Positions 1 to 64,000 of a stretch of DNA of 64,000 nucleotides are shown here, in pieces; position 1 is the stretch's first letter; each line of letters opens with the position of its first letter. This DNA comes from Mesorhizobium sp. ZC-5 (lineage in GTDB: Bacteria > Pseudomonadota > Alphaproteobacteria > Rhizobiales > Rhizobiaceae), in contig NZ_JAOWPT010000003.1 in NCBI RefSeq assembly GCF_025753855.1, positions 620,001 through 684,000 on the forward strand. The letters are read 5' to 3'. Both the position numbers and the translations under genes were made by a program. The notes beneath the pieces were generated by a model that made no database searches, was not told the DNA's origin, and saw only the letters and a program-made list of their open reading frames with translations.

Positions 1-1
1 C

Positions 2-589
2 GAAGCGGCGGGCGGTCGCGCCGTCGCCATCCAGGCCGACAACCGCGACGCGGTAGCGATCGAAAAATCCGTAGCCGAAACAGTTTCTTCGCTTGGCAGG
101 CTCGACATCCTTGTCAACAGCGCCGGCATCTGGCGTGCCGAACCGATCGACAGTCTGTCGCTGGCCGATTTCGACGAGTCCATGGAGGTCAATCTGCGCG
201 CGCCGTTCGTGGCGTCCAAGGCGGCGGCGGTTCATATGGGCGAGGGCGGCCGCATCATCTCGATCGGCAGCAATCTCGCCGAGCGCGTCACCGACGAGGG
301 CCTTACGGCCTACTCGACCAGCAAAGCAGCCCTTGTCGGCCTGACCAGGGCGCTGGCGCGCGACCTCGGCGGCCGCGGCATCACCGCCAATGTCGTGCAT
401 CCGGGCTCGACGAACACCGACATGAATCCCGCGGATGGGCCGTACGCCGAAAATCAGCGCCAGAAGATGGCGATGCCGCGTTTCGGCGACGCCGAAGAAA
501 TCGCCGGGCTTGTCGCCTGGCTGGCCGGCCCGGAATCGCGTTTCGTCACCGGCGCGGCGTTGACCATCGATGGCGGCGCCAACGCCTGA
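2..589 (+). CDS. SDR-family NAD(P)-dependent oxidoreductase, 5' end outside window
   Basis: The visible 195 codons are the C-terminal three quarters of a classical short-chain dehydrogenase/reductase; the start codon and nucleotide-binding Gly motif lie upstream of base 1. The frame shows the structural NSAG motif, the catalytic YSTSK (Tyr-x-x-x-Lys) and the usual C-terminal end TIDGGANA. These enzymes reduce or oxidise a carbonyl/alcohol with NAD(P)H in the cytoplasm. The substrate cannot be read from the sequence; the closest general type is FabG-like 3-oxoacyl reductase or sugar/alcohol dehydrogenase. A hairpin with a T-run follows the stop, so this is probably the last gene of its transcript. 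Confidence 0.9.
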   Translation, partial: EAAGGRAVAIQADNRDAVAIEKSVAETVSSLGRLDILVNSAGIWRAEPIDSLSLADFDESMEVNLRAPFVASKAAAVHMGEGGRIISIGSNLAERVTDEGLTAYSTSKAALVGLTRALARDLGGRGITANVVHPGSTNTDMNPADGPYAENQRQKMAMPRFGDAEEIAGLVAWLAGPESRFVTGAALTIDGGANA

Positions 590-600
590 GGCTTCGAGGT

Positions 601-667
601 GCCTCGAGTTTCGGATAAGTGCGCCACCGCCCATCCCGAAACTCGAGGCGCGGATAGCCGATTTTTT
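601..667 (+). terminator. Long inverted repeat and T-run after the SDR gene
   Basis: A perfect 14-bp inverted repeat (arms 601-614 and 636-649, 21-nt loop) is followed by a small CGG/CCG hairpin at 651-660 and seven T residues at 661-667. It lies 11 bp after the SDR stop. The small hairpin plus T-run is a plausible intrinsic terminator. The larger palindrome could contribute, or could be a separate binding site. Confidence 0.55.
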
Positions 668-728
668 TGAAACAAATCTGCTTGCGCGGCGTTGGATTCG
701 ATCGGCACTCACGACGAGGAGCAGAACG

Positions 729-1055
729 ATGACCAACAAGAACAAGCGCCCGGACGAGCAGAAAACCTGGCGGGACCAGGGGTCGCAGAACGACCGCAAC
801 CGCGGCGGCCAGCAGCATCAGGACAGCGATCCGCAGACCGATCCGCGCCGCCAGCAGGGCGGTTGGGCCGGCGATGAAGGCGATCAGGACCGCCGGCGCA
901 GTGACGACGGACAGCAGCAGGCCGAAACCGACCCCAAGCGCCAGCAGGGCGGGTGGAGCCGGGATGAAGACGGTATGAAACACGAGCCGGGCCGCAAGCC
1001 ACCAATGGACCGCGACCGCGACTACGATCCGGATGGCGACCGCACCGGGCGCTAG
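729..1055 (+). CDS. Small disordered repeat protein of unknown function
   Basis: This 108-aa protein is extremely hydrophilic and consists almost entirely of Asp, Glu, Gln, Arg, Lys and Gly, with no predicted membrane segment or signal peptide. It carries two imperfect copies of a TDP-(R/K)-RQQGGW-x-x-DE unit (about residues 37-53 and 65-81). The ATG at 729 is chosen because GAGGAG lies just upstream; a longer frame back to 570 would overlap the preceding gene. The QQGGW(S/A) unit recalls the KGG repeat of small stress-induced proteins, but I cannot assign it to that family with confidence. It stands alone, with an inverted repeat after it. Function unknown. Confidence 0.7.
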   Translation: MTNKNKRPDEQKTWRDQGSQNDRNRGGQQHQDSDPQTDPRRQQGGWAGDEGDQDRRRSDDGQQQAETDPKRQQGGWSRDEDGMKHEPGRKPPMDRDRDYDPDGDRTGR

Positions 1056-1083
1056 TAGCTGAGCAGCCTGAATGCGCGAAGCC

Positions 1084-1115
1084 CTGGCCGTCCGGTTCCG
1101 TTGCCGGGCGGCCAG
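1084..1115 (+). terminator. Stable hairpin after the disordered-protein gene
   Basis: A 12-bp stem with one G-U pair (arms 1084-1095 and 1104-1115, 8-nt loop) lies 28 bp after the stop at 1055. No T-run follows, so it is a weak intrinsic terminator or a transcript-stabilising hairpin. Confidence 0.4.
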
Positions 1116-1196
1116 TCCGCGTTTCGCGGTGCAAGGCACATAACTCACGAAAGCGTGTGACGCGGTTTCGCCTCCGGTTCCGGAAATTTATAAAAG

Positions 1197-1225
1197 CTTA
1201 ACGAAATGGGTATGAATCACTATAG
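1197..1225 (+). promoter_or_regulatory. Probable sigma70-type promoter of the L,D-transpeptidase gene
   Basis: CTTAAC at 1197-1202 and CTATAG at 1220-1225 are separated by exactly 17 bases. This closely matches the alphaproteobacterial housekeeping consensus CTTGAC-N17-CTATAT. Transcription would start near 1232 and give a leader of about 100 nt before the ATG at 1331. Confidence 0.6.
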
Positions 1226-1330
1226 TCGGTGCCTCATATCCGCCATGCGGCAAACGGATGGCCTACGGGGTGAAGTCGACACGATTGGCGTGGAACGGGG
1301 AGACCGGCGGTTACAAGCCGGAGGGTCATC

Positions 1331-3358
1331 ATGATGCATCCGGGCAAAAAAGTTTCCTTAGTGTTCGCCGTGGCGATGACACTCGGGCTGGGCGTACCCC
1401 AGGCGTCTGCGCAAGGCCTGTTCGACCGGTTGTTCGGTGGCGGCGTCAGATATGCGCCGCGCGATGAGTATCCCAGGGAGCGCCGCGATTTCCGCCGGCC
1501 GCGCGGTGAGTTTCCGCCGGCGCCGAGGAGGCCCAAACAGCGCGCCGCCCCGAAGATCAGCAGCCCTTCCTACTACACCTACAAGGCCGATGCGCTCGTT
1601 CCCGCCAGCTTCACCGCGCTTGCCGCGGCCGCCAAGCCCGTCAGCTTCGAACCCGCGTTGACGGGCGCTACGTTCCGCGAGGCGCTGGCCGGCTTGCAGG
1701 ACTTCGAGCTTCTCGCCGAAAAGGACATCGCCAAGGCGCTCTCCGACTACTATGCGGCCAATCCCGATTTCATCTGGGTTTCCGGCCTTTCCGCCAACGG
1801 CCGCGCCCAGGAGGCCGTGCGCGTGCTCGGTGAGGCCGGCAGCCATGGGCTCGATCCTGCGGAGTATGGCGTCGCCATTCCGCAGGCGTCCTTCTCGATG
1901 GACGACACCGCTGGGCGTCTTGGCGAGCTGATCCGCTTCGAGATGACGCTGTCGGCGCGTGTGCTGCGCTATGTGCGCGACGCGCAGAACGGCCGCGTCG
2001 ATGCCAACCGGCTTTCGGGTTATCACGACCTGCCGCTGAAACCGCTCGATCTCGTCGCTGTCCTGAAGACCCTCGCCCATACGCAGGAAGTCCGCACCTA
2101 TCTGGAATCGCGCCAGCCGCAGAGCCCCGAGTACCAGGCGCTGCGCGTCGAACTCGAGGCGCTGGAGGCCAGTGCCGAGAACGACATCGTCGTCGATCCC
2201 AAGCTACTGCTGAAACCCGGCGGAATCAGTCCCGAACTGCCGAAGATACTGCAGCTCATCGCCCGCAACGTCGATGACGAGTTCGGCGGCGAATATGGCG
2301 AGGTGCTGGCGCGCCTCGGCAACAGCGAACTCTACATGCCGGAGCTGGTTCCGGTCATCAAGGCGGCGCAGGAAAAGGCCGGCCTCAAGGGCGACGGCGT
2401 CATCGGCCCGCGCACCGTCGCGGCGATTGCCGGCAATTCAAAAGCTGATCGGCTCGACAAGGTGAAGTTTGCGCTGGAGCAGATGCGCTGGCTGCCGCAC
2501 GATCTTGGCGGTACGCGGGTATTCATCAACCAGCCTGCCTACACGGCGTCCTATTTCGAGAACGGCATCGAGAAGCTGAAGATGCGCACCGTCATCGGCA
2601 AGCCGTCCAACCAGACCAGCTTCTTCTACGACGAGATCGAGCAGGTCGACTACAATCCCTATTGGGGCGTGCCGCAGTCGATCATCGTCAACGAGATGCT
2701 GCCGAGGCTGCGCCGCGATCCGGGCTATCTCGACCGGGCTGGCTACGAGGTGACCGATTCCAGGGGCAGGCGGATTCCGTCATCGGCCATCGCCTGGGGC
2801 CAGTACGGATCGAAAGTTCCCTACAGCGTGCGGCAGACGCCGAGCGAAGCCAACGCACTCGGCGAACTGAAGATCCTGTTCCCCAACAAGCACGCCATCT
2901 ACATGCACGACACGCCGCAGAAAGCGCTGTTCGATCGCGATTCGCGCGCGTTCAGCCATGGCTGCGTGCGGCTACAGCAGCCGCGCGAGATGGCGGCCGC
3001 TGTTCTCGGCAAGCCCGTGGACTACGTCGCCCAAAAAATCAGCCAGGGCCATTCGTCGGAAAAGGTTACCCGCAAGATCCCGGTCTATGTCGCCTATTTC
3101 ACCGCCTGGCCGAATGCGTCCGGCAAGGTCGAATATTTCCCTGATGTCTACGACCGCGACGCACGGCTGAAGCAGGCGATCGAAAAGACCGACACCCTGC
3201 GCCTCCCGGCCGGCACGCTCGATCCAAACCCCGTGTCAGGCACGCCGGAAACCGGCATTCCGACCGGCGAACATCCAATAGACGACGCCGCCAACACCGC
3301 CGGCCAGGGCGACAACGCCCAGATCGACCCAGTCACTCTGATCGATGCCGTCAACTAG
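1331..3358 (+). CDS. Periplasmic L,D-transpeptidase of the YcbB/LdtD type
   Basis: This 675-aa protein would form 3-3 cross-links in peptidoglycan or attach partners to it in the periplasm. Residues 1-28 are a signal peptide ending in ASAQ. An Arg/Pro-rich linker follows, then a scaffold domain, a peptidoglycan-binding-type segment at about 341-370 (GDGVIGPRTVAAI), and a YkuD catalytic domain from about 400. The nucleophile motif SHGCVRL is at about 539-545, with an upstream YMHDTP. The length and order match YcbB-type enzymes rather than short YkuD proteins. The C-terminal ~45 residues are Pro/Asp/Gly-rich and probably disordered. GGAGGG lies just before ATG 1331. A promoter is visible upstream, and the gene appears monocistronic. 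Confidence 0.9.
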   Translation: MMHPGKKVSLVFAVAMTLGLGVPQASAQGLFDRLFGGGVRYAPRDEYPRERRDFRRPRGEFPPAPRRPKQRAAPKISSPSYYTYKADALVPASFTALAAAAKPVSFEPALTGATFREALAGLQDFELLAEKDIAKALSDYYAANPDFIWVSGLSANGRAQEAVRVLGEAGSHGLDPAEYGVAIPQASFSMDDTAGRLGELIRFEMTLSARVLRYVRDAQNGRVDANRLSGYHDLPLKPLDLVAVLKTLAHTQEVRTYLESRQPQSPEYQALRVELEALEASAENDIVVDPKLLLKPGGISPELPKILQLIARNVDDEFGGEYGEVLARLGNSELYMPELVPVIKAAQEKAGLKGDGVIGPRTVAAIAGNSKADRLDKVKFALEQMRWLPHDLGGTRVFINQPAYTASYFENGIEKLKMRTVIGKPSNQTSFFYDEIEQVDYNPYWGVPQSIIVNEMLPRLRRDPGYLDRAGYEVTDSRGRRIPSSAIAWGQYGSKVPYSVRQTPSEANALGELKILFPNKHAIYMHDTPQKALFDRDSRAFSHGCVRLQQPREMAAAVLGKPVDYVAQKISQGHSSEKVTRKIPVYVAYFTAWPNASGKVEYFPDVYDRDARLKQAIEKTDTLRLPAGTLDPNPVSGTPETGIPTGEHPIDDAANTAGQGDNAQIDPVTLIDAVN

Positions 3359-3582
3359 CCAGGTTTCGTGGACAAAGCGCATCCAGAGCTTGATTGACGC
3401 GAGCGCAACAAATCGTCGGTGCATCTTCCCTCTAGGGAAGTTTAGGCAGGACAACTAGCCGTTTGTGCTGCATTTTGAGGGGATCGACGATGGCGAGAAT
3501 GCGGATTCACGTTCGACATTGATGGTGCGCACCAGCGCCGTCGCACTGGCTTTGAACCTGCCTTTCGGTGCTTGAGCCGCGT

Positions 3583-4080
3583 TCAGCCGCCGTGATGTTC
3601 GGCGATCGGCTTCTGGTAGGTGAAGCCCATGTCCCAGGGGAAATAGATCCAGGTGTCCTGGCTGACCTCGGTTACGAAGGTGTCGACCAGCGGCCGGCCC
3701 TTGGGCTTGGCGTAGACGGTGGCGAAATGCGCCTGCGGCATCATTGCCCGCACGATCGCCGCCGTCTTGCCGGTATCGGTGAGGTCGTCGACGATCAGCA
3801 CTTCCTTGCCTTCGTCGACCAGCAGCGACGGCGAGACTTCCTTCAGCACCTCCAGCTGCCCCTGTTCGACATATTCGTGGTAGGAGGCCACGCACACCGT
3901 CTCGATCATGCGGATGCCGAGTTCGCGCGAAATGATCGCCGCCGGCACCAATCCGCCGCGGGTGATGCAGACGATCGCCTTCCAGTTGCCGTTGACGCCG
4001 GCGAGCCGCCAGGCGAGCGCGCGGGCGTCGCGATGGAACTGGTCCCACGAGACGGGAAAAGCCTTTTCGGGAAGGGACAT
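3583..4080 (-). CDS. gpt: Xanthine (guanine) phosphoribosyltransferase
   Basis: This cytoplasmic purine-salvage enzyme converts xanthine or guanine plus PRPP to XMP or GMP. The 165-aa length is typical of Gpt. The PRPP-binding signature [13 protein letters not shown] occupies residues 94-106, and an RGGL loop lies at 41-44. The C-terminal segment with WIYFPWD is the region that contacts the purine base in this family. It is followed on the same strand by no close gene (stop at 3583, then a 224-bp gap to the convergent transpeptidase). Another purine-salvage gene, adenine deaminase, is at 18696, but the two are not linked transcriptionally. Confidence 0.9.
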
Positions 4081-4208
4081 TGCAGCGCACTCCGGAAGCG
4101 CGCCCTGCGGCGCGGGAAAGGTCGGGGAATGCGGGCGGAATTAACCGGAAAGCCGGTGACTTGGCAAGTGCCGCCGCCGCTTGTCGCCGGGCGGCTGCAC
4201 GGAGCTGT

Positions 4209-5048
4209 TCAACGCGACATGAAGGTCGGCACCGGCATCGACTGCAGCAATGTGCGGGTGGTGCCGCCGAACAGGAATTCGCGCAGCCAGGAATGGCTGT
4301 AGGCTCCCATCACGATGAGGTCGGGTTTCGCTTCCGCGGCATGGTTCTCGATCACGGTACCGACCGAGAGCCCGGCGGATTTTTCGTTGACGACGGTGGC
4401 GTGCACGCCATGGCGGCCAAGGCTTGCGGCGATCTCCGTGCCGACTGCCTCGCTCTCCGCGTCGGCGTCCTCCTCGGCGTCGACGACGAGGATTTCCGTC
4501 TCGTCGGCGTCCATGATGAAGGGCAGCGCGTCGAAGACGGCGCGCGCGGCCTCCTTCGAGCCGTTCCAGGCGATCAGCACCTTGCGGAACGTCGCGGTGA
4601 CCGGCGCGGCATAGGGAATGAAGAGAACTGGCCGGCCGGCCTCGAAAAGCAGGCCTTCGAGGTTGGCGCCGGAGATGGAATCGCCGTCCGGGTTGGATTG
4701 GACGGCCACGATCAGGTCGGCACTGCGCGCGCTCGACAGCGAGGAGAGGGCGCTGTCGCCCGAAAAGCTCTCCATGCTGCGCCATTCGGCGGAGACGCCC
4801 TCAGCAAGGCAGCGGGCCGAATAGCGCTGGCCGAGTTCGGCTGCGCGCTTCACGTTGCGCTCGCTGCTGATCTGGATGAATTCGGCGTCGGGAAAGCCCA
4901 TCGGCGTCGTGTAGGAAACCGGCATCACCTCGGCATGGACGCCGATCACATGGCTTTTGAAATGGTTGGCCAGCGGCAATACGCAATCGAGCAGCCGGTC
5001 CTCGTCCTTCTCGCCCTGGACCACAGCAACTATCGTTTTGAACGTCAT
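4209..5048 (-). CDS. Tandem-domain universal stress protein (UspA family)
   Basis: The 279 residues form two Usp domains in tandem (about 1-140 and 150-279), each beginning with the beta-strand found at the start of the fold (FKTIVAVVQG and ATFRKVLIAWNG). The second domain ends with the nucleotide-binding loop pattern (VMGAYSHS followed by FGGTTRTLL) typical of ATP-binding Usp proteins. The first domain lacks an obvious match, as is usual in tandem Usps. The role is inferred: cytoplasmic stress-survival factor. CCTCC on the plus strand just beyond the ATG is a good ribosome binding site (GGAGG). It is a neighbour of gpt but separated from it by about 130 bp. Confidence 0.88.
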   Translation of the reverse strand: MTFKTIVAVVQGEKDEDRLLDCVLPLANHFKSHVIGVHAEVMPVSYTTPMGFPDAEFIQISSERNVKRAAELGQRYSARCLAEGVSAEWRSMESFSGDSALSSLSSARSADLIVAVQSNPDGDSISGANLEGLLFEAGRPVLFIPYAAPVTATFRKVLIAWNGSKEAARAVFDALPFIMDADETEILVVDAEEDADAESEAVGTEIAASLGRHGVHATVVNEKSAGLSVGTVIENHAAEAKPDLIVMGAYSHSWLREFLFGGTTRTLLQSMPVPTFMSR

Positions 5049-5174
5049 GACAGCCTCCTAGAACGGCGCCGATCTGCGGTGCCTTCGATGGAGAAACTAT
5101 ATCATATCGGGCATTGTTCCGCGCTGGAGTTTGTCAGCGCACCGCGTCTCAGCTTGCTGAACGCTTTTGGCCGT

Positions 5175-5366
5175 CTAATTCTCGGTTGGCGCTGGTTTGC
5201 CCTGTTCGCGGAGAACCCGGGCAAGCTTCTTGAACAAATTGGGGTGGTAGCGCTTGCTCTCCGGATCGGCGTTCACCGTGGAACGAAAGCCGCCTCCTGC
5301 AATGTGAATGTGGCGGCTCTTTTCATTATACCAAATAGACACGTCAAATTTGGCCGTCTTGGACAT
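5175..5366 (-). CDS. Short conserved protein of unknown function
   Basis: This 63-aa soluble protein (starting MSKTAKFDVSIWYNEKS) has alternating hydrophobic residues suggesting a small beta-rich domain (FDVSIWYN, HIHIAGGGF), followed by a Lys/Arg-rich helix (NLFKKLARVLREQ). The ATG at 5366 is chosen over an in-frame upstream start at 5393 because GGGAGG sits four bases before it (5371-5376 on the plus strand). I do not recognise a family. It lies between the stress protein and the molybdopterin-binding gene on the same strand. Confidence 0.65.
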   Translation of the reverse strand: MSKTAKFDVSIWYNEKSRHIHIAGGGFRSTVNADPESKRYHPNLFKKLARVLREQGKPAPTEN

Positions 5367-5438
5367 CAAACCTCCCACGCTTCCACCGAGCATATAGGAG
5401 TTCGGCGGGGTAGGCGATAATGCTTACCGTCAGCGCAG

Positions 5439-6179
5439 TCAGTTACCCGGAGAAAGCCTGAGCACCATGGCTTCGACCTCGGCATGCGCCGCATCGAGAG
5501 CTTCCTGCGTGCGGGCGCGCACGACGAGTTCGGTCCAGAACTTGCCGTCGAGATATTTCGGATAGGACCCGATGATGGTGTCGGGATGGGCCTTCTGGAT
5601 GTCCGCCAGCGGCCCGCCGATGACGCCTTCGCCGAACGGGCAATGAACGGTGGCGGAGAGGAGCTTCGTGCCGGTCTTCAGCGTTGGCACGACATTGTCG
5701 AGCATCGCCTGGAAGATCGCCGGCACGCCGGCCATGACATGCACGTTGCCGATGCGGAAGCCGGGCGCCAGCGAGACCGGGTTGTCGATATGTTCGGCGC
5801 CGCGCGGCATCCGCGCCATGCGCTTGCGCGCTTCGGTGAATTCCATCTCGCGCTTGATGTAGCTCGCCTCCAGCATTTGATACGCCCTGGCGTCGTATTC
5901 GCACGGCACGCCGAAAGCCCTGGAAATGGAATCGGCGGTGATGTCGTCGTGCGTCGGACCGATGCCGCCGGTGGTGAACACATAGGTGTAGCGGGCGCGT
6001 ACCGCGTTGACCGCGGCGACGATCTCGTCCTCCTCGTCCGGTACGATGCGGACTTCCTTAAGGTCGATGCCGATCGCCGTCATGACGTCGGCGAGATGGC
6101 CGATGTTCTTGTCCTTGGTGCGGCCGGACAGGATTTCGTCGCCGATGACGAGCATGGCGGCGGTGACGATTTCGGCCAT
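5439..6179 (-). CDS. Molybdopterin-binding domain protein (MoaB/Mog-like, CinA N-terminal type)
   Basis: The 246-aa protein has a MoCF-biosynthesis (MPT-binding) fold at residues 1-170. It opens with AAMLVIGDEILSGRTKDKN and contains the MPT-binding motif TTGGIGPTHDD at 69-79. CinA proteins begin the same way but usually carry a C-terminal nicotinamide-nucleotide amidase domain, which is absent here. It therefore resembles the stand-alone competence/damage-inducible A-like proteins that are common in Rhizobiales. Its substrate (molybdopterin, or ADP-ribose/FAD-type nucleotide as for COG1058 pyrophosphatases) is uncertain. GGAGAG precedes the ATG. No other molybdenum-cofactor genes are nearby. 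Confidence 0.82.
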   Translation of the reverse strand: MAEIVTAAMLVIGDEILSGRTKDKNIGHLADVMTAIGIDLKEVRIVPDEEDEIVAAVNAVRARYTYVFTTGGIGPTHDDITADSISRAFGVPCEYDARAYQMLEASYIKREMEFTEARKRMARMPRGAEHIDNPVSLAPGFRIGNVHVMAGVPAIFQAMLDNVVPTLKTGTKLLSATVHCPFGEGVIGGPLADIQKAHPDTIIGSYPKYLDGKFWTELVVRARTQEALDAAHAEVEAMVLRLSPGN

Positions 6180-6358
6180 TGGGACTCTCCGGAAAGTGAC
6201 TGCCTGCTCTATCGCGGACGCGTCAAGCCGACAATAGCGACGATCTGGTGAACAATGCGTCCCCGATTGGTCGACTTTGATTGGACGAAGGAACCACTAG
6301 ATCAACCGGCGGTAGATCGCGTGGCAGGGTGCCGCGTGTAAATCCAAAGGAGACAGGC

Positions 6359-6958
6359 ATGGCGAAAGTACTGGTGCTTTATTATTCGAGCTGGGGTCAC
6401 ATGGAGCAGATGGCGAACGCCGCCGCCGAAGGTGCGCGCTCCGCCGGCGCCGAGGTGACCGTCAAGCGGGTGCCGGAACTGGTGCCGGAGGCCGTCGCCA
6501 AGGCAGCGCACTACAAGCTCGACCAGGCGGCGCCAGTTGCAGATCCGCTCGAACTCGAAAATTACGACGCCATCATCGTCGGCGCCTCGACGCGCTACGG
6601 CGCCATGGCGGCGCAGTTGAAGAACTTCCTCGACCAGACCGGCCCGCTGTGGGCCAAGGGTGCCCTGGTCAACAAGGTGGCGTCGGTGATGTCGTCGACC
6701 GCGACCCAGCACGGCGGCGCCGAACTGGCGATCATTTCCACCCAGGCCTCGCTCCAGCATCACGGCATGATCATCGTGCCCTTGTCCTACGCCTACCAGG
6801 AGCAGATGGGCAACGACGTGGTGCGCGGCGGTTCGCCCTACGGCATGACCACGACCACCAATGGCGACGGCTCGCGCCAGCCGTCTCCGCAGGAACTGGA
6901 CGGTGCGAAATTCCAGGGCAAGCGCGTCGCCGAGATCGCCGCGAAACTGCACGGCTGA
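6359..6958 (+). CDS. wrbA: NAD(P)H:quinone oxidoreductase, WrbA type
   Basis: This flavodoxin-fold FMN enzyme carries out two-electron reduction of quinones, protecting the cytoplasm from redox stress. The 199-aa length is standard. The FMN phosphate loop is [12 protein letters not shown] (about 9-20), and the family motif [16 protein letters not shown] follows at about 79-94. The later PLSYAY and GGSPYGMTT segments are characteristic of WrbA. AAAGGAGA precedes the ATG at 6359; an in-frame upstream start at 6281 lacks support. A strong intrinsic terminator follows at 6985-7010. Confidence 0.95.
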
Positions 6959-6984
6959 CCCGAGAAGACCTGGCGGGGTGCGAG

Positions 6985-7010
6985 CGGGTGGCCGATCGGC
7001 CGCCCGTTTT
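6985..7010 (+). terminator. Rho-independent terminator of wrbA
   Basis: A nine-pair stem with one G-U pair (arms 6985-6993 and 6998-7006, GATC loop) is followed immediately by TTTTGTTT. It begins 27 bases after the wrbA stop and ends just before the convergent LysR gene. Confidence 0.85.
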
Positions 7011-7012
7011 GT

Positions 7013-7900
7013 TTACTGGTGGATGACGTCCAGATCGCGAAACGCCTCGACGGCGTGGTTGAGGAATGCCCGCACCTTGGGCTGCATGTGCGGACCGCTC
7101 CGCGCCACCAGTTGCACAGGCAGCGGCGGCGGTTCGAACGGCGCCAACAGGCGGACCAGCGAGCCGGCCTCGAGATCCTCGGCGACCTGATAGGAAAGCA
7201 CGCGCGCAATGCCGCGCCCGGCACGCGCGGCCAGCAATTGCGATTCGACGTCGTTGACGAGAAGCCGCGGTGAGATACGCACCGCCGTGCGACCGCCGAA
7301 ACGCCATTCGTTCGGCCCGGGCCACAGCGAATTGAAGATCGTGTCGTGTTTTGCAAGGTCTGCCGGCCGCTGCGGGATGCCGTGCCGTTCGAGATAGGAA
7401 GGGCTGGCGACGATCTGCCGCCGCACCTCGCCAACCCGGCGCACCAAAAGCGTCGAATCCGACAGCGGGCCAATGCGCACCGCGACATCGATGCCTTCCT
7501 CCAGAAGATCGAGATTGCGGTCGTGAACGATCAACTCGACCTGAAGCTCCGGGAAGGCGTCGAGAAAGCTGGTGACCACGGGCGCGACGTGGCGCCGGCC
7601 GAACTGCACCGGCGCGGTCACCCTGAGAAGCCCGCGCAAAGGTGCGGCCGAAATGCCCGACAGCATGCGCTCGTAATCGCCCAGCAGCGTGCGCGCCTTT
7701 TCGGCGAGCACGCTGCCGGCCTCCGTCGGCGACAGGCGGCGGGTGGTGCGCTCGACGAGACGCGCGCCGGCACGGTTTTCGAGCTCGGTGAGCGCGCGCG
7801 TCACCTGCGGCGGCGACCGGCGCAGCTTGCGCGCGGCGCCGATCAGGCTGCCGCTGTCGATGATCGCCACGAAGGTCGTCAGTTCGTCGAGCCGGTCCAC
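7013..7900 (-). CDS. LysR-family transcriptional regulator
   Basis: This 295-aa DNA-binding regulator has an N-terminal winged helix-turn-helix (residues 1-60, AARKLRRSPPQVTRALTELE) and a C-terminal periplasmic-binding-like effector domain (about 90-290). It is transcribed divergently from a glutathione S-transferase gene 98 bp away, the classic arrangement in which a LysR protein controls the divergent gene and itself. The shared region has a T-N11-A dyad at 7907-7923. The effector is unknown; the GST and flavin-protein neighbours suggest response to an electrophile or quinone, which is inference. Confidence 0.9.
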   Translation of the reverse strand: MDRLDELTTFVAIIDSGSLIGAARKLRRSPPQVTRALTELENRAGARLVERTTRRLSPTEAGSVLAEKARTLLGDYERMLSGISAAPLRGLLRVTAPVQFGRRHVAPVVTSFLDAFPELQVELIVHDRNLDLLEEGIDVAVRIGPLSDSTLLVRRVGEVRRQIVASPSYLERHGIPQRPADLAKHDTIFNSLWPGPNEWRFGGRTAVRISPRLLVNDVESQLLAARAGRGIARVLSYQVAEDLEAGSLVRLLAPFEPPPLPVQLVARSGPHMQPKVRAFLNHAVEAFRDLDVIHQ

Positions 7901-7906
7901 GGGATT

Positions 7907-7923
7907 ATTCCAAAATCCGGAAT
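7907..7923. promoter_or_regulatory. Candidate LysR-type operator in the lysR/gst divergent region
   Basis: ATTCC (7907-7911) and GGAAT (7919-7923) form an inverted repeat with a 7-base spacer and contain the T-N11-A pattern bound by LysR proteins. It sits 7 bp from the regulator's start codon, a position suited to autorepression. Confidence 0.4.
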
Positions 7924-7998
7924 TATGATTTTCAAGAATACAAGATTGGCACGGAAACCGGCAAGGGTAGACTTGGCCGGTGTCGAAGGAGAACCGCC

Positions 7999-8622
7999 AT
8001 GGCCAAAACCGAAATCGTGCTTCATGGAACCGCGCTGTCCGGTCACGCGCATCGGGTGGAACTTCTGCTGCGCATGCTTGGCCTTGCCTATCGTTTTGTC
8101 GACGCTCCCGCCGGCGTGCGGCAAAGCGAGGAATTCCGCAAGCTCAATCCGATCGGACAGATTCCGGTGATCGAGGACGGCGATCTGGTGCTTGCCGACA
8201 GCAACGCGATCCTGGTCTATCTGGCGAAGCGGTATGCGCCGGGCAGTACCTGGCTTCCCGAGGACGCCGTCGGGGCGGCGCGTGTGCAGCGCTGGTTGTC
8301 GATCGCCGCCGGAGAAATCCGCTTCGGTCCGGGCAATGCCCGTCTGATCGCCCAGTTCAAAGTGCCTGGCGATGCAACTGCCTGCGCTGCGATCGCTGGT
8401 CGCGTCCTGAAATTCATGGACGGGCATCTCTCCGGCCGCAACTGGCTTGCCGCCGAAAATCCGACGATTGCCGATCTCGCCTGTTATTCCTACGTCGCCC
8501 ATGCGCCGGAAGGTGGTGTCAGGTTGGAGTCGTACCCGACGCTGCGTGCCTGGCTGGCCAGGGTCGAGGCTTTGCCGCATTTCAAGCCGATGCCGGCCTC
8601 GCCGATTCCGCAGGTCGCGTGA
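7999..8622 (+). CDS. Glutathione S-transferase family protein
   Basis: This 207-aa cytoplasmic enzyme has a thioredoxin-like N-terminal domain (1-80) and an all-helical C-terminal domain (90-205). The glutathione-binding signature is present as IGQIPVIEDGDLVLADSNAI (about 50-69), containing the cis-Pro and the Asp-Ser pair. The N-terminal SGHAHRVELLL replaces the SP-x-x pattern and offers Ser/His near the thiol, as in many bacterial GSTs of unclear substrate. It is the first gene of a row with the flavin-binding protein (8 bp downstream) and is divergent from a LysR regulator that probably controls it. Confidence 0.9.
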   Translation: MAKTEIVLHGTALSGHAHRVELLLRMLGLAYRFVDAPAGVRQSEEFRKLNPIGQIPVIEDGDLVLADSNAILVYLAKRYAPGSTWLPEDAVGAARVQRWLSIAAGEIRFGPGNARLIAQFKVPGDATACAAIAGRVLKFMDGHLSGRNWLAAENPTIADLACYSYVAHAPEGGVRLESYPTLRAWLARVEALPHFKPMPASPIPQVA

Positions 8623-8629
8623 GGCCGTC

Positions 8630-9556
8630 ATGGAGCGGGATACGCCCTTCCATCCGGACGAACTGGCGGCGCAGCTGCTTGCCGGCGGCGGCTCGGGCGG
8701 CGGCGGCATCCGCGATTTCATGCCGGACCAGCACCGCGGCTTCTTCGAATTGCTGCCGTACCTGTTCGCCGGTACATCTGATCCGGACGGCTGGCCGCAG
8801 GCGACGATGCTGACTGGCGCGCCGGGTTTTACCCATTCTCCGGACCCTGTGACATTGCGCATCGAGGTGTCGCCGGACGCAAACGACCCCGCGGCGGAAA
8901 ACTTCGCCGCAGGCAGGGAAATCGGCATCCTCGGCATCGATTTTTCGACACGCCGGCGCAACCGCGCCAATGGCCGCATCGCAGGGGTGGACGCAAGCGG
9001 CTTCAGCGTTGCCGTAAGCCAGAGTTTCGGCAATTGCCCGCAATACATCCAGGGCCGCATCGCCCATACGGGCAAATCCATATCTGCCGATGCCGAGCCG
9101 CTCGCCGGGCTGGACGACGAAGCGCGAAACATGATCGCCCGCGCCGACACGTTTTTGGTCGCCTCGCGCTCGCGCCCGCAAAGCGGCGAGGCCGGCGGTC
9201 CGGATATTTCGCATCGCGGCGGCCGGCCCGGCTTCGTCGCCGTCGAAGGCGACACGCTGACCATCCCCGACTTTCGCGGCAACCGCTACTTCAACACGCT
9301 GGGCAATCTGCTCGGCGAACCGCGCGCCGGCCTGCTGTTCATCGATTTCGAGCGCGGCGACTTGTTGCAGCTGCAAGGCACCACCGAAATCGACTGGAGC
9401 GGCGGCGCCGGCCGACTGATCGACGGCGCCGAGCGGTCGTGGCAGTTCCATGCGGTGCGCGGCTGGCGCCGCCGCCAGGCTTCCCCATTGCGCTGGACGT
9501 TCGTCGACTATTCGCCATTCACCCAGCGCACCGGCTCCTGGCGTAAGGCGGGCTAA
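8630..9556 (+). CDS. Pyridoxamine 5'-phosphate oxidase-fold flavin-binding protein
   Basis: The 308-aa protein belongs to the split-barrel FMN-binding superfamily. Recognisable elements are the substrate or flavin strand PQATMLTGAPGF (about 53-64), the GNCPQYIQGR segment (about 134-143) and the GNRYFNTLGNLLGEPRAGLLFID block (about 217-239). That last block is the typical pyridox_oxidase core of COG3576-like proteins. It lies only 8 bp after the GST stop, so the two are probably co-transcribed under the divergent LysR regulator. An oxidoreductase or FMN-dependent detoxification role is plausible; the substrate is unknown. Confidence 0.8.
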   Translation: MERDTPFHPDELAAQLLAGGGSGGGGIRDFMPDQHRGFFELLPYLFAGTSDPDGWPQATMLTGAPGFTHSPDPVTLRIEVSPDANDPAAENFAAGREIGILGIDFSTRRRNRANGRIAGVDASGFSVAVSQSFGNCPQYIQGRIAHTGKSISADAEPLAGLDDEARNMIARADTFLVASRSRPQSGEAGGPDISHRGGRPGFVAVEGDTLTIPDFRGNRYFNTLGNLLGEPRAGLLFIDFERGDLLQLQGTTEIDWSGGAGRLIDGAERSWQFHAVRGWRRRQASPLRWTFVDYSPFTQRTGSWRKAG

Positions 9557-9621
9557 GCCTTCCGCCGCTTGCCGCCATGCCAAAGGCCGCTAGAGTGCGC
9601 CGGAAGCACGGCGGAGCGGCA

Positions 9622-10599
9622 ATGACAGTCTTTTCGATTCTTCTCTGGGCGCTGGCCGCATTGGCGGTCGCGGCGGCGCTTGTCGTCGGTTACTTCGCCT
9701 ACGCGACGCGGCGGATCGCGACCGAGGCGGAACGGCTGGTGCCTGCCGCGGGAAAATTCATCGATATCGACGGCAACCGCATCCACTATGTCGACGAAGG
9801 CGAGGGGCCACCGATCGTCTTCGTGCATGGGCTCGGCGCGCAATTGCTGCAGTTCAGGCACCCGTTGTTCGACAGGCTGGGCGGCTACCGGCTGATCGCG
9901 CTCGACCGGCCGGGTTCGGGCTATTCCGTCCGCGCCAGGGGCGCCAGCGCCCGGCTGACCGAGCAGGCGCGGGTGATCCGCCGCTTCATCGAGACGCTCG
10001 GGCTGGAAAAACCCCTGCTGGTCGGCCATTCGCTGGGCGGCATGGTCGCGCTGGCGACGGCACTCGACCATCCACGGGCGATCTCCGGCATTGCATTGCT
10101 GGCGCCGCTGACCCGCTACCAGGACACCGTGCCGCCGGAATTCAGGGCGCTCTACATCCGCTCGCCGCTGAAACGCTGGCTGATGGCCAACACGCTGGCG
10201 ATCCCCACCTCGATGAAATACGCGCCGCAGACGCTGGCCTTCATCTTCGGGCCGCAGGAGCCGCACGAGGACTATCCGATCGAGGGCGGCGGCTGGGTGG
10301 GCTTGAGGCCAGCCCACTTTTACGGCGCCGTCAGCGACTTCACCGCGATCGAACAGGATATGCCGGCGCTGGAGAAGCGTTACAGTGAGATAAAAATGCC
10401 GGCCGGCATCCTGTTCGGCACCGAGGACCGCGTGCTGGATTACGCCCGCCACGGGCTCGAGATGGACGGCGCGATACCCGGTCTCGAGATCGAGATACTC
10501 GATGGCATCGGCCACATGCCGCATTACGCGGCGACCGACAGGGTCGCTGCCTTCGTCAAGAGAATCGCCAACCGCGCCTTCGCCGGCAAGCCGGCATAG
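9622..10599 (+). CDS. Alpha/beta hydrolase with N-terminal membrane anchor
   Basis: The 325-aa protein starts with a hydrophobic segment (residues 4-26, no obvious cleavage site) and then a complete alpha/beta-hydrolase domain. The oxyanion-hole motif is VFVHGLGAQ (about 67-74), the nucleophile elbow is GHSLGG (135-140, Ser137), a candidate acid is in GTEDRVLD and the catalytic His in GIGHMPHY near 303. Substrate unknown. The ATG at 9622 is preferred to 9577 because the anchor then forms the N-terminus. It follows the flavin protein by 65 bp and could share its transcript. Confidence 0.87.
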   Translation: MTVFSILLWALAALAVAAALVVGYFAYATRRIATEAERLVPAAGKFIDIDGNRIHYVDEGEGPPIVFVHGLGAQLLQFRHPLFDRLGGYRLIALDRPGSGYSVRARGASARLTEQARVIRRFIETLGLEKPLLVGHSLGGMVALATALDHPRAISGIALLAPLTRYQDTVPPEFRALYIRSPLKRWLMANTLAIPTSMKYAPQTLAFIFGPQEPHEDYPIEGGGWVGLRPAHFYGAVSDFTAIEQDMPALEKRYSEIKMPAGILFGTEDRVLDYARHGLEMDGAIPGLEIEILDGIGHMPHYAATDRVAAFVKRIANRAFAGKPA

Positions 10600-10657
10600 C
10601 TTCGTCCGGGAACTTATCGACGGCGGCCCGATTATCCTTCGATGAAGGAGAAAAGCC

Positions 10658-10927
10658 ATGCCAGGCGTGAACCCGGAAAAGATCCCGTATGACAGCATCC
10701 ACCACGGCGAGACCGGCGCCCGCAAATATCCCGCGCGGCCGGGCGCGGGCAATGTGCAGGACGGCATAAGCCTCGGCGGAACCGAGACCGGCGACCAGAA
10801 GGACCATCCGCCGGAACGCGGCTACGGATTGACCGAACCGGTCACCGAAACCAGTCACGGGACGCGCAAATCGGATGGGAAAGACCAGGGCTTGAAAAAG
10901 GTTTCGCGTGAAAAGATCCGGCGATAA
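10658..10927 (+). CDS. Small hydrophilic protein of unknown function
   Basis: This 89-aa, highly charged, Gly/Pro-rich protein has no membrane segment and is probably intrinsically disordered. GAAGGAGAA precedes the ATG, a very good ribosome binding site. Repeated short Gly-Glu-Thr-Gly-like turns (GETGARKYP, GTETGDQKD) are visible, but there is no recognisable domain. It is similar in style to the disordered protein at 729-1055. Function unknown. Confidence 0.7.
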   Translation: MPGVNPEKIPYDSIHHGETGARKYPARPGAGNVQDGISLGGTETGDQKDHPPERGYGLTEPVTETSHGTRKSDGKDQGLKKVSREKIRR

Positions 10928-10949
10928 GCCCGGATTATTTGCCCGGAAC

Positions 10950-11186
10950 TCAGTTGCCCTGCGTCGAATCCTGTTCTTCGGAAGCTTCCTCTGGCAAAGC
11001 CTGATTTCTCAGATTGGCTGCTGCGAGAATCATCACCGCATAGGTGGCCTGATGAAGGTCCCAGCCAGCGTCTCTTGCCATATCCAGCAATTTTGTCAGT
11101 GAAGGTTCCAGGGCCAGCTGGCAATCGCGCTGGTAATTGAGGTCCGTGAGGGAATTTTCGGGCGGATTGATCTTCGCTTTTGCCAT
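10950..11186 (-). CDS. Small helical protein of unknown function
   Basis: This 78-aa cytoplasmic protein starts MAKAKINPPENSLTDLNYQRDCQ and is mainly alpha-helical, with an acidic Ser/Glu C-terminus (EEASEEQDSTQGN). An in-frame GTG at 11234 would add 16 residues. I favour ATG 11186 because the extension contains an unlikely Arg-rich leader, although no strong Shine-Dalgarno sequence decides it. A perfect 14-bp palindrome lies upstream at 11260-11273. It converges with the small hydrophilic protein gene, their stops 22 bp apart. Confidence 0.6.
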   Translation of the reverse strand: MAKAKINPPENSLTDLNYQRDCQLALEPSLTKLLDMARDAGWDLHQATYAVMILAAANLRNQALPEEASEEQDSTQGN

Positions 11187-11259
11187 TCTCTGCCTGTAAA
11201 GGGTCGCCCCACGGCCCCGGTACATGACATTCACTCTACCTTGCCCTTGCCGTCAATAG

Positions 11260-11273
11260 TCCCATCGATGGGA
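11260..11273. promoter_or_regulatory. Perfect 14-bp palindrome
   Basis: TCCCATCGATGGGA reads identically on both strands. It lies between the minus-strand small gene (start 11186) and the plus-strand tRNA-Leu (11406), so it could be an operator or a chance ClaI-type palindrome. Confidence 0.3.
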
Positions 11274-11405
11274 TATATTCGCATATGCAATGGGTTACGG
11301 CGAAATTTCTTCGCGCCTGGATGGTGTCGCCCGACCGATAAACGAAAAAGTCTCGGGCAGATCGGGCTTTGCAACGGCTTGCGCCTGCATTACCAGTGGC
11401 GGCAC

Positions 11406-11490
11406 GCGGACGTGGCGGAATTGGTAGACGCAAGGGACTTAAAATCCCTCAGCTTCGGCTATCCGGGTTCGATTCCCGGCGTCCGCACCA
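11406..11490 (+). tRNA. tRNA-Leu (anticodon UAA)
   Basis: Acceptor arms GCGGACG (11406-11412) and CGTCCGC (11480-11486) pair perfectly, with discriminator A and an encoded CCA end (11488-11490). The anticodon stem AGGGA/TCCCT (11433-11437, 11445-11449) encloses the loop CTTAAAA with anticodon TAA at 11440-11442. A long variable arm follows, as expected for leucine tRNAs, and the T loop is TTCGATT. It decodes UUA (and UUG by wobble). Confidence 0.97.
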
Positions 11491-11545
11491 GCCGCCTTAG
11501 CCTCCGAGCGGAGCGAGCCGGCAGAACATGGAGAGGGCATTCGTC

Positions 11546-11926
11546 ATGCGTGTTCAATTCGGCCTTTTCGCCGGCCTCCTGTCGATCCTCATGTCCATTG
11601 CGGTGGCAAGGGCAGAACCGCTGGTGCTGGGTATCGCGCAGGTGAACGTGACCCCCAGCGTCCCGGAGGGGCAGATGGCGCTCAGCCTCGACCTCACGCC
11701 GGAGAGCCGGCAGGCGTTTGCCGAATTCACCACCGCGAATGTCGGCAAGACGGTCAACCTCAGCATCGACGGAACAGTGATGATGGCGCCGCGCATCATG
11801 GAGCCGATCACCGGCGGCAAACTGCTGGTGAGCGGCAATTTCGGCGGCGGCGAGGTCGAGCGGATCGCGCGTAAAATCCTCGATGGCGACGTCAAGGTGC
11901 AGGTGGACGTGGCGGCCGTGCAGTAG
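11546..11926 (+). CDS. Secreted stand-alone SecD P1-head-like domain protein
   Basis: The 126-aa product begins with a signal peptide (1-23, ending AVARA). The mature part aligns by eye with the P1 head subdomain of SecD. The segment from FAEFTTANVGK through LSIDGTVMMAPRIMEPITGG to VSGNFGGGEVERIA parallels the SecD region F-x-x-x-T-x-x-N-x-GK / DG-x-V-x-SAP-x-I-x-E-x-I-x-GG / I-x-G-x-F-x-x-x-EA-x-x-LA. There are no transmembrane helices, so it is not a translocase component as such; a periplasmic role is inferred. ATG 11546 is chosen over 11528 because GGAGAGG (11530-11536) then serves as its Shine-Dalgarno. It follows tRNA-Leu directly and is followed by a RIME element. Confidence 0.75.
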   Translation: MRVQFGLFAGLLSILMSIAVARAEPLVLGIAQVNVTPSVPEGQMALSLDLTPESRQAFAEFTTANVGKTVNLSIDGTVMMAPRIMEPITGGKLLVSGNFGGGEVERIARKILDGDVKVQVDVAAVQ

Positions 11927-11938
11927 GCTCTTCTGCCT

Positions 11939-12041
11939 AAAGCGCGTCGCGCCGAATAGGATTCGGCGGCCGCGCTTCAGATTCTTTGATTTGATGCATG
12001 TCGTTATCCCGAAACCGAGGACACTTTCGGGCGACATGCAT
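11939..12041. repeat. RIME-type intergenic palindromic element
   Basis: The ~103-bp unit consists of two large palindromes. The first has AAGCGCG (11940-11946) with CGCGCTT (11971-11977) and, nested, CGCCGAAT (11950-11957) with ATTCGGCG (11961-11968). The second has ATGCATGTCG (11994-12003) with CGACATGCAT (12032-12041) and, nested, CCCGAAA (12008-12014) with TTTCGGG (12025-12031). Size and layout match the Rhizobium-specific intergenic mosaic elements. It fills the whole gap between convergent genes and abuts the tctA stop, so it could act as a bidirectional terminator or mRNA 3' stabiliser. Confidence 0.8.
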
Positions 12042-13549
12042 TAGTCCTCCTCGACGAACACCTCTTCGCGCTTCTTGCGGACGCTCGGCAGGAAGACCAC
12101 CACCAGCACCGCGGCGGCGAGCAGAAGCAGCACGGCGCTGATCGGCCGCGTCACGAAGGTCGTCGGATCGCCGCGCGCCAGGATCATGGCGCGGCGCAGG
12201 TTTTCCTCCAGCAGCGGCCCGAGCACGAAGCCGAGCAGCAGCGGCGCCGGTTCGCAGCGCAGTTTCAACAGGAAATAGCCGAGCACGCCGAAGAAGGCGA
12301 CGACGTAGAGGTCCCAGACGTTGGAGTTGACGCTGTAGACGCCGATCGAGCAGAACGCCATGATCGTCGGGAACAGCATGTAATAGGGCACCCTCAAGAG
12401 CCTCACCCACAGTCCGATCAGAGGCAGGTTGAGCACGATCAGCAGAAGGTTGCCGATCCACATCGAGGCGATCAGCCCCCAGAACAGCGCCGGCTGCTCG
12501 CTGGCGACGTTGGGACCGGGAACGATGCCCTGGATGATCATCGCGCCGATCATCAGCGCCATCACCGGGTTCGCCGGGATGCCGAGCGTCAGCATTGGAA
12601 TGAACGAGGTCTGGGCACCGGCATTGTTGGCCGATTCCGGTCCTGCCACACCGGCCAGCGCGCCTTTGCCGAACTCTTCAGGTTTGTCGGAGACGCGCTT
12701 TTCGATGGAATAGGAAGCGAAGGCGGCGAGCACAGCGCCGTTGCCGGGCAGGATGCCGAGCGCGGAACCGAGGGCGGTGCCGCGTAGGATCGGCGCCGCC
12801 ATGCGGCGGAAGTCGTCGCGCGTCGGCATCAGTCCCGTCACCTTGGTCATCAGCACCTGGCGCGTCCGCTCGTCCTCAAGGTTGCGCAGGATCTCGGCGA
12901 TGCCGAACAGGCCCACCGCGATGGCGACGAAATTGAGCTGGTCGCCAAGTTGGGTGAAGCCGAAATTGAGGCGCGACGCGCCGGAAATGACATCCTGTCC
13001 GACCAGGCCGAGAAGCAGGCCGAGTACCACCATGGCAATCGCCTTGACCACCGAGCCGTGCGCCAGTGCCACCGACATGACGAGGCCGACGATCATCAGC
13101 GAGCAATATTCCGCCGATCCGAACTTCAGCGCGATTGACGTCAGCGGCGGCGCGAACAGCGCGATCAGCACCGTGGCGATGGTGCCGGCGACGAACGAGC
13201 CGATCGCCGCGGTGGCGAGCGCCACGCCGGCACGGCCGTTGCGGGCCATCTGGTAGCCGTCGATGGCGGTCACCGCCGACGAGGATTCGCCCGGCATGTT
13301 GATGAGGATGGCGGTGGTCGAGCCGCCATACTGGGCGCCGTAATAGATGCCGGCCAGCATGATCAGTGACGAGACCGGGTCGCCGACCTGGAAGGTGATC
13401 GGCAAGAGCATGGCGATGGTCGCGGTGGCACCGATCCCCGGCAGGACACCGATCAGCGTTCCGAGCAGCACGCCGATCAGGCAGAAGCCGATATTGGTGA
13501 GGGTGGAGGCGGTGGCAAAGCCGAGCGCCAGATTGTCGAGGAGATCCAT
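12041..13549 (-). CDS. tctA: Tripartite tricarboxylate transporter, large permease TctA
   Basis: This 502-aa integral membrane protein has about 12 transmembrane helices and forms the major channel subunit of a TTT-family secondary transporter. The glycine-rich family signatures are visible near the N-terminus (LIGVLPGIGATATIAMLLP and GIYYGAQYGGSTTAIL) and in the middle (SALGILPGNGAVLAAF). It is the last of three genes in the order tctC, tctB, tctA on the minus strand, with 12 bp between tctB and tctA. The transported compound is probably citrate or a related carboxylate, but TTT substrates vary widely and cannot be read from sequence. Confidence 0.95.
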   Translation of the reverse strand: MDLLDNLALGFATASTLTNIGFCLIGVLLGTLIGVLPGIGATATIAMLLPITFQVGDPVSSLIMLAGIYYGAQYGGSTTAILINMPGESSSAVTAIDGYQMARNGRAGVALATAAIGSFVAGTIATVLIALFAPPLTSIALKFGSAEYCSLMIVGLVMSVALAHGSVVKAIAMVVLGLLLGLVGQDVISGASRLNFGFTQLGDQLNFVAIAVGLFGIAEILRNLEDERTRQVLMTKVTGLMPTRDDFRRMAAPILRGTALGSALGILPGNGAVLAAFASYSIEKRVSDKPEEFGKGALAGVAGPESANNAGAQTSFIPMLTLGIPANPVMALMIGAMIIQGIVPGPNVASEQPALFWGLIASMWIGNLLLIVLNLPLIGLWVRLLRVPYYMLFPTIMAFCSIGVYSVNSNVWDLYVVAFFGVLGYFLLKLRCEPAPLLLGFVLGPLLEENLRRAMILARGDPTTFVTRPISAVLLLLAAAVLVVVFLPSVRKKREEVFVEED

Positions 13550-13561
13550 CTCGCGTTCCTC

Positions 13562-14020
13562 TCAGCGCAGCCAGGGGCCGAAACGTTCGAACGGCAGGTT
13601 GAGCCCGTAGCTGAACACGACCGTGGAAAAGGCTGTCAGCGCGGCGGCCAGCGCCAGAGCCGAAAGCGGCTTCATCTTGAACGAGGCGAAGCAGGCGAAC
13701 AGCGCGGTGACGAACACCGCTCCCACAAAACCGAGGCCGCGCACCGTCAGGCCGAAGATGATCGGCGCCAGCGTGATGAAGAATATCCCGCGCCAGGCGA
13801 TCGTGCCGACCGACTCGCCGACCTCGCGCAACGCGCCAATGAGGATGACGGCGCCGAGCAGGATCAGAAGCATCGAGAGCACAAGCGGCATGCCGCCAGG
13901 GCCAATTTTCAGCCAGCTGCCCAGATCGACGGAGAGCGACTGCCAGGCGAAGATCGCGCCCGCCAGGATGAAGAACGCACCGCAGATGACATTGGTCGGG
14001 TCGAAGGACTGGTTTTTCAT
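13562..14020 (-). CDS. tctB: Tripartite tricarboxylate transporter, small permease TctB
   Basis: The 152-aa protein has four predicted transmembrane helices (about 8-30, 38-60, 75-110 as a pair, and 120-145), as expected for TctB, the small membrane subunit that partners TctA. The start MKNQSFDPTN at 14020 is preferred to an in-frame extension to 14065, which would add a Pro/Arg-rich, non-membrane leader; the Shine-Dalgarno is weak for both. It lies 12 bp upstream of tctA. Confidence 0.9.
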   Translation of the reverse strand: MKNQSFDPTNVICGAFFILAGAIFAWQSLSVDLGSWLKIGPGGMPLVLSMLLILLGAVILIGALREVGESVGTIAWRGIFFITLAPIIFGLTVRGLGFVGAVFVTALFACFASFKMKPLSALALAAALTAFSTVVFSYGLNLPFERFGPWLR

Positions 14021-14122
14021 GGGGACCGCCGGTGGCCGGAGTTCCACGGACGGCCGATACGGCAATCCGCGCTGGGCATTGGGGCGAGGGCGCCTCTCAA
14101 CGCCCCCGCCCGGCAGTTTCGA

Positions 14123-15100
14123 TCAGTCGGCGTACTGGCCGGCGGCTTCGATGATCGGCTTCCAGCGCGCGATCTCGCTTTCAAGCTTGGCCTTGAGCGC
14201 GGCCGGCGTCGCATCGGCTTCCGACGACGGCAAGGTGCCGAGTTCGGCGAAGCGGGCAACGACGTTTTCGTCCTTCAGCGCCAGCTGCAGCGACTTCGAC
14301 AGCCGCTCGGTGATCTCCGCTGGCGTGCCCTTCGGGGCGTAGATGCCGTGCCAGATGCCGACCTGCATGCCGGGCAGGCCGCCCTCTTCGGTGGTCGGCA
14401 GGTCGGGCAGCACGTCGAGCCGGGCGGCCGAGGTTACCGCATAGCCCTTGATGGTGCCGGCCTGGATCTGCTTGGTGGTGTTGGTGGTCTGGTCGCACAT
14501 GATGTCGACCTGGCCGCCGAGCAGGTCGGTCATCGCCGGTCCGGTGCCCTTGTAGGGTACGGTGACCAGCGGCGTGCCGATGGCGGTCATGAACAGCATG
14601 CCGCAGAGATGCGAGGCCGCGCCTATGCCGGCGTTGGCGACGGTAACGGTGTCCTTGTTGGCCTTGGCGTATTCGACCAGGCCCTTGAGATCGGTCGCTT
14701 CGAGATCCTTCTTGCCGACGATGGTCATCGGCACTTCGGTGACGAGGCCGACATATTCGAAGGCGTTCAGCGTGTCGTAGGCAAGCTTGCGGTAGAGCGT
14801 CGCGCTGGTCGCCATGCCGATGTGGTGGAGGAGCAGCGTATAGCCGTCCGGATCGGCCTGTGCGACGCGGCCCGCGCCCAGCGTGCCGCCGGCGCCGCCG
14901 ACGTTTTCGACGATCACCTGCTGGCCGAGATCCTTCGACATGGCTTCAGCGACAAGCCGGGTCACCGTGTCGGTCGGGCCGCCGGCGGCGAAAGGCACGA
15001 CCACCGTGATGGTGCGTTCGGGATAGCCCTGCGCGCTGGCGACCGTCGCCATGGCAAAGGTCGCGGCGGCCGCGGCAAATGTTGCAAGAAGCTTTTTCAT
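14123..15100 (-). CDS. tctC: Tripartite tricarboxylate transporter solute-binding protein TctC
   Basis: This 325-aa periplasmic receptor (Bug family) captures the carboxylate for TctAB. Residues 1-23 are a signal peptide ending ASAQ, and the mature protein starts with YPERTITVVVPFAAGGPTDT, the conserved first strand and ligand loop of Bug proteins. GGGAGG lies before the ATG (complement of CCTCCC). It is the first transporter gene; a two-component system is encoded immediately upstream on the same strand. The 216-bp upstream region holds inverted repeats, but I see no convincing -24/-12 promoter there. Confidence 0.94.
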   Translation of the reverse strand: MKKLLATFAAAAATFAMATVASAQGYPERTITVVVPFAAGGPTDTVTRLVAEAMSKDLGQQVIVENVGGAGGTLGAGRVAQADPDGYTLLLHHIGMATSATLYRKLAYDTLNAFEYVGLVTEVPMTIVGKKDLEATDLKGLVEYAKANKDTVTVANAGIGAASHLCGMLFMTAIGTPLVTVPYKGTGPAMTDLLGGQVDIMCDQTTNTTKQIQAGTIKGYAVTSAARLDVLPDLPTTEEGGLPGMQVGIWHGIYAPKGTPAEITERLSKSLQLALKDENVVARFAELGTLPSSEADATPAALKAKLESEIARWKPIIEAAGQYAD

Positions 15101-15248
15101 GGTTTTCCTCCCGGGGATGCAAAATGGATCCGTCGGCGCGCGGCTCCTCCCCGCGCCGATATGGATGAGGCATTAAACGAGCCGCAGGTGCCGATTGCAA
15201 TTGCCGGAACGCGTCTTCCTGCCCCCGCGGCGGATTCATGCGGTCCAA

Positions 15249-15298
15249 TGGGTGGATTCGGTAACATTAGGCAAAAGGCATGTGTGCCATTCCACCCA
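15249..15298. promoter_or_regulatory. Nested inverted repeats upstream of tctC
   Basis: TGGGTGGA (15249-15256) and TCCACCCA (15291-15298) are perfect inverted copies. Between them is the shorter dyad GGCA-TGTG-TGCC (15277-15288). They lie 150-200 bp upstream of the tctC start and just after the response-regulator stop. This is a suitable position for an enhancer site of the adjacent NtrC-type regulator, or for a terminator of its gene. Confidence 0.35.
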
Positions 15299-15316
15299 CA
15301 TGCCGGGTGTCTGGCA

Positions 15317-16678
15317 TCACCCTTCCGCGGCGGCAGGCTCGCTATCGCCGAGGTCGCGCCGGTCGAGGCCGTATTTCTGCATCTTTTCGTAGAGCGTCTT
15401 GCGCGAGATGCCGAGCGATTCGTAGACCGGTTTCAGGCTGCCGCCACTGGCGGCCAGCGCACCGGCGATGACGCCGCGCTCGAACTCGGCAACACGGTCG
15501 GCCAGGCGCGCCGGTACGGCGTCTTCGCTTGCCTCGGCCGGCGAAAGGCCGAGGCCGAGTACGAACCGGTCGGCGGCATTGCGCAGTTCGCGCACATTGC
15601 CCGGCCAGTCGCGGTGGGCGATGCCGGCGACGACCTGCGGCGGCACCGCGACATCGTCGCGGCGGTAACGCGCGGCGGCTTCGTTGACCAGTTGCAGGAA
15701 GAGCAGCGGCACGTCCTCGCGCCGCGCCGCAAGCGCTGGCAGCCTGAGCGTGACGACGTTCAGCCGGTAGAGCAGGTCGGCGCGAAAGCGGCCGGCGGCG
15801 ACTTCGGCTTCCAGGTCCGCCTTGCTGGTCGCGATGAACCGCACGTCGAGAGGCACCGCCTCGTTGGAGCCAAGCCGGGTGATGACGCGCTCCTGGATGA
15901 CCCGCAGAAACTTTGCCTGGAGGTCGAGCGGCATCGAGCCGATCTCGTCGAGCAGCACGGTGCCGCCGCGCGCATGTTCGAACTTGCCGTAGCGCGCCCG
16001 CATGGCGCCAGGAAAGGCGCCGGCTTCGTGGCCGAACAGCTCGCTTTCGATGAGGTCCGCCGGCAATGCCGCGCAGTTGATCGCCACGAATGACTTGGTT
16101 GCGCGACCGCTGATGTCGTGCAGGGCGCGGGCAGCAACCTCCTTGCCGGTGCCGGTGTCGCCGATGATCAGCACGTCGGCGTCGGTCGGTGCCACGGCGC
16201 GCAACTGGTAACGCAGGTCGATCATCGCCTGGGTGCGGCCGGGCAGGCGGGCCTCGATGTCGTCGCGCTTGCCGGCGACGGCGCGCAATTGCCGGTTTTC
16301 CAGCACCAGCCGGCGGCGGTCGATCGCGCGCGCCGCGATATCTGCAAGCGTCTGGCCGTTGAACGGCTTTTCGACGAAATCGTAAGCGCCTTCACGCATC
16401 GCCTTGACGGCAAGCTGCACGTCGCCATGGCCGGTGGCGAGGATGACCGGGATGTCGGCATCGATGTCGCGCACCCGGCCCATCAGCGTCATACCGTCCA
16501 TGCCCGGCATGCGGATATCGGTGATAACGACGCCGTTGAAGCCTTGCGTAATGAAGTCCAGCGCGTCCTCCGCGCCGGAAAAATCACGCACCGTAAAGCC
16601 GGCAAGGTCGAGCGACTGCGCCGTCGAGCGGCGCAATTCATCCTCGTCGTCGATAAGCAGGATGACGGCCTGCTTCAT
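15317..16678 (-). CDS. NtrC-family sigma54-dependent response regulator, DctD-like
   Basis: The 453-aa protein has a receiver domain (1-120, phospho-acceptor Asp54 in VVITDIRMPGMDG), an AAA+ sigma54-interaction domain (about 145-370) and a Fis-type helix-turn-helix (about 415-440). Walker A is GDTGTGKE at 173-180 and Walker B GTVLLDEI at 239-246. The loop that contacts sigma54 reads GAFPGA (220-225) in place of the canonical GAFTGA. Its ATG overlaps the kinase stop (ATGA), indicating translational coupling. By position and family it probably activates tctCBA in response to an external carboxylate. Confidence 0.92.
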   Translation of the reverse strand: MKQAVILLIDDEDELRRSTAQSLDLAGFTVRDFSGAEDALDFITQGFNGVVITDIRMPGMDGMTLMGRVRDIDADIPVILATGHGDVQLAVKAMREGAYDFVEKPFNGQTLADIAARAIDRRRLVLENRQLRAVAGKRDDIEARLPGRTQAMIDLRYQLRAVAPTDADVLIIGDTGTGKEVAARALHDISGRATKSFVAINCAALPADLIESELFGHEAGAFPGAMRARYGKFEHARGGTVLLDEIGSMPLDLQAKFLRVIQERVITRLGSNEAVPLDVRFIATSKADLEAEVAAGRFRADLLYRLNVVTLRLPALAARREDVPLLFLQLVNEAAARYRRDDVAVPPQVVAGIAHRDWPGNVRELRNAADRFVLGLGLSPAEASEDAVPARLADRVAEFERGVIAGALAASGGSLKPVYESLGISRKTLYEKMQKYGLDRRDLGDSEPAAAEG

Positions 16679-18534
16679 TCGGCGGCCTCGCGTACCGGCA
16701 CGCGTGCCGCATCGAGCGTGATGGTGAATTCGGCGCCGCCATCGGGATGATTCGAAACCGCAAGATCGCCACCGAAGTCCTTGATGATGTTGTAGGAAAT
16801 CGACAGGCCGAGGCCTAACCCCTTGCCGACGCCCTTGGTGGTGAAGAACGGGTCGAAGATACGCTCGGCGATCGCTGCGGGGATGCCGGGACCATGGTCC
16901 CGGACGGTGATCGCGATCTTGCCGCCCTTGCGGCGCGCTGAAAGTTCGATGCTGCGGTCCGCCAGGCCTTCGATTGCGTCGGCGGCATTGGAGATCAGAT
17001 TGACCAGCACCTGCTGCAGGCGGATCGAGCCGCCTCGTACGATGGGCGGCGTCGGCCCGAGATCGACGGCGACCGTCGCCTTGGCCGCCTTCAGCCGCCA
17101 CGCGACGATCTCCAGCGTGTCCTTGACGACGCCGGCGAGCGCCACGGCACCGAGCTTTTCGTTCGGCTTGCGGGCGAAGTTGCGGAGATGCCGGCTGATC
17201 GAGGCCATGCGGTCGGCGAGGCTGGAAATGCGCGAGACATTGTCCTTGGCTTCCTCGATGCGGTTGCGTTCGATCAGGATCGCGGCATTGTCGGCATAGG
17301 TTTTCACCGCCGTCAGCGGCTGGTTGAATTCATGCGACAGCGCCGCTGACATCTGCCCGAGCGCCGCCAGCTTGCCGGCCTGGATCAGGTCGGACTGCGT
17401 CTGCCGCAGCTGTTTTTCAGTGGCGCGGCGCTCCGTCACCTCGGTTTCCAGCTGCCGGTTGACCAGCGCCAGGTCGGCGGTGCGCTCCTCGACCCGGTGC
17501 TCCAGTTCCGCCCGCGCGCTCGCCTGCATCTCCATGCGCTCGGCAAGCCGCGCCCGCCGCTGCAGGAAGATGGCGCCGGCGAGCGTAGCCAGGCCGAGTA
17601 GCAGGAGTGCCGCGGCCACGCTGGTCAGCGCCTGCGCATGCGCCGAGCCGGTGTCGAGCAGCACGCTCACCGTCCAGCCGGCTTCAGGCATGGGCTCGTC
17701 CAGCACCAGATATTCGCGCGCGGCGCCCGGCGACGCGATCGTCATAAGCTGGTGCGTGTCGCCGAAGCTGCTGCGCGTCACCGGTAGCTCGCGCAGCGTC
17801 GCGTTGGCGTAGCGGCGCGAGGTCTCAGTGCGGGCAAGGCGGTCGGCGGTGAGCGGCAAAAGCCCGGCATAGAGCCATTCGGGCCGCCCGGTCATGAAGA
17901 TGATGCCTTCCGGGTCGGACACCAGGATCTCGTAATCGCCGCCTTTCCACGATGCCTCGATGGCGTCGATGTCGACCTTGAAGACGACGACGCCGCTGAT
18001 TCTGCCGCCCACGGTGACCGGCGCGGAGAAATAATAGCCGCGCTTCAGCGATGTCGTGCCGAGCGCGAAGAAGCGGCCTTGCTCACCCTTGATGGCGTCC
18101 TGGTAATAAGGCCGGTAGTTGAAGTTCTCGCCGACGAAGCTCGCCGGGCCGTCATAGTTGCTGGCCGCGATGGTCTCGCCGCCCGGCATGATGACATAGA
18201 TGTCGGACGAGGCAAGCAGCCCGTTGATCTCCTTGAGGTAGACATTGGCGCGGGTGCGCAGCCCTTCGTCCGCAGGGTTGGCGAGCAGTTCCTTGATGTC
18301 GTCGTGGTCGGCGATCAGCGCCGGCAGCGACTGGTAGCGGCTCATCTGGCCGCGTAGGACAGCCACCGCGAGGCGGAGCGTCGTCTGCCCGCGCGACGAG
18401 GCCTGGTCGAGGTAGGCGCGCGTGGCGAAGGCGGTGCCATAGACAGCGATCGCCGCTGCCGCCGCGAGTACCAGCAGCACCGCCCATACCAGCCGGCGTT
18501 TGAACAGCAGTTTCGTCAAATCCTTACGGGGCAC
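16675..18534 (-). CDS. Membrane sensor histidine kinase, DctB-like
   Basis: This 619-aa kinase has one N-terminal transmembrane helix (about 12-32), a periplasmic dCache-type sensing domain (about 35-290; [14 protein letters not shown] and [13 protein letters not shown] are typical), a second helix near 305-325, a coiled coil, a HisKA dimerisation domain with SHEFNQPL (His near 400) and a HATPase domain with N ([14 protein letters not shown]), G1 (DHGPGIP) and G2 (GLGLGLSI) boxes. GTG 18534 is chosen because AGGAGG lies about 10 bases upstream. An in-frame extension to 18591 adds an unlikely Cys/His leader. It is coupled to the regulator gene by a 4-bp overlap. Confidence 0.92.
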
Positions 18535-18695
18535 ATGGCGCCGTCCTCCTGCAATCTCACTACAATGAGGGACTGCCGACAGGCAAATCAAACGCCGCGG
18601 ACAAACCGAGGCGATGAAAGTTTCATTCGAGCGGCATCCGCCAACTGGTCAAATCGAACGCGGCTTGGCAGAGTGCCCGAAACCGGAGATTTTTG

Positions 18696-20513
18696 ATGCC
18701 GAACAGCGCCCGCAACCCATTCAAGAAGCCGGCCGCCTGGACCGACAGCGCCACGCTGCTGGTCGATGTGGCGACCGGCCGCAAGCCGGCCGACCTCGTC
18801 ATTCGCAACGGCCGCTGGGTGAACGTGCATTCCGGCGAGATCATTTCCGGAACCGATCTCGCCATCGTCGCCGGACGCTTCGCCTATTGCGGGCCGGACG
18901 CCAGCCATGCCATCGGCGAGAATACCAAGGTGGTCGATGCCGGCGGGCGCTATCTGGTTCCGGGCCTTTGCGACGCGCACATGCATGTCGAAAGCGGCAT
19001 GGTGACAGTGACCGAGTTCTGCCGCGCCGTCATTCCGCACGGCACCACCTCCATGTTCATCGACCCGCACGAGATCGCCAACGTGCTCGGCCTCGATGGC
19101 GTTCGCCTGATGCATGATGAGGCGCTGGCCATGCCGGTCAGCGTGCATGTGCAGATGCCGTCCTGCGTGCCCTCGGCGCCGGGGCTGGAGAATGCCGGTG
19201 CTGCGCTGACGGTCGCCGATGTCGAGGAAGCGATGACGTGGGAAAACATCATCGGCCTCGGCGAGGTGATGAATTTTCCCGGCGTCGCCGCCAACGATCC
19301 GGTGATGGCCGGCGAGATCGCCGCGACGGTGCGGGCGGGCAAGACCATCGGCGGCCACTATGCCTCGCCGGACCTCGGCCTGCCGTTCCACGGCTATGTC
19401 GCCGGCGGCCCGGAGGACGACCACGAGGGCACGCGCGCCGAGGACGCGATAGCGCGGGTGCGGCAGGGCATGAAGGCGATGCTGCGGCTCGGCTCGGCCT
19501 GGTACGACGTGGCGGCGCAGATCAAGGCGGTGACGGAGCAGGGCATCGACCCCCGCAATTTCATCCTGTGCACCGACGACAGCCATTCCGGCACGCTGGT
19601 CAATGACGGCCACATGGACCGCGTCGTCCGTCATGCGATCGCGCAGGGCCTGAAGCCGGTAACGGCGATCCAGATGGCGACCATCAACACCGCCCAGCAT
19701 TTCCGGCTGGAGCGCGAGATCGGCTCCATCGCTCCGGGTCGGCTGGCCGACTTCCTGATCGTCTCCAACCTCGCCGAGCTTGTCATCGACGAGGTTTTCG
19801 CGCGCGGCGTGCGGCTGGCCAAGGGCGGCAGGCTGGAGATCGACATTCCGGCCTACGACTATCCGGCGCGGGCCAAGAACACGGTCAAGCTCGGCAAGAA
19901 GCTGGCGGCGGCGGATTTCGACATCGCGGCACCGCATGGCGCCAACGAGGTGCGCGTGCGGGTGATCGGCGTCATCGAGAATCAGGCGCCGACGCGCGCG
20001 CTCGAGGCCGATCTCGGTGTCGAGGACGGCGTCGTCGCCATGGACCGCCGCAACGATGTCTGCCAGATCGCGCTGGTCGAGCGCCATCGCGGCACCGGCG
20101 GCGTGGTCAACGGCTTCGTCTCCGGTTTCGGCTACATGCAGGACTGCGCGATGGCCTCGACGGTTGCGCATGACAGCCACCACATCATCGTCGTCGGCAC
20201 CAACAAGCAGGACATGGCGCTGGCCGCCAACCGGCTTGGCGAGGTCGGCGGTGGCGTCGTGCTGGTCTCGAAGGGCAAGGAACTGGCGCTGGTCGAAATG
20301 CCGATCGCCGGGCTGATGTCGGACGAGCGCGCCGAGACGGTGGCGGCCAAGGCCGAAAAGCTGGTGGAGGCGATGCGGGCGATGGGCTGCTCGCTCAACA
20401 ACGCCTACATGCAGCACTCGCTGCTGGCGCTGGTGGTGATCCCCGAACTCAGGATCTCCGACGTCGGTATCATCGACGTGACGACATTCAAAAAAGTCGA
20501 CCTATTCGTTTAG
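18696..20513 (+). CDS. ade: Adenine deaminase
   Basis: The 605-aa metal-dependent amidohydrolase converts adenine to hypoxanthine and ammonia in the cytoplasm. The metal-binding HMHVESGM motif is near residue 94, further ligand motifs appear as GGHYAS and the CTDDSHSG segment, and the C-terminal adenine-deaminase domain contains GGGVVLVSKGKELA. Full length compares well with bacterial AdeC/Ade. ATG 18696 is preceded by CCGGAGA; an adjacent TTG at 18693 is an unlikely start. It is transcribed divergently from the sensor kinase. Confidence 0.95.
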   Translation: MPNSARNPFKKPAAWTDSATLLVDVATGRKPADLVIRNGRWVNVHSGEIISGTDLAIVAGRFAYCGPDASHAIGENTKVVDAGGRYLVPGLCDAHMHVESGMVTVTEFCRAVIPHGTTSMFIDPHEIANVLGLDGVRLMHDEALAMPVSVHVQMPSCVPSAPGLENAGAALTVADVEEAMTWENIIGLGEVMNFPGVAANDPVMAGEIAATVRAGKTIGGHYASPDLGLPFHGYVAGGPEDDHEGTRAEDAIARVRQGMKAMLRLGSAWYDVAAQIKAVTEQGIDPRNFILCTDDSHSGTLVNDGHMDRVVRHAIAQGLKPVTAIQMATINTAQHFRLEREIGSIAPGRLADFLIVSNLAELVIDEVFARGVRLAKGGRLEIDIPAYDYPARAKNTVKLGKKLAAADFDIAAPHGANEVRVRVIGVIENQAPTRALEADLGVEDGVVAMDRRNDVCQIALVERHRGTGGVVNGFVSGFGYMQDCAMASTVAHDSHHIIVVGTNKQDMALAANRLGEVGGGVVLVSKGKELALVEMPIAGLMSDERAETVAAKAEKLVEAMRAMGCSLNNAYMQHSLLALVVIPELRISDVGIIDVTTFKKVDLFV

Positions 20514-20633
20514 CGTTGCCTTAATTAGTTCACGTGACGTTATTCGTTGGAGACGCAAATTTACCGCGCCGCCATATGCGAGGGGCATGAGCGCCGCTAT
20601 TTCTGACTGCACAACGAAGTGGAGGAAACTTCC

Positions 20634-21641
20634 ATGAAGCGCATCAGGAATCTTTTCGTCGGAACGGTGTCGTTATTCGCCCTCACGGCGCTCCCGATGC
20701 AGTTCGATTTCGGGAATCTCGGCTCTTTCGATCTGTCGTCCGCCCACGCCAGGGGAAATGGCAATGGCGGCGGCAACGGAAATGGCGGCGGCAACGGCGG
20801 CGGTAATGGCAACGGCGGCAAGGCGGAAAAAGGCGAGCGGGGAAAGTCTGCGTCCGCGAAAGATCGTTCCGGCTCAAGCTCGCGTGCCACTGCATCCAGG
20901 GAAAGGAAGAGCTCTTCCAAGGTGAAGACGGCAAAGGCCGAGCGTGTTCGTGGCGCCCAGGTCGCAGCACTTCCAGCCGCAGTGGAACTCCCGGAGGCCA
21001 AGCCCGTCAAGGAGAAGAACTTCCGCGCCAAGCTGGCCGGTCTCAATTCGCTCAATCGCAACTACCACGCCTATCTGAATTCGCAGGCGCCCCGGATGGC
21101 GAGCATCCGCGCCTTTGTGATGGATTCGGCGCAACTGGACATCGCCACGGCGGAGCTGGCAGCGGCGAACAGCACGGTTGCGGCCGCGCAGGTGGAGTTC
21201 GATTCACTGCTGTCGAACACCGAAATCACGCCTTACGACGATGCCGTCGGAATTTACGACGATCCGACCCTGGCCGAACTCGAGGACAGGCTGGAGCATC
21301 TGAATTCGGTTACCGTCGCGCCGGAGGATGAGGCAGCCTGGGCGGCCGAAGTGGATGCGCTGGAAGGCCTGCTTGAAAGCACCGAGGCCACCGCTCTGGC
21401 CGATGCGGAGGAGGCGGCCGCGGATGCGCAACAGGCGGCGGATGATGCAGCGGTGGGCACCGATGACGAAGCGCTGAAGCAGGCGCTGCTCGACGCTGCC
21501 AACGAGAACCGCGTCGAACAGTATGGCGACGACTACGTCGACGACGAGATGATGGACTGGGCGAAGGATGTGCTCGGAGTCGGAGGCGATTTCGGCAAGA
21601 TCGACGAGGTCCGCGAAAGCCTCGAAGCCGACAGCGAATAG
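20634..21641 (+). CDS. Secreted Gly/Asn-rich protein with acidic helical tail
   Basis: The 335-aa protein has an export signal (1-39, ending SSAHA), then a 22-residue low-complexity block of only Gly and Asn (41-62). A Ser/Lys-rich basic linker follows (about 63-110), then a folded helical region (about 125-260; Ala/Glu heptads, one long coiled coil around 240-275) and an acidic tail. GGAGGAAAC precedes ATG 20634. Such Gly-Asn-rich leaders occur in envelope and matrix proteins; I do not recognise the domain. Function unknown; periplasmic or extracellular location inferred. The gene stands alone between adenine deaminase and a convergent lipoprotein. Confidence 0.75.
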   Translation: MKRIRNLFVGTVSLFALTALPMQFDFGNLGSFDLSSAHARGNGNGGGNGNGGGNGGGNGNGGKAEKGERGKSASAKDRSGSSSRATASRERKSSSKVKTAKAERVRGAQVAALPAAVELPEAKPVKEKNFRAKLAGLNSLNRNYHAYLNSQAPRMASIRAFVMDSAQLDIATAELAAANSTVAAAQVEFDSLLSNTEITPYDDAVGIYDDPTLAELEDRLEHLNSVTVAPEDEAAWAAEVDALEGLLESTEATALADAEEAAADAQQAADDAAVGTDDEALKQALLDAANENRVEQYGDDYVDDEMMDWAKDVLGVGGDFGKIDEVRESLEADSE

Positions 21642-21752
21642 AGCGCCGCGCGATCGGACGCGCAAGGAACGTCCAAGGCGAGGGCAGTTTTCGTCCGAGC
21701 CGAAGCGCGTTAACCCGAGCCGCCGCAACGCTCGCGGCGACCCTGAGGCCGG

Positions 21753-22928
21753 CTACTGCCCCACTGCCACCTTCACCACGTTGATCGGGGTGGTGATGAT
21801 GATCTCGGCGGCCGAAGCGAAGGTCTGGCCAAGCCCTTGCGCCAGAGTGTTGACCCGCTGGGTGATCTCGTCGCCAGCGGGGTTGGCCGTCCCGTCACTG
21901 TTCAGCCGCTCGCCGAGCATCTGCACCAGCAAGGGGTTGTCGGCGAATTTGGTGTGGTTCAGCCGGTCCTCCACCTTGACCGCCGAAATGTCGGCGACGA
22001 CGATGCCGAGGTCGGCGATCTCCTGGCTGTCGGCGTAGTCGCCGAGGCGCGGCCGCCGGCCGGCGATGAGGCCGGAAATCTGCAGTGCCCGGTCATTAGC
22101 CGAAGCGAAGACGACGAACGGCCGGTCGGGCTTGCCGTAGCGCCGCATCTGGCTCTTGAACACGTCGACGTCGATGTCCGGCGAGGCGAGAACCACGTCG
22201 CCGAGCTTGCCGTCGAGATCGCGGTCGTGGGTGATGGCGAGCTGGCGCAGCGCCTCCATCGTCACCCAGTTGCCCATCGAGTGGGCGACGATATCGACAC
22301 GCTTCGCCCCGGAGTCCGCGATGAGCCGCAACGTCTCTTCCAGCGCGTCGCGCGCCTCGGTGGCGCTGTTGTTGTCGTAGACGTAGTCGACGGTTCGGCC
22401 GGCGGACGCCCAGGTGAACAGGACCGGAGTGCCCTTGTAGTTTGCGTCATGGGCGATCTGGGTAATGCGATAGACGGCATCGTCGAACTGGGTGTTGTAG
22501 CCGTGGATGAAGACCAGCGCTCGCCCGCCACGCCTTGCGATGTCGGCGCGCAGCGCGTTGGAAAAGGTCGCGTCATCGCGATAGCCGGAAACGCTGGTCG
22601 CGGTGAAATACTTGGCCGGGTCGACGACGCCGCGATTGGCGCGCTCGATCTGGCCGATCTTGTGAACGGCGGGCACCGTCATCTCGACTGTGGCGTAGGC
22701 GACGTGGTCGGAGCGTTCGCCGGAAAACACCTGGCGCGCATCCTTGGATTTCGCGCGGGTGGTGGCGACGAAGATCTGGTGGCTGCCGGCAAGCGCCGAT
22801 GCGGGGACGGTGACGGTCGTGGCACCGATCAGTTCGTGCGACGGCTGGCCGGCACAGCCGGCAAGCACCATGGCGGCTGCAACGAAAAGCCCGCGGAAAC
22901 CGCAAGTAACTGAACCGGACACCGACAC
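21753..22928 (-). CDS. Lipoprotein alpha/beta hydrolase, DUF900 type
   Basis: The 391-aa protein has a lipoprotein signal with lipobox LAGC (residues 22-25, Cys25) and a DUF900/COG4782 esterase domain. The domain contains the signature RALVFIHGYNTQFDDAVYRI and a nucleophile elbow VAHSMGNW (Ser near 218). A Bsu-type strand VLFTWASAGRTVDYVYD is also characteristic. It should be anchored in the inner or outer membrane, facing the periplasm. The substrate is unknown. Residues after 300 are less conserved and may be the acid/His lid region. Confidence 0.85.
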   Translation of the reverse strand: MSVSGSVTCGFRGLFVAAAMVLAGCAGQPSHELIGATTVTVPASALAGSHQIFVATTRAKSKDARQVFSGERSDHVAYATVEMTVPAVHKIGQIERANRGVVDPAKYFTATSVSGYRDDATFSNALRADIARRGGRALVFIHGYNTQFDDAVYRITQIAHDANYKGTPVLFTWASAGRTVDYVYDNNSATEARDALEETLRLIADSGAKRVDIVAHSMGNWVTMEALRQLAITHDRDLDGKLGDVVLASPDIDVDVFKSQMRRYGKPDRPFVVFASANDRALQISGLIAGRRPRLGDYADSQEIADLGIVVADISAVKVEDRLNHTKFADNPLLVQMLGERLNSDGTANPAGDEITQRVNTLAQGLGQTFASAAEIIITTPINVVKVAVGQ

Positions 22929-23031
22929 GATTGTGACTGACCTGCGTTTCCCAACTGATGGCTAGATACAGCCAAAGCGATGACCGGTCCACCCGTGACG
23001 TCGCATGCGACAAACATCACTGGGGAAACGC

Positions 23032-23466
23032 CTAGGCTATGGCTACCGCCCACAGGAACAGCAATGTCGCTATAACGCCAAGGCCGGCGCGGGCGACGTG
23101 CAACTGTCCCCATTTTTCGACCAGGCGACGGCTTTCCGGGCCTGCGTTGGCGGTGTCGGTGGCCAGCAGCGCGTCGTTGGTCGGCTTGATCACCAGCAGC
23201 GTGTAGGGCCAAGGCAGAAGCAGCGCGACGGCGCCTGCGAGCCAGCGCCAGTCGCCGCTCAGCCACCAGGCGGCTATGCCCAGAACGCCGCCGATCAGCG
23301 CCAGCGAGGCCTGCATCGCGGCGCCACGCTTGTAGGCCGGTTTCCATTGGGTGAGCAGCGCCTTGTTGTCGAGCGCCAGCCGGGCCGGCTGCTCGGCTGC
23401 CAGGACATAGACCGCGGCGCCGCTGAAGAACGCCGCTATCGTGAGCGCGAGTTGGCCAGCCAGCAT
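23032..23466 (-). CDS. Four-TM membrane protein, DUF1772 family
   Basis: This 144-aa integral membrane protein has four hydrophobic segments (about 5-23, 53-70, 75-95 and 120-143). The pattern of a first helix ending in EQPARLALD, the conserved polar stretch LTQWKPAYKRGA and an NDALLA motif after helix 3 matches DUF1772 (anthrone-oxygenase-like) proteins. GGAGG precedes the ATG at 23466. A much longer frame (to 24792) is antisense to ilvA and is rejected. Function unknown. Confidence 0.8.
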   Translation of the reverse strand: MLAGQLALTIAAFFSGAAVYVLAAEQPARLALDNKALLTQWKPAYKRGAAMQASLALIGGVLGIAAWWLSGDWRWLAGAVALLLPWPYTLLVIKPTNDALLATDTANAGPESRRLVEKWGQLHVARAGLGVIATLLFLWAVAIA

Positions 23467-23598
23467 GACAACCTCCGGAGCTTCGACCTTGACGTATGGC
23501 GTGGCGCCGCGATTGCAATGGTTTCGCCGGTCCGGATATGCAATAGCGCAATTGGCGTCGGTCTTGGCCGTGCCGGGATGCAGTGAGGGACGCACGCG

Positions 23599-24855
23599 AT
23601 GACGGGTTTTGCGGAACGGGTTTCGTCGGCGGCCAGCGCCATTCGCACGCTCTTCCCGGAAACGCCGCTGCAGCAGAACGATTACCTGTCGAAGAAAACC
23701 GGCGCGCATGTCCTGTTGAAGCGCGAGGACCTGACGCCGGTGCGCTCCTACAAGATCCGCGGCGCCTTCAACTTCTTCCGCAAGGAACTCGCCGACGGCG
23801 AGGCGCCGTCGCTGTTCGTCTGCGCCTCGGCCGGCAACCATGCGCAGGGTTTTGCCTTCGTCTGCCGGCATTTCGGCAGGAAAGGCGTTGTCTTCATGCC
23901 GGTGACGACGCCGCAGCAGAAGATCGACAAGACGAAGCTGTTCGGCGGCGAGTTCGTCGAGATCCGGCTCACCGGCGACTTCTTCGACGATTGCTACCGC
24001 GCCGCGCTGGATTTCTGCGAGGCGAGCGGCGGCCATATGGTGCCGCCCTTCGACCACAAGGACATCATCGAGGGACAGGCGACTGTCGGCTATGAGATCG
24101 CCGACCAGATGCCGGGCGGCCGTACTCCCGATATCGTCGTGCTGCCGGTCGGCGGCGGCGGCCTGTCGGCCGGCGTCACACGCTATTTCACCGAGCAGGG
24201 CAGGCAGCCGCGCTTCGTCTTCTGCGAACCGGCCGGCGCTCCGAGCCTCAGGGAAAGCCTTGCCGCAGGCAGGCGGGTGAAGCTGCCCAGAGTCGACAAC
24301 TTCGTCGATGGCGCCGCGGTCGCCGAGATCGGCCGCGAGAATTTCCGCCACCTCAAGGATTTTCCGGCCGATGCGGTGCGGCTGGTCCCGGAAAACCGGC
24401 TCTGCGCCACGATGGTGGAGATGCTGAATGTCGAAGGCGTCGTGCTGGAGCCGGCCGGTGCGCTGGCGATCGACGCGCTCAAGGATTTTCCGAAGAAGGA
24501 CATCCGCGGCAAGACCATCGTGCTGGTCGTTTCCGGCGGCAATTTCGACTTCGAGCGGCTGCCCGACGTCAAGGAGCGGGCGCTGCGCTTCGAGGGACTG
24601 AAAAAATACTTCATCTTCCGCTTCCCGCAGCGGCCGGGCGCGCTGCGCGACTTCCTGCAATTGCTCGGTCCCGACGACGACATCAGCCGCTTCGAATATC
24701 TGAAGAAGTCGGCGCGCAATTTCGGCTCGGTGCTGATCGGCATCGAGACAAAGGACCGGAAGAATTTCGACGTGCTGGCAAAACGCTTCCACGAAGCCGG
24801 CTGGGCCTATGAGGACATCACCGACAACGAGATCCTGGCCGGGCTGGTGATATGA
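23599..24855 (+). CDS. ilvA: Threonine ammonia-lyase (threonine dehydratase)
   Basis: This PLP enzyme deaminates L-threonine to 2-oxobutanoate, the entry step of isoleucine synthesis. The 418-aa length matches the short class with one ACT-like regulatory domain. The PLP lysine is in SYKIRGAFN (Lys near 52), the phosphate-binding Gly loop in PVGGGGLSAG (near 185) and the final PLP strand in LVVSGGNFD. The C-terminal domain begins FIFRFPQRPGALRDF (about 337) and probably mediates isoleucine/valine control. Its stop overlaps the next start (ATGA), coupling it to the VOC protein. Confidence 0.95.
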   Translation: MTGFAERVSSAASAIRTLFPETPLQQNDYLSKKTGAHVLLKREDLTPVRSYKIRGAFNFFRKELADGEAPSLFVCASAGNHAQGFAFVCRHFGRKGVVFMPVTTPQQKIDKTKLFGGEFVEIRLTGDFFDDCYRAALDFCEASGGHMVPPFDHKDIIEGQATVGYEIADQMPGGRTPDIVVLPVGGGGLSAGVTRYFTEQGRQPRFVFCEPAGAPSLRESLAAGRRVKLPRVDNFVDGAAVAEIGRENFRHLKDFPADAVRLVPENRLCATMVEMLNVEGVVLEPAGALAIDALKDFPKKDIRGKTIVLVVSGGNFDFERLPDVKERALRFEGLKKYFIFRFPQRPGALRDFLQLLGPDDDISRFEYLKKSARNFGSVLIGIETKDRKNFDVLAKRFHEAGWAYEDITDNEILAGLVI

Positions 24856-25232
24856 TCCGGATCGACGCGCTCGACCATATAGTGCTCTGCGTCCGCGATG
24901 TGACGGCGACGCTCGCGTTTTACGGGCGCGTGCTCGGCATGGAGGCGCGCCAGGAGCGGCCGGGAAAGTGGTCGCTGCATTTCGGTGCCAACAAGATCAG
25001 CCTGCAGGATGCCGCGGCGGCGCCCAGCATTGCCAGGGATACGGTGCCCGGCAGCGGCAATTTCTGCTTGCTGTCACAGACGCCGATGGCCGAAATCGTC
25101 GCCTGGCTCGGGCGCGAGGGGGTCGCGATCGTCGACGGACCGGGCGAGCGGGCAGGGGCCGTCGGGCCGATCCTGTCGATCTATTTCAACGATCCGGATG
25201 GCAATCTTGTCGAAGTGAGCAACCGGATTTGA
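24852..25232 (+). CDS. VOC-family (glyoxalase-like) protein
   Basis: The 126-aa protein is a single vicinal-oxygen-chelate module of two beta-alpha-beta-beta-beta units. It starts with the DHIVLCVRDVTATLAFYGRVLG strand-helix and ends with IYFNDPDGNLVEVSN, giving candidate metal ligands His9 and the terminal Glu. The substrate could be a dioxygenase, isomerase or glyoxalase substrate. The gene overlaps ilvA by 4 bp, so the two are translated from one mRNA. Confidence 0.88.
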   Translation: MIRIDALDHIVLCVRDVTATLAFYGRVLGMEARQERPGKWSLHFGANKISLQDAAAAPSIARDTVPGSGNFCLLSQTPMAEIVAWLGREGVAIVDGPGERAGAVGPILSIYFNDPDGNLVEVSNRI

Positions 25233-25251
25233 TGCGGAAGGGACCGGCGCG

Positions 25252-25788
25252 ATGACTGTTTATATTCTTCTGTTCCGCGGCGTTGGTGGCGCCACGCAGC
25301 TGCCGACCAAGCCGCTGCGCGAGGCGCTGACCAAGGCCGGCTTCGAAAATGCCGGCACCTACATCAACAGCGGCAACGCCTACCTGAAGACGGACATGCA
25401 CCGCGGCGAGATGTTGAAGACGGTGGCTGAGATTTGCGAGAAGCAGTTCGGCTTCACCAAGGCGATCTACGCGCCAACGCTCGCCGACTGGAAGAAGGTG
25501 ATCAAGCAGAACCCGTTCGAGGGCAAGTTCGAGGAAGGGCGGTTTCTCCACGCGTCATGGCTGGAGAGAGCGCCGGCGAAAGAAAATCTCGACGCGCTGC
25601 GGGCGCTCGCCGTGAAGGGCGAGGGGATCGAGGTCGTCGGCAACGTCGCCTATCTCAACACGCCGGGCGGGCTGAGTTCGTCGAAGCTCGGGGCGAAATT
25701 CGATAAAGGCCTCGGCGTGCCAAACACCGCCCGCAACTGGAACACGGTGCTGAAGCTGCTGGAACTGGCGAAGGCGGCCGGCAGATGA
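25252..25788 (+). CDS. DUF1697 family protein
   Basis: The 178-aa soluble protein shows the DUF1697 hallmarks: an N-terminal YILLFRGVGG strand, the LREALTKAGFENAGTYINSG segment (about 23-42), and the closing TARNWNTVLKLLELA helix (about 159-173). The biochemical role of the family is unknown. GGAAGGGA precedes the ATG, and it lies 19 bp after the VOC stop, so it is probably the last gene of the ilvA transcript. Confidence 0.88.
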   Translation: MTVYILLFRGVGGATQLPTKPLREALTKAGFENAGTYINSGNAYLKTDMHRGEMLKTVAEICEKQFGFTKAIYAPTLADWKKVIKQNPFEGKFEEGRFLHASWLERAPAKENLDALRALAVKGEGIEVVGNVAYLNTPGGLSSSKLGAKFDKGLGVPNTARNWNTVLKLLELAKAAGR

Positions 25789-26167
25789 GGTCTCCCACCA
25801 CGCAGCGCGTCGGCAGCGTGACGTTCGGCGACGATCGGCACAGCGCAAACAAATTGCCATTTTGCAGCGCAGCATTAATTCCTTGCTTTTCCGGGCGAAT
25901 TCCCCCATATGCGGCGGCATAGGCGCTTGGGCCGGGTTTTTGACCGGCCTTCCTGATCAATAGGACTGGTTGCGTCTGGTTTCTCCCCTTTCCGGTTTCG
26001 GCAAGTGGCGGAATAGTCCCGCGGGCATGAAGCTTGCGGGCACGACAGCGCAGCCGCGCGGGCAAAAGAAGCCCGCCGCCTTGTCGTTTCATAAAACATC
26101 AACGGTGGCAGGTTGCGCCCTGCCGCGACACTGCGTGCGGCCAGAGGCCGCTTGAAAGAAGAACAAA
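25789..26167 (+). promoter_or_regulatory. Long structured leader/intergenic region of the DEAD-box helicase gene
   Basis: There is no credible gene in these 379 bases. The distal half is rich in short hairpins: GCGGGC/GCCCGC around 26060-26080, GGCAGG/CCTGCC at 26107-26112 and 26119-26124, and a perfect GCGGCC-AGA-GGCCGC at 26137-26151 ending 16 bases before the start codon. A possible promoter (CTTGCT ... CATATG near 25882-25911) is weak. Long structured leaders on RNA-helicase mRNAs are often autoregulatory or cold-responsive, which is inference here. Confidence 0.45.
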
Positions 26168-27556
26168 TTGAATAATGAAATCAATGCGGAGCAGAACGGC
26201 TTCGCGAAACTCGGCATTACCGGCCCGCTGCTGAAGACGACGATCGCCGCCGGCTTCGTCGACCCCAAGCCGATCCAGGTGCAGGCAATTCCCGCGCAGC
26301 TCGAAGGCCGCGATATTCTCGGCGTCGCCCAGACCGGCTCCGGCAAGACGGCGGCTTTCAGCCTGCCGATCCTGACCAAGATCGTCGGCCTCGGCACCAA
26401 GCGCCTGCCCAAGACGGCGCGGGCGCTGATCCTGGCGCCGACCCGTGAACTGGCAGTGCAGATCGAGGACACCATCCGCGTGCTGGCCAAGGGCCTGCAT
26501 GTCTCGACCGCGCTTGTGCTTGGCGGCGTCTCCCGCTTCAGCCAGGTCAAGAGGCTCCAGCAGGGCGTCGACATTCTTGTCGCCACCCCCGGCCGTCTCA
26601 CCGATCTGGTGCGCGAAGGCGATGTCAGCCTTGCCGAAACCCGCTGGCTGGTGCTCGACGAAGCCGACCGCATGCTCGACATGGGCTTCATCAACGATGT
26701 ACGGCGCATCGCCAAGGCGACGCACCGCGACCGCCAGACCGCGCTTTTCTCGGCGACGATGCCGCAGGAAATCGAACAGCTGGCGCAGAGCCTGCTGAAG
26801 AACCCGGTCCGCGCCGAAGTCTCGCCGCAGGGCACCACCGCTGCCGAGATCACGCAGAGCCTGGTCATGGCCCGCACCAAGCAGAAGCGGCAGATCCTGT
26901 CGACCATGCTTGCCGACGAGGCGATGAGCTCGGTGCTGGTCTTTGCCCGCACCAAACATGGCGCCGATCGTGTCGTGCGCGATCTCGAGCGCGACGGCTT
27001 CAACGCCGCCGTCATCCACGGCAACAAGTCGCAGAACGCCCGCCAGAAGGCGCTCAACGGGTTCCGTGACGGTTCCGTCCGCATCCTTGTCGCGACCGAC
27101 ATCGCGGCGCGCGGCATCGACGTGCCCGGCATCAGCCATGTGGTGAATTTCGACCTGCCGGATGAAGCCGAAAGCTACGTCCACCGGGTCGGCCGCACCG
27201 GCCGCAACGGCGCCGAGGGCATTGCCATCACGCTGTGCGATCCGACGGAGGCGAGCAAGCTGCGCCAGGTTGAGCGCATCATCCGCATGAAGCTGCCGGT
27301 CGCCGCCGACCATACCGGCCAGCCGGACCCGCAGCGCGATCCGCGCGAGCGTGCCGAGCAGGCTCGCGAGGCGGCCAATGACCGTGCACGCGAAACGCGC
27401 CGTCCGCAGGGGCAGAAGCCGCGCGGCGGCAACGGCTTCGGCAAGCCGGCCTTCGGCGCCAAGCCGGAAGGCGGCAAGCCGCAGGGCCAGAAGCCGTTCA
27501 AGGGCGGCAACAAGCGCCGCTTTGGCGGACGCCGTCCGGCGGCACGCGCCGCCTGA
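26168..27556 (+). CDS. DEAD-box ATP-dependent RNA helicase, RhlE-like
   Basis: The 462-aa enzyme unwinds RNA duplexes in ribosome assembly or mRNA decay. Motifs in order: Q-motif region (PIQVQAIPAQ), Walker A AQTGSGKT (52-59), PTRELA, DEAD as LDEADRM (about 162-168), SAT, then the second RecA domain with ATDIAARGIDV (about 310) and HRVGRTGR (about 338). The tail from about 380 is basic and rich in Gly, Lys, Pro and Arg, suited to RNA binding. The start is TTG: an in-frame TGA lies five codons upstream and no in-frame ATG occurs before motif I. A terminator follows at 27616. Confidence 0.93.
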   Translation: MNNEINAEQNGFAKLGITGPLLKTTIAAGFVDPKPIQVQAIPAQLEGRDILGVAQTGSGKTAAFSLPILTKIVGLGTKRLPKTARALILAPTRELAVQIEDTIRVLAKGLHVSTALVLGGVSRFSQVKRLQQGVDILVATPGRLTDLVREGDVSLAETRWLVLDEADRMLDMGFINDVRRIAKATHRDRQTALFSATMPQEIEQLAQSLLKNPVRAEVSPQGTTAAEITQSLVMARTKQKRQILSTMLADEAMSSVLVFARTKHGADRVVRDLERDGFNAAVIHGNKSQNARQKALNGFRDGSVRILVATDIAARGIDVPGISHVVNFDLPDEAESYVHRVGRTGRNGAEGIAITLCDPTEASKLRQVERIIRMKLPVAADHTGQPDPQRDPRERAEQAREAANDRARETRRPQGQKPRGGNGFGKPAFGAKPEGGKPQGQKPFKGGNKRRFGGRRPAARAA

Positions 27557-27615
27557 CGCTGTGGGCCGAGCCTTCAGGGGCTTGGTCCATTGCTTTCTCC
27601 GGTGAAGATATCTAG

Positions 27616-27649
27616 GGCGGTCGAGGCGATGCTTCGGCCGCCTTGTTTT
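27616..27649 (+). terminator. Intrinsic terminator after the helicase gene
   Basis: A nine-pair stem with one T-G pair (arms 27616-27624 and 27634-27642) is followed by TTGTTTT. It lies between the helicase stop and the MFS start, separating the two transcripts. Confidence 0.75.
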
Positions 27650-27663
27650 CGCGGGAGAGAGAC

Positions 27664-28860
27664 ATGGCCGGTATCGCCGCACTTGCCGTCGCTTACGTGC
27701 TTTCGCAGTTCTACCGCTCCTTCATGGCGGTGCTCACACCCGCGCTGACCGCCGAACTCGGCGCGACCAAAGCCGATCTTTCCCTTGCATCCGGCGCCTT
27801 CTTCATCGCCTTCGCTCTGTCGCAGTTCGCCATCGGCGTCTCGCTCGATCGCTATGGCCCGAAACTCACGGCGGCGATCCTGCTTGCCGTGGGTGGTGGC
27901 GGCGGCGCCTTCCTGTTCGCCGCGGCTGAGCAGCCCTGGATGATTACCGCCGCGATGGTGCTGATCGGCATCGGCTGCGCGCCGGTGCTGATGGCATCGC
28001 TCTTCATTTTCGCGCGCATCTATTCGACGGCGCGCTTTGCGATGCTAACGTCATGGCTGATCGCCTTCGGCGCGGCGGGCAACGTGATCGGCGCGGCGCC
28101 GCTCGCCGGCGCCGCGGAAGCTTTCGGCTGGCGGCCGGTGATGATCGGCCTCGGCCTCGTCACCTTGGGCGTGGCGGCCGCCGTCCTGGCATTGGTGCGC
28201 GATCCGGCGCGGCCGGAAGGCGTGCCCGCCGGCGCCTCCGGCTTCGCTGGATTTGCCGAGCTTTTGCGCATCCGGATTTTGTGGCCGATCATTCCGCTGA
28301 CCGCGATCAACTACGCGCCGTCCGCCGGTATCCGCGGTCTCTGGGCCGGGCCTTATCTCGCCGAGGTCCATGCCGCGACGGCGATCGTCATCGGCGAGGT
28401 CACGCTGTTCATGGCGCTGGCGATGATCGTCGGGTCGTTCGTCTATGGGCCGCTCGATACCTTGCTCCGGACCAGGAAATGGGTTGCCGTCAGCGGCGTC
28501 TCGCTCAACCTGCTGGCGATCTGCTTCCTCGCGCTGTTCACCGTTTCCAGCATCCCGACGACTACCGCGGCGTTGGTCGTGATCGGCCTTTGCGGCATGA
28601 GCTACGGCCTCCTGATGGCGCATGCACGCGCCTTCATGCCGCCGCATCTTGTCGGCCGCGGCGTCACCCTGATGAACTTCTTCTCGATCGGCGGCACCGG
28701 TGCGATGCAATTCGCCACCGGCGCGGTGGTGACGGCGAACGCGGTGCCCGGCGAACCGGCCGCCGCCTACAGCGCGCTGTTCGCCTTCTATGCCGCGATA
28801 CTTGCCTTCACGTTGGCGATCTATCTGTTCTCGCGCGACGCGAAACCCGAAAGGCATTGA
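27664..28860 (+). CDS. MFS transporter (12-TM)
   Basis: The 398-aa inner-membrane protein has about 12 hydrophobic segments in two halves. Loop 2-3 carries a diverged major-facilitator motif A (GVSLDRYGPKL). The N-terminus (AYVLSQFYRSFMAVLTPALTAELGA) resembles carboxylate/sugar-phosphate-type MFS uptake carriers rather than multidrug exporters, but the substrate cannot be set. GGGAGAGA precedes the ATG at 27664. It follows the helicase terminator, and a convergent cupin gene lies downstream. Confidence 0.87.
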   Translation: MAGIAALAVAYVLSQFYRSFMAVLTPALTAELGATKADLSLASGAFFIAFALSQFAIGVSLDRYGPKLTAAILLAVGGGGGAFLFAAAEQPWMITAAMVLIGIGCAPVLMASLFIFARIYSTARFAMLTSWLIAFGAAGNVIGAAPLAGAAEAFGWRPVMIGLGLVTLGVAAAVLALVRDPARPEGVPAGASGFAGFAELLRIRILWPIIPLTAINYAPSAGIRGLWAGPYLAEVHAATAIVIGEVTLFMALAMIVGSFVYGPLDTLLRTRKWVAVSGVSLNLLAICFLALFTVSSIPTTTAALVVIGLCGMSYGLLMAHARAFMPPHLVGRGVTLMNFFSIGGTGAMQFATGAVVTANAVPGEPAAAYSALFAFYAAILAFTLAIYLFSRDAKPERH

Positions 28861-28883
28861 GTTCGGTCGAACAGGTTGCGCGG

Positions 28884-29345
28884 CTATGACGTCGGATAGG
28901 GCGTGCCGTCCTTGTGCACGAACCGGCCGTCGGCATTGGCACTCATCATGTCGATATCGGAGCAGGTGGTGAGGTCGTCCGGATTGCGCGAGCCCACTTC
29001 CAGATAGACCGCCGTGGCGGAAGACCGGTTGATCATGTGATGGCCGTTGCCGGTGTTTTTGGCAAAGGTCGCGCAGTCGCCGGCGCGCAGGATCGTTTCG
29101 CCGCCGTCCTCGACGAGCGTCAATTCGCCTTCCAGCACATAGACGAGCTCGTCCTCATGGCTGTGCCAGTGGCGCTGGCTGGACCAGCCACCGGCCGGCA
29201 GTGTCATCAGGTTGACGCCGAAATCGCGAAGCCCGCCGGCGTCGCCGAGCCGCCGCCGCGTCCGGGCGGCACAGGGCGCATCGAACGGCGGCGGATAGCC
29301 TGAACATTTACGCGCGGGCACCTTGGCCATGTCGATCTTGGGCAT
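28884..29345 (-). CDS. Cupin-domain protein
   Basis: The 153-aa protein has a single cupin barrel. Cupin motif 1 is RHWHSHEDELVYVLEGEL (about 58-75), supplying two His and a Glu as metal ligands, and motif 2 is around GHHMINRSS (about 107-115). Such small cupins act as sugar-binding or dioxygenase-like enzymes or as regulators; the substrate is unknown. GAGAGGAG precedes the ATG. It converges with the MFS gene. Confidence 0.87.
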   Translation of the reverse strand: MPKIDMAKVPARKCSGYPPPFDAPCAARTRRRLGDAGGLRDFGVNLMTLPAGGWSSQRHWHSHEDELVYVLEGELTLVEDGGETILRAGDCATFAKNTGNGHHMINRSSATAVYLEVGSRNPDDLTTCSDIDMMSANADGRFVHKDGTPYPTS

Positions 29346-29427
29346 CTGCTGCTCCTCTCGTTCCGCTTCGAAGATTAAGCGAAAACCGCCAGGACCTGTC
29401 CAGTCTTAGGACGTCTCGTGGCGAGGC

Positions 29428-30402
29428 CTAGAGCGCCGTCGCCTTCACCCAATCGATGATTCGTCGCGCCAGCGCATCCGTCGTCGAAGGCGACAGCGCA
29501 TCGCCTGCGATGACGTGGCTCGACGGATCGTCATTGTGCTCGACAACAAGGATCTCATGCTTTGCGCCCCAGCGTGCCGCGATGTCGCGGGTGAGTTCGG
29601 GCCGCACCACCTTGTCGCCGTCCGAGAAGATGAACAGCATTGGAATGGCGATCGTGTCGACCGCCGCGTTGCGGGCCAGCTCAGTCAACGCTGCCATCGG
29701 CACCGTCGTGCTGCTTGGATAGCGGCTGGTCCACCATTTCGCGTGCAACTCGTTGGCGACGGGAAAGCTCCGCTCCTTGCCGATGATCAGCTCGGCGATC
29801 TGCTTGCCCCACGGCATGGTCAGGATGAAGGCGCCGGAAGCCTGAACGCCGTAGTTGGGCGAAATGAACGCCATCGTCGCGATGCCGTCGCTCAGCTCGG
29901 GCTGCGTGGCGCCCCAGGTGGCGAGCGCCGCACCGGTGGAAGTCGCGATTACCACGACGCGCTCTCCGATGGCGCGGCCGATGGCGATGGCCTCTGCATA
30001 GTCGTTGACCCAGGCGTTGATCGAGCCGTCGGCCATCGCCGCGCCGGGCTGCCCGTGGCCGGTCAGGCGCGTGTAGAAAAGATTGGCGCCGAGTGCCGCC
30101 GCGACTTTGTCGGGCAGGGGGCGGATTTCGCCTTTCGAAGCGGAAAAGCCGTGGATATAGACGATTGCCAGCGGCGTTTTCGCCCTGGTCGCCGAGTCGG
30201 CCCAGATGATTTCTTTCTGCAGCCCGTCGCGTATGCCGGGAACGCCGGCCTCGACCTTGGCGAGATAGGCCTCCGGGTCGCTGCCGATCGCGGCCGGATC
30301 GAACCGAAGCGTGGTGTCGACGGCGACGCGCGGCCCGAGCAAGAATGCGATGGCGACAAGAGCGGCGACGATCACTATCCCGGTCACCATCTTCCGCCCC
30401 AT
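29428..30402 (-). CDS. Membrane-anchored alpha/beta hydrolase
   Basis: The 324-aa protein starts with a signal anchor (about 6-22, VTGIVIVAALVAIAFLLG) and an exported alpha/beta-hydrolase domain. The oxyanion strand is IVYIHGFSASKGE (about 82-94), the nucleophile lies in the ATSTGAALA stretch (a GxSxG-like variant, TSTG), and the acid and His are near FSDGDKVV and DDPSSHVIAGD. The start at 30402 has GGGAG upstream; the longer frame to 30450 would add an Arg/Cys leader. Substrate unknown; possibly a lipase or esterase acting at the membrane. Confidence 0.82.
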   Translation of the reverse strand: MGRKMVTGIVIVAALVAIAFLLGPRVAVDTTLRFDPAAIGSDPEAYLAKVEAGVPGIRDGLQKEIIWADSATRAKTPLAIVYIHGFSASKGEIRPLPDKVAAALGANLFYTRLTGHGQPGAAMADGSINAWVNDYAEAIAIGRAIGERVVVIATSTGAALATWGATQPELSDGIATMAFISPNYGVQASGAFILTMPWGKQIAELIIGKERSFPVANELHAKWWTSRYPSSTTVPMAALTELARNAAVDTIAIPMLFIFSDGDKVVRPELTRDIAARWGAKHEILVVEHNDDPSSHVIAGDALSPSTTDALARRIIDWVKATAL

Positions 30403-30489
30403 CGCCAGTCTCCCGCGAAAACCGCGCGCCAAGCAGTAGCGCCGCGGCAAAAGCCTTGCAACGGCGACGACGGGTGGCTGCTGAAGTGC

Positions 30490-31311
30490 TTAATCTTTCC
30501 TGAGCTTGCGCATCGGACCGAGCGGCCGCTTGCGCCAGCCCGTCGCCCAGTTCATGAACCAGAAATAGACAGCATGCGGGAAAAGCTTGAGCACCTTCAG
30601 GAACAAGGTGAAGCGCCGCGGGAATGCGACCTCGAAACCGCCTGTTCTCAGCCCTCGAGCAATGCGTGCCGACGCCCTGTCGGCCGGCATGATTCCGGGC
30701 ATCGGGAAAGATTTCTTCTCGGTGAGCGGCGTTTCCACGAAGCCCGGGTTGATGATCTGGAGGCGGATATTCATCTTGTCGAAATCGAACTTCAGGGATT
30801 CCGCGAGATTGTTGAGGGCAGCCTTCGATGATCCGTAGGCGGCGGCGGAAGGGAGGCCGAAATATGCCGTGACCGATCCCATGAGTGCGATATGGCCCCG
30901 CCCGCGTGGCTGCATCCGCGCAACCAAGGGTATGAGACCGTAAAGAGCGCCCAGGATATTCAGTTCGTAGGTTCTGGCGAAGTTCTGCACATCCATCCGC
31001 TCGCCGCGCGTCGGGAAATAAGCACCGGCGTTGAAGATCGCTAGCACGATCGGGCCGGCCTCAGCTTCGATGGCGGCGACGGTCTTCAGCATCCCGTCTT
31101 CGTCGGTGACGTCGCATGGAAAGAGAAGGATCCGGCCGGGCAAGCCGGCGATCTCGTCGACAAGGGTCGCAAGCCTTTCTTCGTCGCGTGCAGTGACGGC
31201 GACCGTGTAGCCTTCAGCCACGAGATCGCGCGCCAGCGAGCGGCCGATGCCCGTACTCGCCCCTGTGACCCACGCCACGCCATCCCCGGGCTGCGCTCGA
31301 TAAAGACTCAT
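30490..31311 (-). CDS. SDR-family NAD(P)-dependent oxidoreductase
   Basis: This 273-aa classical short-chain dehydrogenase has the cofactor motif TGASTGIGRSLA (about 16-27), a structural NAGAYF, the catalytic YGSSK (Tyr-Gly-Ser-Ser-Lys) and a preceding Ser in LMGSVTAY. The C-terminal extension (RRFTLFLKVLKLFPHAVYFWFMNW) is hydrophobic and may associate with the membrane, as in lipid-modifying SDRs. The start at 31311 (MSLYRAQPGDG) is preferred to 31509 because the upstream frame has no SDR character. The Shine-Dalgarno is weak. Confidence 0.85.
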   Translation of the reverse strand: MSLYRAQPGDGVAWVTGASTGIGRSLARDLVAEGYTVAVTARDEERLATLVDEIAGLPGRILLFPCDVTDEDGMLKTVAAIEAEAGPIVLAIFNAGAYFPTRGERMDVQNFARTYELNILGALYGLIPLVARMQPRGRGHIALMGSVTAYFGLPSAAAYGSSKAALNNLAESLKFDFDKMNIRLQIINPGFVETPLTEKKSFPMPGIMPADRASARIARGLRTGGFEVAFPRRFTLFLKVLKLFPHAVYFWFMNWATGWRKRPLGPMRKLRKD

Positions 31312-31526
31312 TTTGATTGCGTATCCGTCCGTTATTGTGACTGCTTCTATCGGTGGCACCGGTTGATGGATACCTAGCGGCGACGTCGACGGATGAAAAG
31401 GGCGTACCTCTATCCGATGTTCCGGTGCGGCCAATTCGACAAATGCGGCTGGACCACGCAAAATCCTGCCTTGAAAGCGCGCGTCGTGGTTTTTAGGGTC
31501 GGTCCGCATTCAATGAAGGATATCCC

Positions 31527-32561
31527 ATGCACCGTTCGGTGATCGACGTTATCGGCAACACGCCGCTGATTCGGCTGAAGCGCGCTTCGGAAGAAACCGG
31601 CTGCGAAATCCTCGGCAAGGCCGAATTCATGAATCCTGGCCAGTCGGTGAAGGATCGCGCCGGTCTGTTCATCATCCGCGACGCCGAGCAGAAAGGCCTG
31701 CTGCGGCCGGGCGGCGTCATCGTCGAGGGCACCGCCGGAAACACCGGCATCGGGCTTACGCTGGTCGCCAAGGCGCTCGGCTACCGCACCGTCATCGTCA
31801 TTCCCGACACCCAGAGCCAGGAGAAGAAGGACACGCTCCGGGTTATGGGCGCCGAGCTGATCGAGGTTCCGGCGGTCGCCTACAAGAACCCGAACAATTA
31901 CGTCAAAGTGTCGGGGCGGCTCGCCGAACAACTGGCGAAAAGCGATCCGAACGGGGCCGTCTGGGCCAATCAGTTCGACAATGTCGCCAACCGCGACGGC
32001 CATACCCGCACGACGGCGGAGGAGATATGGGCGCAGACCGGCGGCAAGGTCGACGGCTTCGTCTCCGCGGTCGGCAGCGGCGGTACGCTGGCCGGCATCG
32101 CCTTCGGGCTGAAGGCGAAAAGCAAGGACGTCAAGATCGCGCTGGCCGACCCGCTGGGCGCGGCGCTCTACAGCTTCTACACCGAAGGCGTGCTGAAGGC
32201 CGACGGCTCGTCGATCACCGAAGGTATCGGCCAGGGCCGGATCACCGCCAACTTGGAGGATTTCGCTCCCGACTTCTCCTACCAGATACCGGACGAGGAG
32301 GCGTTGCCCTACGTCTTCGACCTGATCCAGGAGGAGGGCATCTGCCTCGGCGGCTCCTCCGGCATCAACATCGCCGGCGCCATCCGGCTGGCGCGCGACC
32401 TCGGCCCGGGCCACACCATCGTGACCATTCTCGCCGACAGCGGCACGCGCTATCAGTCGAAGCTGTTCAATCCGGCATTCCTGCGCACCAAGAACCTGCC
32501 GGTACCGGGCTGGATGGAGAGCGATCCGCAGATCTCCGTGCCCTACGAGCAGGTGGCCTGA
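31527..32561 (+). CDS. cysK: Cysteine synthase A (O-acetylserine sulfhydrylase)
   Basis: This PLP enzyme makes L-cysteine from O-acetylserine and sulfide in the cytoplasm. At 344 aa it is slightly longer than the classic ~315-aa CysK. The PLP lysine lies in NPGQSVKDRAG (about 35-45), the substrate loop in EGTAGNTGIG (about 71-80), and the cofactor Gly loop in SAVGSGGTLAG (about 179-189). AAGGA precedes the ATG. Its last base overlaps the start of the AlaX gene (TGATG), so the two are translationally coupled. Confidence 0.93.
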   Translation: MHRSVIDVIGNTPLIRLKRASEETGCEILGKAEFMNPGQSVKDRAGLFIIRDAEQKGLLRPGGVIVEGTAGNTGIGLTLVAKALGYRTVIVIPDTQSQEKKDTLRVMGAELIEVPAVAYKNPNNYVKVSGRLAEQLAKSDPNGAVWANQFDNVANRDGHTRTTAEEIWAQTGGKVDGFVSAVGSGGTLAGIAFGLKAKSKDVKIALADPLGAALYSFYTEGVLKADGSSITEGIGQGRITANLEDFAPDFSYQIPDEEALPYVFDLIQEEGICLGGSSGINIAGAIRLARDLGPGHTIVTILADSGTRYQSKLFNPAFLRTKNLPVPGWMESDPQISVPYEQVA

Positions 32562-33301
32562 TGGCAGGCACCCGAGCGATTTTCCGGGACGACGCGTATC
32601 TCAGCGAAACCGACGCCGAAATCATCGCCATCAACGAGCGTGGCGGCGTCATACTCGACGGCACTATCTTTTATGCCACGTCCGGCGGCCAGCCCGGCGA
32701 TATCGGCCATTTCGTCAAGCCGGATGGCTCGAAGGTCGTCATTGCTGGCACCATCACCGGCGAGACCAAGGACGAGATCCTGCATCTGCCCGCGCCAGGA
32801 CAGCCGGCGCTGGCGGTCGGCGATCGCCTCAAGCTGGTCATCGACTGGGACCGCCGCTACCGGCTGATGCGCATGCACACGGCCTGCCACCTGCTGACCG
32901 TGGTGTGCCCGTACCCGATCACCGGCGCCTCGGTCGGCGAGGACGAATCCCGCATCGATTTCGACATTCCCGATGCCGGATTTTCCAAGGAGGACGCGAC
33001 GGCGAAGCTGATGCAGCTTGTCGCGGCAAATCATCCGGTCTTCACGCGGCTGATCACCGATGCCGATCTCGCGGCCAATCCCGGTCTGGTGAAGTCGAAG
33101 AACGTGCGCCCGCCCGCCGGCACCGGAAAGATCCGGCTCGTCTGCATCGGCGACGATGCTTCCATCGACAGCCAGCCTTGCGGCGGCACCCATGTGAAGG
33201 CCTCCGGCGAGGTCGGCGAAATCCATGTCGGCAAGATCGAGAAGAAGGGCCGCGAGAACCGCCGCTTCCGGCTGCGGTTCGGACCGATGCCGGCGCAGTG
33301 A
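32561..33301 (+). CDS. Alanyl-tRNA editing protein AlaX
   Basis: This 246-aa free-standing editing domain is related to the second half of alanyl-tRNA synthetase and hydrolyses mischarged Ser- or Gly-tRNA(Ala). The zinc ligands are visible as HTACH (His106, His110) and CGGTH (Cys207, His211), and a Gly-rich SGGQPGD loop is at 41-47. Length fits the medium AlaX class. It is fused by a one-base overlap to cysK, and serine is the precursor of the CysK substrate, which makes the coupling interesting. Confidence 0.92.
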   Translation: MAGTRAIFRDDAYLSETDAEIIAINERGGVILDGTIFYATSGGQPGDIGHFVKPDGSKVVIAGTITGETKDEILHLPAPGQPALAVGDRLKLVIDWDRRYRLMRMHTACHLLTVVCPYPITGASVGEDESRIDFDIPDAGFSKEDATAKLMQLVAANHPVFTRLITDADLAANPGLVKSKNVRPPAGTGKIRLVCIGDDASIDSQPCGGTHVKASGEVGEIHVGKIEKKGRENRRFRLRFGPMPAQ

Positions 33302-33317
33302 AGGCTGCGCCGGCGGT

Positions 33318-33641
33318 TCAGTTCCGCGGACGGCTCTGGCGCATCTCGTAGAAACTGGCGCGTTCGTCCCAGCGGATCAGCAGCTTCTGCGCCGCATGCG
33401 GTACCGATACCGGATCGTTCGCTTCCGCCCGCAAGGGGCTCAAATCCTTTTTCGAATCGAAGTTCATCACCCAGATGAACTCGATCTCCTCGTCATTGGT
33501 CTGCCGCCGCAGCAATTCCATGCCGCGGTAGCCTGGCATGCGCATGCCTTCGAACGCCGGAAACATCAGCGTATCCAGCAGATGTTCGTAGGCGTCGGCG
33601 TTCTCCGGCCTGGTGTAGCCGCGCCAGATCCGTCTGATCAT
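33318..33641 (-). CDS. ABM/NIPSNAP-like ferredoxin-fold protein, copy 2
   Basis: The 107-aa protein starts MIRRIWRGYTRPENADAYEHLL and has the dimeric alpha-beta-barrel pattern of antibiotic-biosynthesis-monooxygenase-like proteins: IRRIWRGYT strand, an amphipathic helix with a central P, MPGYRGMELLRR strand, and a VMNFDS strand. GAGGGAT precedes ATG 33641. It is a close paralog of the protein at 33747-34067, same strand, 105 bp apart. The function of this subgroup is unknown. It is convergent with alaX. Confidence 0.8.
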   Translation of the reverse strand: MIRRIWRGYTRPENADAYEHLLDTLMFPAFEGMRMPGYRGMELLRRQTNDEEIEFIWVMNFDSKKDLSPLRAEANDPVSVPHAAQKLLIRWDERASFYEMRQSRPRN

Positions 33642-33746
33642 CGAAGTATCCCTCGTTCGCTGCCTCCCGCAAGGCAACCCCGAGGTGGTAACTGAGATCA
33701 GCCGGCGCAAGATGTACCGCGTTAAAAATCCGTGAGCCGGCGACTG

Positions 33747-34067
33747 TCAATGGTAATCCCTGGTGATCCTCACATCGTGATGTGACGACCGTACGTCCCA
33801 TCGCTGGAGGATTTTCTGGGCCGCGGCGGGAACGTAGGCTGTGGAGTAATCCTCCCCCTGGAAGGCGATGACGTTGTCGAGGGAATCGAAGCTCATCACG
33901 GTGGTGAACTGGATCTCCTGCCCGAGCTTGCGGCGGTAAAGCTCGATGCCGCGGTAGCCGGGTATCTTCTTGGCCTCGATGCCGGGAAAGACCTCCGTCT
34001 CTAGCAGCCGTTCATAAGCTTCGGCATTCTCGGGTGTCGTGTAGCCGTGCCAGATTCGCTTGATCAT
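33747..34067 (-). CDS. ABM/NIPSNAP-like ferredoxin-fold protein, copy 1
   Basis: The 106-aa protein starts MIKRIWHGYTTPENAEAYERLL and shares its plan with the downstream paralog: the GYTxPENAxAYExLL helix, the IPGYRGIELYRR strand, a VMSFDS strand and the AAQKILxRWDxR C-terminal helix. The two are evidently a tandem duplication. It is transcribed divergently from an Lrp-type regulator 129 bp away, which may control both copies. Confidence 0.8.
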   Translation of the reverse strand: MIKRIWHGYTTPENAEAYERLLETEVFPGIEAKKIPGYRGIELYRRKLGQEIQFTTVMSFDSLDNVIAFQGEDYSTAYVPAAAQKILQRWDVRSSHHDVRITRDYH

Positions 34068-34196
34068 TGTGTTGTCCTTGTCGCAGTGCATGCGCGATTC
34101 TCGCATGAACCGGCAAGGCATGTCCTTGCTATCTGTTGCTGGAGAGATCAGGTTTCAGCTATGATATGCCAATCAGTTTAGATTTTAGGGCAGAAA

Positions 34197-34664
34197 ATGG
34201 CTGAAAACTCGATAGACGAGACCGATCTGCGCATCCTGAAGGCCTTGCAAAAAGACGGACGGCTGACCAACGTCGAACTCGCCGAGGCGGTAAACCTGTC
34301 GCCGTCGCCATGCCTTCGGCGGACCAAGCGCATGCAGGAGGAGGGGATCATTCGCGGCTATCGGGTGGAGATCGACCGCCGCGCCGTCGACCTCGGCCTG
34401 ACCGTCTTTGTCGGCTTCAAGGTGCATCAGCACACGCGCGAAAACGCCGACCGGCTGGGAGCGGCGCTCGACGGGATCCCGGAAGTGGTGTCCTGCTTCA
34501 TGGTGTCCGGCGAGGATGATTTCATGGCCGAAGTGGTGGTGAAGGATCTCGCCGCCTACGAGCGCCTGCTGTCCGACCGGCTGCTGACGCTGCCGATGGT
34601 CGCCGGCATCCGCTCCAATTTCGCGTTGCGCACGATCAAGACCGCTGCGCCGCTGCCATTGTAG
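34197..34664 (+). CDS. Lrp/AsnC-family transcriptional regulator
   Basis: The 155-aa regulator has an N-terminal helix-turn-helix (about 8-60; TDLRILKALQKDGRLTNVELAE and SPSPCLRRTKRMQ) and a C-terminal RAM (ligand-binding) domain (about 70-145). Lrp proteins bind DNA as dimers to octamers and respond to amino acids. Divergent transcription from the tandem ABM-like genes suggests local control; sseA follows 86 bp downstream on the same strand. It is a paralog of the regulator at 41439. Confidence 0.92.
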   Translation: MAENSIDETDLRILKALQKDGRLTNVELAEAVNLSPSPCLRRTKRMQEEGIIRGYRVEIDRRAVDLGLTVFVGFKVHQHTRENADRLGAALDGIPEVVSCFMVSGEDDFMAEVVVKDLAAYERLLSDRLLTLPMVAGIRSNFALRTIKTAAPLPL

Positions 34665-34750
34665 TTGCGCATCGTTGGCTGCTTGCTGTTTTGTAGCGGC
34701 TGCGAATATGCAACATGATCGCGAGCGTTCATTCCAGGAGTGGTGACAAG

Positions 34751-35602
34751 ATGCCGGATCAAAGTCCTTTCACGGTCGATGCCGACTGGCTGCAGGAACG
34801 TTTGACGGAGCCCGGTATCTCGATCGTCGATGCGTCCTGGTACCTGCCGGCGCAGAAGCGCGATGCGCGCGCCGAATACAAGGCGGCGCATATTCCTGGC
34901 GCCATCTTCTTCGACCAGGATCTTGTCGTCGATCCGGATTCGGATCTGCCGCACACCTTGCCGAGCCCGGAACTTTTTGCCCAGCATGTCGGTTCGATGG
35001 GGATTTCCGCCGACGACACCATCATTGTCTATGACGGGCCGGGCGTGCATTCGGCGCCGCGCGTCTGGTGGATGTTCCGCGTCATGGGCGTCTATCAGGT
35101 CTATCTGCTCGATGGCGGCTTCGACCGCTGGAAAGCGGCAGGGAGGCCGGTGACGGCGGAGGTGACGAAGGTCGCCCCGAACGTCTTCCACGCCGATTTC
35201 GATGCCACCCAGCTTGCCACCCTGTCCGATATGCAGGAACTGGTCGGCGCCGGCGACGTGCAGATCGCTGATGCGCGTCCCGCGGGAAGGTTTGCCGGAA
35301 CCGATCCCGAGCCGCGGCCGGGACTGCGCTCCGGCCACATGCCCGGCGCGAGAAGCGTACCGTCGCCGACCCTCTCGGAGAACGGTAGCCTGTTACCGCC
35401 CGAACGGCTGAAGGAAGTACTGGAAGATGCCGGCCTCGACCTGTCGAAGCCGATCGTCACCTCGTGCGGCTCCGGCGTCACCGCCGCGATCATCACGCTG
35501 GCGCTGCGCTCGATCGGCCACACCGCCAACAGACTTTATGACGGCTCGTGGAGCGAGTGGGGCAGGCGCTCGGATACGCCGGTGGTGACAGGCAAGGACT
35601 GA
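34751..35602 (+). CDS. sseA: 3-mercaptopyruvate/thiosulfate sulfurtransferase
   Basis: The 283-aa enzyme has two rhodanese domains (about 1-145 and 160-283). The N-terminal one is inactive (DGPGVHSAPRVWWMF), and the C-terminal one carries the active-site loop CGSGVT (Cys239), the form preferred by 3-mercaptopyruvate sulfurtransferases. It transfers sulfur to thiols or cyanide and participates in cysteine catabolism. AGGAG lies about 10 bases before ATG 34751. A GNAT gene follows after 2 bp and is presumably co-transcribed. Confidence 0.93.
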   Translation: MPDQSPFTVDADWLQERLTEPGISIVDASWYLPAQKRDARAEYKAAHIPGAIFFDQDLVVDPDSDLPHTLPSPELFAQHVGSMGISADDTIIVYDGPGVHSAPRVWWMFRVMGVYQVYLLDGGFDRWKAAGRPVTAEVTKVAPNVFHADFDATQLATLSDMQELVGAGDVQIADARPAGRFAGTDPEPRPGLRSGHMPGARSVPSPTLSENGSLLPPERLKEVLEDAGLDLSKPIVTSCGSGVTAAIITLALRSIGHTANRLYDGSWSEWGRRSDTPVVTGKD

Positions 35603-35604
35603 CC

Positions 35605-36171
35605 ATGAGCGCCGAGAAGAAGATCGAGGCGATCCCGGTCACGGTGACGTTCCTGGAGATGAGCGCGCCGCCGTCTCACTATCCGCCATTGCCTTATAAC
35701 CGGCAGGTCGCGTTGATGCGTACGCGCAACATGCAGCTGCATTTCTATCGCTACCTGATCGACCGGGTCGGCCGCAAATGGCACTGGGTCAACGTCCTGC
35801 GCATGAGCGACGAAGAACTCGCCCAAAGCATCCATGCTCCGGAGCGCGATATCCGCGTGCTTTATCTCGACGGCGCCCCGGCCGGTTTCTTCGACGTCAA
35901 GCCGCATCTGCCGGGCGAGGCGGAACTCGCTTATTTCGGCATGATGGAACACGCGATCGGGCAAGGGATCGGCCGCTGGTTTCTTGGGGCGGCGATCGAG
36001 GCGGCGTGGTCGTACGGGCCGAATGTCGTCACCGTCCAGACCTGCACGCTCGACCATCCAGCCGCGCTGCCGCTCTATCAGCGGCTCGGCTTCTCGCCGG
36101 TCGGCCAGAAGAAGGAAGCGGTTCTGCCGATGACGCTTGCCGACCGCTCGGCAGTCGTCATGCGTGGATAG
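35605..36171 (+). CDS. GNAT-family N-acetyltransferase
   Basis: The 188-aa protein has the GNAT fold: a core acceptor strand IRVLYLDGAPAGFFDV (about 90-105), the acetyl-CoA loop IGQGIGRWFLGAA (about 120-132, Q/R-x-x-G-x-G/A) and a C-terminal LYQRLGFSPVG strand. The substrate could be an amine or a small molecule; there is no clue beyond the sseA neighbour. The ATG is placed at 35605, two bases after the sseA stop; translational coupling is likely. Confidence 0.88.
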   Translation: MSAEKKIEAIPVTVTFLEMSAPPSHYPPLPYNRQVALMRTRNMQLHFYRYLIDRVGRKWHWVNVLRMSDEELAQSIHAPERDIRVLYLDGAPAGFFDVKPHLPGEAELAYFGMMEHAIGQGIGRWFLGAAIEAAWSYGPNVVTVQTCTLDHPAALPLYQRLGFSPVGQKKEAVLPMTLADRSAVVMRG

Positions 36172-36284
36172 CGACGGCAACATCTGCTGAACCGGGCGTT
36201 CATCGGCGCTTCAGCTTGGATTTGCCATCTTCGAGCCACATCAATCGCGGCCGGACCGGCCGGGCCTCGAAGGGAGACAACACC

Positions 36285-36848
36285 ATGCTGAACCGCCGCA
36301 CCTTTGCCGCCGCCCTCGTCGCGGCGATCGCCTTTCCGGGCCTTGCCGCCGCGCAGGCGACGACGCCGTCCGCCGCGCAGATCGAGCGCAAGCTGGAGGC
36401 GGCACCGCGGGTCGTCGTCCCCCGCAACAAGCGGGTGACCGTGCGCGAACTGAAGCGGCGGCCCGAGATGCGCCGCATCGCGCCGTCGATCGACATCCAG
36501 TCGATCAACTTCGCCTTCGGCTCGGCCGAGGTGGCGTCATCGCAGTACGACAAGGTCGAGAACATCGCCACCGCCATGGAACGCATCCTGCGCCGCAACC
36601 GCCGCGAGGTCTTCCTGATCGAGGGCCACACCGACGCGGTCGGATCGTTCGCCTCGAACCAGGTTCTTTCAGAAAATCGTGCGGCGTCGCTGCGGCGCGT
36701 GCTGGTGAGCGAGTTCGGCATTCCGCGCCGCGCGCTGGAAACTGTCGGCTACGGCGAGGAGTTCCTGCTGGTGCCGACACAGAACGAGAACTGGCGCAAC
36801 CGCCGCGTGACGCTGCGCCGCGTCACCGATGTCATCGAGCCGTTCTGA
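36285..36848 (+). CDS. OmpA-like peptidoglycan-binding envelope protein
   Basis: The 187-aa protein has a signal peptide (1-24, ending AAAQ) and an OmpA-C domain (about 75-187). Key residues are in INFAFGSAEV, the diaminopimelate-binding EGHTDAVGSFASNQVLSENRA (Asp and Arg of the TD...N-x-x-LS-x-x-RA pattern) and NRRVTL near the end. There is no lipobox, so it is a soluble periplasmic protein that grips peptidoglycan. GGGAGA precedes the ATG. Confidence 0.88.
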   Translation: MLNRRTFAAALVAAIAFPGLAAAQATTPSAAQIERKLEAAPRVVVPRNKRVTVRELKRRPEMRRIAPSIDIQSINFAFGSAEVASSQYDKVENIATAMERILRRNRREVFLIEGHTDAVGSFASNQVLSENRAASLRRVLVSEFGIPRRALETVGYGEEFLLVPTQNENWRNRRVTLRRVTDVIEPF

Positions 36849-36903
36849 AAAGTCAAAAGTTCGAAAGACGCCGGATCTGTCAGGCCTATTCGATGCAGCG
36901 CAG

Positions 36904-37089
36904 TCAACCCGAGCCGGGTCGGACATCCTCATCGGCGTCCTTGTAGGCTTCGTAGCCGGCATTCCAGTCGCTGTAGGCGTCTGTTTTCGGCTCGAACGGG
37001 TTCGAGTCCCGACTCATCTTGGAGCGTGCGGCCGCCACGCCCATCTCAAACGGCTGTGTCTTGTCTTCCGTGACTTCGCCGCCGTTCAT
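36904..37089 (-). CDS. Small protein resembling ribosome modulation factor/CrpP
   Basis: The 61-aa protein starts MNGGEVTEDKTQPFEMG. The spacing G-x-x-A(A)-x(8)-NPF-x(7)-W-x-x-G(Y)-x-A recalls the RMF/CrpP-like pattern in which a Cys/Asn-Pro turn and a W-x-x-GW helix bind the ribosome. RMF itself dimerises 70S ribosomes in stationary phase. The match is by eye and partial. A TTG start at 37116 is also possible. An 11-bp perfect hairpin sits just upstream. Confidence 0.5.
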   Translation of the reverse strand: MNGGEVTEDKTQPFEMGVAAARSKMSRDSNPFEPKTDAYSDWNAGYEAYKDADEDVRPGSG

Positions 37090-37103
37090 GACTGACCCGA
37101 ACT

Positions 37104-37134
37104 TTTGGGGAGGCAAAGGGTGCGCCTCCCCAAA
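37104..37134 (-). promoter_or_regulatory. Hairpin between the RMF-like and Met-rich protein genes
   Basis: TTTGGGGAGGC (37104-37114) pairs perfectly with GCCTCCCCAAA (37124-37134). It lies after the stop of the gene at 37146-37463 and just before the RMF-like start. No T-run follows on either strand, so it may be a terminator of low efficiency or a 5'-UTR structure. Confidence 0.45.
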
Positions 37135-37145
37135 GACTTGATTGA

Positions 37146-37463
37146 CTACATGGCGCCGATCTTATCACACAATCCCTTGTTCTTGGCACCATTCTCGGCC
37201 ATCTGGCATTCCTTTTTCATGGCAGCCTGGTCCTCTGCCGACATGGCCTTGAAGGACGCGGAAATCTCGTCGTCGCTACGCATCTTCATCATGCCGCTGT
37301 CAGTGAAGAACGGTGCCATCTTCGCGGAATCGTTCATCATGCTGGGAGCCGGATCTGAATTCGCTCCGCCCGTCGAAGAAGAACTGTTGTTGGATTGACC
37401 CAACGCTACGCCACCGGCCAGGCTGAGCGCGATAGCGGATACTGCTAGGATCTTGAGGTTCAT
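37146..37463 (-). CDS. Small secreted Met-rich protein of unknown function
   Basis: The 105-aa product has a signal peptide (1-23, AIALSLAGGVALGQ). The mature protein opens with a Ser/Asn-rich linker (SNNSSSSTGGANSD), then an unusual run of Met residues (MMNDS, GMMKMRSDDE, AAMKKECQM) and two Cys that could form a disulfide. AAGGAAA precedes ATG 37463. A metal-binding or disulfide-stabilised helical periplasmic protein is possible. I do not recognise the family. Confidence 0.6.
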   Translation of the reverse strand: MNLKILAVSAIALSLAGGVALGQSNNSSSSTGGANSDPAPSMMNDSAKMAPFFTDSGMMKMRSDDEISASFKAMSAEDQAAMKKECQMAENGAKNKGLCDKIGAM

Positions 37464-37769
37464 CGGACGTTTCCTTTTGTTTACGACCGCTCGAGGCGGC
37501 TGTGGACCAATCTGTTCGCGGCGGTCTTGTTCCAACAAGCAAACGTGATGGGCGAACCGCGGTTTATGGGCTCGCCTACGTCAAATTTAATTGCACAGTG
37601 CAGAGAAGAGAAATAAGCGCGACCGGAGGTGCATGGCCCGATTGCGCGGCATGTCTCCATCACCCATTCGGGCGGCGCTCCCGTCTGAAGCAACCTTCTC
37701 ATCCTTTCACGGCATTGTCTTCCTGCCATGCGCGCTTTATCGCATGACGGGAGACATGAGGAGCGTGAG

Positions 37770-38579
37770 ATGACGATACGGGTGGTGATGAGCGGCGCGA
37801 CGGGCTGGGTGGGCAAGGCGCTGATCCCGGCGATCGTCGCCGAAGCGGACCTGAAACTGGCAGGTGCGGTGGCGCGTGGCGCCGCCGGCTGGGATGCCGG
37901 TTCGGCCATCGGCGCGGCGCCGATCGGCGTCGAGGTAAGGGCGACCCTCGAGGAGGCGCTGAAAAAAGCCGAATCCGATGTCGTCGTCGACTATACCAAG
38001 CCGGTCGCCGTGAAGGACCATGCGCTGACGGCGGTGTCGAATGGGCGTCATGTGGTGATCGGAACGTCGGGCCTTGGTGCTGCCGACTATGCCGAGATCG
38101 ACGCGGCGGCGCGCGCCAATGGCGTCGGCGTCATTGCCGCCGGCAATTTTTCCATCACCGCCACGCTGATGAAGCGCTTCGCGCTGATGGCGGCGAAATA
38201 TGTGCCGGATGTCGAGGTGATCGACTACGCCAGCGCCAAGAAGCCCGATGCGCCGTCAGGCACCGCACGCGAACTGGCGGAGGCGCTGGCCGACATTCGC
38301 GGCGCCTCGACGGCGAAACTGCAATCCGAGGTGTCCGGCGTTCCGGAAACGCGCGGTGGCGCTGTCGGCGCGGCACCCGGCGTGCAGGTGCATGCGCTGC
38401 GGCTGCCGTCCTATATCCTCTCCTGCGAAGCGCTGTTCGGACTGCCGGACGAGCGCCTGACCATCCGCCACGACGCAGGCTCGTCGGCCGCGCCCTATGT
38501 CGCCGGCACGCTGCTGGCGATCCGCCATGTCGTCAACATAAAGGGGCTGGTGCGGGGCCTGGATTCGCTGATCGACTGA
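37770..38579 (+). CDS. DapB-like dihydrodipicolinate reductase paralog
   Basis: The 269-aa protein has the DapB fold: N-terminal nucleotide-binding GATGWVGKAL (about 9-18), a GTSGL loop, AGNFSITATLM, and the substrate loop KKPDAPSGTARELAEAL (about 161-177). In canonical DapB the DAPSGTA loop is preceded by a His-His pair essential for catalysis. Here the corresponding segment reads IDYASAKK, with no His. The enzyme may act on a different substrate or differ in catalysis, and should not be called dapB with confidence. GAGGAG precedes ATG 37770. It is a single gene, convergent with a glycosyltransferase. Confidence 0.72.
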   Translation: MTIRVVMSGATGWVGKALIPAIVAEADLKLAGAVARGAAGWDAGSAIGAAPIGVEVRATLEEALKKAESDVVVDYTKPVAVKDHALTAVSNGRHVVIGTSGLGAADYAEIDAAARANGVGVIAAGNFSITATLMKRFALMAAKYVPDVEVIDYASAKKPDAPSGTARELAEALADIRGASTAKLQSEVSGVPETRGGAVGAAPGVQVHALRLPSYILSCEALFGLPDERLTIRHDAGSSAAPYVAGTLLAIRHVVNIKGLVRGLDSLID

Positions 38580-38584
38580 CGGCC

Positions 38585-39286
38585 TCAGAGCCGAAGCGCC
38601 TTGGCGATCTTGGTCTTGAGATAGGTGGCGGTCCAGCGCTCCTTCCATGAGCCCGAGCCGAGATGCAGGCCATGGCTCACGCCCGAATTGCGCAGGATCT
38701 TGCGTTCCAGCGGTCCGTGCAGCCGGGTCGGGCTGAACACCGGCTTCTCGGTGACGACGACGCCTTGATAGCGGCTGCGGTTGGCGAAGAAGACACGGCT
38801 CAGGAAGCCGGGGCCGGTGGCGTCGATGACATCCTTGTAGACGCCGACGCGCGGCGGGTTCTTCACCAGGTCGGCAATGACGTCCGCCCAGAAGGGATGG
38901 CCGGGCCGCGACGCGAATATGTAGTTCGCGACCTGGTCGAGGCTGTCGCCGTAACTCACGGCGAATTCATCGGAAAGTACGAGTTCGGCGTTTCCATAGT
39001 CGTAGGGCCGCAGGAATTCGTAGTCGAGATCGGCATAGAGGCCGCCGAAATCGTGCATAGCCACGTAGCGGAACACGTCGGCTCGCATGATGTTCTTCTC
39101 GAAACCCTTGTAGACCGGCCACAGCAGCGTCTGCGTCGCCTCGACATGGGCGTCCATTTCCGTGTCGGTCCACAGCCGGTAGTCCCAGCCGGGATGGTAG
39201 CGGCGCACGCTGTCGACCGCGGCTTGCCAGCGCTGCGGGACATCGCGCGACTTCCAGGTCTGGTGGATGATTTTGGGGATGATCAT
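38585..39286 (-). CDS. Glycosyltransferase, GT32/capsular-polysaccharide type
   Basis: The 233-aa protein starts MIIPKIIHQTWKSRD, the hallmark of DXD sugar-binding (Gly_transf_sug) glycosyltransferases, and carries the DXD-type motif as YADLDYEFLRP (about 76-86). The domain is a complete GT-A fold. These enzymes add sugars to cell-surface glycans; donor and acceptor are unknown. GGAAA lies a few bases before ATG 39286. It converges with the DapB-like gene, 5 bp between stops. Confidence 0.85.
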   Translation of the reverse strand: MIIPKIIHQTWKSRDVPQRWQAAVDSVRRYHPGWDYRLWTDTEMDAHVEATQTLLWPVYKGFEKNIMRADVFRYVAMHDFGGLYADLDYEFLRPYDYGNAELVLSDEFAVSYGDSLDQVANYIFASRPGHPFWADVIADLVKNPPRVGVYKDVIDATGPGFLSRVFFANRSRYQGVVVTEKPVFSPTRLHGPLERKILRNSGVSHGLHLGSGSWKERWTATYLKTKIAKALRL

Positions 39287-39440
39287 GGGGTTTCCGGCGC
39301 GATTTCGGCGACATAACGTCAAAGCTTTGTGGCTGTCGAGAGGCGGTGCCCGGCACATGGCCGGTCAAGGCAGGAATCGGGTGGATGCGGCGATGCGGCG
39401 GACGTATCTCAGGATCATCGAAACCCGAGGAGATTTCACC

Positions 39441-39911
39441 ATGCTGATCCGCTATATCGCCTTGCCGACCGACCGCGTCCGTGCCTTGCAGGCCGGCGGC
39501 CAGGACGCCTATGGGATGACGCCGGAGCGCCGCGTTTCCGACGGGGACGGGGTGCCTTGCCGCCACTGCCTGCGCAATATCCGCGCCGGCGAGGATTATC
39601 TGATCCTGGCCTACCGGCCGTTTCCCGAACTGCAGCCTTATGCCGAGACGGGACCGATCTTCCTGCATGCCGAACCCTGCGAGCGGGCGCCGGAATCGGA
39701 TGTCATGCCGGACATGTACCGGCCGACCGCCGACCACATCGTGCGCGGCTACGGCCATGACGACCGCATCGTTTATGGCACCGGCGCGGTGGTCGCCACC
39801 GACAAGATCTGCGAAAGGGCGCACGAACTCTTGCAACGTGACGACATCGCCTACCTGCACATGCGCTCGGCCAGGAACAACTGCTACGCCTGCCGCATCG
39901 AGCGCGCCTGA
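39441..39911 (+). CDS. DUF1203 family protein
   Basis: The 156-aa protein matches DUF1203: N-terminal IRYIALPTDRVRALQAGGQDAYG, a CRHCLRNIRAGEDYLILAYRPF block with two Cys suggestive of metal binding, and FLHAEPCE. The family function is unknown. GAGGAGA precedes ATG 39441. It is divergent from the glycosyltransferase. A strong terminator follows at 40061, about 150 bp after the stop. Confidence 0.85.
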   Translation: MLIRYIALPTDRVRALQAGGQDAYGMTPERRVSDGDGVPCRHCLRNIRAGEDYLILAYRPFPELQPYAETGPIFLHAEPCERAPESDVMPDMYRPTADHIVRGYGHDDRIVYGTGAVVATDKICERAHELLQRDDIAYLHMRSARNNCYACRIERA

Positions 39912-40060
39912 TCTGGAACGCGCGTTAACGATTTCTTAACCAGCGGGAATCAGAATCGCATGAACTGTCGCACTGCCGTTACATCAACCCGGTAGAAGGC
40001 AGGTGTCGATCGATTTGGCCGACCGCGGATGAACCGGCGGAAAATCTCGACAGACGAGGA

Positions 40061-40084
40061 AGCGGGGCAAAACCCCGCTTTTTT
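40061..40084 (+). terminator. Strong Rho-independent terminator (plus strand)
   Basis: AGCGGGG-CAAAA-CCCCGCT (40061-40079) is followed by TTTTTT. It ends the plus-strand transcript of the DUF1203 gene, or of an independent small RNA in the 39912-40060 interval. Confidence 0.9.
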
Positions 40085-40111
40085 GTTGCCCTGATTTGCC
40101 TCTGGTCCAGC

Positions 40112-40140
40112 AAAAAGCCCGCCGAAATGATCCGGCGGGC
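40112..40140 (-). terminator. Rho-independent terminator of alanine dehydrogenase (minus strand)
   Basis: On the minus strand GCCCGCCG (40140-40133), an 8-nt loop and CGGCGGGC (40124-40117) are followed by TTTTT (40116-40112). It lies 33 bases after the ald stop. Confidence 0.9.
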
Positions 40141-40172
40141 CAAGGGAAGGAGGTTGTTTCGCTTGACGAAAA

Positions 40173-41288
40173 TCAGGCGGCGAGAACCGCCTTCGGCTCC
40201 GCCATCTCGTAGCCGAGCGCTTCGGCGACCGCGCTGTTGGTGATACGCCCCTTGTGGACGTTGAGGCCGTTGCGCAGGTGGTGGTCGTCGACCAGCGCCT
40301 TCAGGCCCTTGTTCGCCAGCTGAAGGCCGTAATGCAGCGTCGCGTTGTTGAGCGCGTGCGCCGAGGTGACGGGCACGGCGCCCGGCATGTTGGCGACGCA
40401 ATAGTGGATGACGCCGTCGACCTCGTAGGTCGGGTCGGCATGGGTGGTGGCGTGCGATGTCTCGAAGCAGCCGCCCTGGTCGATGGCGACGTCGACCAGC
40501 ACCGAGCCCTTCTTCATGCCCGACAGCATCTCGCGGGAAACGAGCTTCGGTGCCGCGGCGCCGGGGATGAGCACGGCGCCGACCACGATGTCGGCCGAGA
40601 AGCACTCGTCCTCCAGCGCTTCGACCGTCGAATAGCGGGTATGGACGCGGCCGTTGAAGATGTCGTCGAGCTGGCGCAGGCGCGGGATCGAGCGGTCGAT
40701 GATGGTGACGTCGGCGCCGAGGCCGACAGCCATCCTGGCCGCATGCAGGCCGACGACGCCGCCGCCGAGCACCGTAACCTTGCCTGGCAGCACGCCGGGC
40801 ACGCCGCCGAGCAGCACGCCGCGGCCGCCATTGGCCTTCTGCAGCGCGGTGGCGCCGGCCTGGATCGACAGGCGGCCGGCGACTTCCGACATCGGCGCCA
40901 AAAGCGGCAGCCCGCCGCGGTCGTCGGTGACGGTTTCGTAGGCGACCGCGGTGACGCCCGAGGCAAGCAGGCCCTTGGTCTGTTCCGGATCCGGCGCCAG
41001 GTGAAGATAGGTGTAGAGGATCTGGCCGGAGCGCAGTTGCACCCATTCGTTGGGCTGCGGCTCCTTGACCTTCACGATCATGTCGGACTTCTCGAAAACC
41101 TCCTCGGCGGTCCTGGCGATCGCAGCGCCGGCCGAGCGGTAGGCATTGTCGTCGGCGCCGATGCCGGCGCCGGCGCCGGTTTCGATCAGCACCTCATGGC
41201 CATGGGCCACATATTCACGCGCCGAACCCGGGGTGAGCCCGACGCGATATTCATGGTTTTTGATTTCTTTCGGGCATCCGACGCGCAT
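40173..41288 (-). CDS. ald: Alanine dehydrogenase
   Basis: This 371-aa cytoplasmic NAD-dependent enzyme interconverts L-alanine and pyruvate plus ammonia. It starts MRVGCPKEIKNHEYRVGLTP (catalytic Lys region and Arg15-type pyruvate contact). It has the catalytic His-containing YLHLAPD, a Rossmann segment VTVLGGGVVGLHAARMA (about 170-185) and the family-typical SVLVDVAIDQGGCFETSH. In rhizobia this enzyme supports alanine use and, in nodules, alanine release. GAGGAG precedes ATG 41288. A divergent Lrp regulator 150 bp away is the likely controller. Confidence 0.96.
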   Translation of the reverse strand: MRVGCPKEIKNHEYRVGLTPGSAREYVAHGHEVLIETGAGAGIGADDNAYRSAGAAIARTAEEVFEKSDMIVKVKEPQPNEWVQLRSGQILYTYLHLAPDPEQTKGLLASGVTAVAYETVTDDRGGLPLLAPMSEVAGRLSIQAGATALQKANGGRGVLLGGVPGVLPGKVTVLGGGVVGLHAARMAVGLGADVTIIDRSIPRLRQLDDIFNGRVHTRYSTVEALEDECFSADIVVGAVLIPGAAAPKLVSREMLSGMKKGSVLVDVAIDQGGCFETSHATTHADPTYEVDGVIHYCVANMPGAVPVTSAHALNNATLHYGLQLANKGLKALVDDHHLRNGLNVHKGRITNSAVAEALGYEMAEPKAVLAA

Positions 41289-41324
41289 TGTGATCTCCTC
41301 CGGCTTTCCGCCAATTTCCCTGAG

Positions 41325-41436
41325 ATAACGATTGAACCACGGATGAGTTCGCATGTGTTTGCGAAGGCGGTTGAAGTTGCCCGCCGGAATCGTTATTCCT
41401 TGCGCAAACAAACAAAAAATTCGAAGGAAGTTCGAA
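41325..41436. promoter_or_regulatory. ald-lrp divergent control region with dyads
   Basis: ATAACGATT (41325-41333) and AATCGTTAT (41388-41396) form a perfect 9-bp inverted repeat 54 bases apart. Two TTCGAA palindromes (41420-41425 and 41431-41436) are one helical turn apart, directly before the regulator's ATG. These are good candidates for Lrp-type multimer binding and autoregulation. Confidence 0.45.
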
Positions 41437-41438
41437 GA

Positions 41439-41912
41439 ATGTCCCTGGACAGGATCGATATCGCGATTCTCGACGCCTTGCAGAAAGACGGGCGCATCTC
41501 CAACGCCGCACTTGCCGAGAAGGTCGGCCTGTCGCAATCAGCGTGTTCGCGCCGGCTCGACAATCTGGAGAAGACCGGTGTCGTGCGCGGCTACCATGCC
41601 CGACTGTCGAACGCGGCACTCGGCCACCAGATGACGGCGATCGTGCACATATCCCTGTCGGGGCAATTCGAAAAGACCCTTTCGGATTTCGAGGCGGCGG
41701 TGAAGCGCTGCCCTAACATCCTCTCGTGCCATCTGATGTCGGGCGAATACGACTACATCCTGCGCATCGCGGCGCGCGACCTCGCCGACTACGAGCGTAT
41801 CCACAAGGAATGGCTGTCGGCGATGCCGCATGTAACCAAGATCAATTCGTCCTTCGCGCTGCGCGAAGTGATCGACCGGACCGCCATGGGCATGAAGCCC
41901 GAAATGGCCTGA
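41439..41912 (+). CDS. Lrp/AsnC-family regulator, probable regulator of ald
   Basis: The 157-aa protein has an HTH domain (about 4-56; IDIAILDALQKDGRISNAALAE and SQSACSRRLDNLE) and a RAM domain (about 65-148). Its divergent position relative to ald is the standard arrangement of AldR/AlaR-type regulators, which activate ald in the presence of alanine. The ATG at 41439 is chosen because AAGGAAG lies upstream and a longer frame back to 40254 is antisense to ald. Paralog of the 34197 regulator. Confidence 0.93.
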   Translation: MSLDRIDIAILDALQKDGRISNAALAEKVGLSQSACSRRLDNLEKTGVVRGYHARLSNAALGHQMTAIVHISLSGQFEKTLSDFEAAVKRCPNILSCHLMSGEYDYILRIAARDLADYERIHKEWLSAMPHVTKINSSFALREVIDRTAMGMKPEMA

Positions 41913-42004
41913 CGAGGCATATCGCTTCAAATTTGAGCGAAACGGGAAGCATTTCGTTTCATCATTTTGGCCATTCTCTGCAACCTGTCAGGAGGAGAGG
42001 TTGC

Positions 42005-44425
42005 ATGTCCGTAGCGGAAGGTTCGATACGCCGGTTTGCCCGGGCGGTATCGGATGCCGTGCTGGGGACCGCGTCGGACATCGTCACCACGCCCGAAGAC
42101 CTAAACACCTTCAGGATCAGCCAGATCGAAGCCTTCAGCACGGTGCGGCCGACGCTCGTGGCCTCCAACCTGCTCGGCACCTTCGTCGCCTGGAGCAGCC
42201 TCGGCAATTTATCCGGCAGCGCTCTGCTGACGGCCTGGTACGCGGTGATGGTCGCTCTCGTCCTCATCGACGTGATGACCGGGCCGCGCTTCTTCGGCTT
42301 TCACCCGACCGCCGAGAACGCGCCGGGATTTTATTGGCACTGCGTCCTGATGCGCCTTTTCTACGGTCTCGGCTGGGGTTGCGCCATGGCGCTTTTTTAT
42401 GCCGGATCCGGCCCTGACGCGCGCCTGGCGCTGACGGTCCTGGTCTCTGTCTTCCTCTGCTCGTCGGTGTTCGTTCTCGCCTACATACCGACGGCGGTGT
42501 ACGCCTTCACCATGCCGATCCTGGCCCTCTCGGCGCTCGCTTTCGCCATGGACGACGTGGGAGGGCATCGTTTCGAATTCGTGCTGATCGGCATCTTCTT
42601 CATCGCCTTTCCGTTCACGCTCTACCGCTACACGACATCGTTCGCCGAACGGTCGATGGCGCTGGTCAAGGTCGACGAGCAGAACCATCTCCTGAAACTG
42701 CTGCTCAACGACTTCGAGGCGCATTCGGATGACTGGCTGTGGCAGACCGACGCCACAATGCGGATTTCGCGCGTTTCGGACGCCTTTGCCAAGCAATCGG
42801 GCGTGAGCGTCGAGGAACTGTCCGGCATGGAACTCGACAGCTTCATCGCAGCCCATTCGCCGGAAAATCCGGACTGGGAGAGTGAGACGGCGCGTTCGCG
42901 CGAACTCATGCAGGCGCGCGAACCGTTTCGCGATCTCTCGATACAACTGAAATTCGGCGACAAGTACCAATGGTGGTCGGTGACGGGGACGCCGAGTTAC
43001 GACCGCCACGGCTCGTTCATCGGCTACCGCGGCATCGGCCGCGAGATCACCGAGCAGAAGAGCCAGCAGCTGGCGATGAAATTTCTCGCCCACCACGACA
43101 CGCTGACGGGCCTCGCCAACCGGGCGAGCTTCAACGCCGAGATCGAGCGCATACAACAGGCAAGTTCGCTGAAGGGCAGTCGCTTTGCGCTGATCATGTT
43201 CGACCTCGACGATTTCAAGGCCGTCAACGACACCGCCGGCCACGCTGTCGGCGACGCGGTGCTGCGCGCTGTCTGCAAGCGCATCGAAAAGACGCTGCCG
43301 CGCAACGCCTTTCTGGCACGGATCGGCGGCGACGAATTCGCCGCGGTGATCGAACTCTCCAGGGACAAGGATGTAGCCGAGGTCTGCAATCTCGCAGTCC
43401 GCGTCGTTGCCAGCGTGAGCCGTCCGATGCGGCTTGCCGAAGGCAGGTTCAAGGTAGGCGCCAGCGCCGGCATCGCATTGCTGCCGGACGACGGCGACGA
43501 TGTCGGCGCGGTCATGCAGCTCGCCGATATCGCGCTGTACAATGCCAAGGTCGACGGCAAGGAAAGGGTCTGCCTGGCCAGCGCGGAAGACGCCGCCGCC
43601 TATGCCTATCGCAAGCAGCTCGAGATCGATCTGCGCAAGGCCGTCGACGAGGATGCGCTGACGCTGTTCTTTCAGCCGGTCGTCGACGCCAGGACTGGAA
43701 AGACGATCCTGTTCGAGGCGCTGGCGCGGTGGAACCACCGCGAGTTCGGCATCATTCCGCCGGGCGAGTTCATCGGCATCGCCGAACAAACCGGCAGCAT
43801 TCAGGAAATCGGCGCATGGGCACTGAACGAAGCCTGCCGGCATGCCGCTACCTGGCCGGAAACGATCCGCGTGGCGGTCAACATCTCGCCGCGCCAGTTC
43901 AACCTCGACGAGTTGCCGCAAGTCGTGGCCGCTGCGCTGAACAAGAACGGCCTTGCCGCCGACAGGCTTGAGCTCGAGATCACCGAAAGTGCGTATCTCG
44001 GCGGCATCGACCAGGTGCGGGAAATCGTCGCCGACCTGCAGGGGCGCGGCATCACCATCGCGATGGACGATTTCGGCACCGGTTATTCGAGCCTTTCGTC
44101 GCTCCAGGACGTGCCGTTTGACAAGCTCAAGATCGATCAGTCGCTGATCGGACGCGGTCCCAAGGAGAAGCGCACCTTGAGCATCCTTCGCTCGATCGTC
44201 GCCATCGGCAAGGCGCTCGATCTGCAGGTGACAGCGGAAGGCGTCGAGACGGTGGAGCAGGCGGTGTTCCTGCGCGAACTCGGCTGCAACAGCCTGCAGG
44301 GATACGTCTTCAGCCCGCCGATGCCAGAAGGCGACGTGCCCGCCTATCTGCTGGCCGAAACCGCTCGTGGCAACCAGCCGTTCGAGGAAGCGCTCATCCA
44401 GCGCGGCAGGACCGCCGCGGCCTGA
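42005..44425 (+). CDS. Membrane PAS-GGDEF-EAL cyclic-di-GMP enzyme
   Basis: The 806-aa protein begins with a cytoplasmic segment and several hydrophobic helices (about 50-220, a MASE-like input module). It is followed by a PAS domain (about 240-370), a GGDEF domain with intact GGDEF at 441-445, and an EAL domain with an intact EAL at about 571-573, DDFGTGYSS and the EGVET loop. All the catalytic signatures for both synthesis and hydrolysis of c-di-GMP are present, so it could be bifunctional with its direction set by the sensor. GGAGGAGAGG gives a very strong ribosome binding site before ATG 42005. Confidence 0.93.
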
Positions 44426-44544
44426 TCCGTTCGCCGGCGAACATTCACGCTGCCGTCACGCACTCCTGCTGGACTCGGGAAAATTTCGGCGCGAAACTTG
44501 TCGTTTCGACGTCGATTTCCAACTCAGGCAACCAGGAGAAAACC

Positions 44545-46524
<1,980 letters not shown>

Positions 46525-46631
46525 CGCGTGAAGCTGCCTGCATCTGCTCGACATCGGCGGCCGGTCTCTGCTAGAAACCGGTCGCTTTCGAGAGGCGCGG
46601 ACCATTTGGGGTAACCTTTAGGGAGGGGAAG

Positions 46632-47249
46632 ATGCCAGAAGAGCTACTTGCGGAACTCACAATCGGTGACCATGAATTTTTAAACAATGAGCGTATCCAA
46701 ACTGGCAGACTCCGGGTGTTGGCGAACTCTACATGGCAGGTGAGGCATGGTTGCCAAGTGTACATCGAGTGCCAGGTGCTTACGCTCGATGGGAGCCTTA
46801 CCCTGGATGTTCGCGGCGAGAACGGCGTGGACGGGATCAATGGTAGTCCGGATCGGCCAGGGTGGCTCAGCGGTCCACCAGAGGACCATAGAGCGGCGTG
46901 CTGGAATTGGTGGCTGGCCGTGAACACGGAGAACAAGAGCGAGGAAGGCGTCGACGCGACTCCCGGCACCGACGGGGGCGACGGCGGTATGCTGACAATA
47001 CGCTATGTAAAGACGGGAACCGGAACTGATCTGGGTTCAATCAAAGACCCCCTTACAAGCGGCGGTATGCCCGGCAAGCCCGCTTACGGCAGCAAGGGCC
47101 AACTGATGGTTTGTGGTGCGCCCTACCACCCGCACCTCAAGGGCCACGTAAGGCAACGACCAAACGGTCGAGACTGGTACGGCCAACCAGGGCGGCCGGG
47201 AGAAGTTGTAATTGAACGCATCACAAGCGTCGTCGCCTGGCCGAGCTAA
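46632..47249 (+). CDS. Orphan Gly-rich protein with collagen-like Gly-x-x stretches
   Basis: The 205-aa protein has no signal peptide and no domain I recognise. Residues 10-60 look beta-rich (LRVLANSTWQVRHGCQVYIECQVL). Several Gly-x-x segments follow: GENGVDGINGSPDRPG (about 62-77), TDGGDGG (about 113-119), GGMPGKPAYGSKG (about 143-155) and GQPGRPGEVVIERI (about 184-197). A strand-and-glycine-loop pattern like a beta-solenoid is possible. The base composition is visibly more AT-rich than the genes on both sides, suggesting later acquisition. GGGAGGGGAAG precedes the ATG, a strong Shine-Dalgarno. Function unknown. Confidence 0.65.
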   Translation: MPEELLAELTIGDHEFLNNERIQTGRLRVLANSTWQVRHGCQVYIECQVLTLDGSLTLDVRGENGVDGINGSPDRPGWLSGPPEDHRAACWNWWLAVNTENKSEEGVDATPGTDGGDGGMLTIRYVKTGTGTDLGSIKDPLTSGGMPGKPAYGSKGQLMVCGAPYHPHLKGHVRQRPNGRDWYGQPGRPGEVVIERITSVVAWPS

Positions 47250-47454
47250 CGGGCGGTTGCAAGCGCTTGGCTGAAGGCGGCTTCGAAGCGCTGCGGGACG
47301 ACACCGTGCAATCTCCGTGAAAGCGGCCTGCATCCGGGTGATCGCGTCACACGCAAGGCTCCGAGCCGACTTCACACACAACCGTTCCGAAGCATCCGGC
47401 GGTCGCGTGCCCGCCGCTGGATCGCCAGATGCCGGGCGCGAAGGCGGAACGAGC

Positions 47455-48936
47455 ATGGATCAGCAGGTCGACAACACCAAGCCTCCGGCATCCGAGCTGG
47501 TTCTGTCTCAGCAGCAGAAGAATGTCGTGATCGGCGGCGTGCTTCTTGCCATGCTGCTCGCCGCGCTCGACCAGACGATCGTGGCTCCCGCCATGCCGAC
47601 GATCGGCAGCGCGCTCGGCCATGCCCAGTACCTGCCGTGGATCGTGACGGCCTATCTGCTGGCGGCTACCGCGCTGGCGCCGCTCTATGGGAGGATTTCG
47701 GACATTTACGGCCGCCGCCCGACCATCATGGTGGCGATCGCGATATTCCTTGCCGGCTCCGTCATCAGCGCGATTGCGCCGGACATGCTGACGCTGATCA
47801 TCGGCCGCGCCGTTCAGGGCATCGGCGGCGGCGGGCTCTTCACCATGTCGCAGACGATCATCGGCGATCTGGTGCCGCCGCGCGAGCGGGCGCTCTACGC
47901 GGGCTGGATCTCCGGCATGTGGGCGGTCGCCAGCATCGCCGGGCCGCTGCTTGGCGGCGCTTTCGCCGAGCATCTGCACTGGTCTCTGATCTTCTGGATC
48001 AACCTGCCGCTCGGCGTCGTCGCGGTCCTGACCATCAACGGGCCGCTGAAGCGCCTGCCTGTCGCCGGCCGTCGCCACAGCATAGACGGCTGGAGCGCGG
48101 CGCTGCTGATCGTCGCCACCTCGCTTCTGCTGCTCGCCCTCAACTGGGGCGGCAGCACCTATCCGTGGAGATCGCCGGAAATTCTCGGGTTGCTTGGCGG
48201 CTCCGTGCTGGGTTTCGCCGCACTCGGCATCCGCCTTGTGAAGGCATCCGAGCCGCTGATCTCGCTCGAAATCCTCGGCAACCGGGTGGTGCTGTTCGGC
48301 ACGCTTGGCGTCTTCATGCTTCAGGGCGCCAACATCGGCCTTGCGGTCTACCTGCCCGTCTATCTGGAATCGGTGCAAGGATTGACGGCGGGCGAGTCCG
48401 GACTGGGGCTGCTGTCGCTGCTGCTCGGCACCGTGGCCGGTGCGTCTATGAGCGGCCGCCTGACGGCGAAGCTCGTCCACTACAAGCGCATCGCTCTCTT
48501 CGGCATCTGCATCAGCGTCGCCGCGGTGATCGTGCTCGCTGTCGTGGCGGCGAGTGCGCCGCTCTGGCAGATCGAAGTCCTGCTCGCCATCGTCGGCATC
48601 GGTTCGGGCACGGTATTTCCCGTCACCACCGTCTCGGTGCAGAACGCCGTCGACCGCGCCCATCTTGGCGTCGCCACCGGCGTGCTCACCTTCCTGCGTT
48701 CGCTCGGCAGCGCGCTCGGCGTCGCGGTGCTGGGCGCGGTCGCCCTCGGCTACGGCATTCCGCTCGCCGGCGAAGCGATGCGCCATCACGCGGCCGCCGG
48801 TTCCGGCGACGGTTTTGCGATGATCTATTTCGTCTGTGCGCTGATGCTGGTCCTCGGGCTGGTGTCGCTGGTCCTGATGCCGGAGAAGCCGCTGCGGGGA
48901 TCTGCCGACAACACGCCACCGCCCATGGAGGGCTGA
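47455..48936 (+). CDS. MFS drug-resistance exporter, EmrB/QacA type
   Basis: The 493-aa inner-membrane protein has 14 predicted helices. The family motif D1 is LDQTIVAPAMPTIG (near residue 40), motif A is LYGRISDIYGRRP (near 75-87), and motif C-like AVASIAGPLLGGAF (antiporter signature) is near 160. It is probably a proton-driven exporter of toxic organics. The start at 47455 (MDQQVDNTKPP) is preferred to 47317, which would add a long non-membrane leader. No TolC or adaptor partner lies next to it. Confidence 0.9.
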   Translation: MDQQVDNTKPPASELVLSQQQKNVVIGGVLLAMLLAALDQTIVAPAMPTIGSALGHAQYLPWIVTAYLLAATALAPLYGRISDIYGRRPTIMVAIAIFLAGSVISAIAPDMLTLIIGRAVQGIGGGGLFTMSQTIIGDLVPPRERALYAGWISGMWAVASIAGPLLGGAFAEHLHWSLIFWINLPLGVVAVLTINGPLKRLPVAGRRHSIDGWSAALLIVATSLLLLALNWGGSTYPWRSPEILGLLGGSVLGFAALGIRLVKASEPLISLEILGNRVVLFGTLGVFMLQGANIGLAVYLPVYLESVQGLTAGESGLGLLSLLLGTVAGASMSGRLTAKLVHYKRIALFGICISVAAVIVLAVVAASAPLWQIEVLLAIVGIGSGTVFPVTTVSVQNAVDRAHLGVATGVLTFLRSLGSALGVAVLGAVALGYGIPLAGEAMRHHAAAGSGDGFAMIYFVCALMLVLGLVSLVLMPEKPLRGSADNTPPPMEG

Positions 48937-48966
48937 GGCAGGCATTGTCCGGCGCGAACTGGTCTC

Positions 48967-49944
48967 CTACGGGGTGCCGCGAATGATCGGCATGATCAGA
49001 TCCAGCCGGTCGGTGGAGATGCCGCCAGAATAGCCGGCCGGAAGCTGCCTGACCGTTTCCGGATCGTTCAGCCCGTCGGAAAAGCCACCGCCATGATAGG
49101 GGCCGAGCAGATAGACGCGCGTGCCCGCTGCCTCCATGCGGTCGAGGAAGCGGTCCGGCCAGCCCCACAGCCACGGCGCGATGTTTATCGGGATGAGCAA
49201 TGACGTTCCCCGGCAGGATTCCGGCACGTAGCCGCTCCAGCCGAGCCCTGCATAACGTAGGACGCAGTGCATCAGCGTCTTTCGCGACAGCACGCGCTGG
49301 TCGGGCAGGGCCGCCTTGACGGTGTCGACGGGGGTGTTGCCGCCATAGACGGTGTGCAGCCTGCGTTCATCGGGTGGCAGCGTCGTCAGGTAGGCGGCAA
49401 GCTTCTCGCCCTCGGAGGCATCATTGCTCTTAACGTTGATATGGAAGGCGCGGCCGGGAAATTGCGAAAAAACCTCGTCGAGCGAGGGCATCAGACCGAC
49501 GCCCTTGCCCCGGAACGGAAATGTCTTGCCGCTGTCCGCGGTGTAGCCGTAACCGACATCCAGCTTCTTCAACTCGGCCATGGAATGCTCGCGGGTGACG
49601 CCGCTGCCTTCGGTACGGCAGTCGAGCGTCCAGTCGTGGAACACGGCGAACTTCCCGTCGGTGGTCGGGTGCACATCGAGTTCCAGCACGTCGGCGCCCG
49701 CGGCGAACGCCGCTTCCATCGAACGAATCGTGTTTTCCAGATAGTCGTGCCGCGGCGGCAGCATGCGTTCGGCGGTGCAGGTGTCGCCGGTCAGCCCCTC
49801 GCGGCTGTATTCCTGCGCCAGGCCGCGATGCGCAAGGATGACAGGCTTGCCGGCGGGACGGCTGGAAAGCAGCGACGTGTTGTTCAGATAGACGGCACCG
49901 GCGATCGCCAGCAGCGATAGGAGTGCGACGGTGCGCTTGCGCAT
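48967..49944 (-). CDS. Glycerophosphodiester phosphodiesterase family protein
   Basis: The 325-aa exported enzyme has an N-terminal hydrophobic signal (5-22) and a GDPD TIM barrel. Motifs present: VILAHRG (His of the catalytic pair, near 36), ENTIRSMEAAFAAGADVLELDVHPTTDG (Glu-Asn and ELD metal ligands), and FHDWTLDCRTEGSG (second His). GDPDs hydrolyse deacylated phospholipids to glycerol-3-phosphate. The start at 49944 has GAGAGG upstream. It is divergent from the repeat-protein gene. Confidence 0.88.
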   Translation of the reverse strand: MRKRTVALLSLLAIAGAVYLNNTSLLSSRPAGKPVILAHRGLAQEYSREGLTGDTCTAERMLPPRHDYLENTIRSMEAAFAAGADVLELDVHPTTDGKFAVFHDWTLDCRTEGSGVTREHSMAELKKLDVGYGYTADSGKTFPFRGKGVGLMPSLDEVFSQFPGRAFHINVKSNDASEGEKLAAYLTTLPPDERRLHTVYGGNTPVDTVKAALPDQRVLSRKTLMHCVLRYAGLGWSGYVPESCRGTSLLIPINIAPWLWGWPDRFLDRMEAAGTRVYLLGPYHGGGFSDGLNDPETVRQLPAGYSGGISTDRLDLIMPIIRGTP

Positions 49945-50130
49945 GAAATGCCTCTCACGGGAATCTGGGCGCCAGCCTAAATATCGATGCGGCGATTTCG
50001 CGGCTGTGACACGGTTGTCCAGGGGCAATCGAAACCGGCCGGATTGTTTCGCCAACCGGTTGCAGTTGACGGAACGTCGCTACTTGGCGATGATCTGCCT
50101 TGGGTTGGGGCATGCACGAGGACTGTGCAC

Positions 50131-51492
50131 ATGACGGAAGTCGGCTCCATGGCGGCAGGTCGTGCCGCGGATCGTGGCTCGGTAGCGGGTTATTCAGGCG
50201 AGAGCATGGGATCCTCCAGGTCCTCGTCAACATCCTCCTCGAGCACATCCGGTTCATCCAAAAGTTCCAGCTCCCGCTCCGATTCGGGGTCGTTCGGGGA
50301 AGGTTCGATGGCTGCCGGCCGCGCGGCGGATCGCGGCTCGGTCGCTGGTTATTCTGGCGACAGCCGGCAGGGCAGCGGTTCCAGCTCCCGCTCCGATTCG
50401 GGGTCGTTCGGGGAAGGCTCGATCGCCGCTGGCCGTGCCGCGGACCGCGCTTCGGTCGCCGGCTATTCGGGCGACAGCAAGGCTAGCCGGGATCGGGCGT
50501 CGTTTGACGCAACGGTCAATTCGATGGCCGCCGCCCGCGCTGCCGACAGAAGATCGGTTCCGGGGTATTCCGCCGATTCCAGGCCGTCAGTTTCATCCGT
50601 CGAAAGGGCGCGCGTAACCGACGCCTACGCGGAATACGCGAGGTCCATGCTCCAGGCCGGGGTGACCCTGTCGGGAAAACCCATCGGGGTCACCAATGAA
50701 GGTCTGCTCGATACCGTGACGAATTCGGTGTCCGATTTCATCAACGAAGCGGTTGAACCGGTGACGAAAGCATTGGGGCCTATCTCATACGCGATATCGG
50801 GACTGTCCATGGTGCCGGACATCACCAAACTGAGCGGGCTTGCCTATGCGAGTTCCGTTCTGAACAGGGCCAAGCCCCTTCATTCAGCGACCATAAGGTC
50901 GATCTGGAACGCAAGCACGGTGGATCAGGCCCAGGGCTTCCTCAAGACCGGGCAGGCCAAAACCGCGATGCAAACCGCATCCGAATTTGCCGAAAGGGTG
51001 GGAAAAATATCGACCGGTTTGAGCATTTCCCTGGTCGGCCTCGCGGCGGCGCTCGAATACCAGTCCACCGGCAGCACGCTGAAAGCCACGGGCACACTCA
51101 CGGCCGAAACGGTCGACGCGGGCATTGGCGCCCTGGTGACGGCCGGTGCGGCGTGGGGTGCGGCGGTAGGGGCACCGGCCGCCGGTGTGGGAGCGCTTCC
51201 GGGCGGTGTGATCGGCGGGTTGATCGGCGCCGGCACGTATCTGGCGGCTTCCCAGTCCGATTGGTATCAGGATGCAAAGAAGTCGATCAAAACGGGGACG
51301 GAATCGTTGCTGAACGGATTTTCCTGGACCGCGGCGGAAGAGGCCTTTGCGCCCTATGCGCAAATGCAGACATCACCGGGGTTCAGCTATGGGCTTGGCT
51401 ATCGGTTTGGCGAATGGCTGGCTGGAAAGGATACTGAACCGACTACCGGGATGTCGGAGTTCGACGACCGCGACGGACATAACCGCCGCTGA
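50131..51492 (+). CDS. Ser/Gly repeat protein with uncharged hydrophobic hairpin-like segment (putative toxin-like)
   Basis: This 453-aa protein matches no family I recognise. Residues 6-25, 59-78, 97-116 and 131-150 are four copies of S-(M/I)-AA-(G/A)-RAADR-x-SV-x-GYS-x-(E/D)-S. The first three are separated by Ser-rich disordered linkers including SRSDSGSFGEG twice. Residues 155-325 look helical. Residues 330-373 form a 44-residue Gly/Ala/Val run with just one charged or strongly polar exception at its edge, broken by Pro349 and Pro357, like a helical hairpin. A basic amphipathic stretch follows. There is no signal peptide. ATG 50131 (GAGGA upstream) is preferred to 49987. A four-TM protein follows directly. 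Disordered Gly/Ser N-terminus plus C-terminal hydrophobic hairpin is the plan of pore-forming colicins; this is inference from architecture. Confidence 0.65.
   Translation: MTEVGSMAAGRAADRGSVAGYSGESMGSSRSSSTSSSSTSGSSKSSSSRSDSGSFGEGSMAAGRAADRGSVAGYSGDSRQGSGSSSRSDSGSFGEGSIAAGRAADRASVAGYSGDSKASRDRASFDATVNSMAAARAADRRSVPGYSADSRPSVSSVERARVTDAYAEYARSMLQAGVTLSGKPIGVTNEGLLDTVTNSVSDFINEAVEPVTKALGPISYAISGLSMVPDITKLSGLAYASSVLNRAKPLHSATIRSIWNASTVDQAQGFLKTGQAKTAMQTASEFAERVGKISTGLSISLVGLAAALEYQSTGSTLKATGTLTAETVDAGIGALVTAGAAWGAAVGAPAAGVGALPGGVIGGLIGAGTYLAASQSDWYQDAKKSIKTGTESLLNGFSWTAAEEAFAPYAQMQTSPGFSYGLGYRFGEWLAGKDTEPTTGMSEFDDRDGHNRR
50264..50417 (+). repeat. Exact 40-bp direct repeat inside the Ser/Gly repeat gene
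   Basis: Bases 50264-50303 recur identically at 50378-50417, 114 bp (38 codons) apart, encoding the SSSRSDSGSFGEG linkers. Identity at all codon positions points to a recent in-frame duplication, so copy number may vary between strains. Confidence 0.9.
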
Positions 51493-51523
51493 TGGATATG
51501 GCGCGGGACGGGTCCATATTGTC

Positions 51524-52192
51524 GTGAAACTGATCGAGGATATCCAGGATAGGCTGGTTCGCCGGCACTTCTACCGCTCGCCCGGCGAAGCCGTGTTCTT
51601 TTCGGATAGCCACGGCAATGCGGTGGACGAAACCGGCAAGCCTCTTTTCTATCGCGACGGCGCCTTGTGGTATGTCGGCGCGGCGCATCAGTCGGAAAAG
51701 TTCAAGAGGAGCATCTTCGCTATGCTGCTGGTGGCAATGCTGGTCCCGATCGTCCTTCTGATAAACAGGTCGCCGAATTCGATCGCCTGGGCCGTGGTTG
51801 TTTTTGCTGGCGTCATATCGCTGCTCCTCTTTGCATTTTTCCGGTCCAGAAAAGAGCAGGCCGCCGATATGTCGGAAGGGAGGACCTTCAGGAGAATCAC
51901 CTACACGGAATTCCGAAGAAAATTTTTCGGATACAATTCTTCCGTCAGGACGTTCTCGTATGGCGGTTTTTTCGCCCTGAGCTTCGCCTGCATTTTCACG
52001 CTGACCGCATTGCTGCTCTCGCACGGCGCCGTGCAATATCTGTTCGTGTTCGCATTCCTGGCAATGGCGGCTTTTCTCGTCCTCGCCCTCTACTCGCTGG
52101 CCGTCAGGAAGGCATGGGAGCGGTATCGCGCCAGCCACGGCCTGGCTGCCGAGGATTTCATCCGCCCGACCGGAGAAGCGTTGCCGCGGTGA
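51524..52192 (+). CDS. Four-TM membrane protein paired with the Ser/Gly repeat protein
   Basis: The 222-aa product has a soluble N-terminal domain (1-60) and four hydrophobic helices at about 63-80, 86-106, 147-166 and 170-194. A basic cytoplasmic-type loop (107-145) lies between pairs. I see no ATG in frame near the start; GTG 51524 is the best candidate, 32 bp after the upstream stop, with GGGACGGG before it. Longer starts lie inside the preceding gene. Position and topology would suit an immunity protein for a membrane-acting toxin, or a secretion/anchoring partner. No family recognised. Confidence 0.65.
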   Translation: MKLIEDIQDRLVRRHFYRSPGEAVFFSDSHGNAVDETGKPLFYRDGALWYVGAAHQSEKFKRSIFAMLLVAMLVPIVLLINRSPNSIAWAVVVFAGVISLLLFAFFRSRKEQAADMSEGRTFRRITYTEFRRKFFGYNSSVRTFSYGGFFALSFACIFTLTALLLSHGAVQYLFVFAFLAMAAFLVLALYSLAVRKAWERYRASHGLAAEDFIRPTGEALPR

Positions 52193-52204
52193 CCGCCAAA
52201 CGGC

Positions 52205-53461
52205 TCACGCCTTGTAGATCACCTGGCGAACGTCGATGTATTCGGCGCGGAAGCCGGCTTCGCAGTAGTGGAGGTAGAACTCCCACAGCTTCTTGAAGCG
52301 GTCGTCGAAGCCGAGCGGCACGATCTTTTCCCACGACGCCCAGAAGCGGGTGCGCCATTCGGCCAGCGTGCGGGCATAATCCTGCGGGAAGGCGCGTTCG
52401 CGCAGGAACGACAGCCCTTGCTCGGCGCCAAGCGATTTCAGGATCGCCGGCGTCGGTAGCATGCCGCCCGGAAACACGTAGCGCTGGATGAAGTCCGGCC
52501 GCTTGCGGTAGGTCGGGTAGGCGGCCTCGTTGATGGTGATGATCTGCAGCCCGGCCATGCCGCCCGCTCTCAGGCACTCCTTCACCTTGCCGAAGAACAC
52601 CGGCCAGTATTTTTCGCCGACCGCCTCGAACATCTCGATCGAGGCGATGCGGTCGTATTTGCCTGTCTCGTCGCGATAATCCTGCAGCTTGATCTCGACC
52701 TTGTCGTTCAGCCCGGCCTTGGCGATGCGCTCGCGGGCGAAATCGTGCTGCTCGCGGCTGATGGTGAGCCCGGTCACCTTGCAGCCGATCTCGCGGGCGA
52801 CGAATTCGGCGAAACCGCCCCAGCCGCAGCCGATCTCGAGCACATGGTCGCCGGACCCGATGCCGACGTCGCGCGCCAACGCCCGGTACTTGGCGTTCTG
52901 CGCGCTTTCCAGATCGTTGGCGCCCGCCGAAAACAGCGCCGACGAATAGGTCATCGTCGGGTCCAGCCACTGTTTGTAGAACTGGTTGCCGAGATCGTAG
53001 TGCGCGGAAATGTTGCGCTTCGAGCCGTGCCTGGTGTTCTCGTTCAGCCAGTGGCGGATGCGCTGCACAGTGATCAGCAGCCAGTTGGCGCCGCCAGCGA
53101 CCCTTTCGCCGGCTTCGTTGTTGACGACGAAGAGTTCGAGGAAGCTGGTGACGTCCGGGCTTTCCCAGTCGCCGTCCATGTAGGATTCGGCAACCCCGAT
53201 CGTGCCGCCGGCAAAGGCCCGGCCGGGCAGGTTCCAGTTGTTGAGGATGAGTTCGGCTTCGGGGCCGGGGGCATTGCCGCCGACGATGACCGACCGCCCG
53301 TCCGGCATGCGGATGGTGAGCGAGCCGCGCGGCAGGCCCATGCCCGCGGAAAGCACCATCCTGGCCTTGGCGGGAAGTCCCCTCGATATTTCCGCCAGAT
53401 TTTCCGCGGTGAGCCGCACCGGCGCGCTCCACGCGATTCCGTCAGTCCGATCCTTTTCCAT
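52205..53461 (-). CDS. Cyclopropane-fatty-acyl-phospholipid synthase family methyltransferase
   Basis: The 418-aa SAM-dependent enzyme adds a methylene or methyl group to double bonds of membrane phospholipid acyl chains. The N-terminal lipid-binding domain is at 1-150, the SAM-binding motif VLEIGCGWGG at 207-216, a YDLGNQFYKQWLD segment at about 155-167, and the C-terminal part contains the active-site region RYVFPGGMLP. The start at 53461 is preferred to 53482, although Shine-Dalgarno support is modest. It is the last gene of a row with the DUF1365 and FAD-oxidoreductase genes. Confidence 0.9.
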   Translation of the reverse strand: MEKDRTDGIAWSAPVRLTAENLAEISRGLPAKARMVLSAGMGLPRGSLTIRMPDGRSVIVGGNAPGPEAELILNNWNLPGRAFAGGTIGVAESYMDGDWESPDVTSFLELFVVNNEAGERVAGGANWLLITVQRIRHWLNENTRHGSKRNISAHYDLGNQFYKQWLDPTMTYSSALFSAGANDLESAQNAKYRALARDVGIGSGDHVLEIGCGWGGFAEFVAREIGCKVTGLTISREQHDFARERIAKAGLNDKVEIKLQDYRDETGKYDRIASIEMFEAVGEKYWPVFFGKVKECLRAGGMAGLQIITINEAAYPTYRKRPDFIQRYVFPGGMLPTPAILKSLGAEQGLSFLRERAFPQDYARTLAEWRTRFWASWEKIVPLGFDDRFKKLWEFYLHYCEAGFRAEYIDVRQVIYKA

Positions 53462-53556
53462 CGTCCAACCCTGTGGGCGCAAAGCCGCCCGATCTTGCCC
53501 CTCTCAACAGCAAATACCCCTCCCGAAGCATCTGCCCTCGGGAAAGGTTTGCAAGG

Positions 53557-54402
53557 TCATTCATCGGCTTCGACCGCACCCTCGTCGCGGTAGCTGACCG
53601 GTTTCGGCGGCGGCGGGCTCCGATGGAACCGGGCGCCCTTCAACCAGAGCTTCAACGCTTCCCAGTGAATTCCCACCATGATTTTCCACGTCATCAACGG
53701 AAACTTCAAGAGGCAAGCTGAAAGGGCGGCTGTGCCAAGCTTTTCGGCGTTGCCGCAGAAGGTGGCGGCGAGCAGCGGCTCACCGTTTTCGGTCTCATGG
53801 ATACGCAGCCTGACAGTCCTGCCAGGCGGCAGGATGCGAAAATGATAGCGTGTCCCCATTTCGACGAAGGGTGAGACGTGGAAGATTTTCGTCCGCTCCT
53901 GCCGGATGCCGGCATCGCTGAGATCGCCGGCCAAGATTGGCGCCACATAGGTGTGACGTTCGCCGAACGTGTTGCGCACGGCGTAAACGAGCGCAATCAG
54001 CGCATCGTTCTCATCATAGGCGAAGTAGACCGAGATCGGATTGAAGACGTAGCCGAAGATGCGCGGGTAGGCGAGCAGCAGGATTCGCGCCGCCGGCTTT
54101 TCCAATCCTGCACCGGCCAGCAAGCGATCGGCATGGGCACGCAGGGTCTCGCCGTCGCGCTCGACATGGTCCTTCTCCCAGAACGAGGCGAGGTTGGCGC
54201 CGTTCACCGACAGCAGCCTCGACATGCAGCCGGCTTCCGTCAGCCTGTCGATGTCGACCAGCAGCGAAAACACAGTATAGACAAAGCGATGGCCGAACGG
54301 CTTCAGCCGGTGGTGCATGACCTCGCCGGGATAGAGCACGGCCGCCGCCTTGGGTGGCGGGCCATTCTCGGCCATGGTGGTTATGCGGTCGACGCGGGCC
54401 AT
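53557..54402 (-). CDS. DUF1365 family protein
   Basis: The 281-aa protein matches DUF1365 (COG3496): AAAVLYPGEVMHHRLKPFGHRFVYTVFSLLVDIDRL at the N-terminus, a LLAYPRIFGYVFNPISVYFAYDE centre, and KIFHVSPFVEMGTRYHFRI. The family always travels with FAD-dependent amine-oxidase-like and Cfa-like genes and is thought to act in fatty-acid modification. ATG 54402 is used; an internal ATG at 54375 is possible. The stop of the FAD gene is 13 bp upstream, so they are co-transcribed. Confidence 0.88.
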   Translation of the reverse strand: MARVDRITTMAENGPPPKAAAVLYPGEVMHHRLKPFGHRFVYTVFSLLVDIDRLTEAGCMSRLLSVNGANLASFWEKDHVERDGETLRAHADRLLAGAGLEKPAARILLLAYPRIFGYVFNPISVYFAYDENDALIALVYAVRNTFGERHTYVAPILAGDLSDAGIRQERTKIFHVSPFVEMGTRYHFRILPPGRTVRLRIHETENGEPLLAATFCGNAEKLGTAALSACLLKFPLMTWKIMVGIHWEALKLWLKGARFHRSPPPPKPVSYRDEGAVEADE

Positions 54403-54414
54403 TCCGGCGAAATC

Positions 54415-55758
54415 CTATTCAGCGGCCAGAGCGTATTTCGGCTCATCCTCTTTCGCGGCACGCCACGGCACCGTCGCGCCGAGCGCTGCCGCAGCATCGA
54501 GGCCGGAGCGAAGTCCGTCCTCGTGAAAACCGTGGCCGGTCCACGCGCCGGCAAAGTGCGTCAGTCGCACGCCCTGGATCTCGTCGAGGCGGGTCTGCGC
54601 GGAAAGCGCGCGGACATCGAACTGCGGATGTTCAAAACTCCATTCGCCGAAGACGAGTTCGTCGCGCGGCTCGATCGTTGGATTGAGCGAGACGAAAAGC
54701 GGCATGTTTTCGTCGATGCCCTGCAGCCGGTTCATCCAGTAGGTGACGCAGACCTCGGCCTCGCCGCCATTCTCGGCCGAGCGCAGATAGTTCCAGGCCG
54801 ACCAGGCGGCGCGCCGTTTCGGCATCAGGCGCGGGTCGCGATGCAGGATCACCCGGTTCGGCCGGTAATGGATCGCCGACAGGATTTTCTTTTCCACCGA
54901 CGACGCGTCGCCGAGCATCGTCAGCGCCTGGTCGGAATGGGCGGCGATGATGATGTGGTCGAAGCGCTCCGGCGGCCGGTCGCCGGCCCAGACGGTGACG
55001 CCGAACGCATCGCGGACGATCGTTTTCACCGGCGAGGACAGGCGTAGCCTGTCGCTGAGCGGTGCAAGCAGCCGCTCCAGATAGTTTTTCGCGCCGCCGG
55101 TGACTGTGCGCCAGCACGGCCGTTCATCATGCACGAGGCGGTGATTCTCGAAGAAGCCGATGAAGGTCTCGGCCGGATAGTCGAGCATCCTGGCGCGTGG
55201 TGTTGACCAGATCGCGGCTGCCATCGGGATCAGGTAATTGTCGCGGAAGCCGGCGGAGAACCGCCGCTCCTGCAGGTATTCGCCGATCGTGGCGTGGCCC
55301 AGCAGGCCGGCGTCGCGGTCGGCGACGCACTGCCGGTTGAAGCGCAGGATCTCGCGCAGCATCCAAAGGAACGAGGGCGAGAAGAAATTGCGCTTCTGGG
55401 CAAAGATCGACCGATAGCTCGTGCCGCACCATTCCAGCCGTCCGCCGTCGAGCGACAGCGAGAAGCCCATATTGCTCTCATGGGTGGCAATGCCGACATG
55501 CGCAAAAAGGGCGGTGAGATCGGGATAATTGGGTTCGTTGTAGACAATGAAGCCGGTGTCGACGGCGACATCTCGGCCGTCGTAGTCGACGTCGACGGTG
55601 GCGGTGTGGCCGCCCGGCCTGGGCGAGGCTTCGTAGAGCGTCACGTCCGCCGTCGGGTTGAGCGCCCAGGCGGCGGAGGCTCCCGATATGCCGGCGCCGA
55701 CGACGGCGATCTTTTTCCGTCCGCCGATGTTGCCTCGGCTGATAGGCGCAATGTTCAT
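54415..55758 (-). CDS. FAD-dependent oxidoreductase of the amine-oxidase/desaturase type
   Basis: The 447-aa flavoprotein opens with a dinucleotide-binding motif VVGAGISGASAAWAL (Gly21, Gly23, Gly26) and the GRDVAVDTGFIVYNEPNYP segment. It shares plan with COG2907-type proteins encoded beside DUF1365 and Cfa. In related alphaproteobacteria such clusters act in modifying unsaturated phospholipids, in some cases toward furan fatty acids. The C-terminal GAWTGHGFHEDGLRSG is the second FAD contact. AGGGGA precedes the ATG at 55758. It is the first gene of the three-gene operon. Confidence 0.88.
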   Translation of the reverse strand: MNIAPISRGNIGGRKKIAVVGAGISGASAAWALNPTADVTLYEASPRPGGHTATVDVDYDGRDVAVDTGFIVYNEPNYPDLTALFAHVGIATHESNMGFSLSLDGGRLEWCGTSYRSIFAQKRNFFSPSFLWMLREILRFNRQCVADRDAGLLGHATIGEYLQERRFSAGFRDNYLIPMAAAIWSTPRARMLDYPAETFIGFFENHRLVHDERPCWRTVTGGAKNYLERLLAPLSDRLRLSSPVKTIVRDAFGVTVWAGDRPPERFDHIIIAAHSDQALTMLGDASSVEKKILSAIHYRPNRVILHRDPRLMPKRRAAWSAWNYLRSAENGGEAEVCVTYWMNRLQGIDENMPLFVSLNPTIEPRDELVFGEWSFEHPQFDVRALSAQTRLDEIQGVRLTHFAGAWTGHGFHEDGLRSGLDAAAALGATVPWRAAKEDEPKYALAAE

Positions 55759-56061
55759 CGAGTTCCCCTTGATCCTGTCGTATGCTTCGAGCGCGAGGCG
55801 GCACGTGTTGTCGATGACAGGTACGGGACAGGTCGCACCAAGTTTCATTCCGGCATTCAATGGCGCGTGTTAGGGGCCTCGATGCTGAAACGCCATGTTT
55901 CGAAATTGCTCCGGCTAACGACGGAATCTGTTAGGGTTCCGGGGAAGTCGCGGGGCAGGGCGGGTCTTTCAATTCGGCCCCGGTGGAAATAGGTGAAGGG
56001 TTCGCGGTCTAGCGCCGGCCCAACCTGGGGGCGGCTGTCCGCAACGAAAATGGAGGCGCGG

Positions 56062-56190
56062 ATGCGCTATGTCATCGCGGTCTGCATCGTCACCGGCTTC
56101 CTGATCTGGGATGGTGCCTACAATAACGGCCACTACCTCGACATGCTGGTGCGGGAACTCCGGAATCTGGCACGGTTGGTGGGTATCTGA
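56062..56190 (+). CDS. Short single-TM protein
   Basis: The 42-aa protein has one transmembrane segment (about 2-16, RYVIAVCIVTGFLIW) and a short polar tail ending in an amphipathic helix (LVRELRNLARLVGI). TGGAGG (56051-56056) precedes ATG 56062, with better Shine-Dalgarno support than longer in-frame starts. Function unknown; too short for most automatic callers. Confidence 0.6.
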   Translation: MRYVIAVCIVTGFLIWDGAYNNGHYLDMLVRELRNLARLVGI

Positions 56191-56386
56191 AACCGGGCGG
56201 GGCGGCATCCGCGCAATAGGCCGCGCCTTCTCGACGCATTGACCTCGCCTGCCTGCTCATCGAAAACTCGCGTCGTTCATCTCGCGCATCGGGTCGGATC
56301 GCAATGCTTTGGCAAGCCACGATGCGCGGTGTCAGATATCCGCCGCGTCCTCGCGCACCGAAGCCATGGCGTTATGGAAGGAAGCC

Positions 56387-56677
56387 GCATTGATCCGCCA
56401 CATCGTGTTTTTCAGTGCCCGTGCGGACGAGGATGTCGATGCCGTCAGATCGGGGCTTCAACTGCTCGGCAGCATCCCTCATTCCAGCGTCTTCGAGGTT
56501 TCCCTCAACACCAAGGTAGACCCGCTTTGCGATGCCGTGGACGTGGTCGTTTACGCGGAATTCGCTGACCAGGCAGCGCTCGCCGCCTACAAATCCCATC
56601 CGATTTACGCCGAAGCGACCCGGAAGGTGAGGCCATTGCGTGAAATGCGCTACTCGGCCGATATCGTTTCGCGCTGA
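56387..56677 (+). CDS. Dabb-type (stress-responsive A/B barrel) protein
   Basis: The 96-aa single ferredoxin-fold domain begins LIRHIVFFSARADED and continues with a VFEVSLNTKVDPL strand, a DVVVYAEFADQAALAAYKSHPIYAEA helix-strand and a C-terminal strand, the Dabb family plan. TTG 56387 is chosen because GGAAGGAAG lies 6 bases upstream and family members start at this Ile-Arg-His strand. An in-frame ATG at 56366 is the alternative. These homodimers bind small aromatic compounds; role unknown. Confidence 0.72.
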   Translation, partial: ALIRHIVFFSARADEDVDAVRSGLQLLGSIPHSSVFEVSLNTKVDPLCDAVDVVVYAEFADQAALAAYKSHPIYAEATRKVRPLREMRYSADIVSR

Positions 56678-56702
56678 ACGAGCAGGCGGCGCGAGTTGCG
56701 TC

Positions 56703-56987
56703 TCAATCGTCGTTCGCCGCATTGAGTTGATCGGGGCGCAATCCTTCCGCCACGGTGGATTTTCGCAGCCGAACGCCAACCCCTTCGCCATCTTCGGCGA
56801 GGAAAATGACGCCGGCCGTCTGCAGCGCCGCCCGGATTGCCTCGACCGCCGCGGCGGAAGCGCGAAGTCCGCTTTCCGATTCGGCCCGCTTGATGGTAGG
56901 AATCGATAGTCCCGTCGCATCGGCGACCTGACTCTGCGACAGGCCGACAAGGCTGCGCGCGGCTCGAATCTGTGCGGATGTGATCAT
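56703..56987 (-). CDS. XRE/Cro-type helix-turn-helix protein
   Basis: The 94-aa protein carries an HTH_3 domain at about 5-60 (AARSLVGLSQSQVADATGLSIPTIKRAESE), followed by a short C-terminal segment (VIFLAEDGEGVGVRLRK), which matches the small single-domain Xre regulators with a GVxFxxxxGxGVRL tail common in rhizobia. No toxin partner is obvious on either side. ATG 56987 is used; GTG 56993 would add two residues. Confidence 0.75.
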   Translation of the reverse strand: MITSAQIRAARSLVGLSQSQVADATGLSIPTIKRAESESGLRASAAAVEAIRAALQTAGVIFLAEDGEGVGVRLRKSTVAEGLRPDQLNAANDD

Positions 56988-57196
56988 TACCACGAGTGCT
57001 CATCCGATCATTTTTTGTTGATCTCAAAGTATCAGTGCGTTTGCATGCCGGCAAGACGCCATCCCGGCCGACAACTCGTCTCGCTGCAACCTTTCCGTGA
57101 AACTTTTCGTTAGAGGCTTCCGTGCTTTGTGCCCGGCAACAGATCGTCGCCTCGCTTTCCCGCGTCGTTCTGCCTGCGAATGATGCGAGGAAATTC

Positions 57197-57418
57197 ATGA
57201 CCAGACGCTTCGAAAGCCTTCTGGATCCGTGCGGCAATTGGATGATATGGGACCGGTCCCTCGATCTGCCCGCGATCTACCAAGGCCAGGTTCTGGAAGG
57301 TTTGGAGGCTGAAGACGCCAGGAAACTCGCTTCTCTGCTGAATGTCATGAACGACATCGAGCCCGCGGGCACGGCGGACGAACATACCCGTGCCGGCAAG
57401 CAAAATGGAGCCGCGTAG
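57197..57418 (+). CDS. Small conserved protein of unknown function
   Basis: The 73-aa soluble protein starts MTRRFESLLDPCGNWMIWD, with one Cys, two Trp, and an amphipathic helix LEAEDARKLASLLNVMNDIE (about 38-57). The final ~15 residues are polar. GAGGAAA precedes ATG 57197. No recognised family. The WMIWDRSLDLPA motif might be a useful search seed. Confidence 0.55.
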   Translation: MTRRFESLLDPCGNWMIWDRSLDLPAIYQGQVLEGLEAEDARKLASLLNVMNDIEPAGTADEHTRAGKQNGAA

Positions 57419-57494
57419 GTTTGCCCCGGCATCCGGAACAAATCCGGATCGATCCCGTTCAGTCCTCTCAAGCTTGAATGGAAGGACACGGCCG

Positions 57495-57806
57495 ATGCTC
57501 TCGACCCTCTCACAACTTCGCGGCAACCTCGATCACGACCTGCACAGGCAGATCGCAGCACTGGCAAAGCAGGTTTCGGCGCTGCAGGGCGCAGTCTCCA
57601 GCCGCGGCGGCCACGCAGTGGACGGTGCGTGGGACACGACCGCGGATCTTTATGATGACTTCCGCGACCGACTTGCCGACGCCATGCCGCATATCAGAAA
57701 GGGCGCCCGCACCGTCGAGAGGTCGGCACGCGATCATCCGGCAACCGCCGCGGTGGTCGGGCTGGTCGTCGTCGGGCTGGTCGTCGCTTTCATGTCGCGG
57801 CGCTGA
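57495..57806 (+). CDS. YqjD/ElaB-like (DUF883-type) membrane-anchored protein
   Basis: The 103-aa protein has a long amphipathic helix (about 1-45, with LAKQVSALQGAV), a GAWDTTADLYDDFRDRLADAM segment and a C-terminal transmembrane anchor (about 84-99, AAVVGLVVVGLVVAF) ending MSRR. A helical N-terminal half plus C-terminal tail anchor is the DUF883/YqjD plan; members associate with ribosomes at the inner membrane in stationary phase in E. coli. The identification here is moderate. GAAGGA precedes the ATG. Confidence 0.65.
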   Translation: MLSTLSQLRGNLDHDLHRQIAALAKQVSALQGAVSSRGGHAVDGAWDTTADLYDDFRDRLADAMPHIRKGARTVERSARDHPATAAVVGLVVVGLVVAFMSRR

Positions 57807-57839
57807 GGCGCGGCGCATGAGGTCGCGCGGAGGCCCCAA

Positions 57840-57860
57840 CCCGCGCCACACTGGCGCGGG
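57840..57860 (+). terminator. Perfect hairpin after the YqjD-like gene
   Basis: A nine-base stem (57840-57848 with 57852-57860, CAC loop) lies 34 bases after the stop. No T-run follows, so termination efficiency is uncertain. Confidence 0.4.
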
Positions 57861-57928
57861 CGGCTGCGCCGGCGAAGGCTCAACAAATCGGACCCGAATC
57901 GGTCGGCATGCGGGCTTCCATTTTGCTG

Positions 57929-58132
57929 CTATTGAACTGGTGCGGTTTGCGTACCGCCGGGCGCGACAGTACCAGCCGGAGGCGGTGTTGTAGGCGCTGT
58001 AGTGCCGGAGGACGGGGGCGGCAATTCCGCAGATGTCGTAGTCTGCGATGCTCCTGATTGAGTTTGGTTGCATGCAGCCAAGGCAGCTAGCATCAGAGTG
58101 AGCGCACCGAAAATCGGAAGTTTGCGGATCAT
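57929..58132 (-). CDS. Small Pro/Thr-rich lipoprotein
   Basis: The 67-aa lipoprotein has a signal with lipobox LAAC (about 18-21, Cys21). The mature part is a Thr/Pro/Gly/Ser-rich, unstructured tail (residues 22-67). Such small lipoproteins tether or pad the periplasm; function unknown. The start codon is preceded by a weak purine-rich sequence (AAAGGGAC). Confidence 0.72.
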   Translation of the reverse strand: MIRKLPIFGALTLMLAALAACNQTQSGASQTTTSAELPPPSSGTTAPTTPPPAGTVAPGGTQTAPVQ

Positions 58133-58229
58133 TTATAGTCCCTTTGTGGAGGCCGCCCGCTCGGGGAGCATCATCGGGACCGTGGCTGACAGGTCAACCG
58201 CTGGCGGTTCAAACATTCTTGCAAACGGT

Positions 58230-58257
58230 AAAAGCCCACCATCGGTTGGCGGGCTTT
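58230..58257 (-). terminator. Probable terminator of the CAP-domain lipoprotein (minus strand)
   Basis: On the minus strand AAAGCCCGCC (58257-58248) pairs, with one G-U, with GGTGGGCTTT (58240-58231) and is followed by a fourth T at 58230. It lies about 80 bases after the CAP gene stop (58339) and before the small lipoprotein. Confidence 0.6.
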
Positions 58258-58338
58258 GCGCTTTCCGCCCGGCTTCTCGTCACCGAACCCGGGCGCCAAG
58301 CCGAAGGCCCGTTCGTCTACGAGAAAAAGCGGCAGGCG

Positions 58339-58767
58339 TCACCCGCAAGCGAAGAACGTCGCGTAATCCCCGACCACCGAAACTCCTGCATAGCGAATGT
58401 TGGGTCGAAGCAGGTTCGTATTGTGGCCGGCGGAATTCTTCCATCCAGACACAAGATGCTGCGCGCTTCGATAGTTGTAGCCGACATTTTCGGTGCATAT
58501 GCCGCTCAATCCGGCAGCCTTGGCCTGGGCCGATCTCTCACGGAAACCGCTGTGGCTGATGGCCCCTCGGGCAGCTTGATATTGGCTGTGCTGCCTCGCC
58601 AAGGCCTTCAAAGTGCCATTGGAGGCCAATGGAGAAAGACCACGACTCGCCCTGTAGGAATTGATTTGCGTGAGCGCCTGAGCACCGAAATCGATCGTCG
58701 TGCCCGCCGGCTGCGTCGTACAGCCCGAGAGCAGAAATGCAGCGGCGATTGTGCTTGGTTTTCTCAA
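58339..58767 (-). CDS. CAP/SCP-domain (cysteine-rich secretory-like) lipoprotein
   Basis: The 142-aa protein has a short lipoprotein signal (MRKPSTIAAAFLLSGC with lipobox at 13-16), and a CAP domain with LTQINSYRASRGLSPLA, KALARQHSQYQA, ISHSGF, ENVGYNY and GHNTNLLRPNIRYAGVSVVGDYATFFA. Both conserved His of the CAP cavity are present (ISHSGF and GHNTN). TTG 58767 is chosen because it gives a clean lipoprotein signal; longer starts up to ATG 58854 add a charged leader. Bacterial CAP proteins are envelope proteins of mostly unknown role. Confidence 0.72.
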   Translation of the reverse strand: MRKPSTIAAAFLLSGCTTQPAGTTIDFGAQALTQINSYRASRGLSPLASNGTLKALARQHSQYQAARGAISHSGFRERSAQAKAAGLSGICTENVGYNYRSAQHLVSGWKNSAGHNTNLLRPNIRYAGVSVVGDYATFFACG

Positions 58768-58875
58768 GCTAAGTCTGCTTTCATCGGACGAACGGAGTGC
58801 GTTGGCGGCGTTGCCTTTCGCGGCTGCGAGCCGGAAGTCTGGCTGCGAAACCACTACAATCGCCGCGAAAGTATC

Positions 58876-59169
58876 CTATTGCATGCCGACCCATTCCCGA
58901 GCAAATTTCTCAGCGGCTCGTTCGATGGCTTCCTCGGATAGAATCCCGCGATTGTCGGCAAACCGTTTGAATGCCTCCTGCGTTTCGCTAGCCGTTGCCT
59001 CCCCGCGGAGCGCCTTTACGCAAAGGTCGATGGCGGCGTGATAGTCCAGGTCAGGAATGCCGTTCCATTCGAGTAGCACATGGTAGGCGTCTAGGACCGT
59101 CTCTACCGTGTGCGGAAAGCCGAGGCCCAAGATGACGGAAACGGGCTGATCAAATCTACAAGCGGTCAC
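58876..59169 (-). CDS. DUF982 family protein
   Basis: The 97-aa protein matches DUF982, a family largely restricted to Rhizobiales: FDQPVSVILGLG at the N-terminus, then VETVLDAYHVLLEWNGIP, YHAAIDLCVKALRGEATASETQEAFKRFADNRGI. Its function is unknown. It supports the taxonomic placement of the window. Usually found in multiple copies per genome. Confidence 0.8.
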   Translation of the reverse strand: MTACRFDQPVSVILGLGFPHTVETVLDAYHVLLEWNGIPDLDYHAAIDLCVKALRGEATASETQEAFKRFADNRGILSEEAIERAAEKFAREWVGMQ

Positions 59170-59611
59170 TGGCTGAAACTCCTTTGGTTCAGTTTGTCGC
59201 TATCAGCCGCTTGAAATCGGCGAAACTTGGATTCGCTCCGTCACGTATGAAGACCAGCGCTACGTGTTCGTGAAGAGTTGGCGCCGGGCCGATTGACCGT
59301 ACGGCGAGGATGAGGTTGAGTTACCTCCGCCAGGTCGTTGGAGGGGCTCATGAGATTACACGTGAGCCCAGCGGTCGCGACGGTCGCTCTCGCCATGGGA
59401 GGCCAATGAACGAAATGCAGCGCTCGCGTAGAAGATGAGCGATATTAAACTCCGGTCCGGCCACGCTACTTGAAACGCTCTTCGGTTCCGTGACAAACGA
59501 CAAACCTGTGGTCGCTCCTCGCTGCGATAGGTGAGGAAAGTGCCGCCCCCGTTGAATCCGATCTTCCTAGCTGCTTCAAAGTCGGTCCTGGATCGCGAAG
59601 GGGGAAGTGAC
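59170..59611. other. Gap without a convincing gene
   Basis: These 442 bases hold only short frames without recognisable protein pattern. The base composition is somewhat lower in GC than in flanking housekeeping genes. A good ribosome binding site (GGGGGAAG) for the methyltransferase lies at its right end. I see no promoter that I would defend. Confidence 0.5.
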
Positions 59612-60598
59612 ATGGTGGATTCTGATCGGATCGACAAACTGATCGCAGCCGTGCCCCCGGCTCTGGCGCTTCGCGCCGGGCTGGACCTTGGCATCTTCAC
59701 CCGGCTCGGTGGCGGCGCGGCGACTGCCGACAGCCTTGGGGCCGCGCTCGAAGTCGAGCCCGATCGTCTGTCGCGGCTCCTCTATGCGCTGGCCAGCATC
59801 GGCCTTCTCGAAGTCGAGGATGGTCTATTCCGTAACGGTGCCGAAGCCTCGGCCTTCCTCGATGCGTCCAAGCCGACCTATCGCGGCGGCGATCATGCGC
59901 TCCTGCGCGAGCTCTGGGGAGCCGACCTTTTGACCGCGGAGTCGCTGCGACAGAAGCGGCCGGCCGCGCTGCACGACTTTTCCGAAGCGGAGCCGGAATC
60001 CGCGGCCGCCTTCAGCCGCATGCTCGCGCCGGGCGGGGTGATTTTCGGCCGAAATCTGGCCCGGGAGATCGACCTCTCTGCGATCGGTTCGGTGATCGAC
60101 ATCGGCGGGGGCGCAGGGACCATTCTCGTCGGACTTCGCGAGCGATGGCCGCACATTGCGGCGACGCTGATGGAACTCCCGACGGTCGCGGCGGTCGCGC
60201 CGGCGATCCTGTCGGAATACGGCGCCGACGACGTGGTTGTCGAGGAAGGCGACATAACCGTCGCGCCGTCGATCGGCCGGCACGATCTGGCAATTCTGAA
60301 GGCCGTCGTTCAGGTCCTCCCGCTGGACAAGGCGCGCAGTTCGATCCTGAACGCAGCGCGTTGCCTCGCACCCGGAGGCGAGATCGCAATTGCGGGGTGG
60401 GGCGTCGTCGATGACGACCGCCTCGGCCCGCCCGAGGGTGTCTTCCTGAATCTCACCTTCCTGAACCTTTATCGCCACGGCGAATCGTACACTGAAGGTC
60501 AGTATCGCGCGTGGATGACCGAGGCTGGATTCCGGGACATCTCCAGGTCGCGCATGGCGGACGGCGGCACGTTGTTTCGTGCGCGTCTCACGGGCTGA
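59612..60598 (+). CDS. SAM-dependent methyltransferase, acetylserotonin O-methyltransferase type
   Basis: The 328-aa protein has an N-terminal winged-helix dimerisation domain (about 1-95; RIDKLIAAVPPALALRAGLDLGIF) and a class I methyltransferase domain. Motif I is VIDIGGGAGTILVGL (about 161-175), and later segments ILKAVVQVLPLDKA and AAR-CLAPGGEIAIA mark motifs IV-V. The ILKAVVQVL segment replaces the usual MKxVIHDW. Such enzymes methylate hydroxyl groups of small aromatic or polyketide substrates, or transfer to quinones; the substrate is unknown. GGGGGAAG precedes ATG 59612. Confidence 0.85.
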   Translation: MVDSDRIDKLIAAVPPALALRAGLDLGIFTRLGGGAATADSLGAALEVEPDRLSRLLYALASIGLLEVEDGLFRNGAEASAFLDASKPTYRGGDHALLRELWGADLLTAESLRQKRPAALHDFSEAEPESAAAFSRMLAPGGVIFGRNLAREIDLSAIGSVIDIGGGAGTILVGLRERWPHIAATLMELPTVAAVAPAILSEYGADDVVVEEGDITVAPSIGRHDLAILKAVVQVLPLDKARSSILNAARCLAPGGEIAIAGWGVVDDDRLGPPEGVFLNLTFLNLYRHGESYTEGQYRAWMTEAGFRDISRSRMADGGTLFRARLTG

Positions 60599-60692
60599 TC
60601 GTGGCTCAAGGGCTGGTTTCGGACGCAAAGCTCTCCAAGGCCCCCACTCTATCTCTCCGGGTAGCGTGGCAATCGTAGTGGCTCCCGATTGC

Positions 60693-61769
60693 CTAGATCG
60701 GCAGGCCACTAAGCTCAATTGGGCGAGCGGGCTGGGTGGTTGGAAACCGGTCCTTCAGCCTAAGGAAATATCGCTCCACTCCATAATATGAAAGCGACGC
60801 GATTGCATATGTTGCAGCGATGGCAATCAGGTTTCGGGTCAGATCGTCGAAGGGAAGTCGGTGACACGCCAGAAACATCGGGACGTGCCAAAGGTAAAGG
60901 CCGTAGGAGATTTCCCCTGTCCAACGCAGTGGCTCAAATCGCAAGGCCGACTTGAACCAGTTGGAGCCGGGATTTGCTGCTGCGCCTATGATCAACGATG
61001 CAAGGATGCCGATAAGGGTGTAGCCACCGAGATATAAAAAGCCGTTGGATAAGAGGTTAAAGCGGGCGAGTACGAGGAACACAATCAGGGAGCCCCACCC
61101 TACCGCCGGGGGGACACGAACGGATCTCTGCTTGAAGAACAGCCACGCGGTGGCAGCCCCCCACATAAGGTTGTCAAAGCGCAAGTCCGTTCGGAAATAG
61201 AGGTGAAGGGATGGGCCGCTTTCCCAGACCAGGATCCGACAAATAGCCGGAGCGCAAATTCCCACGATCAGAGTGCCCATCAGCAGTCGGGGTTTGGGAA
61301 GCGCAACAATCAGGACGAAGGGCCAGATTATATAAAACTGTTCTTCGACCGACAACGACCAGAGGTGACTGAAACCCCATTGATGGAGCCAGGTGCCTGC
61401 CTCATAGTTAAATGCGAGCTTCCAATTCCAAAAGTAAAAGATAACCCATTTTGCATTATCCAAGGTCATCGCGAGCCGCGTTGGCTGAACCAGCCAAGTA
61501 TAGATGATTACCCCACTCACAACGAGTAGCAATGCCGGAAGAAGCCTTAGGGCACGTCGCGCGTAGAAATTTCCAACACTGATATATCCTGTTTTTCCAT
61601 GTTCTGCGAGCAGTATCGAGGTGATAAGAAAGCCGCTTAGGACGAAGAAAAGGTCCACGCCGATATTCCCGCCAGGAAAGACTTGGGGCTTTGTGTGGGC
61701 AAAGAGAACTATCAGCAAAGCGATTCCGCGAAGGCCATCCAGCGATTGATTTCGATGAGTTTGCGCCAA
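60693..61769 (-). CDS. Acyltransferase-3 family membrane O-acyltransferase
   Basis: The 358-aa protein has about 10 transmembrane helices and begins with QSLDGLRGIALLIVLFAHTKP (His of the family's catalytic H at about residue 24), followed by FVLSGFLITSILL and YARRALRLLPALLL, all canonical for acyltransferase-3/NodX-like enzymes that O-acetylate or O-acylate surface glycans. TTG 61769 is chosen because GGGAGA lies 5 bases upstream; a TTG at 61826 gives a longer form. Lower GC than the surrounding core genes suggests horizontal acquisition. Confidence 0.87.
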   Translation of the reverse strand: MAQTHRNQSLDGLRGIALLIVLFAHTKPQVFPGGNIGVDLFFVLSGFLITSILLAEHGKTGYISVGNFYARRALRLLPALLLVVSGVIIYTWLVQPTRLAMTLDNAKWVIFYFWNWKLAFNYEAGTWLHQWGFSHLWSLSVEEQFYIIWPFVLIVALPKPRLLMGTLIVGICAPAICRILVWESGPSLHLYFRTDLRFDNLMWGAATAWLFFKQRSVRVPPAVGWGSLIVFLVLARFNLLSNGFLYLGGYTLIGILASLIIGAAANPGSNWFKSALRFEPLRWTGEISYGLYLWHVPMFLACHRLPFDDLTRNLIAIAATYAIASLSYYGVERYFLRLKDRFPTTQPARPIELSGLPI

Positions 61770-61879
61770 TTGTTCTCCCGTCTGCACGATGATTAGTCGC
61801 GAGGTGCATATCTCATTGAGTAACAAAGGAAAAGCCGGCCACCCTCAGCTTCCTGCCCAGCAGCCTTGCGGCCATCGAC

Positions 61880-62035
61880 ATGAGCAAGAGGGCTGTTCGC
61901 GGACGCCTCGATTACGGGGCGAAGGTTCAGTTGCTGGAGACGGACGTTGACCGGCCGCCAACGGTTGGCGTGTGGAGGCCGATAAAGGTGGGCAGGAACC
62001 AGCCTACGGTGTGGTCGCTTCAGCGGCTTAAGTGA
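61880..62035 (+). CDS. Possible small protein (51 aa)
   Basis: An ATG at 61880 opens a 51-codon frame (starting MSKRAVRGRLDYGAKVQLLE) with a basic N-terminus and TVGVWRPIK...WSLQRLK at the end. No clear ribosome binding site lies upstream and no family is recognised. It occupies the otherwise empty ~300-bp stretch 61770-62067 and may be a fragment or a chance frame. Confidence 0.25.
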   Translation: MSKRAVRGRLDYGAKVQLLETDVDRPPTVGVWRPIKVGRNQPTVWSLQRLK

Positions 62036-62067
62036 ACACTGAGATCAACGCGGAAGATATCGCACAT

Positions 62068-62214
62068 TCAGGAACTCGCGACCCACACCAACAGCAACAG
62101 CAGCATGCCGAAAGCTATGACACAGTCGAAAATCCTTACCTGAGGAACGCCGATCAGCGCCAGCCCGGAACCAAAGAGCCCGCCCATCAATCCCAGCAGT
62201 ATCATCTCAACCAT
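62068..62214 (-). CDS. Tiny two-helix membrane protein
   Basis: The 48-aa product is almost wholly hydrophobic: MVEMILLGLMGGLFGSGLALIGV (helix 1) and FDCVIAFGMLLLLLVWVASS (helix 2). GGAGG lies directly before ATG 62214, which supports this start over 62343. No family recognised. It lies between the acyltransferase and the tRNA-Asn fragment, outside the integrative element. Confidence 0.6.
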   Translation of the reverse strand: MVEMILLGLMGGLFGSGLALIGVPQVRIFDCVIAFGMLLLLLVWVASS

Positions 62215-62446
62215 GCTGCCTCCGAGGAGCGGATTATAGCACTTTGCCAGTAGCGCACCAGACCGTGGCGGGGTCTCCAGCCGAGTTACTGTGCTGGCCG
62301 GCCCCGAGGGGCGTGCCGTGCTTCCGGATGTGCTGCACTTCAATTCTCATAGGATCAAGTGTTACCTTCCGGTGTACCGCATGAGGTACCTCGGGGAAGC
62401 TCAAACCCTTGCAATCCTTGAGTTCTAAGGGGTTTTCGGCGAGAAG

Positions 62447-62491
62447 TGGCTCCCCGGGCCGGATTCGAACCAGCGACCAACCGGTTAACAG
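62447..62491 (-). other. 3' half of tRNA-Asn(GUU): attachment-site remnant
   Basis: Read on the minus strand, these 45 bases run from the anticodon loop CTGTTAA (anticodon GTT) through CCGGT, the T arm (GCTGG-TTCGAAT-CCGGC), the acceptor 3' strand CCGGGGA, discriminator G and CCA. They match the 3' half of tRNA-Asn. The required 5' acceptor strand TCCCCGG is absent upstream, so no tRNA is made. With the integrase at 62994 this is the att site (attL/attR) left by integration into a tRNA-Asn gene. Confidence 0.85.
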
Positions 62492-62898
62492 AAAGCTGCT
62501 CAAGCGTCTCATTGAGCGTCATCGCATCACGCGGCGTCCCATAATTGGTTGTTATTGCTCATAAAGCGCTCGGACAACCGTGCAATCGTGTCGCGCCGGG
62601 CCGCGCCGAAGCGCACAAGGCGTGTTGCCCCACCGTTGCCCAGAAAGACGATCGAACCGGCGAGATTTCGACTGTCCGGTCAGGAGGACTCACCACAAGA
62701 ATACCGGAGCAGCGGCAATTCAAAAGAGGACGGTTGCTCGACAGTGCAAATCTCATCAACTTTTTGACGGTTCGCCCTCATCACCGCCGGTCCACTCCTA
62801 CTCCGGTTCCACACCGACAGGAAGACGAGCGTCAAGGGTGTCGCATCAGGTAGCATCGTGACCAATGACGTCCAATGGCGTCGCAAGTTATTGATATC
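62492..62898. other. Non-coding border of the integrative element
   Basis: No convincing gene. A GCTC...GAGC pairing next to the tRNA fragment (about 62498-62517) mimics a tRNA D stem by chance or as part of the attP arm. The 10-bp tandem CCAATG(A/G)CGT at 62862-62881 resembles an arm-type or regulatory site of an integrase region. Confidence 0.45.
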
Positions 62899-62927
62899 TT
62901 TACACAAATCGCGTTTCCCTATACAAT
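62899..62927 (+). promoter_or_regulatory. Near-consensus sigma70 promoter of the integrase
   Basis: TTTACA (62899-62904), a 17-base spacer and TACAAT (62922-62927) form a close match to the sigma70 consensus. They lie 67 bases upstream of the integrase ATG. AT-rich surroundings are unlike the core genome. Confidence 0.7.
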
Positions 62928-62993
62928 CCATGTTCCTTGGGCCATTCGACCCACGGCCTATTGACGCCCTGATTTCCTGATTGAGAGACGAGC

Positions 62994-64000
62994 ATGCCGA
63001 GGCGGAACGTTACGGACAGACTGTTGAAAGCCCTCAAACCTCCCGCCGACGGAAGGAGGTATGAGGTGATGGATTCGGTGGTACCGGGCTTCGGGGTGCG
63101 GGTGTCCGCCAAGGGTAAGCGCACATTCATTTTGATCGCACGCTACCCGCCCAGGAAACATCCTTCGAGGCGCGAAATCGGCGTATACGGAAAAATGACG
63201 CTCGATCAAGCCCGCGACACAGCCCGGAACTGGGCCCAGCTTGTCCAACAAGGTGTTGACCCTAATGAAAAAAATGAAGCGGATCAGCGGAAAGATTCAC
63301 ATCGTCGCGAGAATACGTTCGAGCTTGTCCTAGAGGATTACATAGAAAAAGCTGTGGAGGGCCCCAACAAGCTCGAACCGAAACTGAGGACGGCAAAGGA
63401 GGTGAAGCGAATCCTGTATTCCGAATACTGCAACGACAGAGTCGTAGGCAAAACGACGCGTAAGGGCTTGGGTCCAAAGCCGATAAGCGACGTTTCAAGG
63501 AAGGACATCCAAACTGTCATTGATGACGCGATCGCGAGAGGCTCTGCGGGCGCTGCGCACCAGATTCTTGGGATGGTGAGAGCGATGATCAACTGGGCGA
63601 TTGACCAAGGCAAATACGGCATCGAAAGCTCGCCGTGCGACAGGATGAAACCCAAACGCATAATCGGTCCCAAGCTGAAGAGAAGCAGGTTTCACTCCGA
63701 TGAAGAGATCAAGGTGATTTGGGAGGCAGTGCAACTGCTTGGATATCCGTACGGCCCATTGCTCCTATTGCTTATATTGTTGGGAAGGCGGCGGGCCGAG
63801 GTTGCCAACGCGAGATGGCGCGAATTTGACCTCGAAAACAAACTTTGGCACGTACCCGGCAAGAGAATGAAGGGACAAATACCCGACGTTGTCCCGTTGA
63901 CCGATACCGCAATATCCATCCTCCAGAGCCTGCCACGATTCAGTGGAGAGAATACGGGAGACTTCATCTTCTCGACCACGTTCGGGAAGAAGCCGGTCAA
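62994..64000 (+). CDS. Tyrosine site-specific integrase (3' end outside window)
   Basis: The 335 visible codons (ATG 62994; GAGAG upstream) encode a phage/island integrase. An arm-binding DUF4102-like N-terminal domain (about 1-95; VPGFGVRVSAKGKRTFILIARYPP, MTLDQARDTAR) precedes a core-binding domain (about 105-215; TFELVLEDYIEKAV, ISDVSRKDIQTVI, GMVRAMINWAIDQGKYGIE) and the start of the catalytic domain. The first catalytic Arg lies in LLGRRRAEVANARW (about 262-275). The remaining catalytic His-x-x-Arg and Tyr lie beyond base 64000. It would integrate the element at tRNA-Asn, whose 3' fragment is 500 bp upstream. Confidence 0.93.
   Translation, partial: MPRRNVTDRLLKALKPPADGRRYEVMDSVVPGFGVRVSAKGKRTFILIARYPPRKHPSRREIGVYGKMTLDQARDTARNWAQLVQQGVDPNEKNEADQRKDSHRRENTFELVLEDYIEKAVEGPNKLEPKLRTAKEVKRILYSEYCNDRVVGKTTRKGLGPKPISDVSRKDIQTVIDDAIARGSAGAAHQILGMVRAMINWAIDQGKYGIESSPCDRMKPKRIIGPKLKRSRFHSDEEIKVIWEAVQLLGYPYGPLLLLLILLGRRRAEVANARWREFDLENKLWHVPGKRMKGQIPDVVPLTDTAISILQSLPRFSGENTGDFIFSTTFGKKPV

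Follow-up and report, generated by a model that had tools for sequence, protein, structure and literature searches.

Hydrophobic or glycine-zipper parts depolarise or permeabilise membranes in a range of described bacterial systems, including Tme/Tmi (PMC7046647), Tse4, Tde1 (PMC10240207), the CDI ionophores (PMC11630599) and Cdz (PMC5380434), and several such membrane-acting toxins are accompanied by membrane immunity proteins. Reports of pore-forming T6SS effectors are comparatively few, according to the abstract on Ssp4 (PMC12669606). Ssp4 and Sip4, a pore-forming T6SS effector of Serratia and its immunity protein, are encoded in a three-gene insertion (PMC12669606). Tme and Tmi are membrane-disrupting T6SS effectors and their immunity proteins, and Tme carries a DxxK motif followed by a TM helix (PMC7046647).

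Here we describe a two-gene locus, P1 and P2, in the window, by which we mean the whole 64,000-nucleotide stretch of Mesorhizobium sp. ZC-5 DNA that was analysed (Table 1). A comparison of layouts supports the view that P1/P2 would work like Ssp4/Sip4 and Tme/Tmi; no family membership is claimed. Our main reading, to which we assign a probability of about 0.5, is that P1/P2 comprises a membrane effector specific to this lineage, probably delivered by a T6SS, and the matching immunity protein.

Table 1 Features of the P1-P2 locus, numbered from the first nucleotide of the window.
Feature	Position	Strand	Properties or evidence
Segment not present between the corresponding flanking genes of G002 and G009	46525..52204		Holds 205-aa orphan gene, MFS transporter, GDPD, P1 and P2
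P1, putative membrane-acting effector	50131..51492	+	453 aa, ATG start; codon score, selection on repeats
P1 repeat unit copy 1, residues 6-25	50146..50205	+	DNA identity, unit pattern, pN/pS
P1 repeat unit copy 2, residues 59-78	50305..50364	+	DNA identity, tandem duplication, unit pattern, pN/pS
P1 repeat unit copy 3, residues 97-116	50419..50478	+	DNA identity, tandem duplication, unit pattern, pN/pS
P1 repeat unit copy 4, residues 131-150	50521..50580	+	DNA identity, unit pattern, pN/pS
P1 uncharged Gly/Ala/Val segment, residues 330-376	51118..51258	+	GxxxGxxxG chains from 339, 354 and 358; prolines 349 and 357
P2, putative immunity protein	51524..52192	+	222 aa, GTG start; four hydrophobic helices, N- and C-termini predicted inside

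By analogy of arrangement, Ssp4/Sip4 appears to be the nearest layout to P1/P2. Ssp4 has no known domain and is encoded in a small insertion, its homologues often lie far from T6SS genes, and the downstream immunity gene encodes four predicted TM helices with both termini inside (PMC12669606); P2 has the same arrangement by hydropathy and positive-inside count. The two systems differ in that Ssp4 homologues are reported across Gammaproteobacteria whereas our searches found none for P1, in that Ssp4 has a confident helical model and P1 does not, and in that a four-copy repeat N-terminus like that of P1 is not mentioned in the available description of Ssp4, with which P1 was compared by description only (PMC12669606).

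The likeness to Tme/Tmi lies in a hydrophobic C-terminal domain and in diverse downstream immunity proteins, most of them with 3-6 TM helices (PMC7046647). The order of DxxK and then a TM helix described for Tme (PMC7046647) was, however, not found in P1, where DxxK occurs only at residues 230 and 381, the latter behind the hydrophobic segment and the former followed by a short run (234-245). DUF1240, which marks the main Tmi type, was absent from the Pfam matches of P2 up to E 1, and some Tmi proteins are described without a DUF1240 link (PMC7046647).

The other systems share single elements with P1/P2. CDI ionophores have a Gly-zipper motif, but these toxins are CdiA C-termini whereas P1 is a 453-aa protein, and their immunity proteins have 72-100 residues and two helices (PMC11630599) as compared with 222 and four in P2. 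Tde1, a T6SS effector of Agrobacterium tumefaciens, also has a membrane-permeabilising GxxxG zipper, although there it sits at the N-terminus and its role is the import of a DNase domain (PMC10240207). In contrast to Tde1 (Ntox15), P1 gave no Ntox15 or nuclease Pfam match up to E 1, and its candidate immunity partner, P2, is a membrane protein. Cdz of Caulobacter, an alphaproteobacterium, combines Gly-zipper proteins with a small transmembrane immunity protein; CdzC (86 aa) and CdzD (84 aa) are encoded together with a type I secretion system (PMC5380434), whereas P1 has 453 aa and, by Pfam, no type I secretion gene among eight neighbours. Re78/Re79 of Rhizobium etli was set aside because Re79 has a signal peptide and is periplasmic (PMC10215855).

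An earlier, sequence-only reading of this DNA had proposed a pore-forming toxin and its immunity protein on the model of colicins. Pore-forming colicins have a hydrophobic hairpin and a polytopic immunity protein encoded next door, and their immunity genes are usually on the opposite strand. P1, by comparison, gave no colicin-type Pfam match, including to the pore-forming domain, up to E 1, P1 and P2 are on one strand, and no lysis gene was visible to that reading or is present among the eight neighbours scanned. The colicin-specific comparison is thus reduced to a general analogy of mechanism, and the broader proposal of a membrane effector with a polytopic immunity protein is retained as the best fit by layout.

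The hydrophobic segment of P1 and its putative partner P2

P1 consists of a Ser-rich N-terminus with repeats, a core, an uncharged Gly/Ala/Val run and a further 77 residues. The run had been described as a 44-residue segment (330-373) broken by two prolines; it is indeed uncharged with prolines at 349 and 357, and its actual length is 47 residues (330-376). This is the longest uncharged run in residues 155-453, as compared with a mean of 23.3 in shuffles, and 47 residues were reached by 0.34% of 20,000 shuffles of that region (P 0.0034). Additionally, GxxxG-like spacing (G or A) in residues 327-376 exceeded that in shuffles (P 0.008; strict GxxxG, P 0.03), and the GxxxGxxxG chains flank the two prolines on both sides. 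An uncharged stretch of at least 40 residues with two GxxxGxxxG chains was found in 1 of 93 codon-scored ORFs, taken from the window, C3:684-700 kb and C11:8-48 kb, with P1 itself left out as its codon score lies below the threshold. The single ORF with such a stretch (12041-13549) is, we presume, transporter-like.

The arms of the putative hairpin have mean hydropathies of 1.29 and 1.35, and the best 19-residue window of P1 scores 1.57 at residues 290-308, with none reaching 1.6. These values would fit a soluble hairpin with later membrane insertion, but also a Gly/Ala-rich soluble stretch. The structure model of P1 is uninformative (mean pLDDT 35.5, all residues below 50), and pore formation and other membrane damage by P1 would be indistinguishable on the present sequence-derived data. 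A tape-measure reading was also considered, given one PHROG match over residues 324-393 (E 3.5e-4). It was rejected because no phage gene lies among the scanned neighbours and because Gly zippers are known to occur in tape-measure proteins as well, as noted in the report on Tde1 (PMC10240207).

P2 has four hydrophobic segments (approximately residues 62-82, 86-106, 146-166 and 170-192), in agreement with the four TM helices noted earlier, which are arranged as two hairpins with 3-residue loops. The three long parts contain 9, 10 and 6 Lys/Arg residues and the two loops none, which by the positive-inside rule places both ends inside. The single-sequence model of P2 likewise shows four helices (pLDDT 57.7); compared with PDB folds it gave 33 matches up to E 10 and none at 1e-3, a result of little meaning at this pLDDT.

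Neither protein matches a Pfam or NCBIfam family above its cut-off, and the best family matches of P2 (NCBIfam E 0.0017, Pfam E 0.0032) map to TM stretches and miss the cut-offs by a wide margin. Among 101 genomes of relatives, P1 and P2 were each found in the own genome only, and P1 in one of three genomes of the genus, again its own. At the level of the family, the P1 core (155-453) matched 3 of 390 genomes at E 1e-3, namely the own genome and two others, whose loci were read as holding MFS-like and outer-membrane-barrel-like proteins and were discarded. P2 gave matches in 28 of 395 family genomes at E ≤0.1, where only the own genome passes 1e-3 and the other 27 lie at 0.006-0.1, and no P2 relative was seen in the ORFs of five weak-match family loci. 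Pattern scans of genome_contigs and viral_contigs yielded no relative of either protein; such scans of the 84,980-species collection use short peptide patterns, reach no further than close relatives and may omit records of the same or very near genomes. P1 had no match in plasmids or phages and P2 none in plasmids. The best match of P1 to PDB sequences had an E of 0.2, and PADLOC returned nothing for P1 and one weak match for P2 (E 0.037). Distant homologues of both may therefore exist.

In the class, the P1 core gave matches in 81 of 385 genomes at E ≤1 and in 8 at ≤1e-3, own included, and all seven non-own matches at the stricter threshold overlap P1 residues 327-373. Four of these seven (L006, L008, L009 and L012) were read as Gly-zipper lipoproteins; the remaining three (L007, L010 and L011) gave no clear reading, L010 and L011 having been read on the wrong strand. 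The four lipoprotein-like matches show that a Gly zipper is not specific to toxins. They also favour an explanation that we consider unlikely, although it is the best of the alternatives: a non-antagonistic envelope pair in which P1 would act from the cytoplasm as a scaffold or anchor, docking on the membrane through its Gly/Ala hairpin and collecting partners with its repeats, and P2 would be the membrane partner. The lack of a toxin family match for P1 or P2 is in line with such a role, and repeated short units on a Ser-rich tail would suit a docking scaffold too. P1 has, however, no signal peptide or lipobox as judged by reading the sequence, housekeeping genes would be expected in relatives and yet P1 was confined to its own genome in the relatives and genus counted above, and the segment that carries the pair is missing from two relatives.

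Proposed delivery and mode of action

The genome has one TssB match, and its T6SS cluster lies on a contig other than that of P1-P2. Nine proteins of this cluster were scanned with Pfam, of which seven correspond to TssC, Hcp, TssF, DotU, IcmF, DUF2169 and a Tox-PAAR-like protein, and two have no match. The presence of this system in the genome suggests a T6SS as the delivery machine of P1. At the cluster end (L112:17441-19501, own C11:45441-47501), the Tox-PAAR-like protein is followed by 232-aa and 318-aa proteins without a Pfam match, which are possibly an effector and its immunity protein; an 'AHHIIP' stretch in the 232-aa protein looks HNH-nuclease-like.

The scheme that we infer, comprising toxicity, pore formation, immunity, T6SS delivery and a role for the repeats, would serve competition among bacteria and run as follows. 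P1, synthesised with no signal peptide, would be passed on to an apparatus that acts by cell contact, the likeliest being the T6SS whose genes lie on another contig, and its Ser-rich N-terminus with the four repeat units may serve for loading or delivery. Once in the envelope of the target cell, the Gly/Ala hairpin (330-376), itself marginally hydrophobic, would enter the inner membrane together with helices next to it; these parts might associate via their Gly zippers, causing an ion leak. P2, folded as two helical hairpins in the inner membrane of the producer, would block the insertion or the assembly of P1.

Genes for T6SS components, adaptors or spikes are common, though not obligatory, neighbours of T6SS cargo effectors. 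No T6SS gene lies among the eight neighbours of P1-P2 scanned with Pfam, and a toxin and immunity protein of the same kind could be released by another route (bacteriocin-like, type I or another contact system), with the repeats binding a target receptor. The colicin analogy drawn from the sequence alone leans this way, as does the precedent of Cdz, a Gly-zipper bacteriocin exported by a type I system in an alphaproteobacterium (PMC5380434). Against it, the eight neighbouring proteins scanned include no exporter and no lysis protein, and the missing colicin-type match weighs on the same side; we regard such a route as improbable. Over all delivery routes together, a membrane effector with an immunity partner has somewhat better than even odds. 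Counting against the main reading are the lack of homologues in these searches, the uninformative P1 model, the modest hydropathy of P1, the absence of T6SS genes from the scanned neighbours, the weak codon score of the repeat region and the Gly zippers of the lipoprotein-like matches. If the T6SS-delivered reading is true, the pair would add a pore-forming T6SS effector with a different N-terminus, whose repeat array can be tested as a delivery tag, and would illustrate how such genes may stand alone in small genome-specific segments and be missed by known-family searches.

Coding evidence and the repeat array of P1

The coordinates, strand and lengths of P1 and P2 hold as first read, and so does the position of P2 downstream of P1 on the same strand, with the gap corrected from 32 to 31 bp. 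Relative to nearby genes, P2 scores 0.247 per codon, the other five frames reaching at most -0.042, and the P1 core scores 0.083 per codon, with the other frames at or below -0.112. The repeat region of P1 scores -0.115, and two other frames are slightly higher (-0.055 and -0.111); because of this low score, it is the pattern of silent sites that serves as coding evidence there.

Four copies of a 20-residue unit, as originally noticed, follow the pattern S[MI]AA[GA]RAADRxSVxGYSxxS (n=4; M/I at residues 7, 60, 98 and 132) in an N-terminus with 46 Ser within residues 1-155. Invariant columns make up 14 of 24 in an alignment of the units and their flanks. Over 67 nt of DNA, copy 1 shares 78, 78 and 61% identity with copies 2, 3 and 4, respectively, and copies 2 and 3 lie within a 114-nt tandem duplication with 88% matches. 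Among the copies, pS (0.54-0.77) exceeds pN (0.02-0.22) in 6/6 pairs, each pair showing 9-12.5 synonymous as against 1-9.3 nonsynonymous changes. Since the copies differ mostly at silent sites, the protein unit is under selection. We have high confidence that P1 and P2 are a real gene pair.

The N-terminal 153 residues of P1 matched only themselves in the own genome, apart from one match at E 0.45. Searching 397 genomes of the order with a repeat profile produced matches at E ≤0.1 in 90 of them, own included, and no second P1-like protein was seen in the 12 repeat-profile loci that were read, some of them on the wrong strand. The two best matches (L081 and L082, near base 1501) are helicase-like proteins, presumably AddA-like, that contain 'TRAADRLY(I/V)AGYSGKS', a stretch resembling the P1 unit; the similarity was taken as chance. 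A precedent for the array was found neither in this profile search nor in a literature search that brought up one unrelated paper, which is thin evidence for novelty. What is most novel here is the array, which perhaps acts as a delivery tag. In a bolder version, which is speculative and rather unlikely, the four-copy S[MI]AAxRAADRxSVxGYS unit on its Ser-rich tail would be a new multivalent tag, for loading or for receptor binding, that carries a Gly-zipper pore-former out of the cell, and P1/P2 would be the first pair of a class of membrane effectors tagged by repeats.

The genomic segment

P1 and P2 stand at the end of a 5,680 bp segment between a 5'-nucleotidase gene (44545-46524) and a CFA synthase gene (52205-53482). 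In two relatives these flanking genes lie close together: approximately 130 bp apart in G002 (protein identity 95% and 92%) and approximately 145 bp apart in G009 (76% and 75%). Ten relative loci were examined, and both flanks are present in these two only; in the remaining eight, the stretch compared contains no 5'-nucleotidase match and so cannot show an empty site. P1, P2, the MFS, the GDPD and the 205-aa gene had no match at E 1e-4 in any of the ten. GC3 is lower in P1 (0.71), P2 (0.74) and the 205-aa gene (0.64) than in five native neighbours (0.78-0.88), while that of the MFS (0.86) and GDPD (0.81) genes is not. The absence of the segment from G002 and G009 and the lower GC3 of P1 and P2 are as expected of an acquired accessory pair. 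This lineage thus appears to have gained a composite segment, with loss in the relatives as the alternative; no mobile element was identified at the segment ends.

At E 1e-3, and with up to 4 candidates scored in each genome, segment DNA had matches in 24 of 61 genomes, the own genome among them; among the non-own matches listed, all are in the MFS part, two in the GDPD part and none over P1-P2. Matches of 71-75% to the MFS part occur in the ten plasmid records listed, which are mainly from Shinella and Ensifer. That P1 and P2 are unrelated orphans carried by the same segment, or that P1 is non-functional, would agree with the lack of homologues, the low codon score of the repeat region and this mixed segment, whose MFS and GDPD parts match different genomes and the rest none, but is the least probable alternative, as the repeat copies are conserved as protein despite changes at silent sites, P2 is clearly coding by score, and the two genes lie 31 bp apart on one strand.

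The 205-aa gene (46632-47249), which lies at the segment end opposite to P1-P2 and encodes a Gly/Asp-rich orphan, has no Pfam or plasmid match and the lowest GC3 and codon score among the segment genes. In G002 (L055:7228-7423), the DUF1365 gene beside the CFA synthase gene is represented by two short matches only, and the stretch fetched from that genome has no FAD gene match. At the corresponding site, a different relative, G001 (L056:8237-9147), has approximately 0.9 kb of other sequence between an EAL gene and the CFA synthase gene, with no 5'-nucleotidase match and no ORF above the score threshold. In three family genomes (L113, L058 and L114), a gene with no match to the MFS of the window at E 1e-4, transporter-like by reading, lies 3' of the CFA synthase gene.
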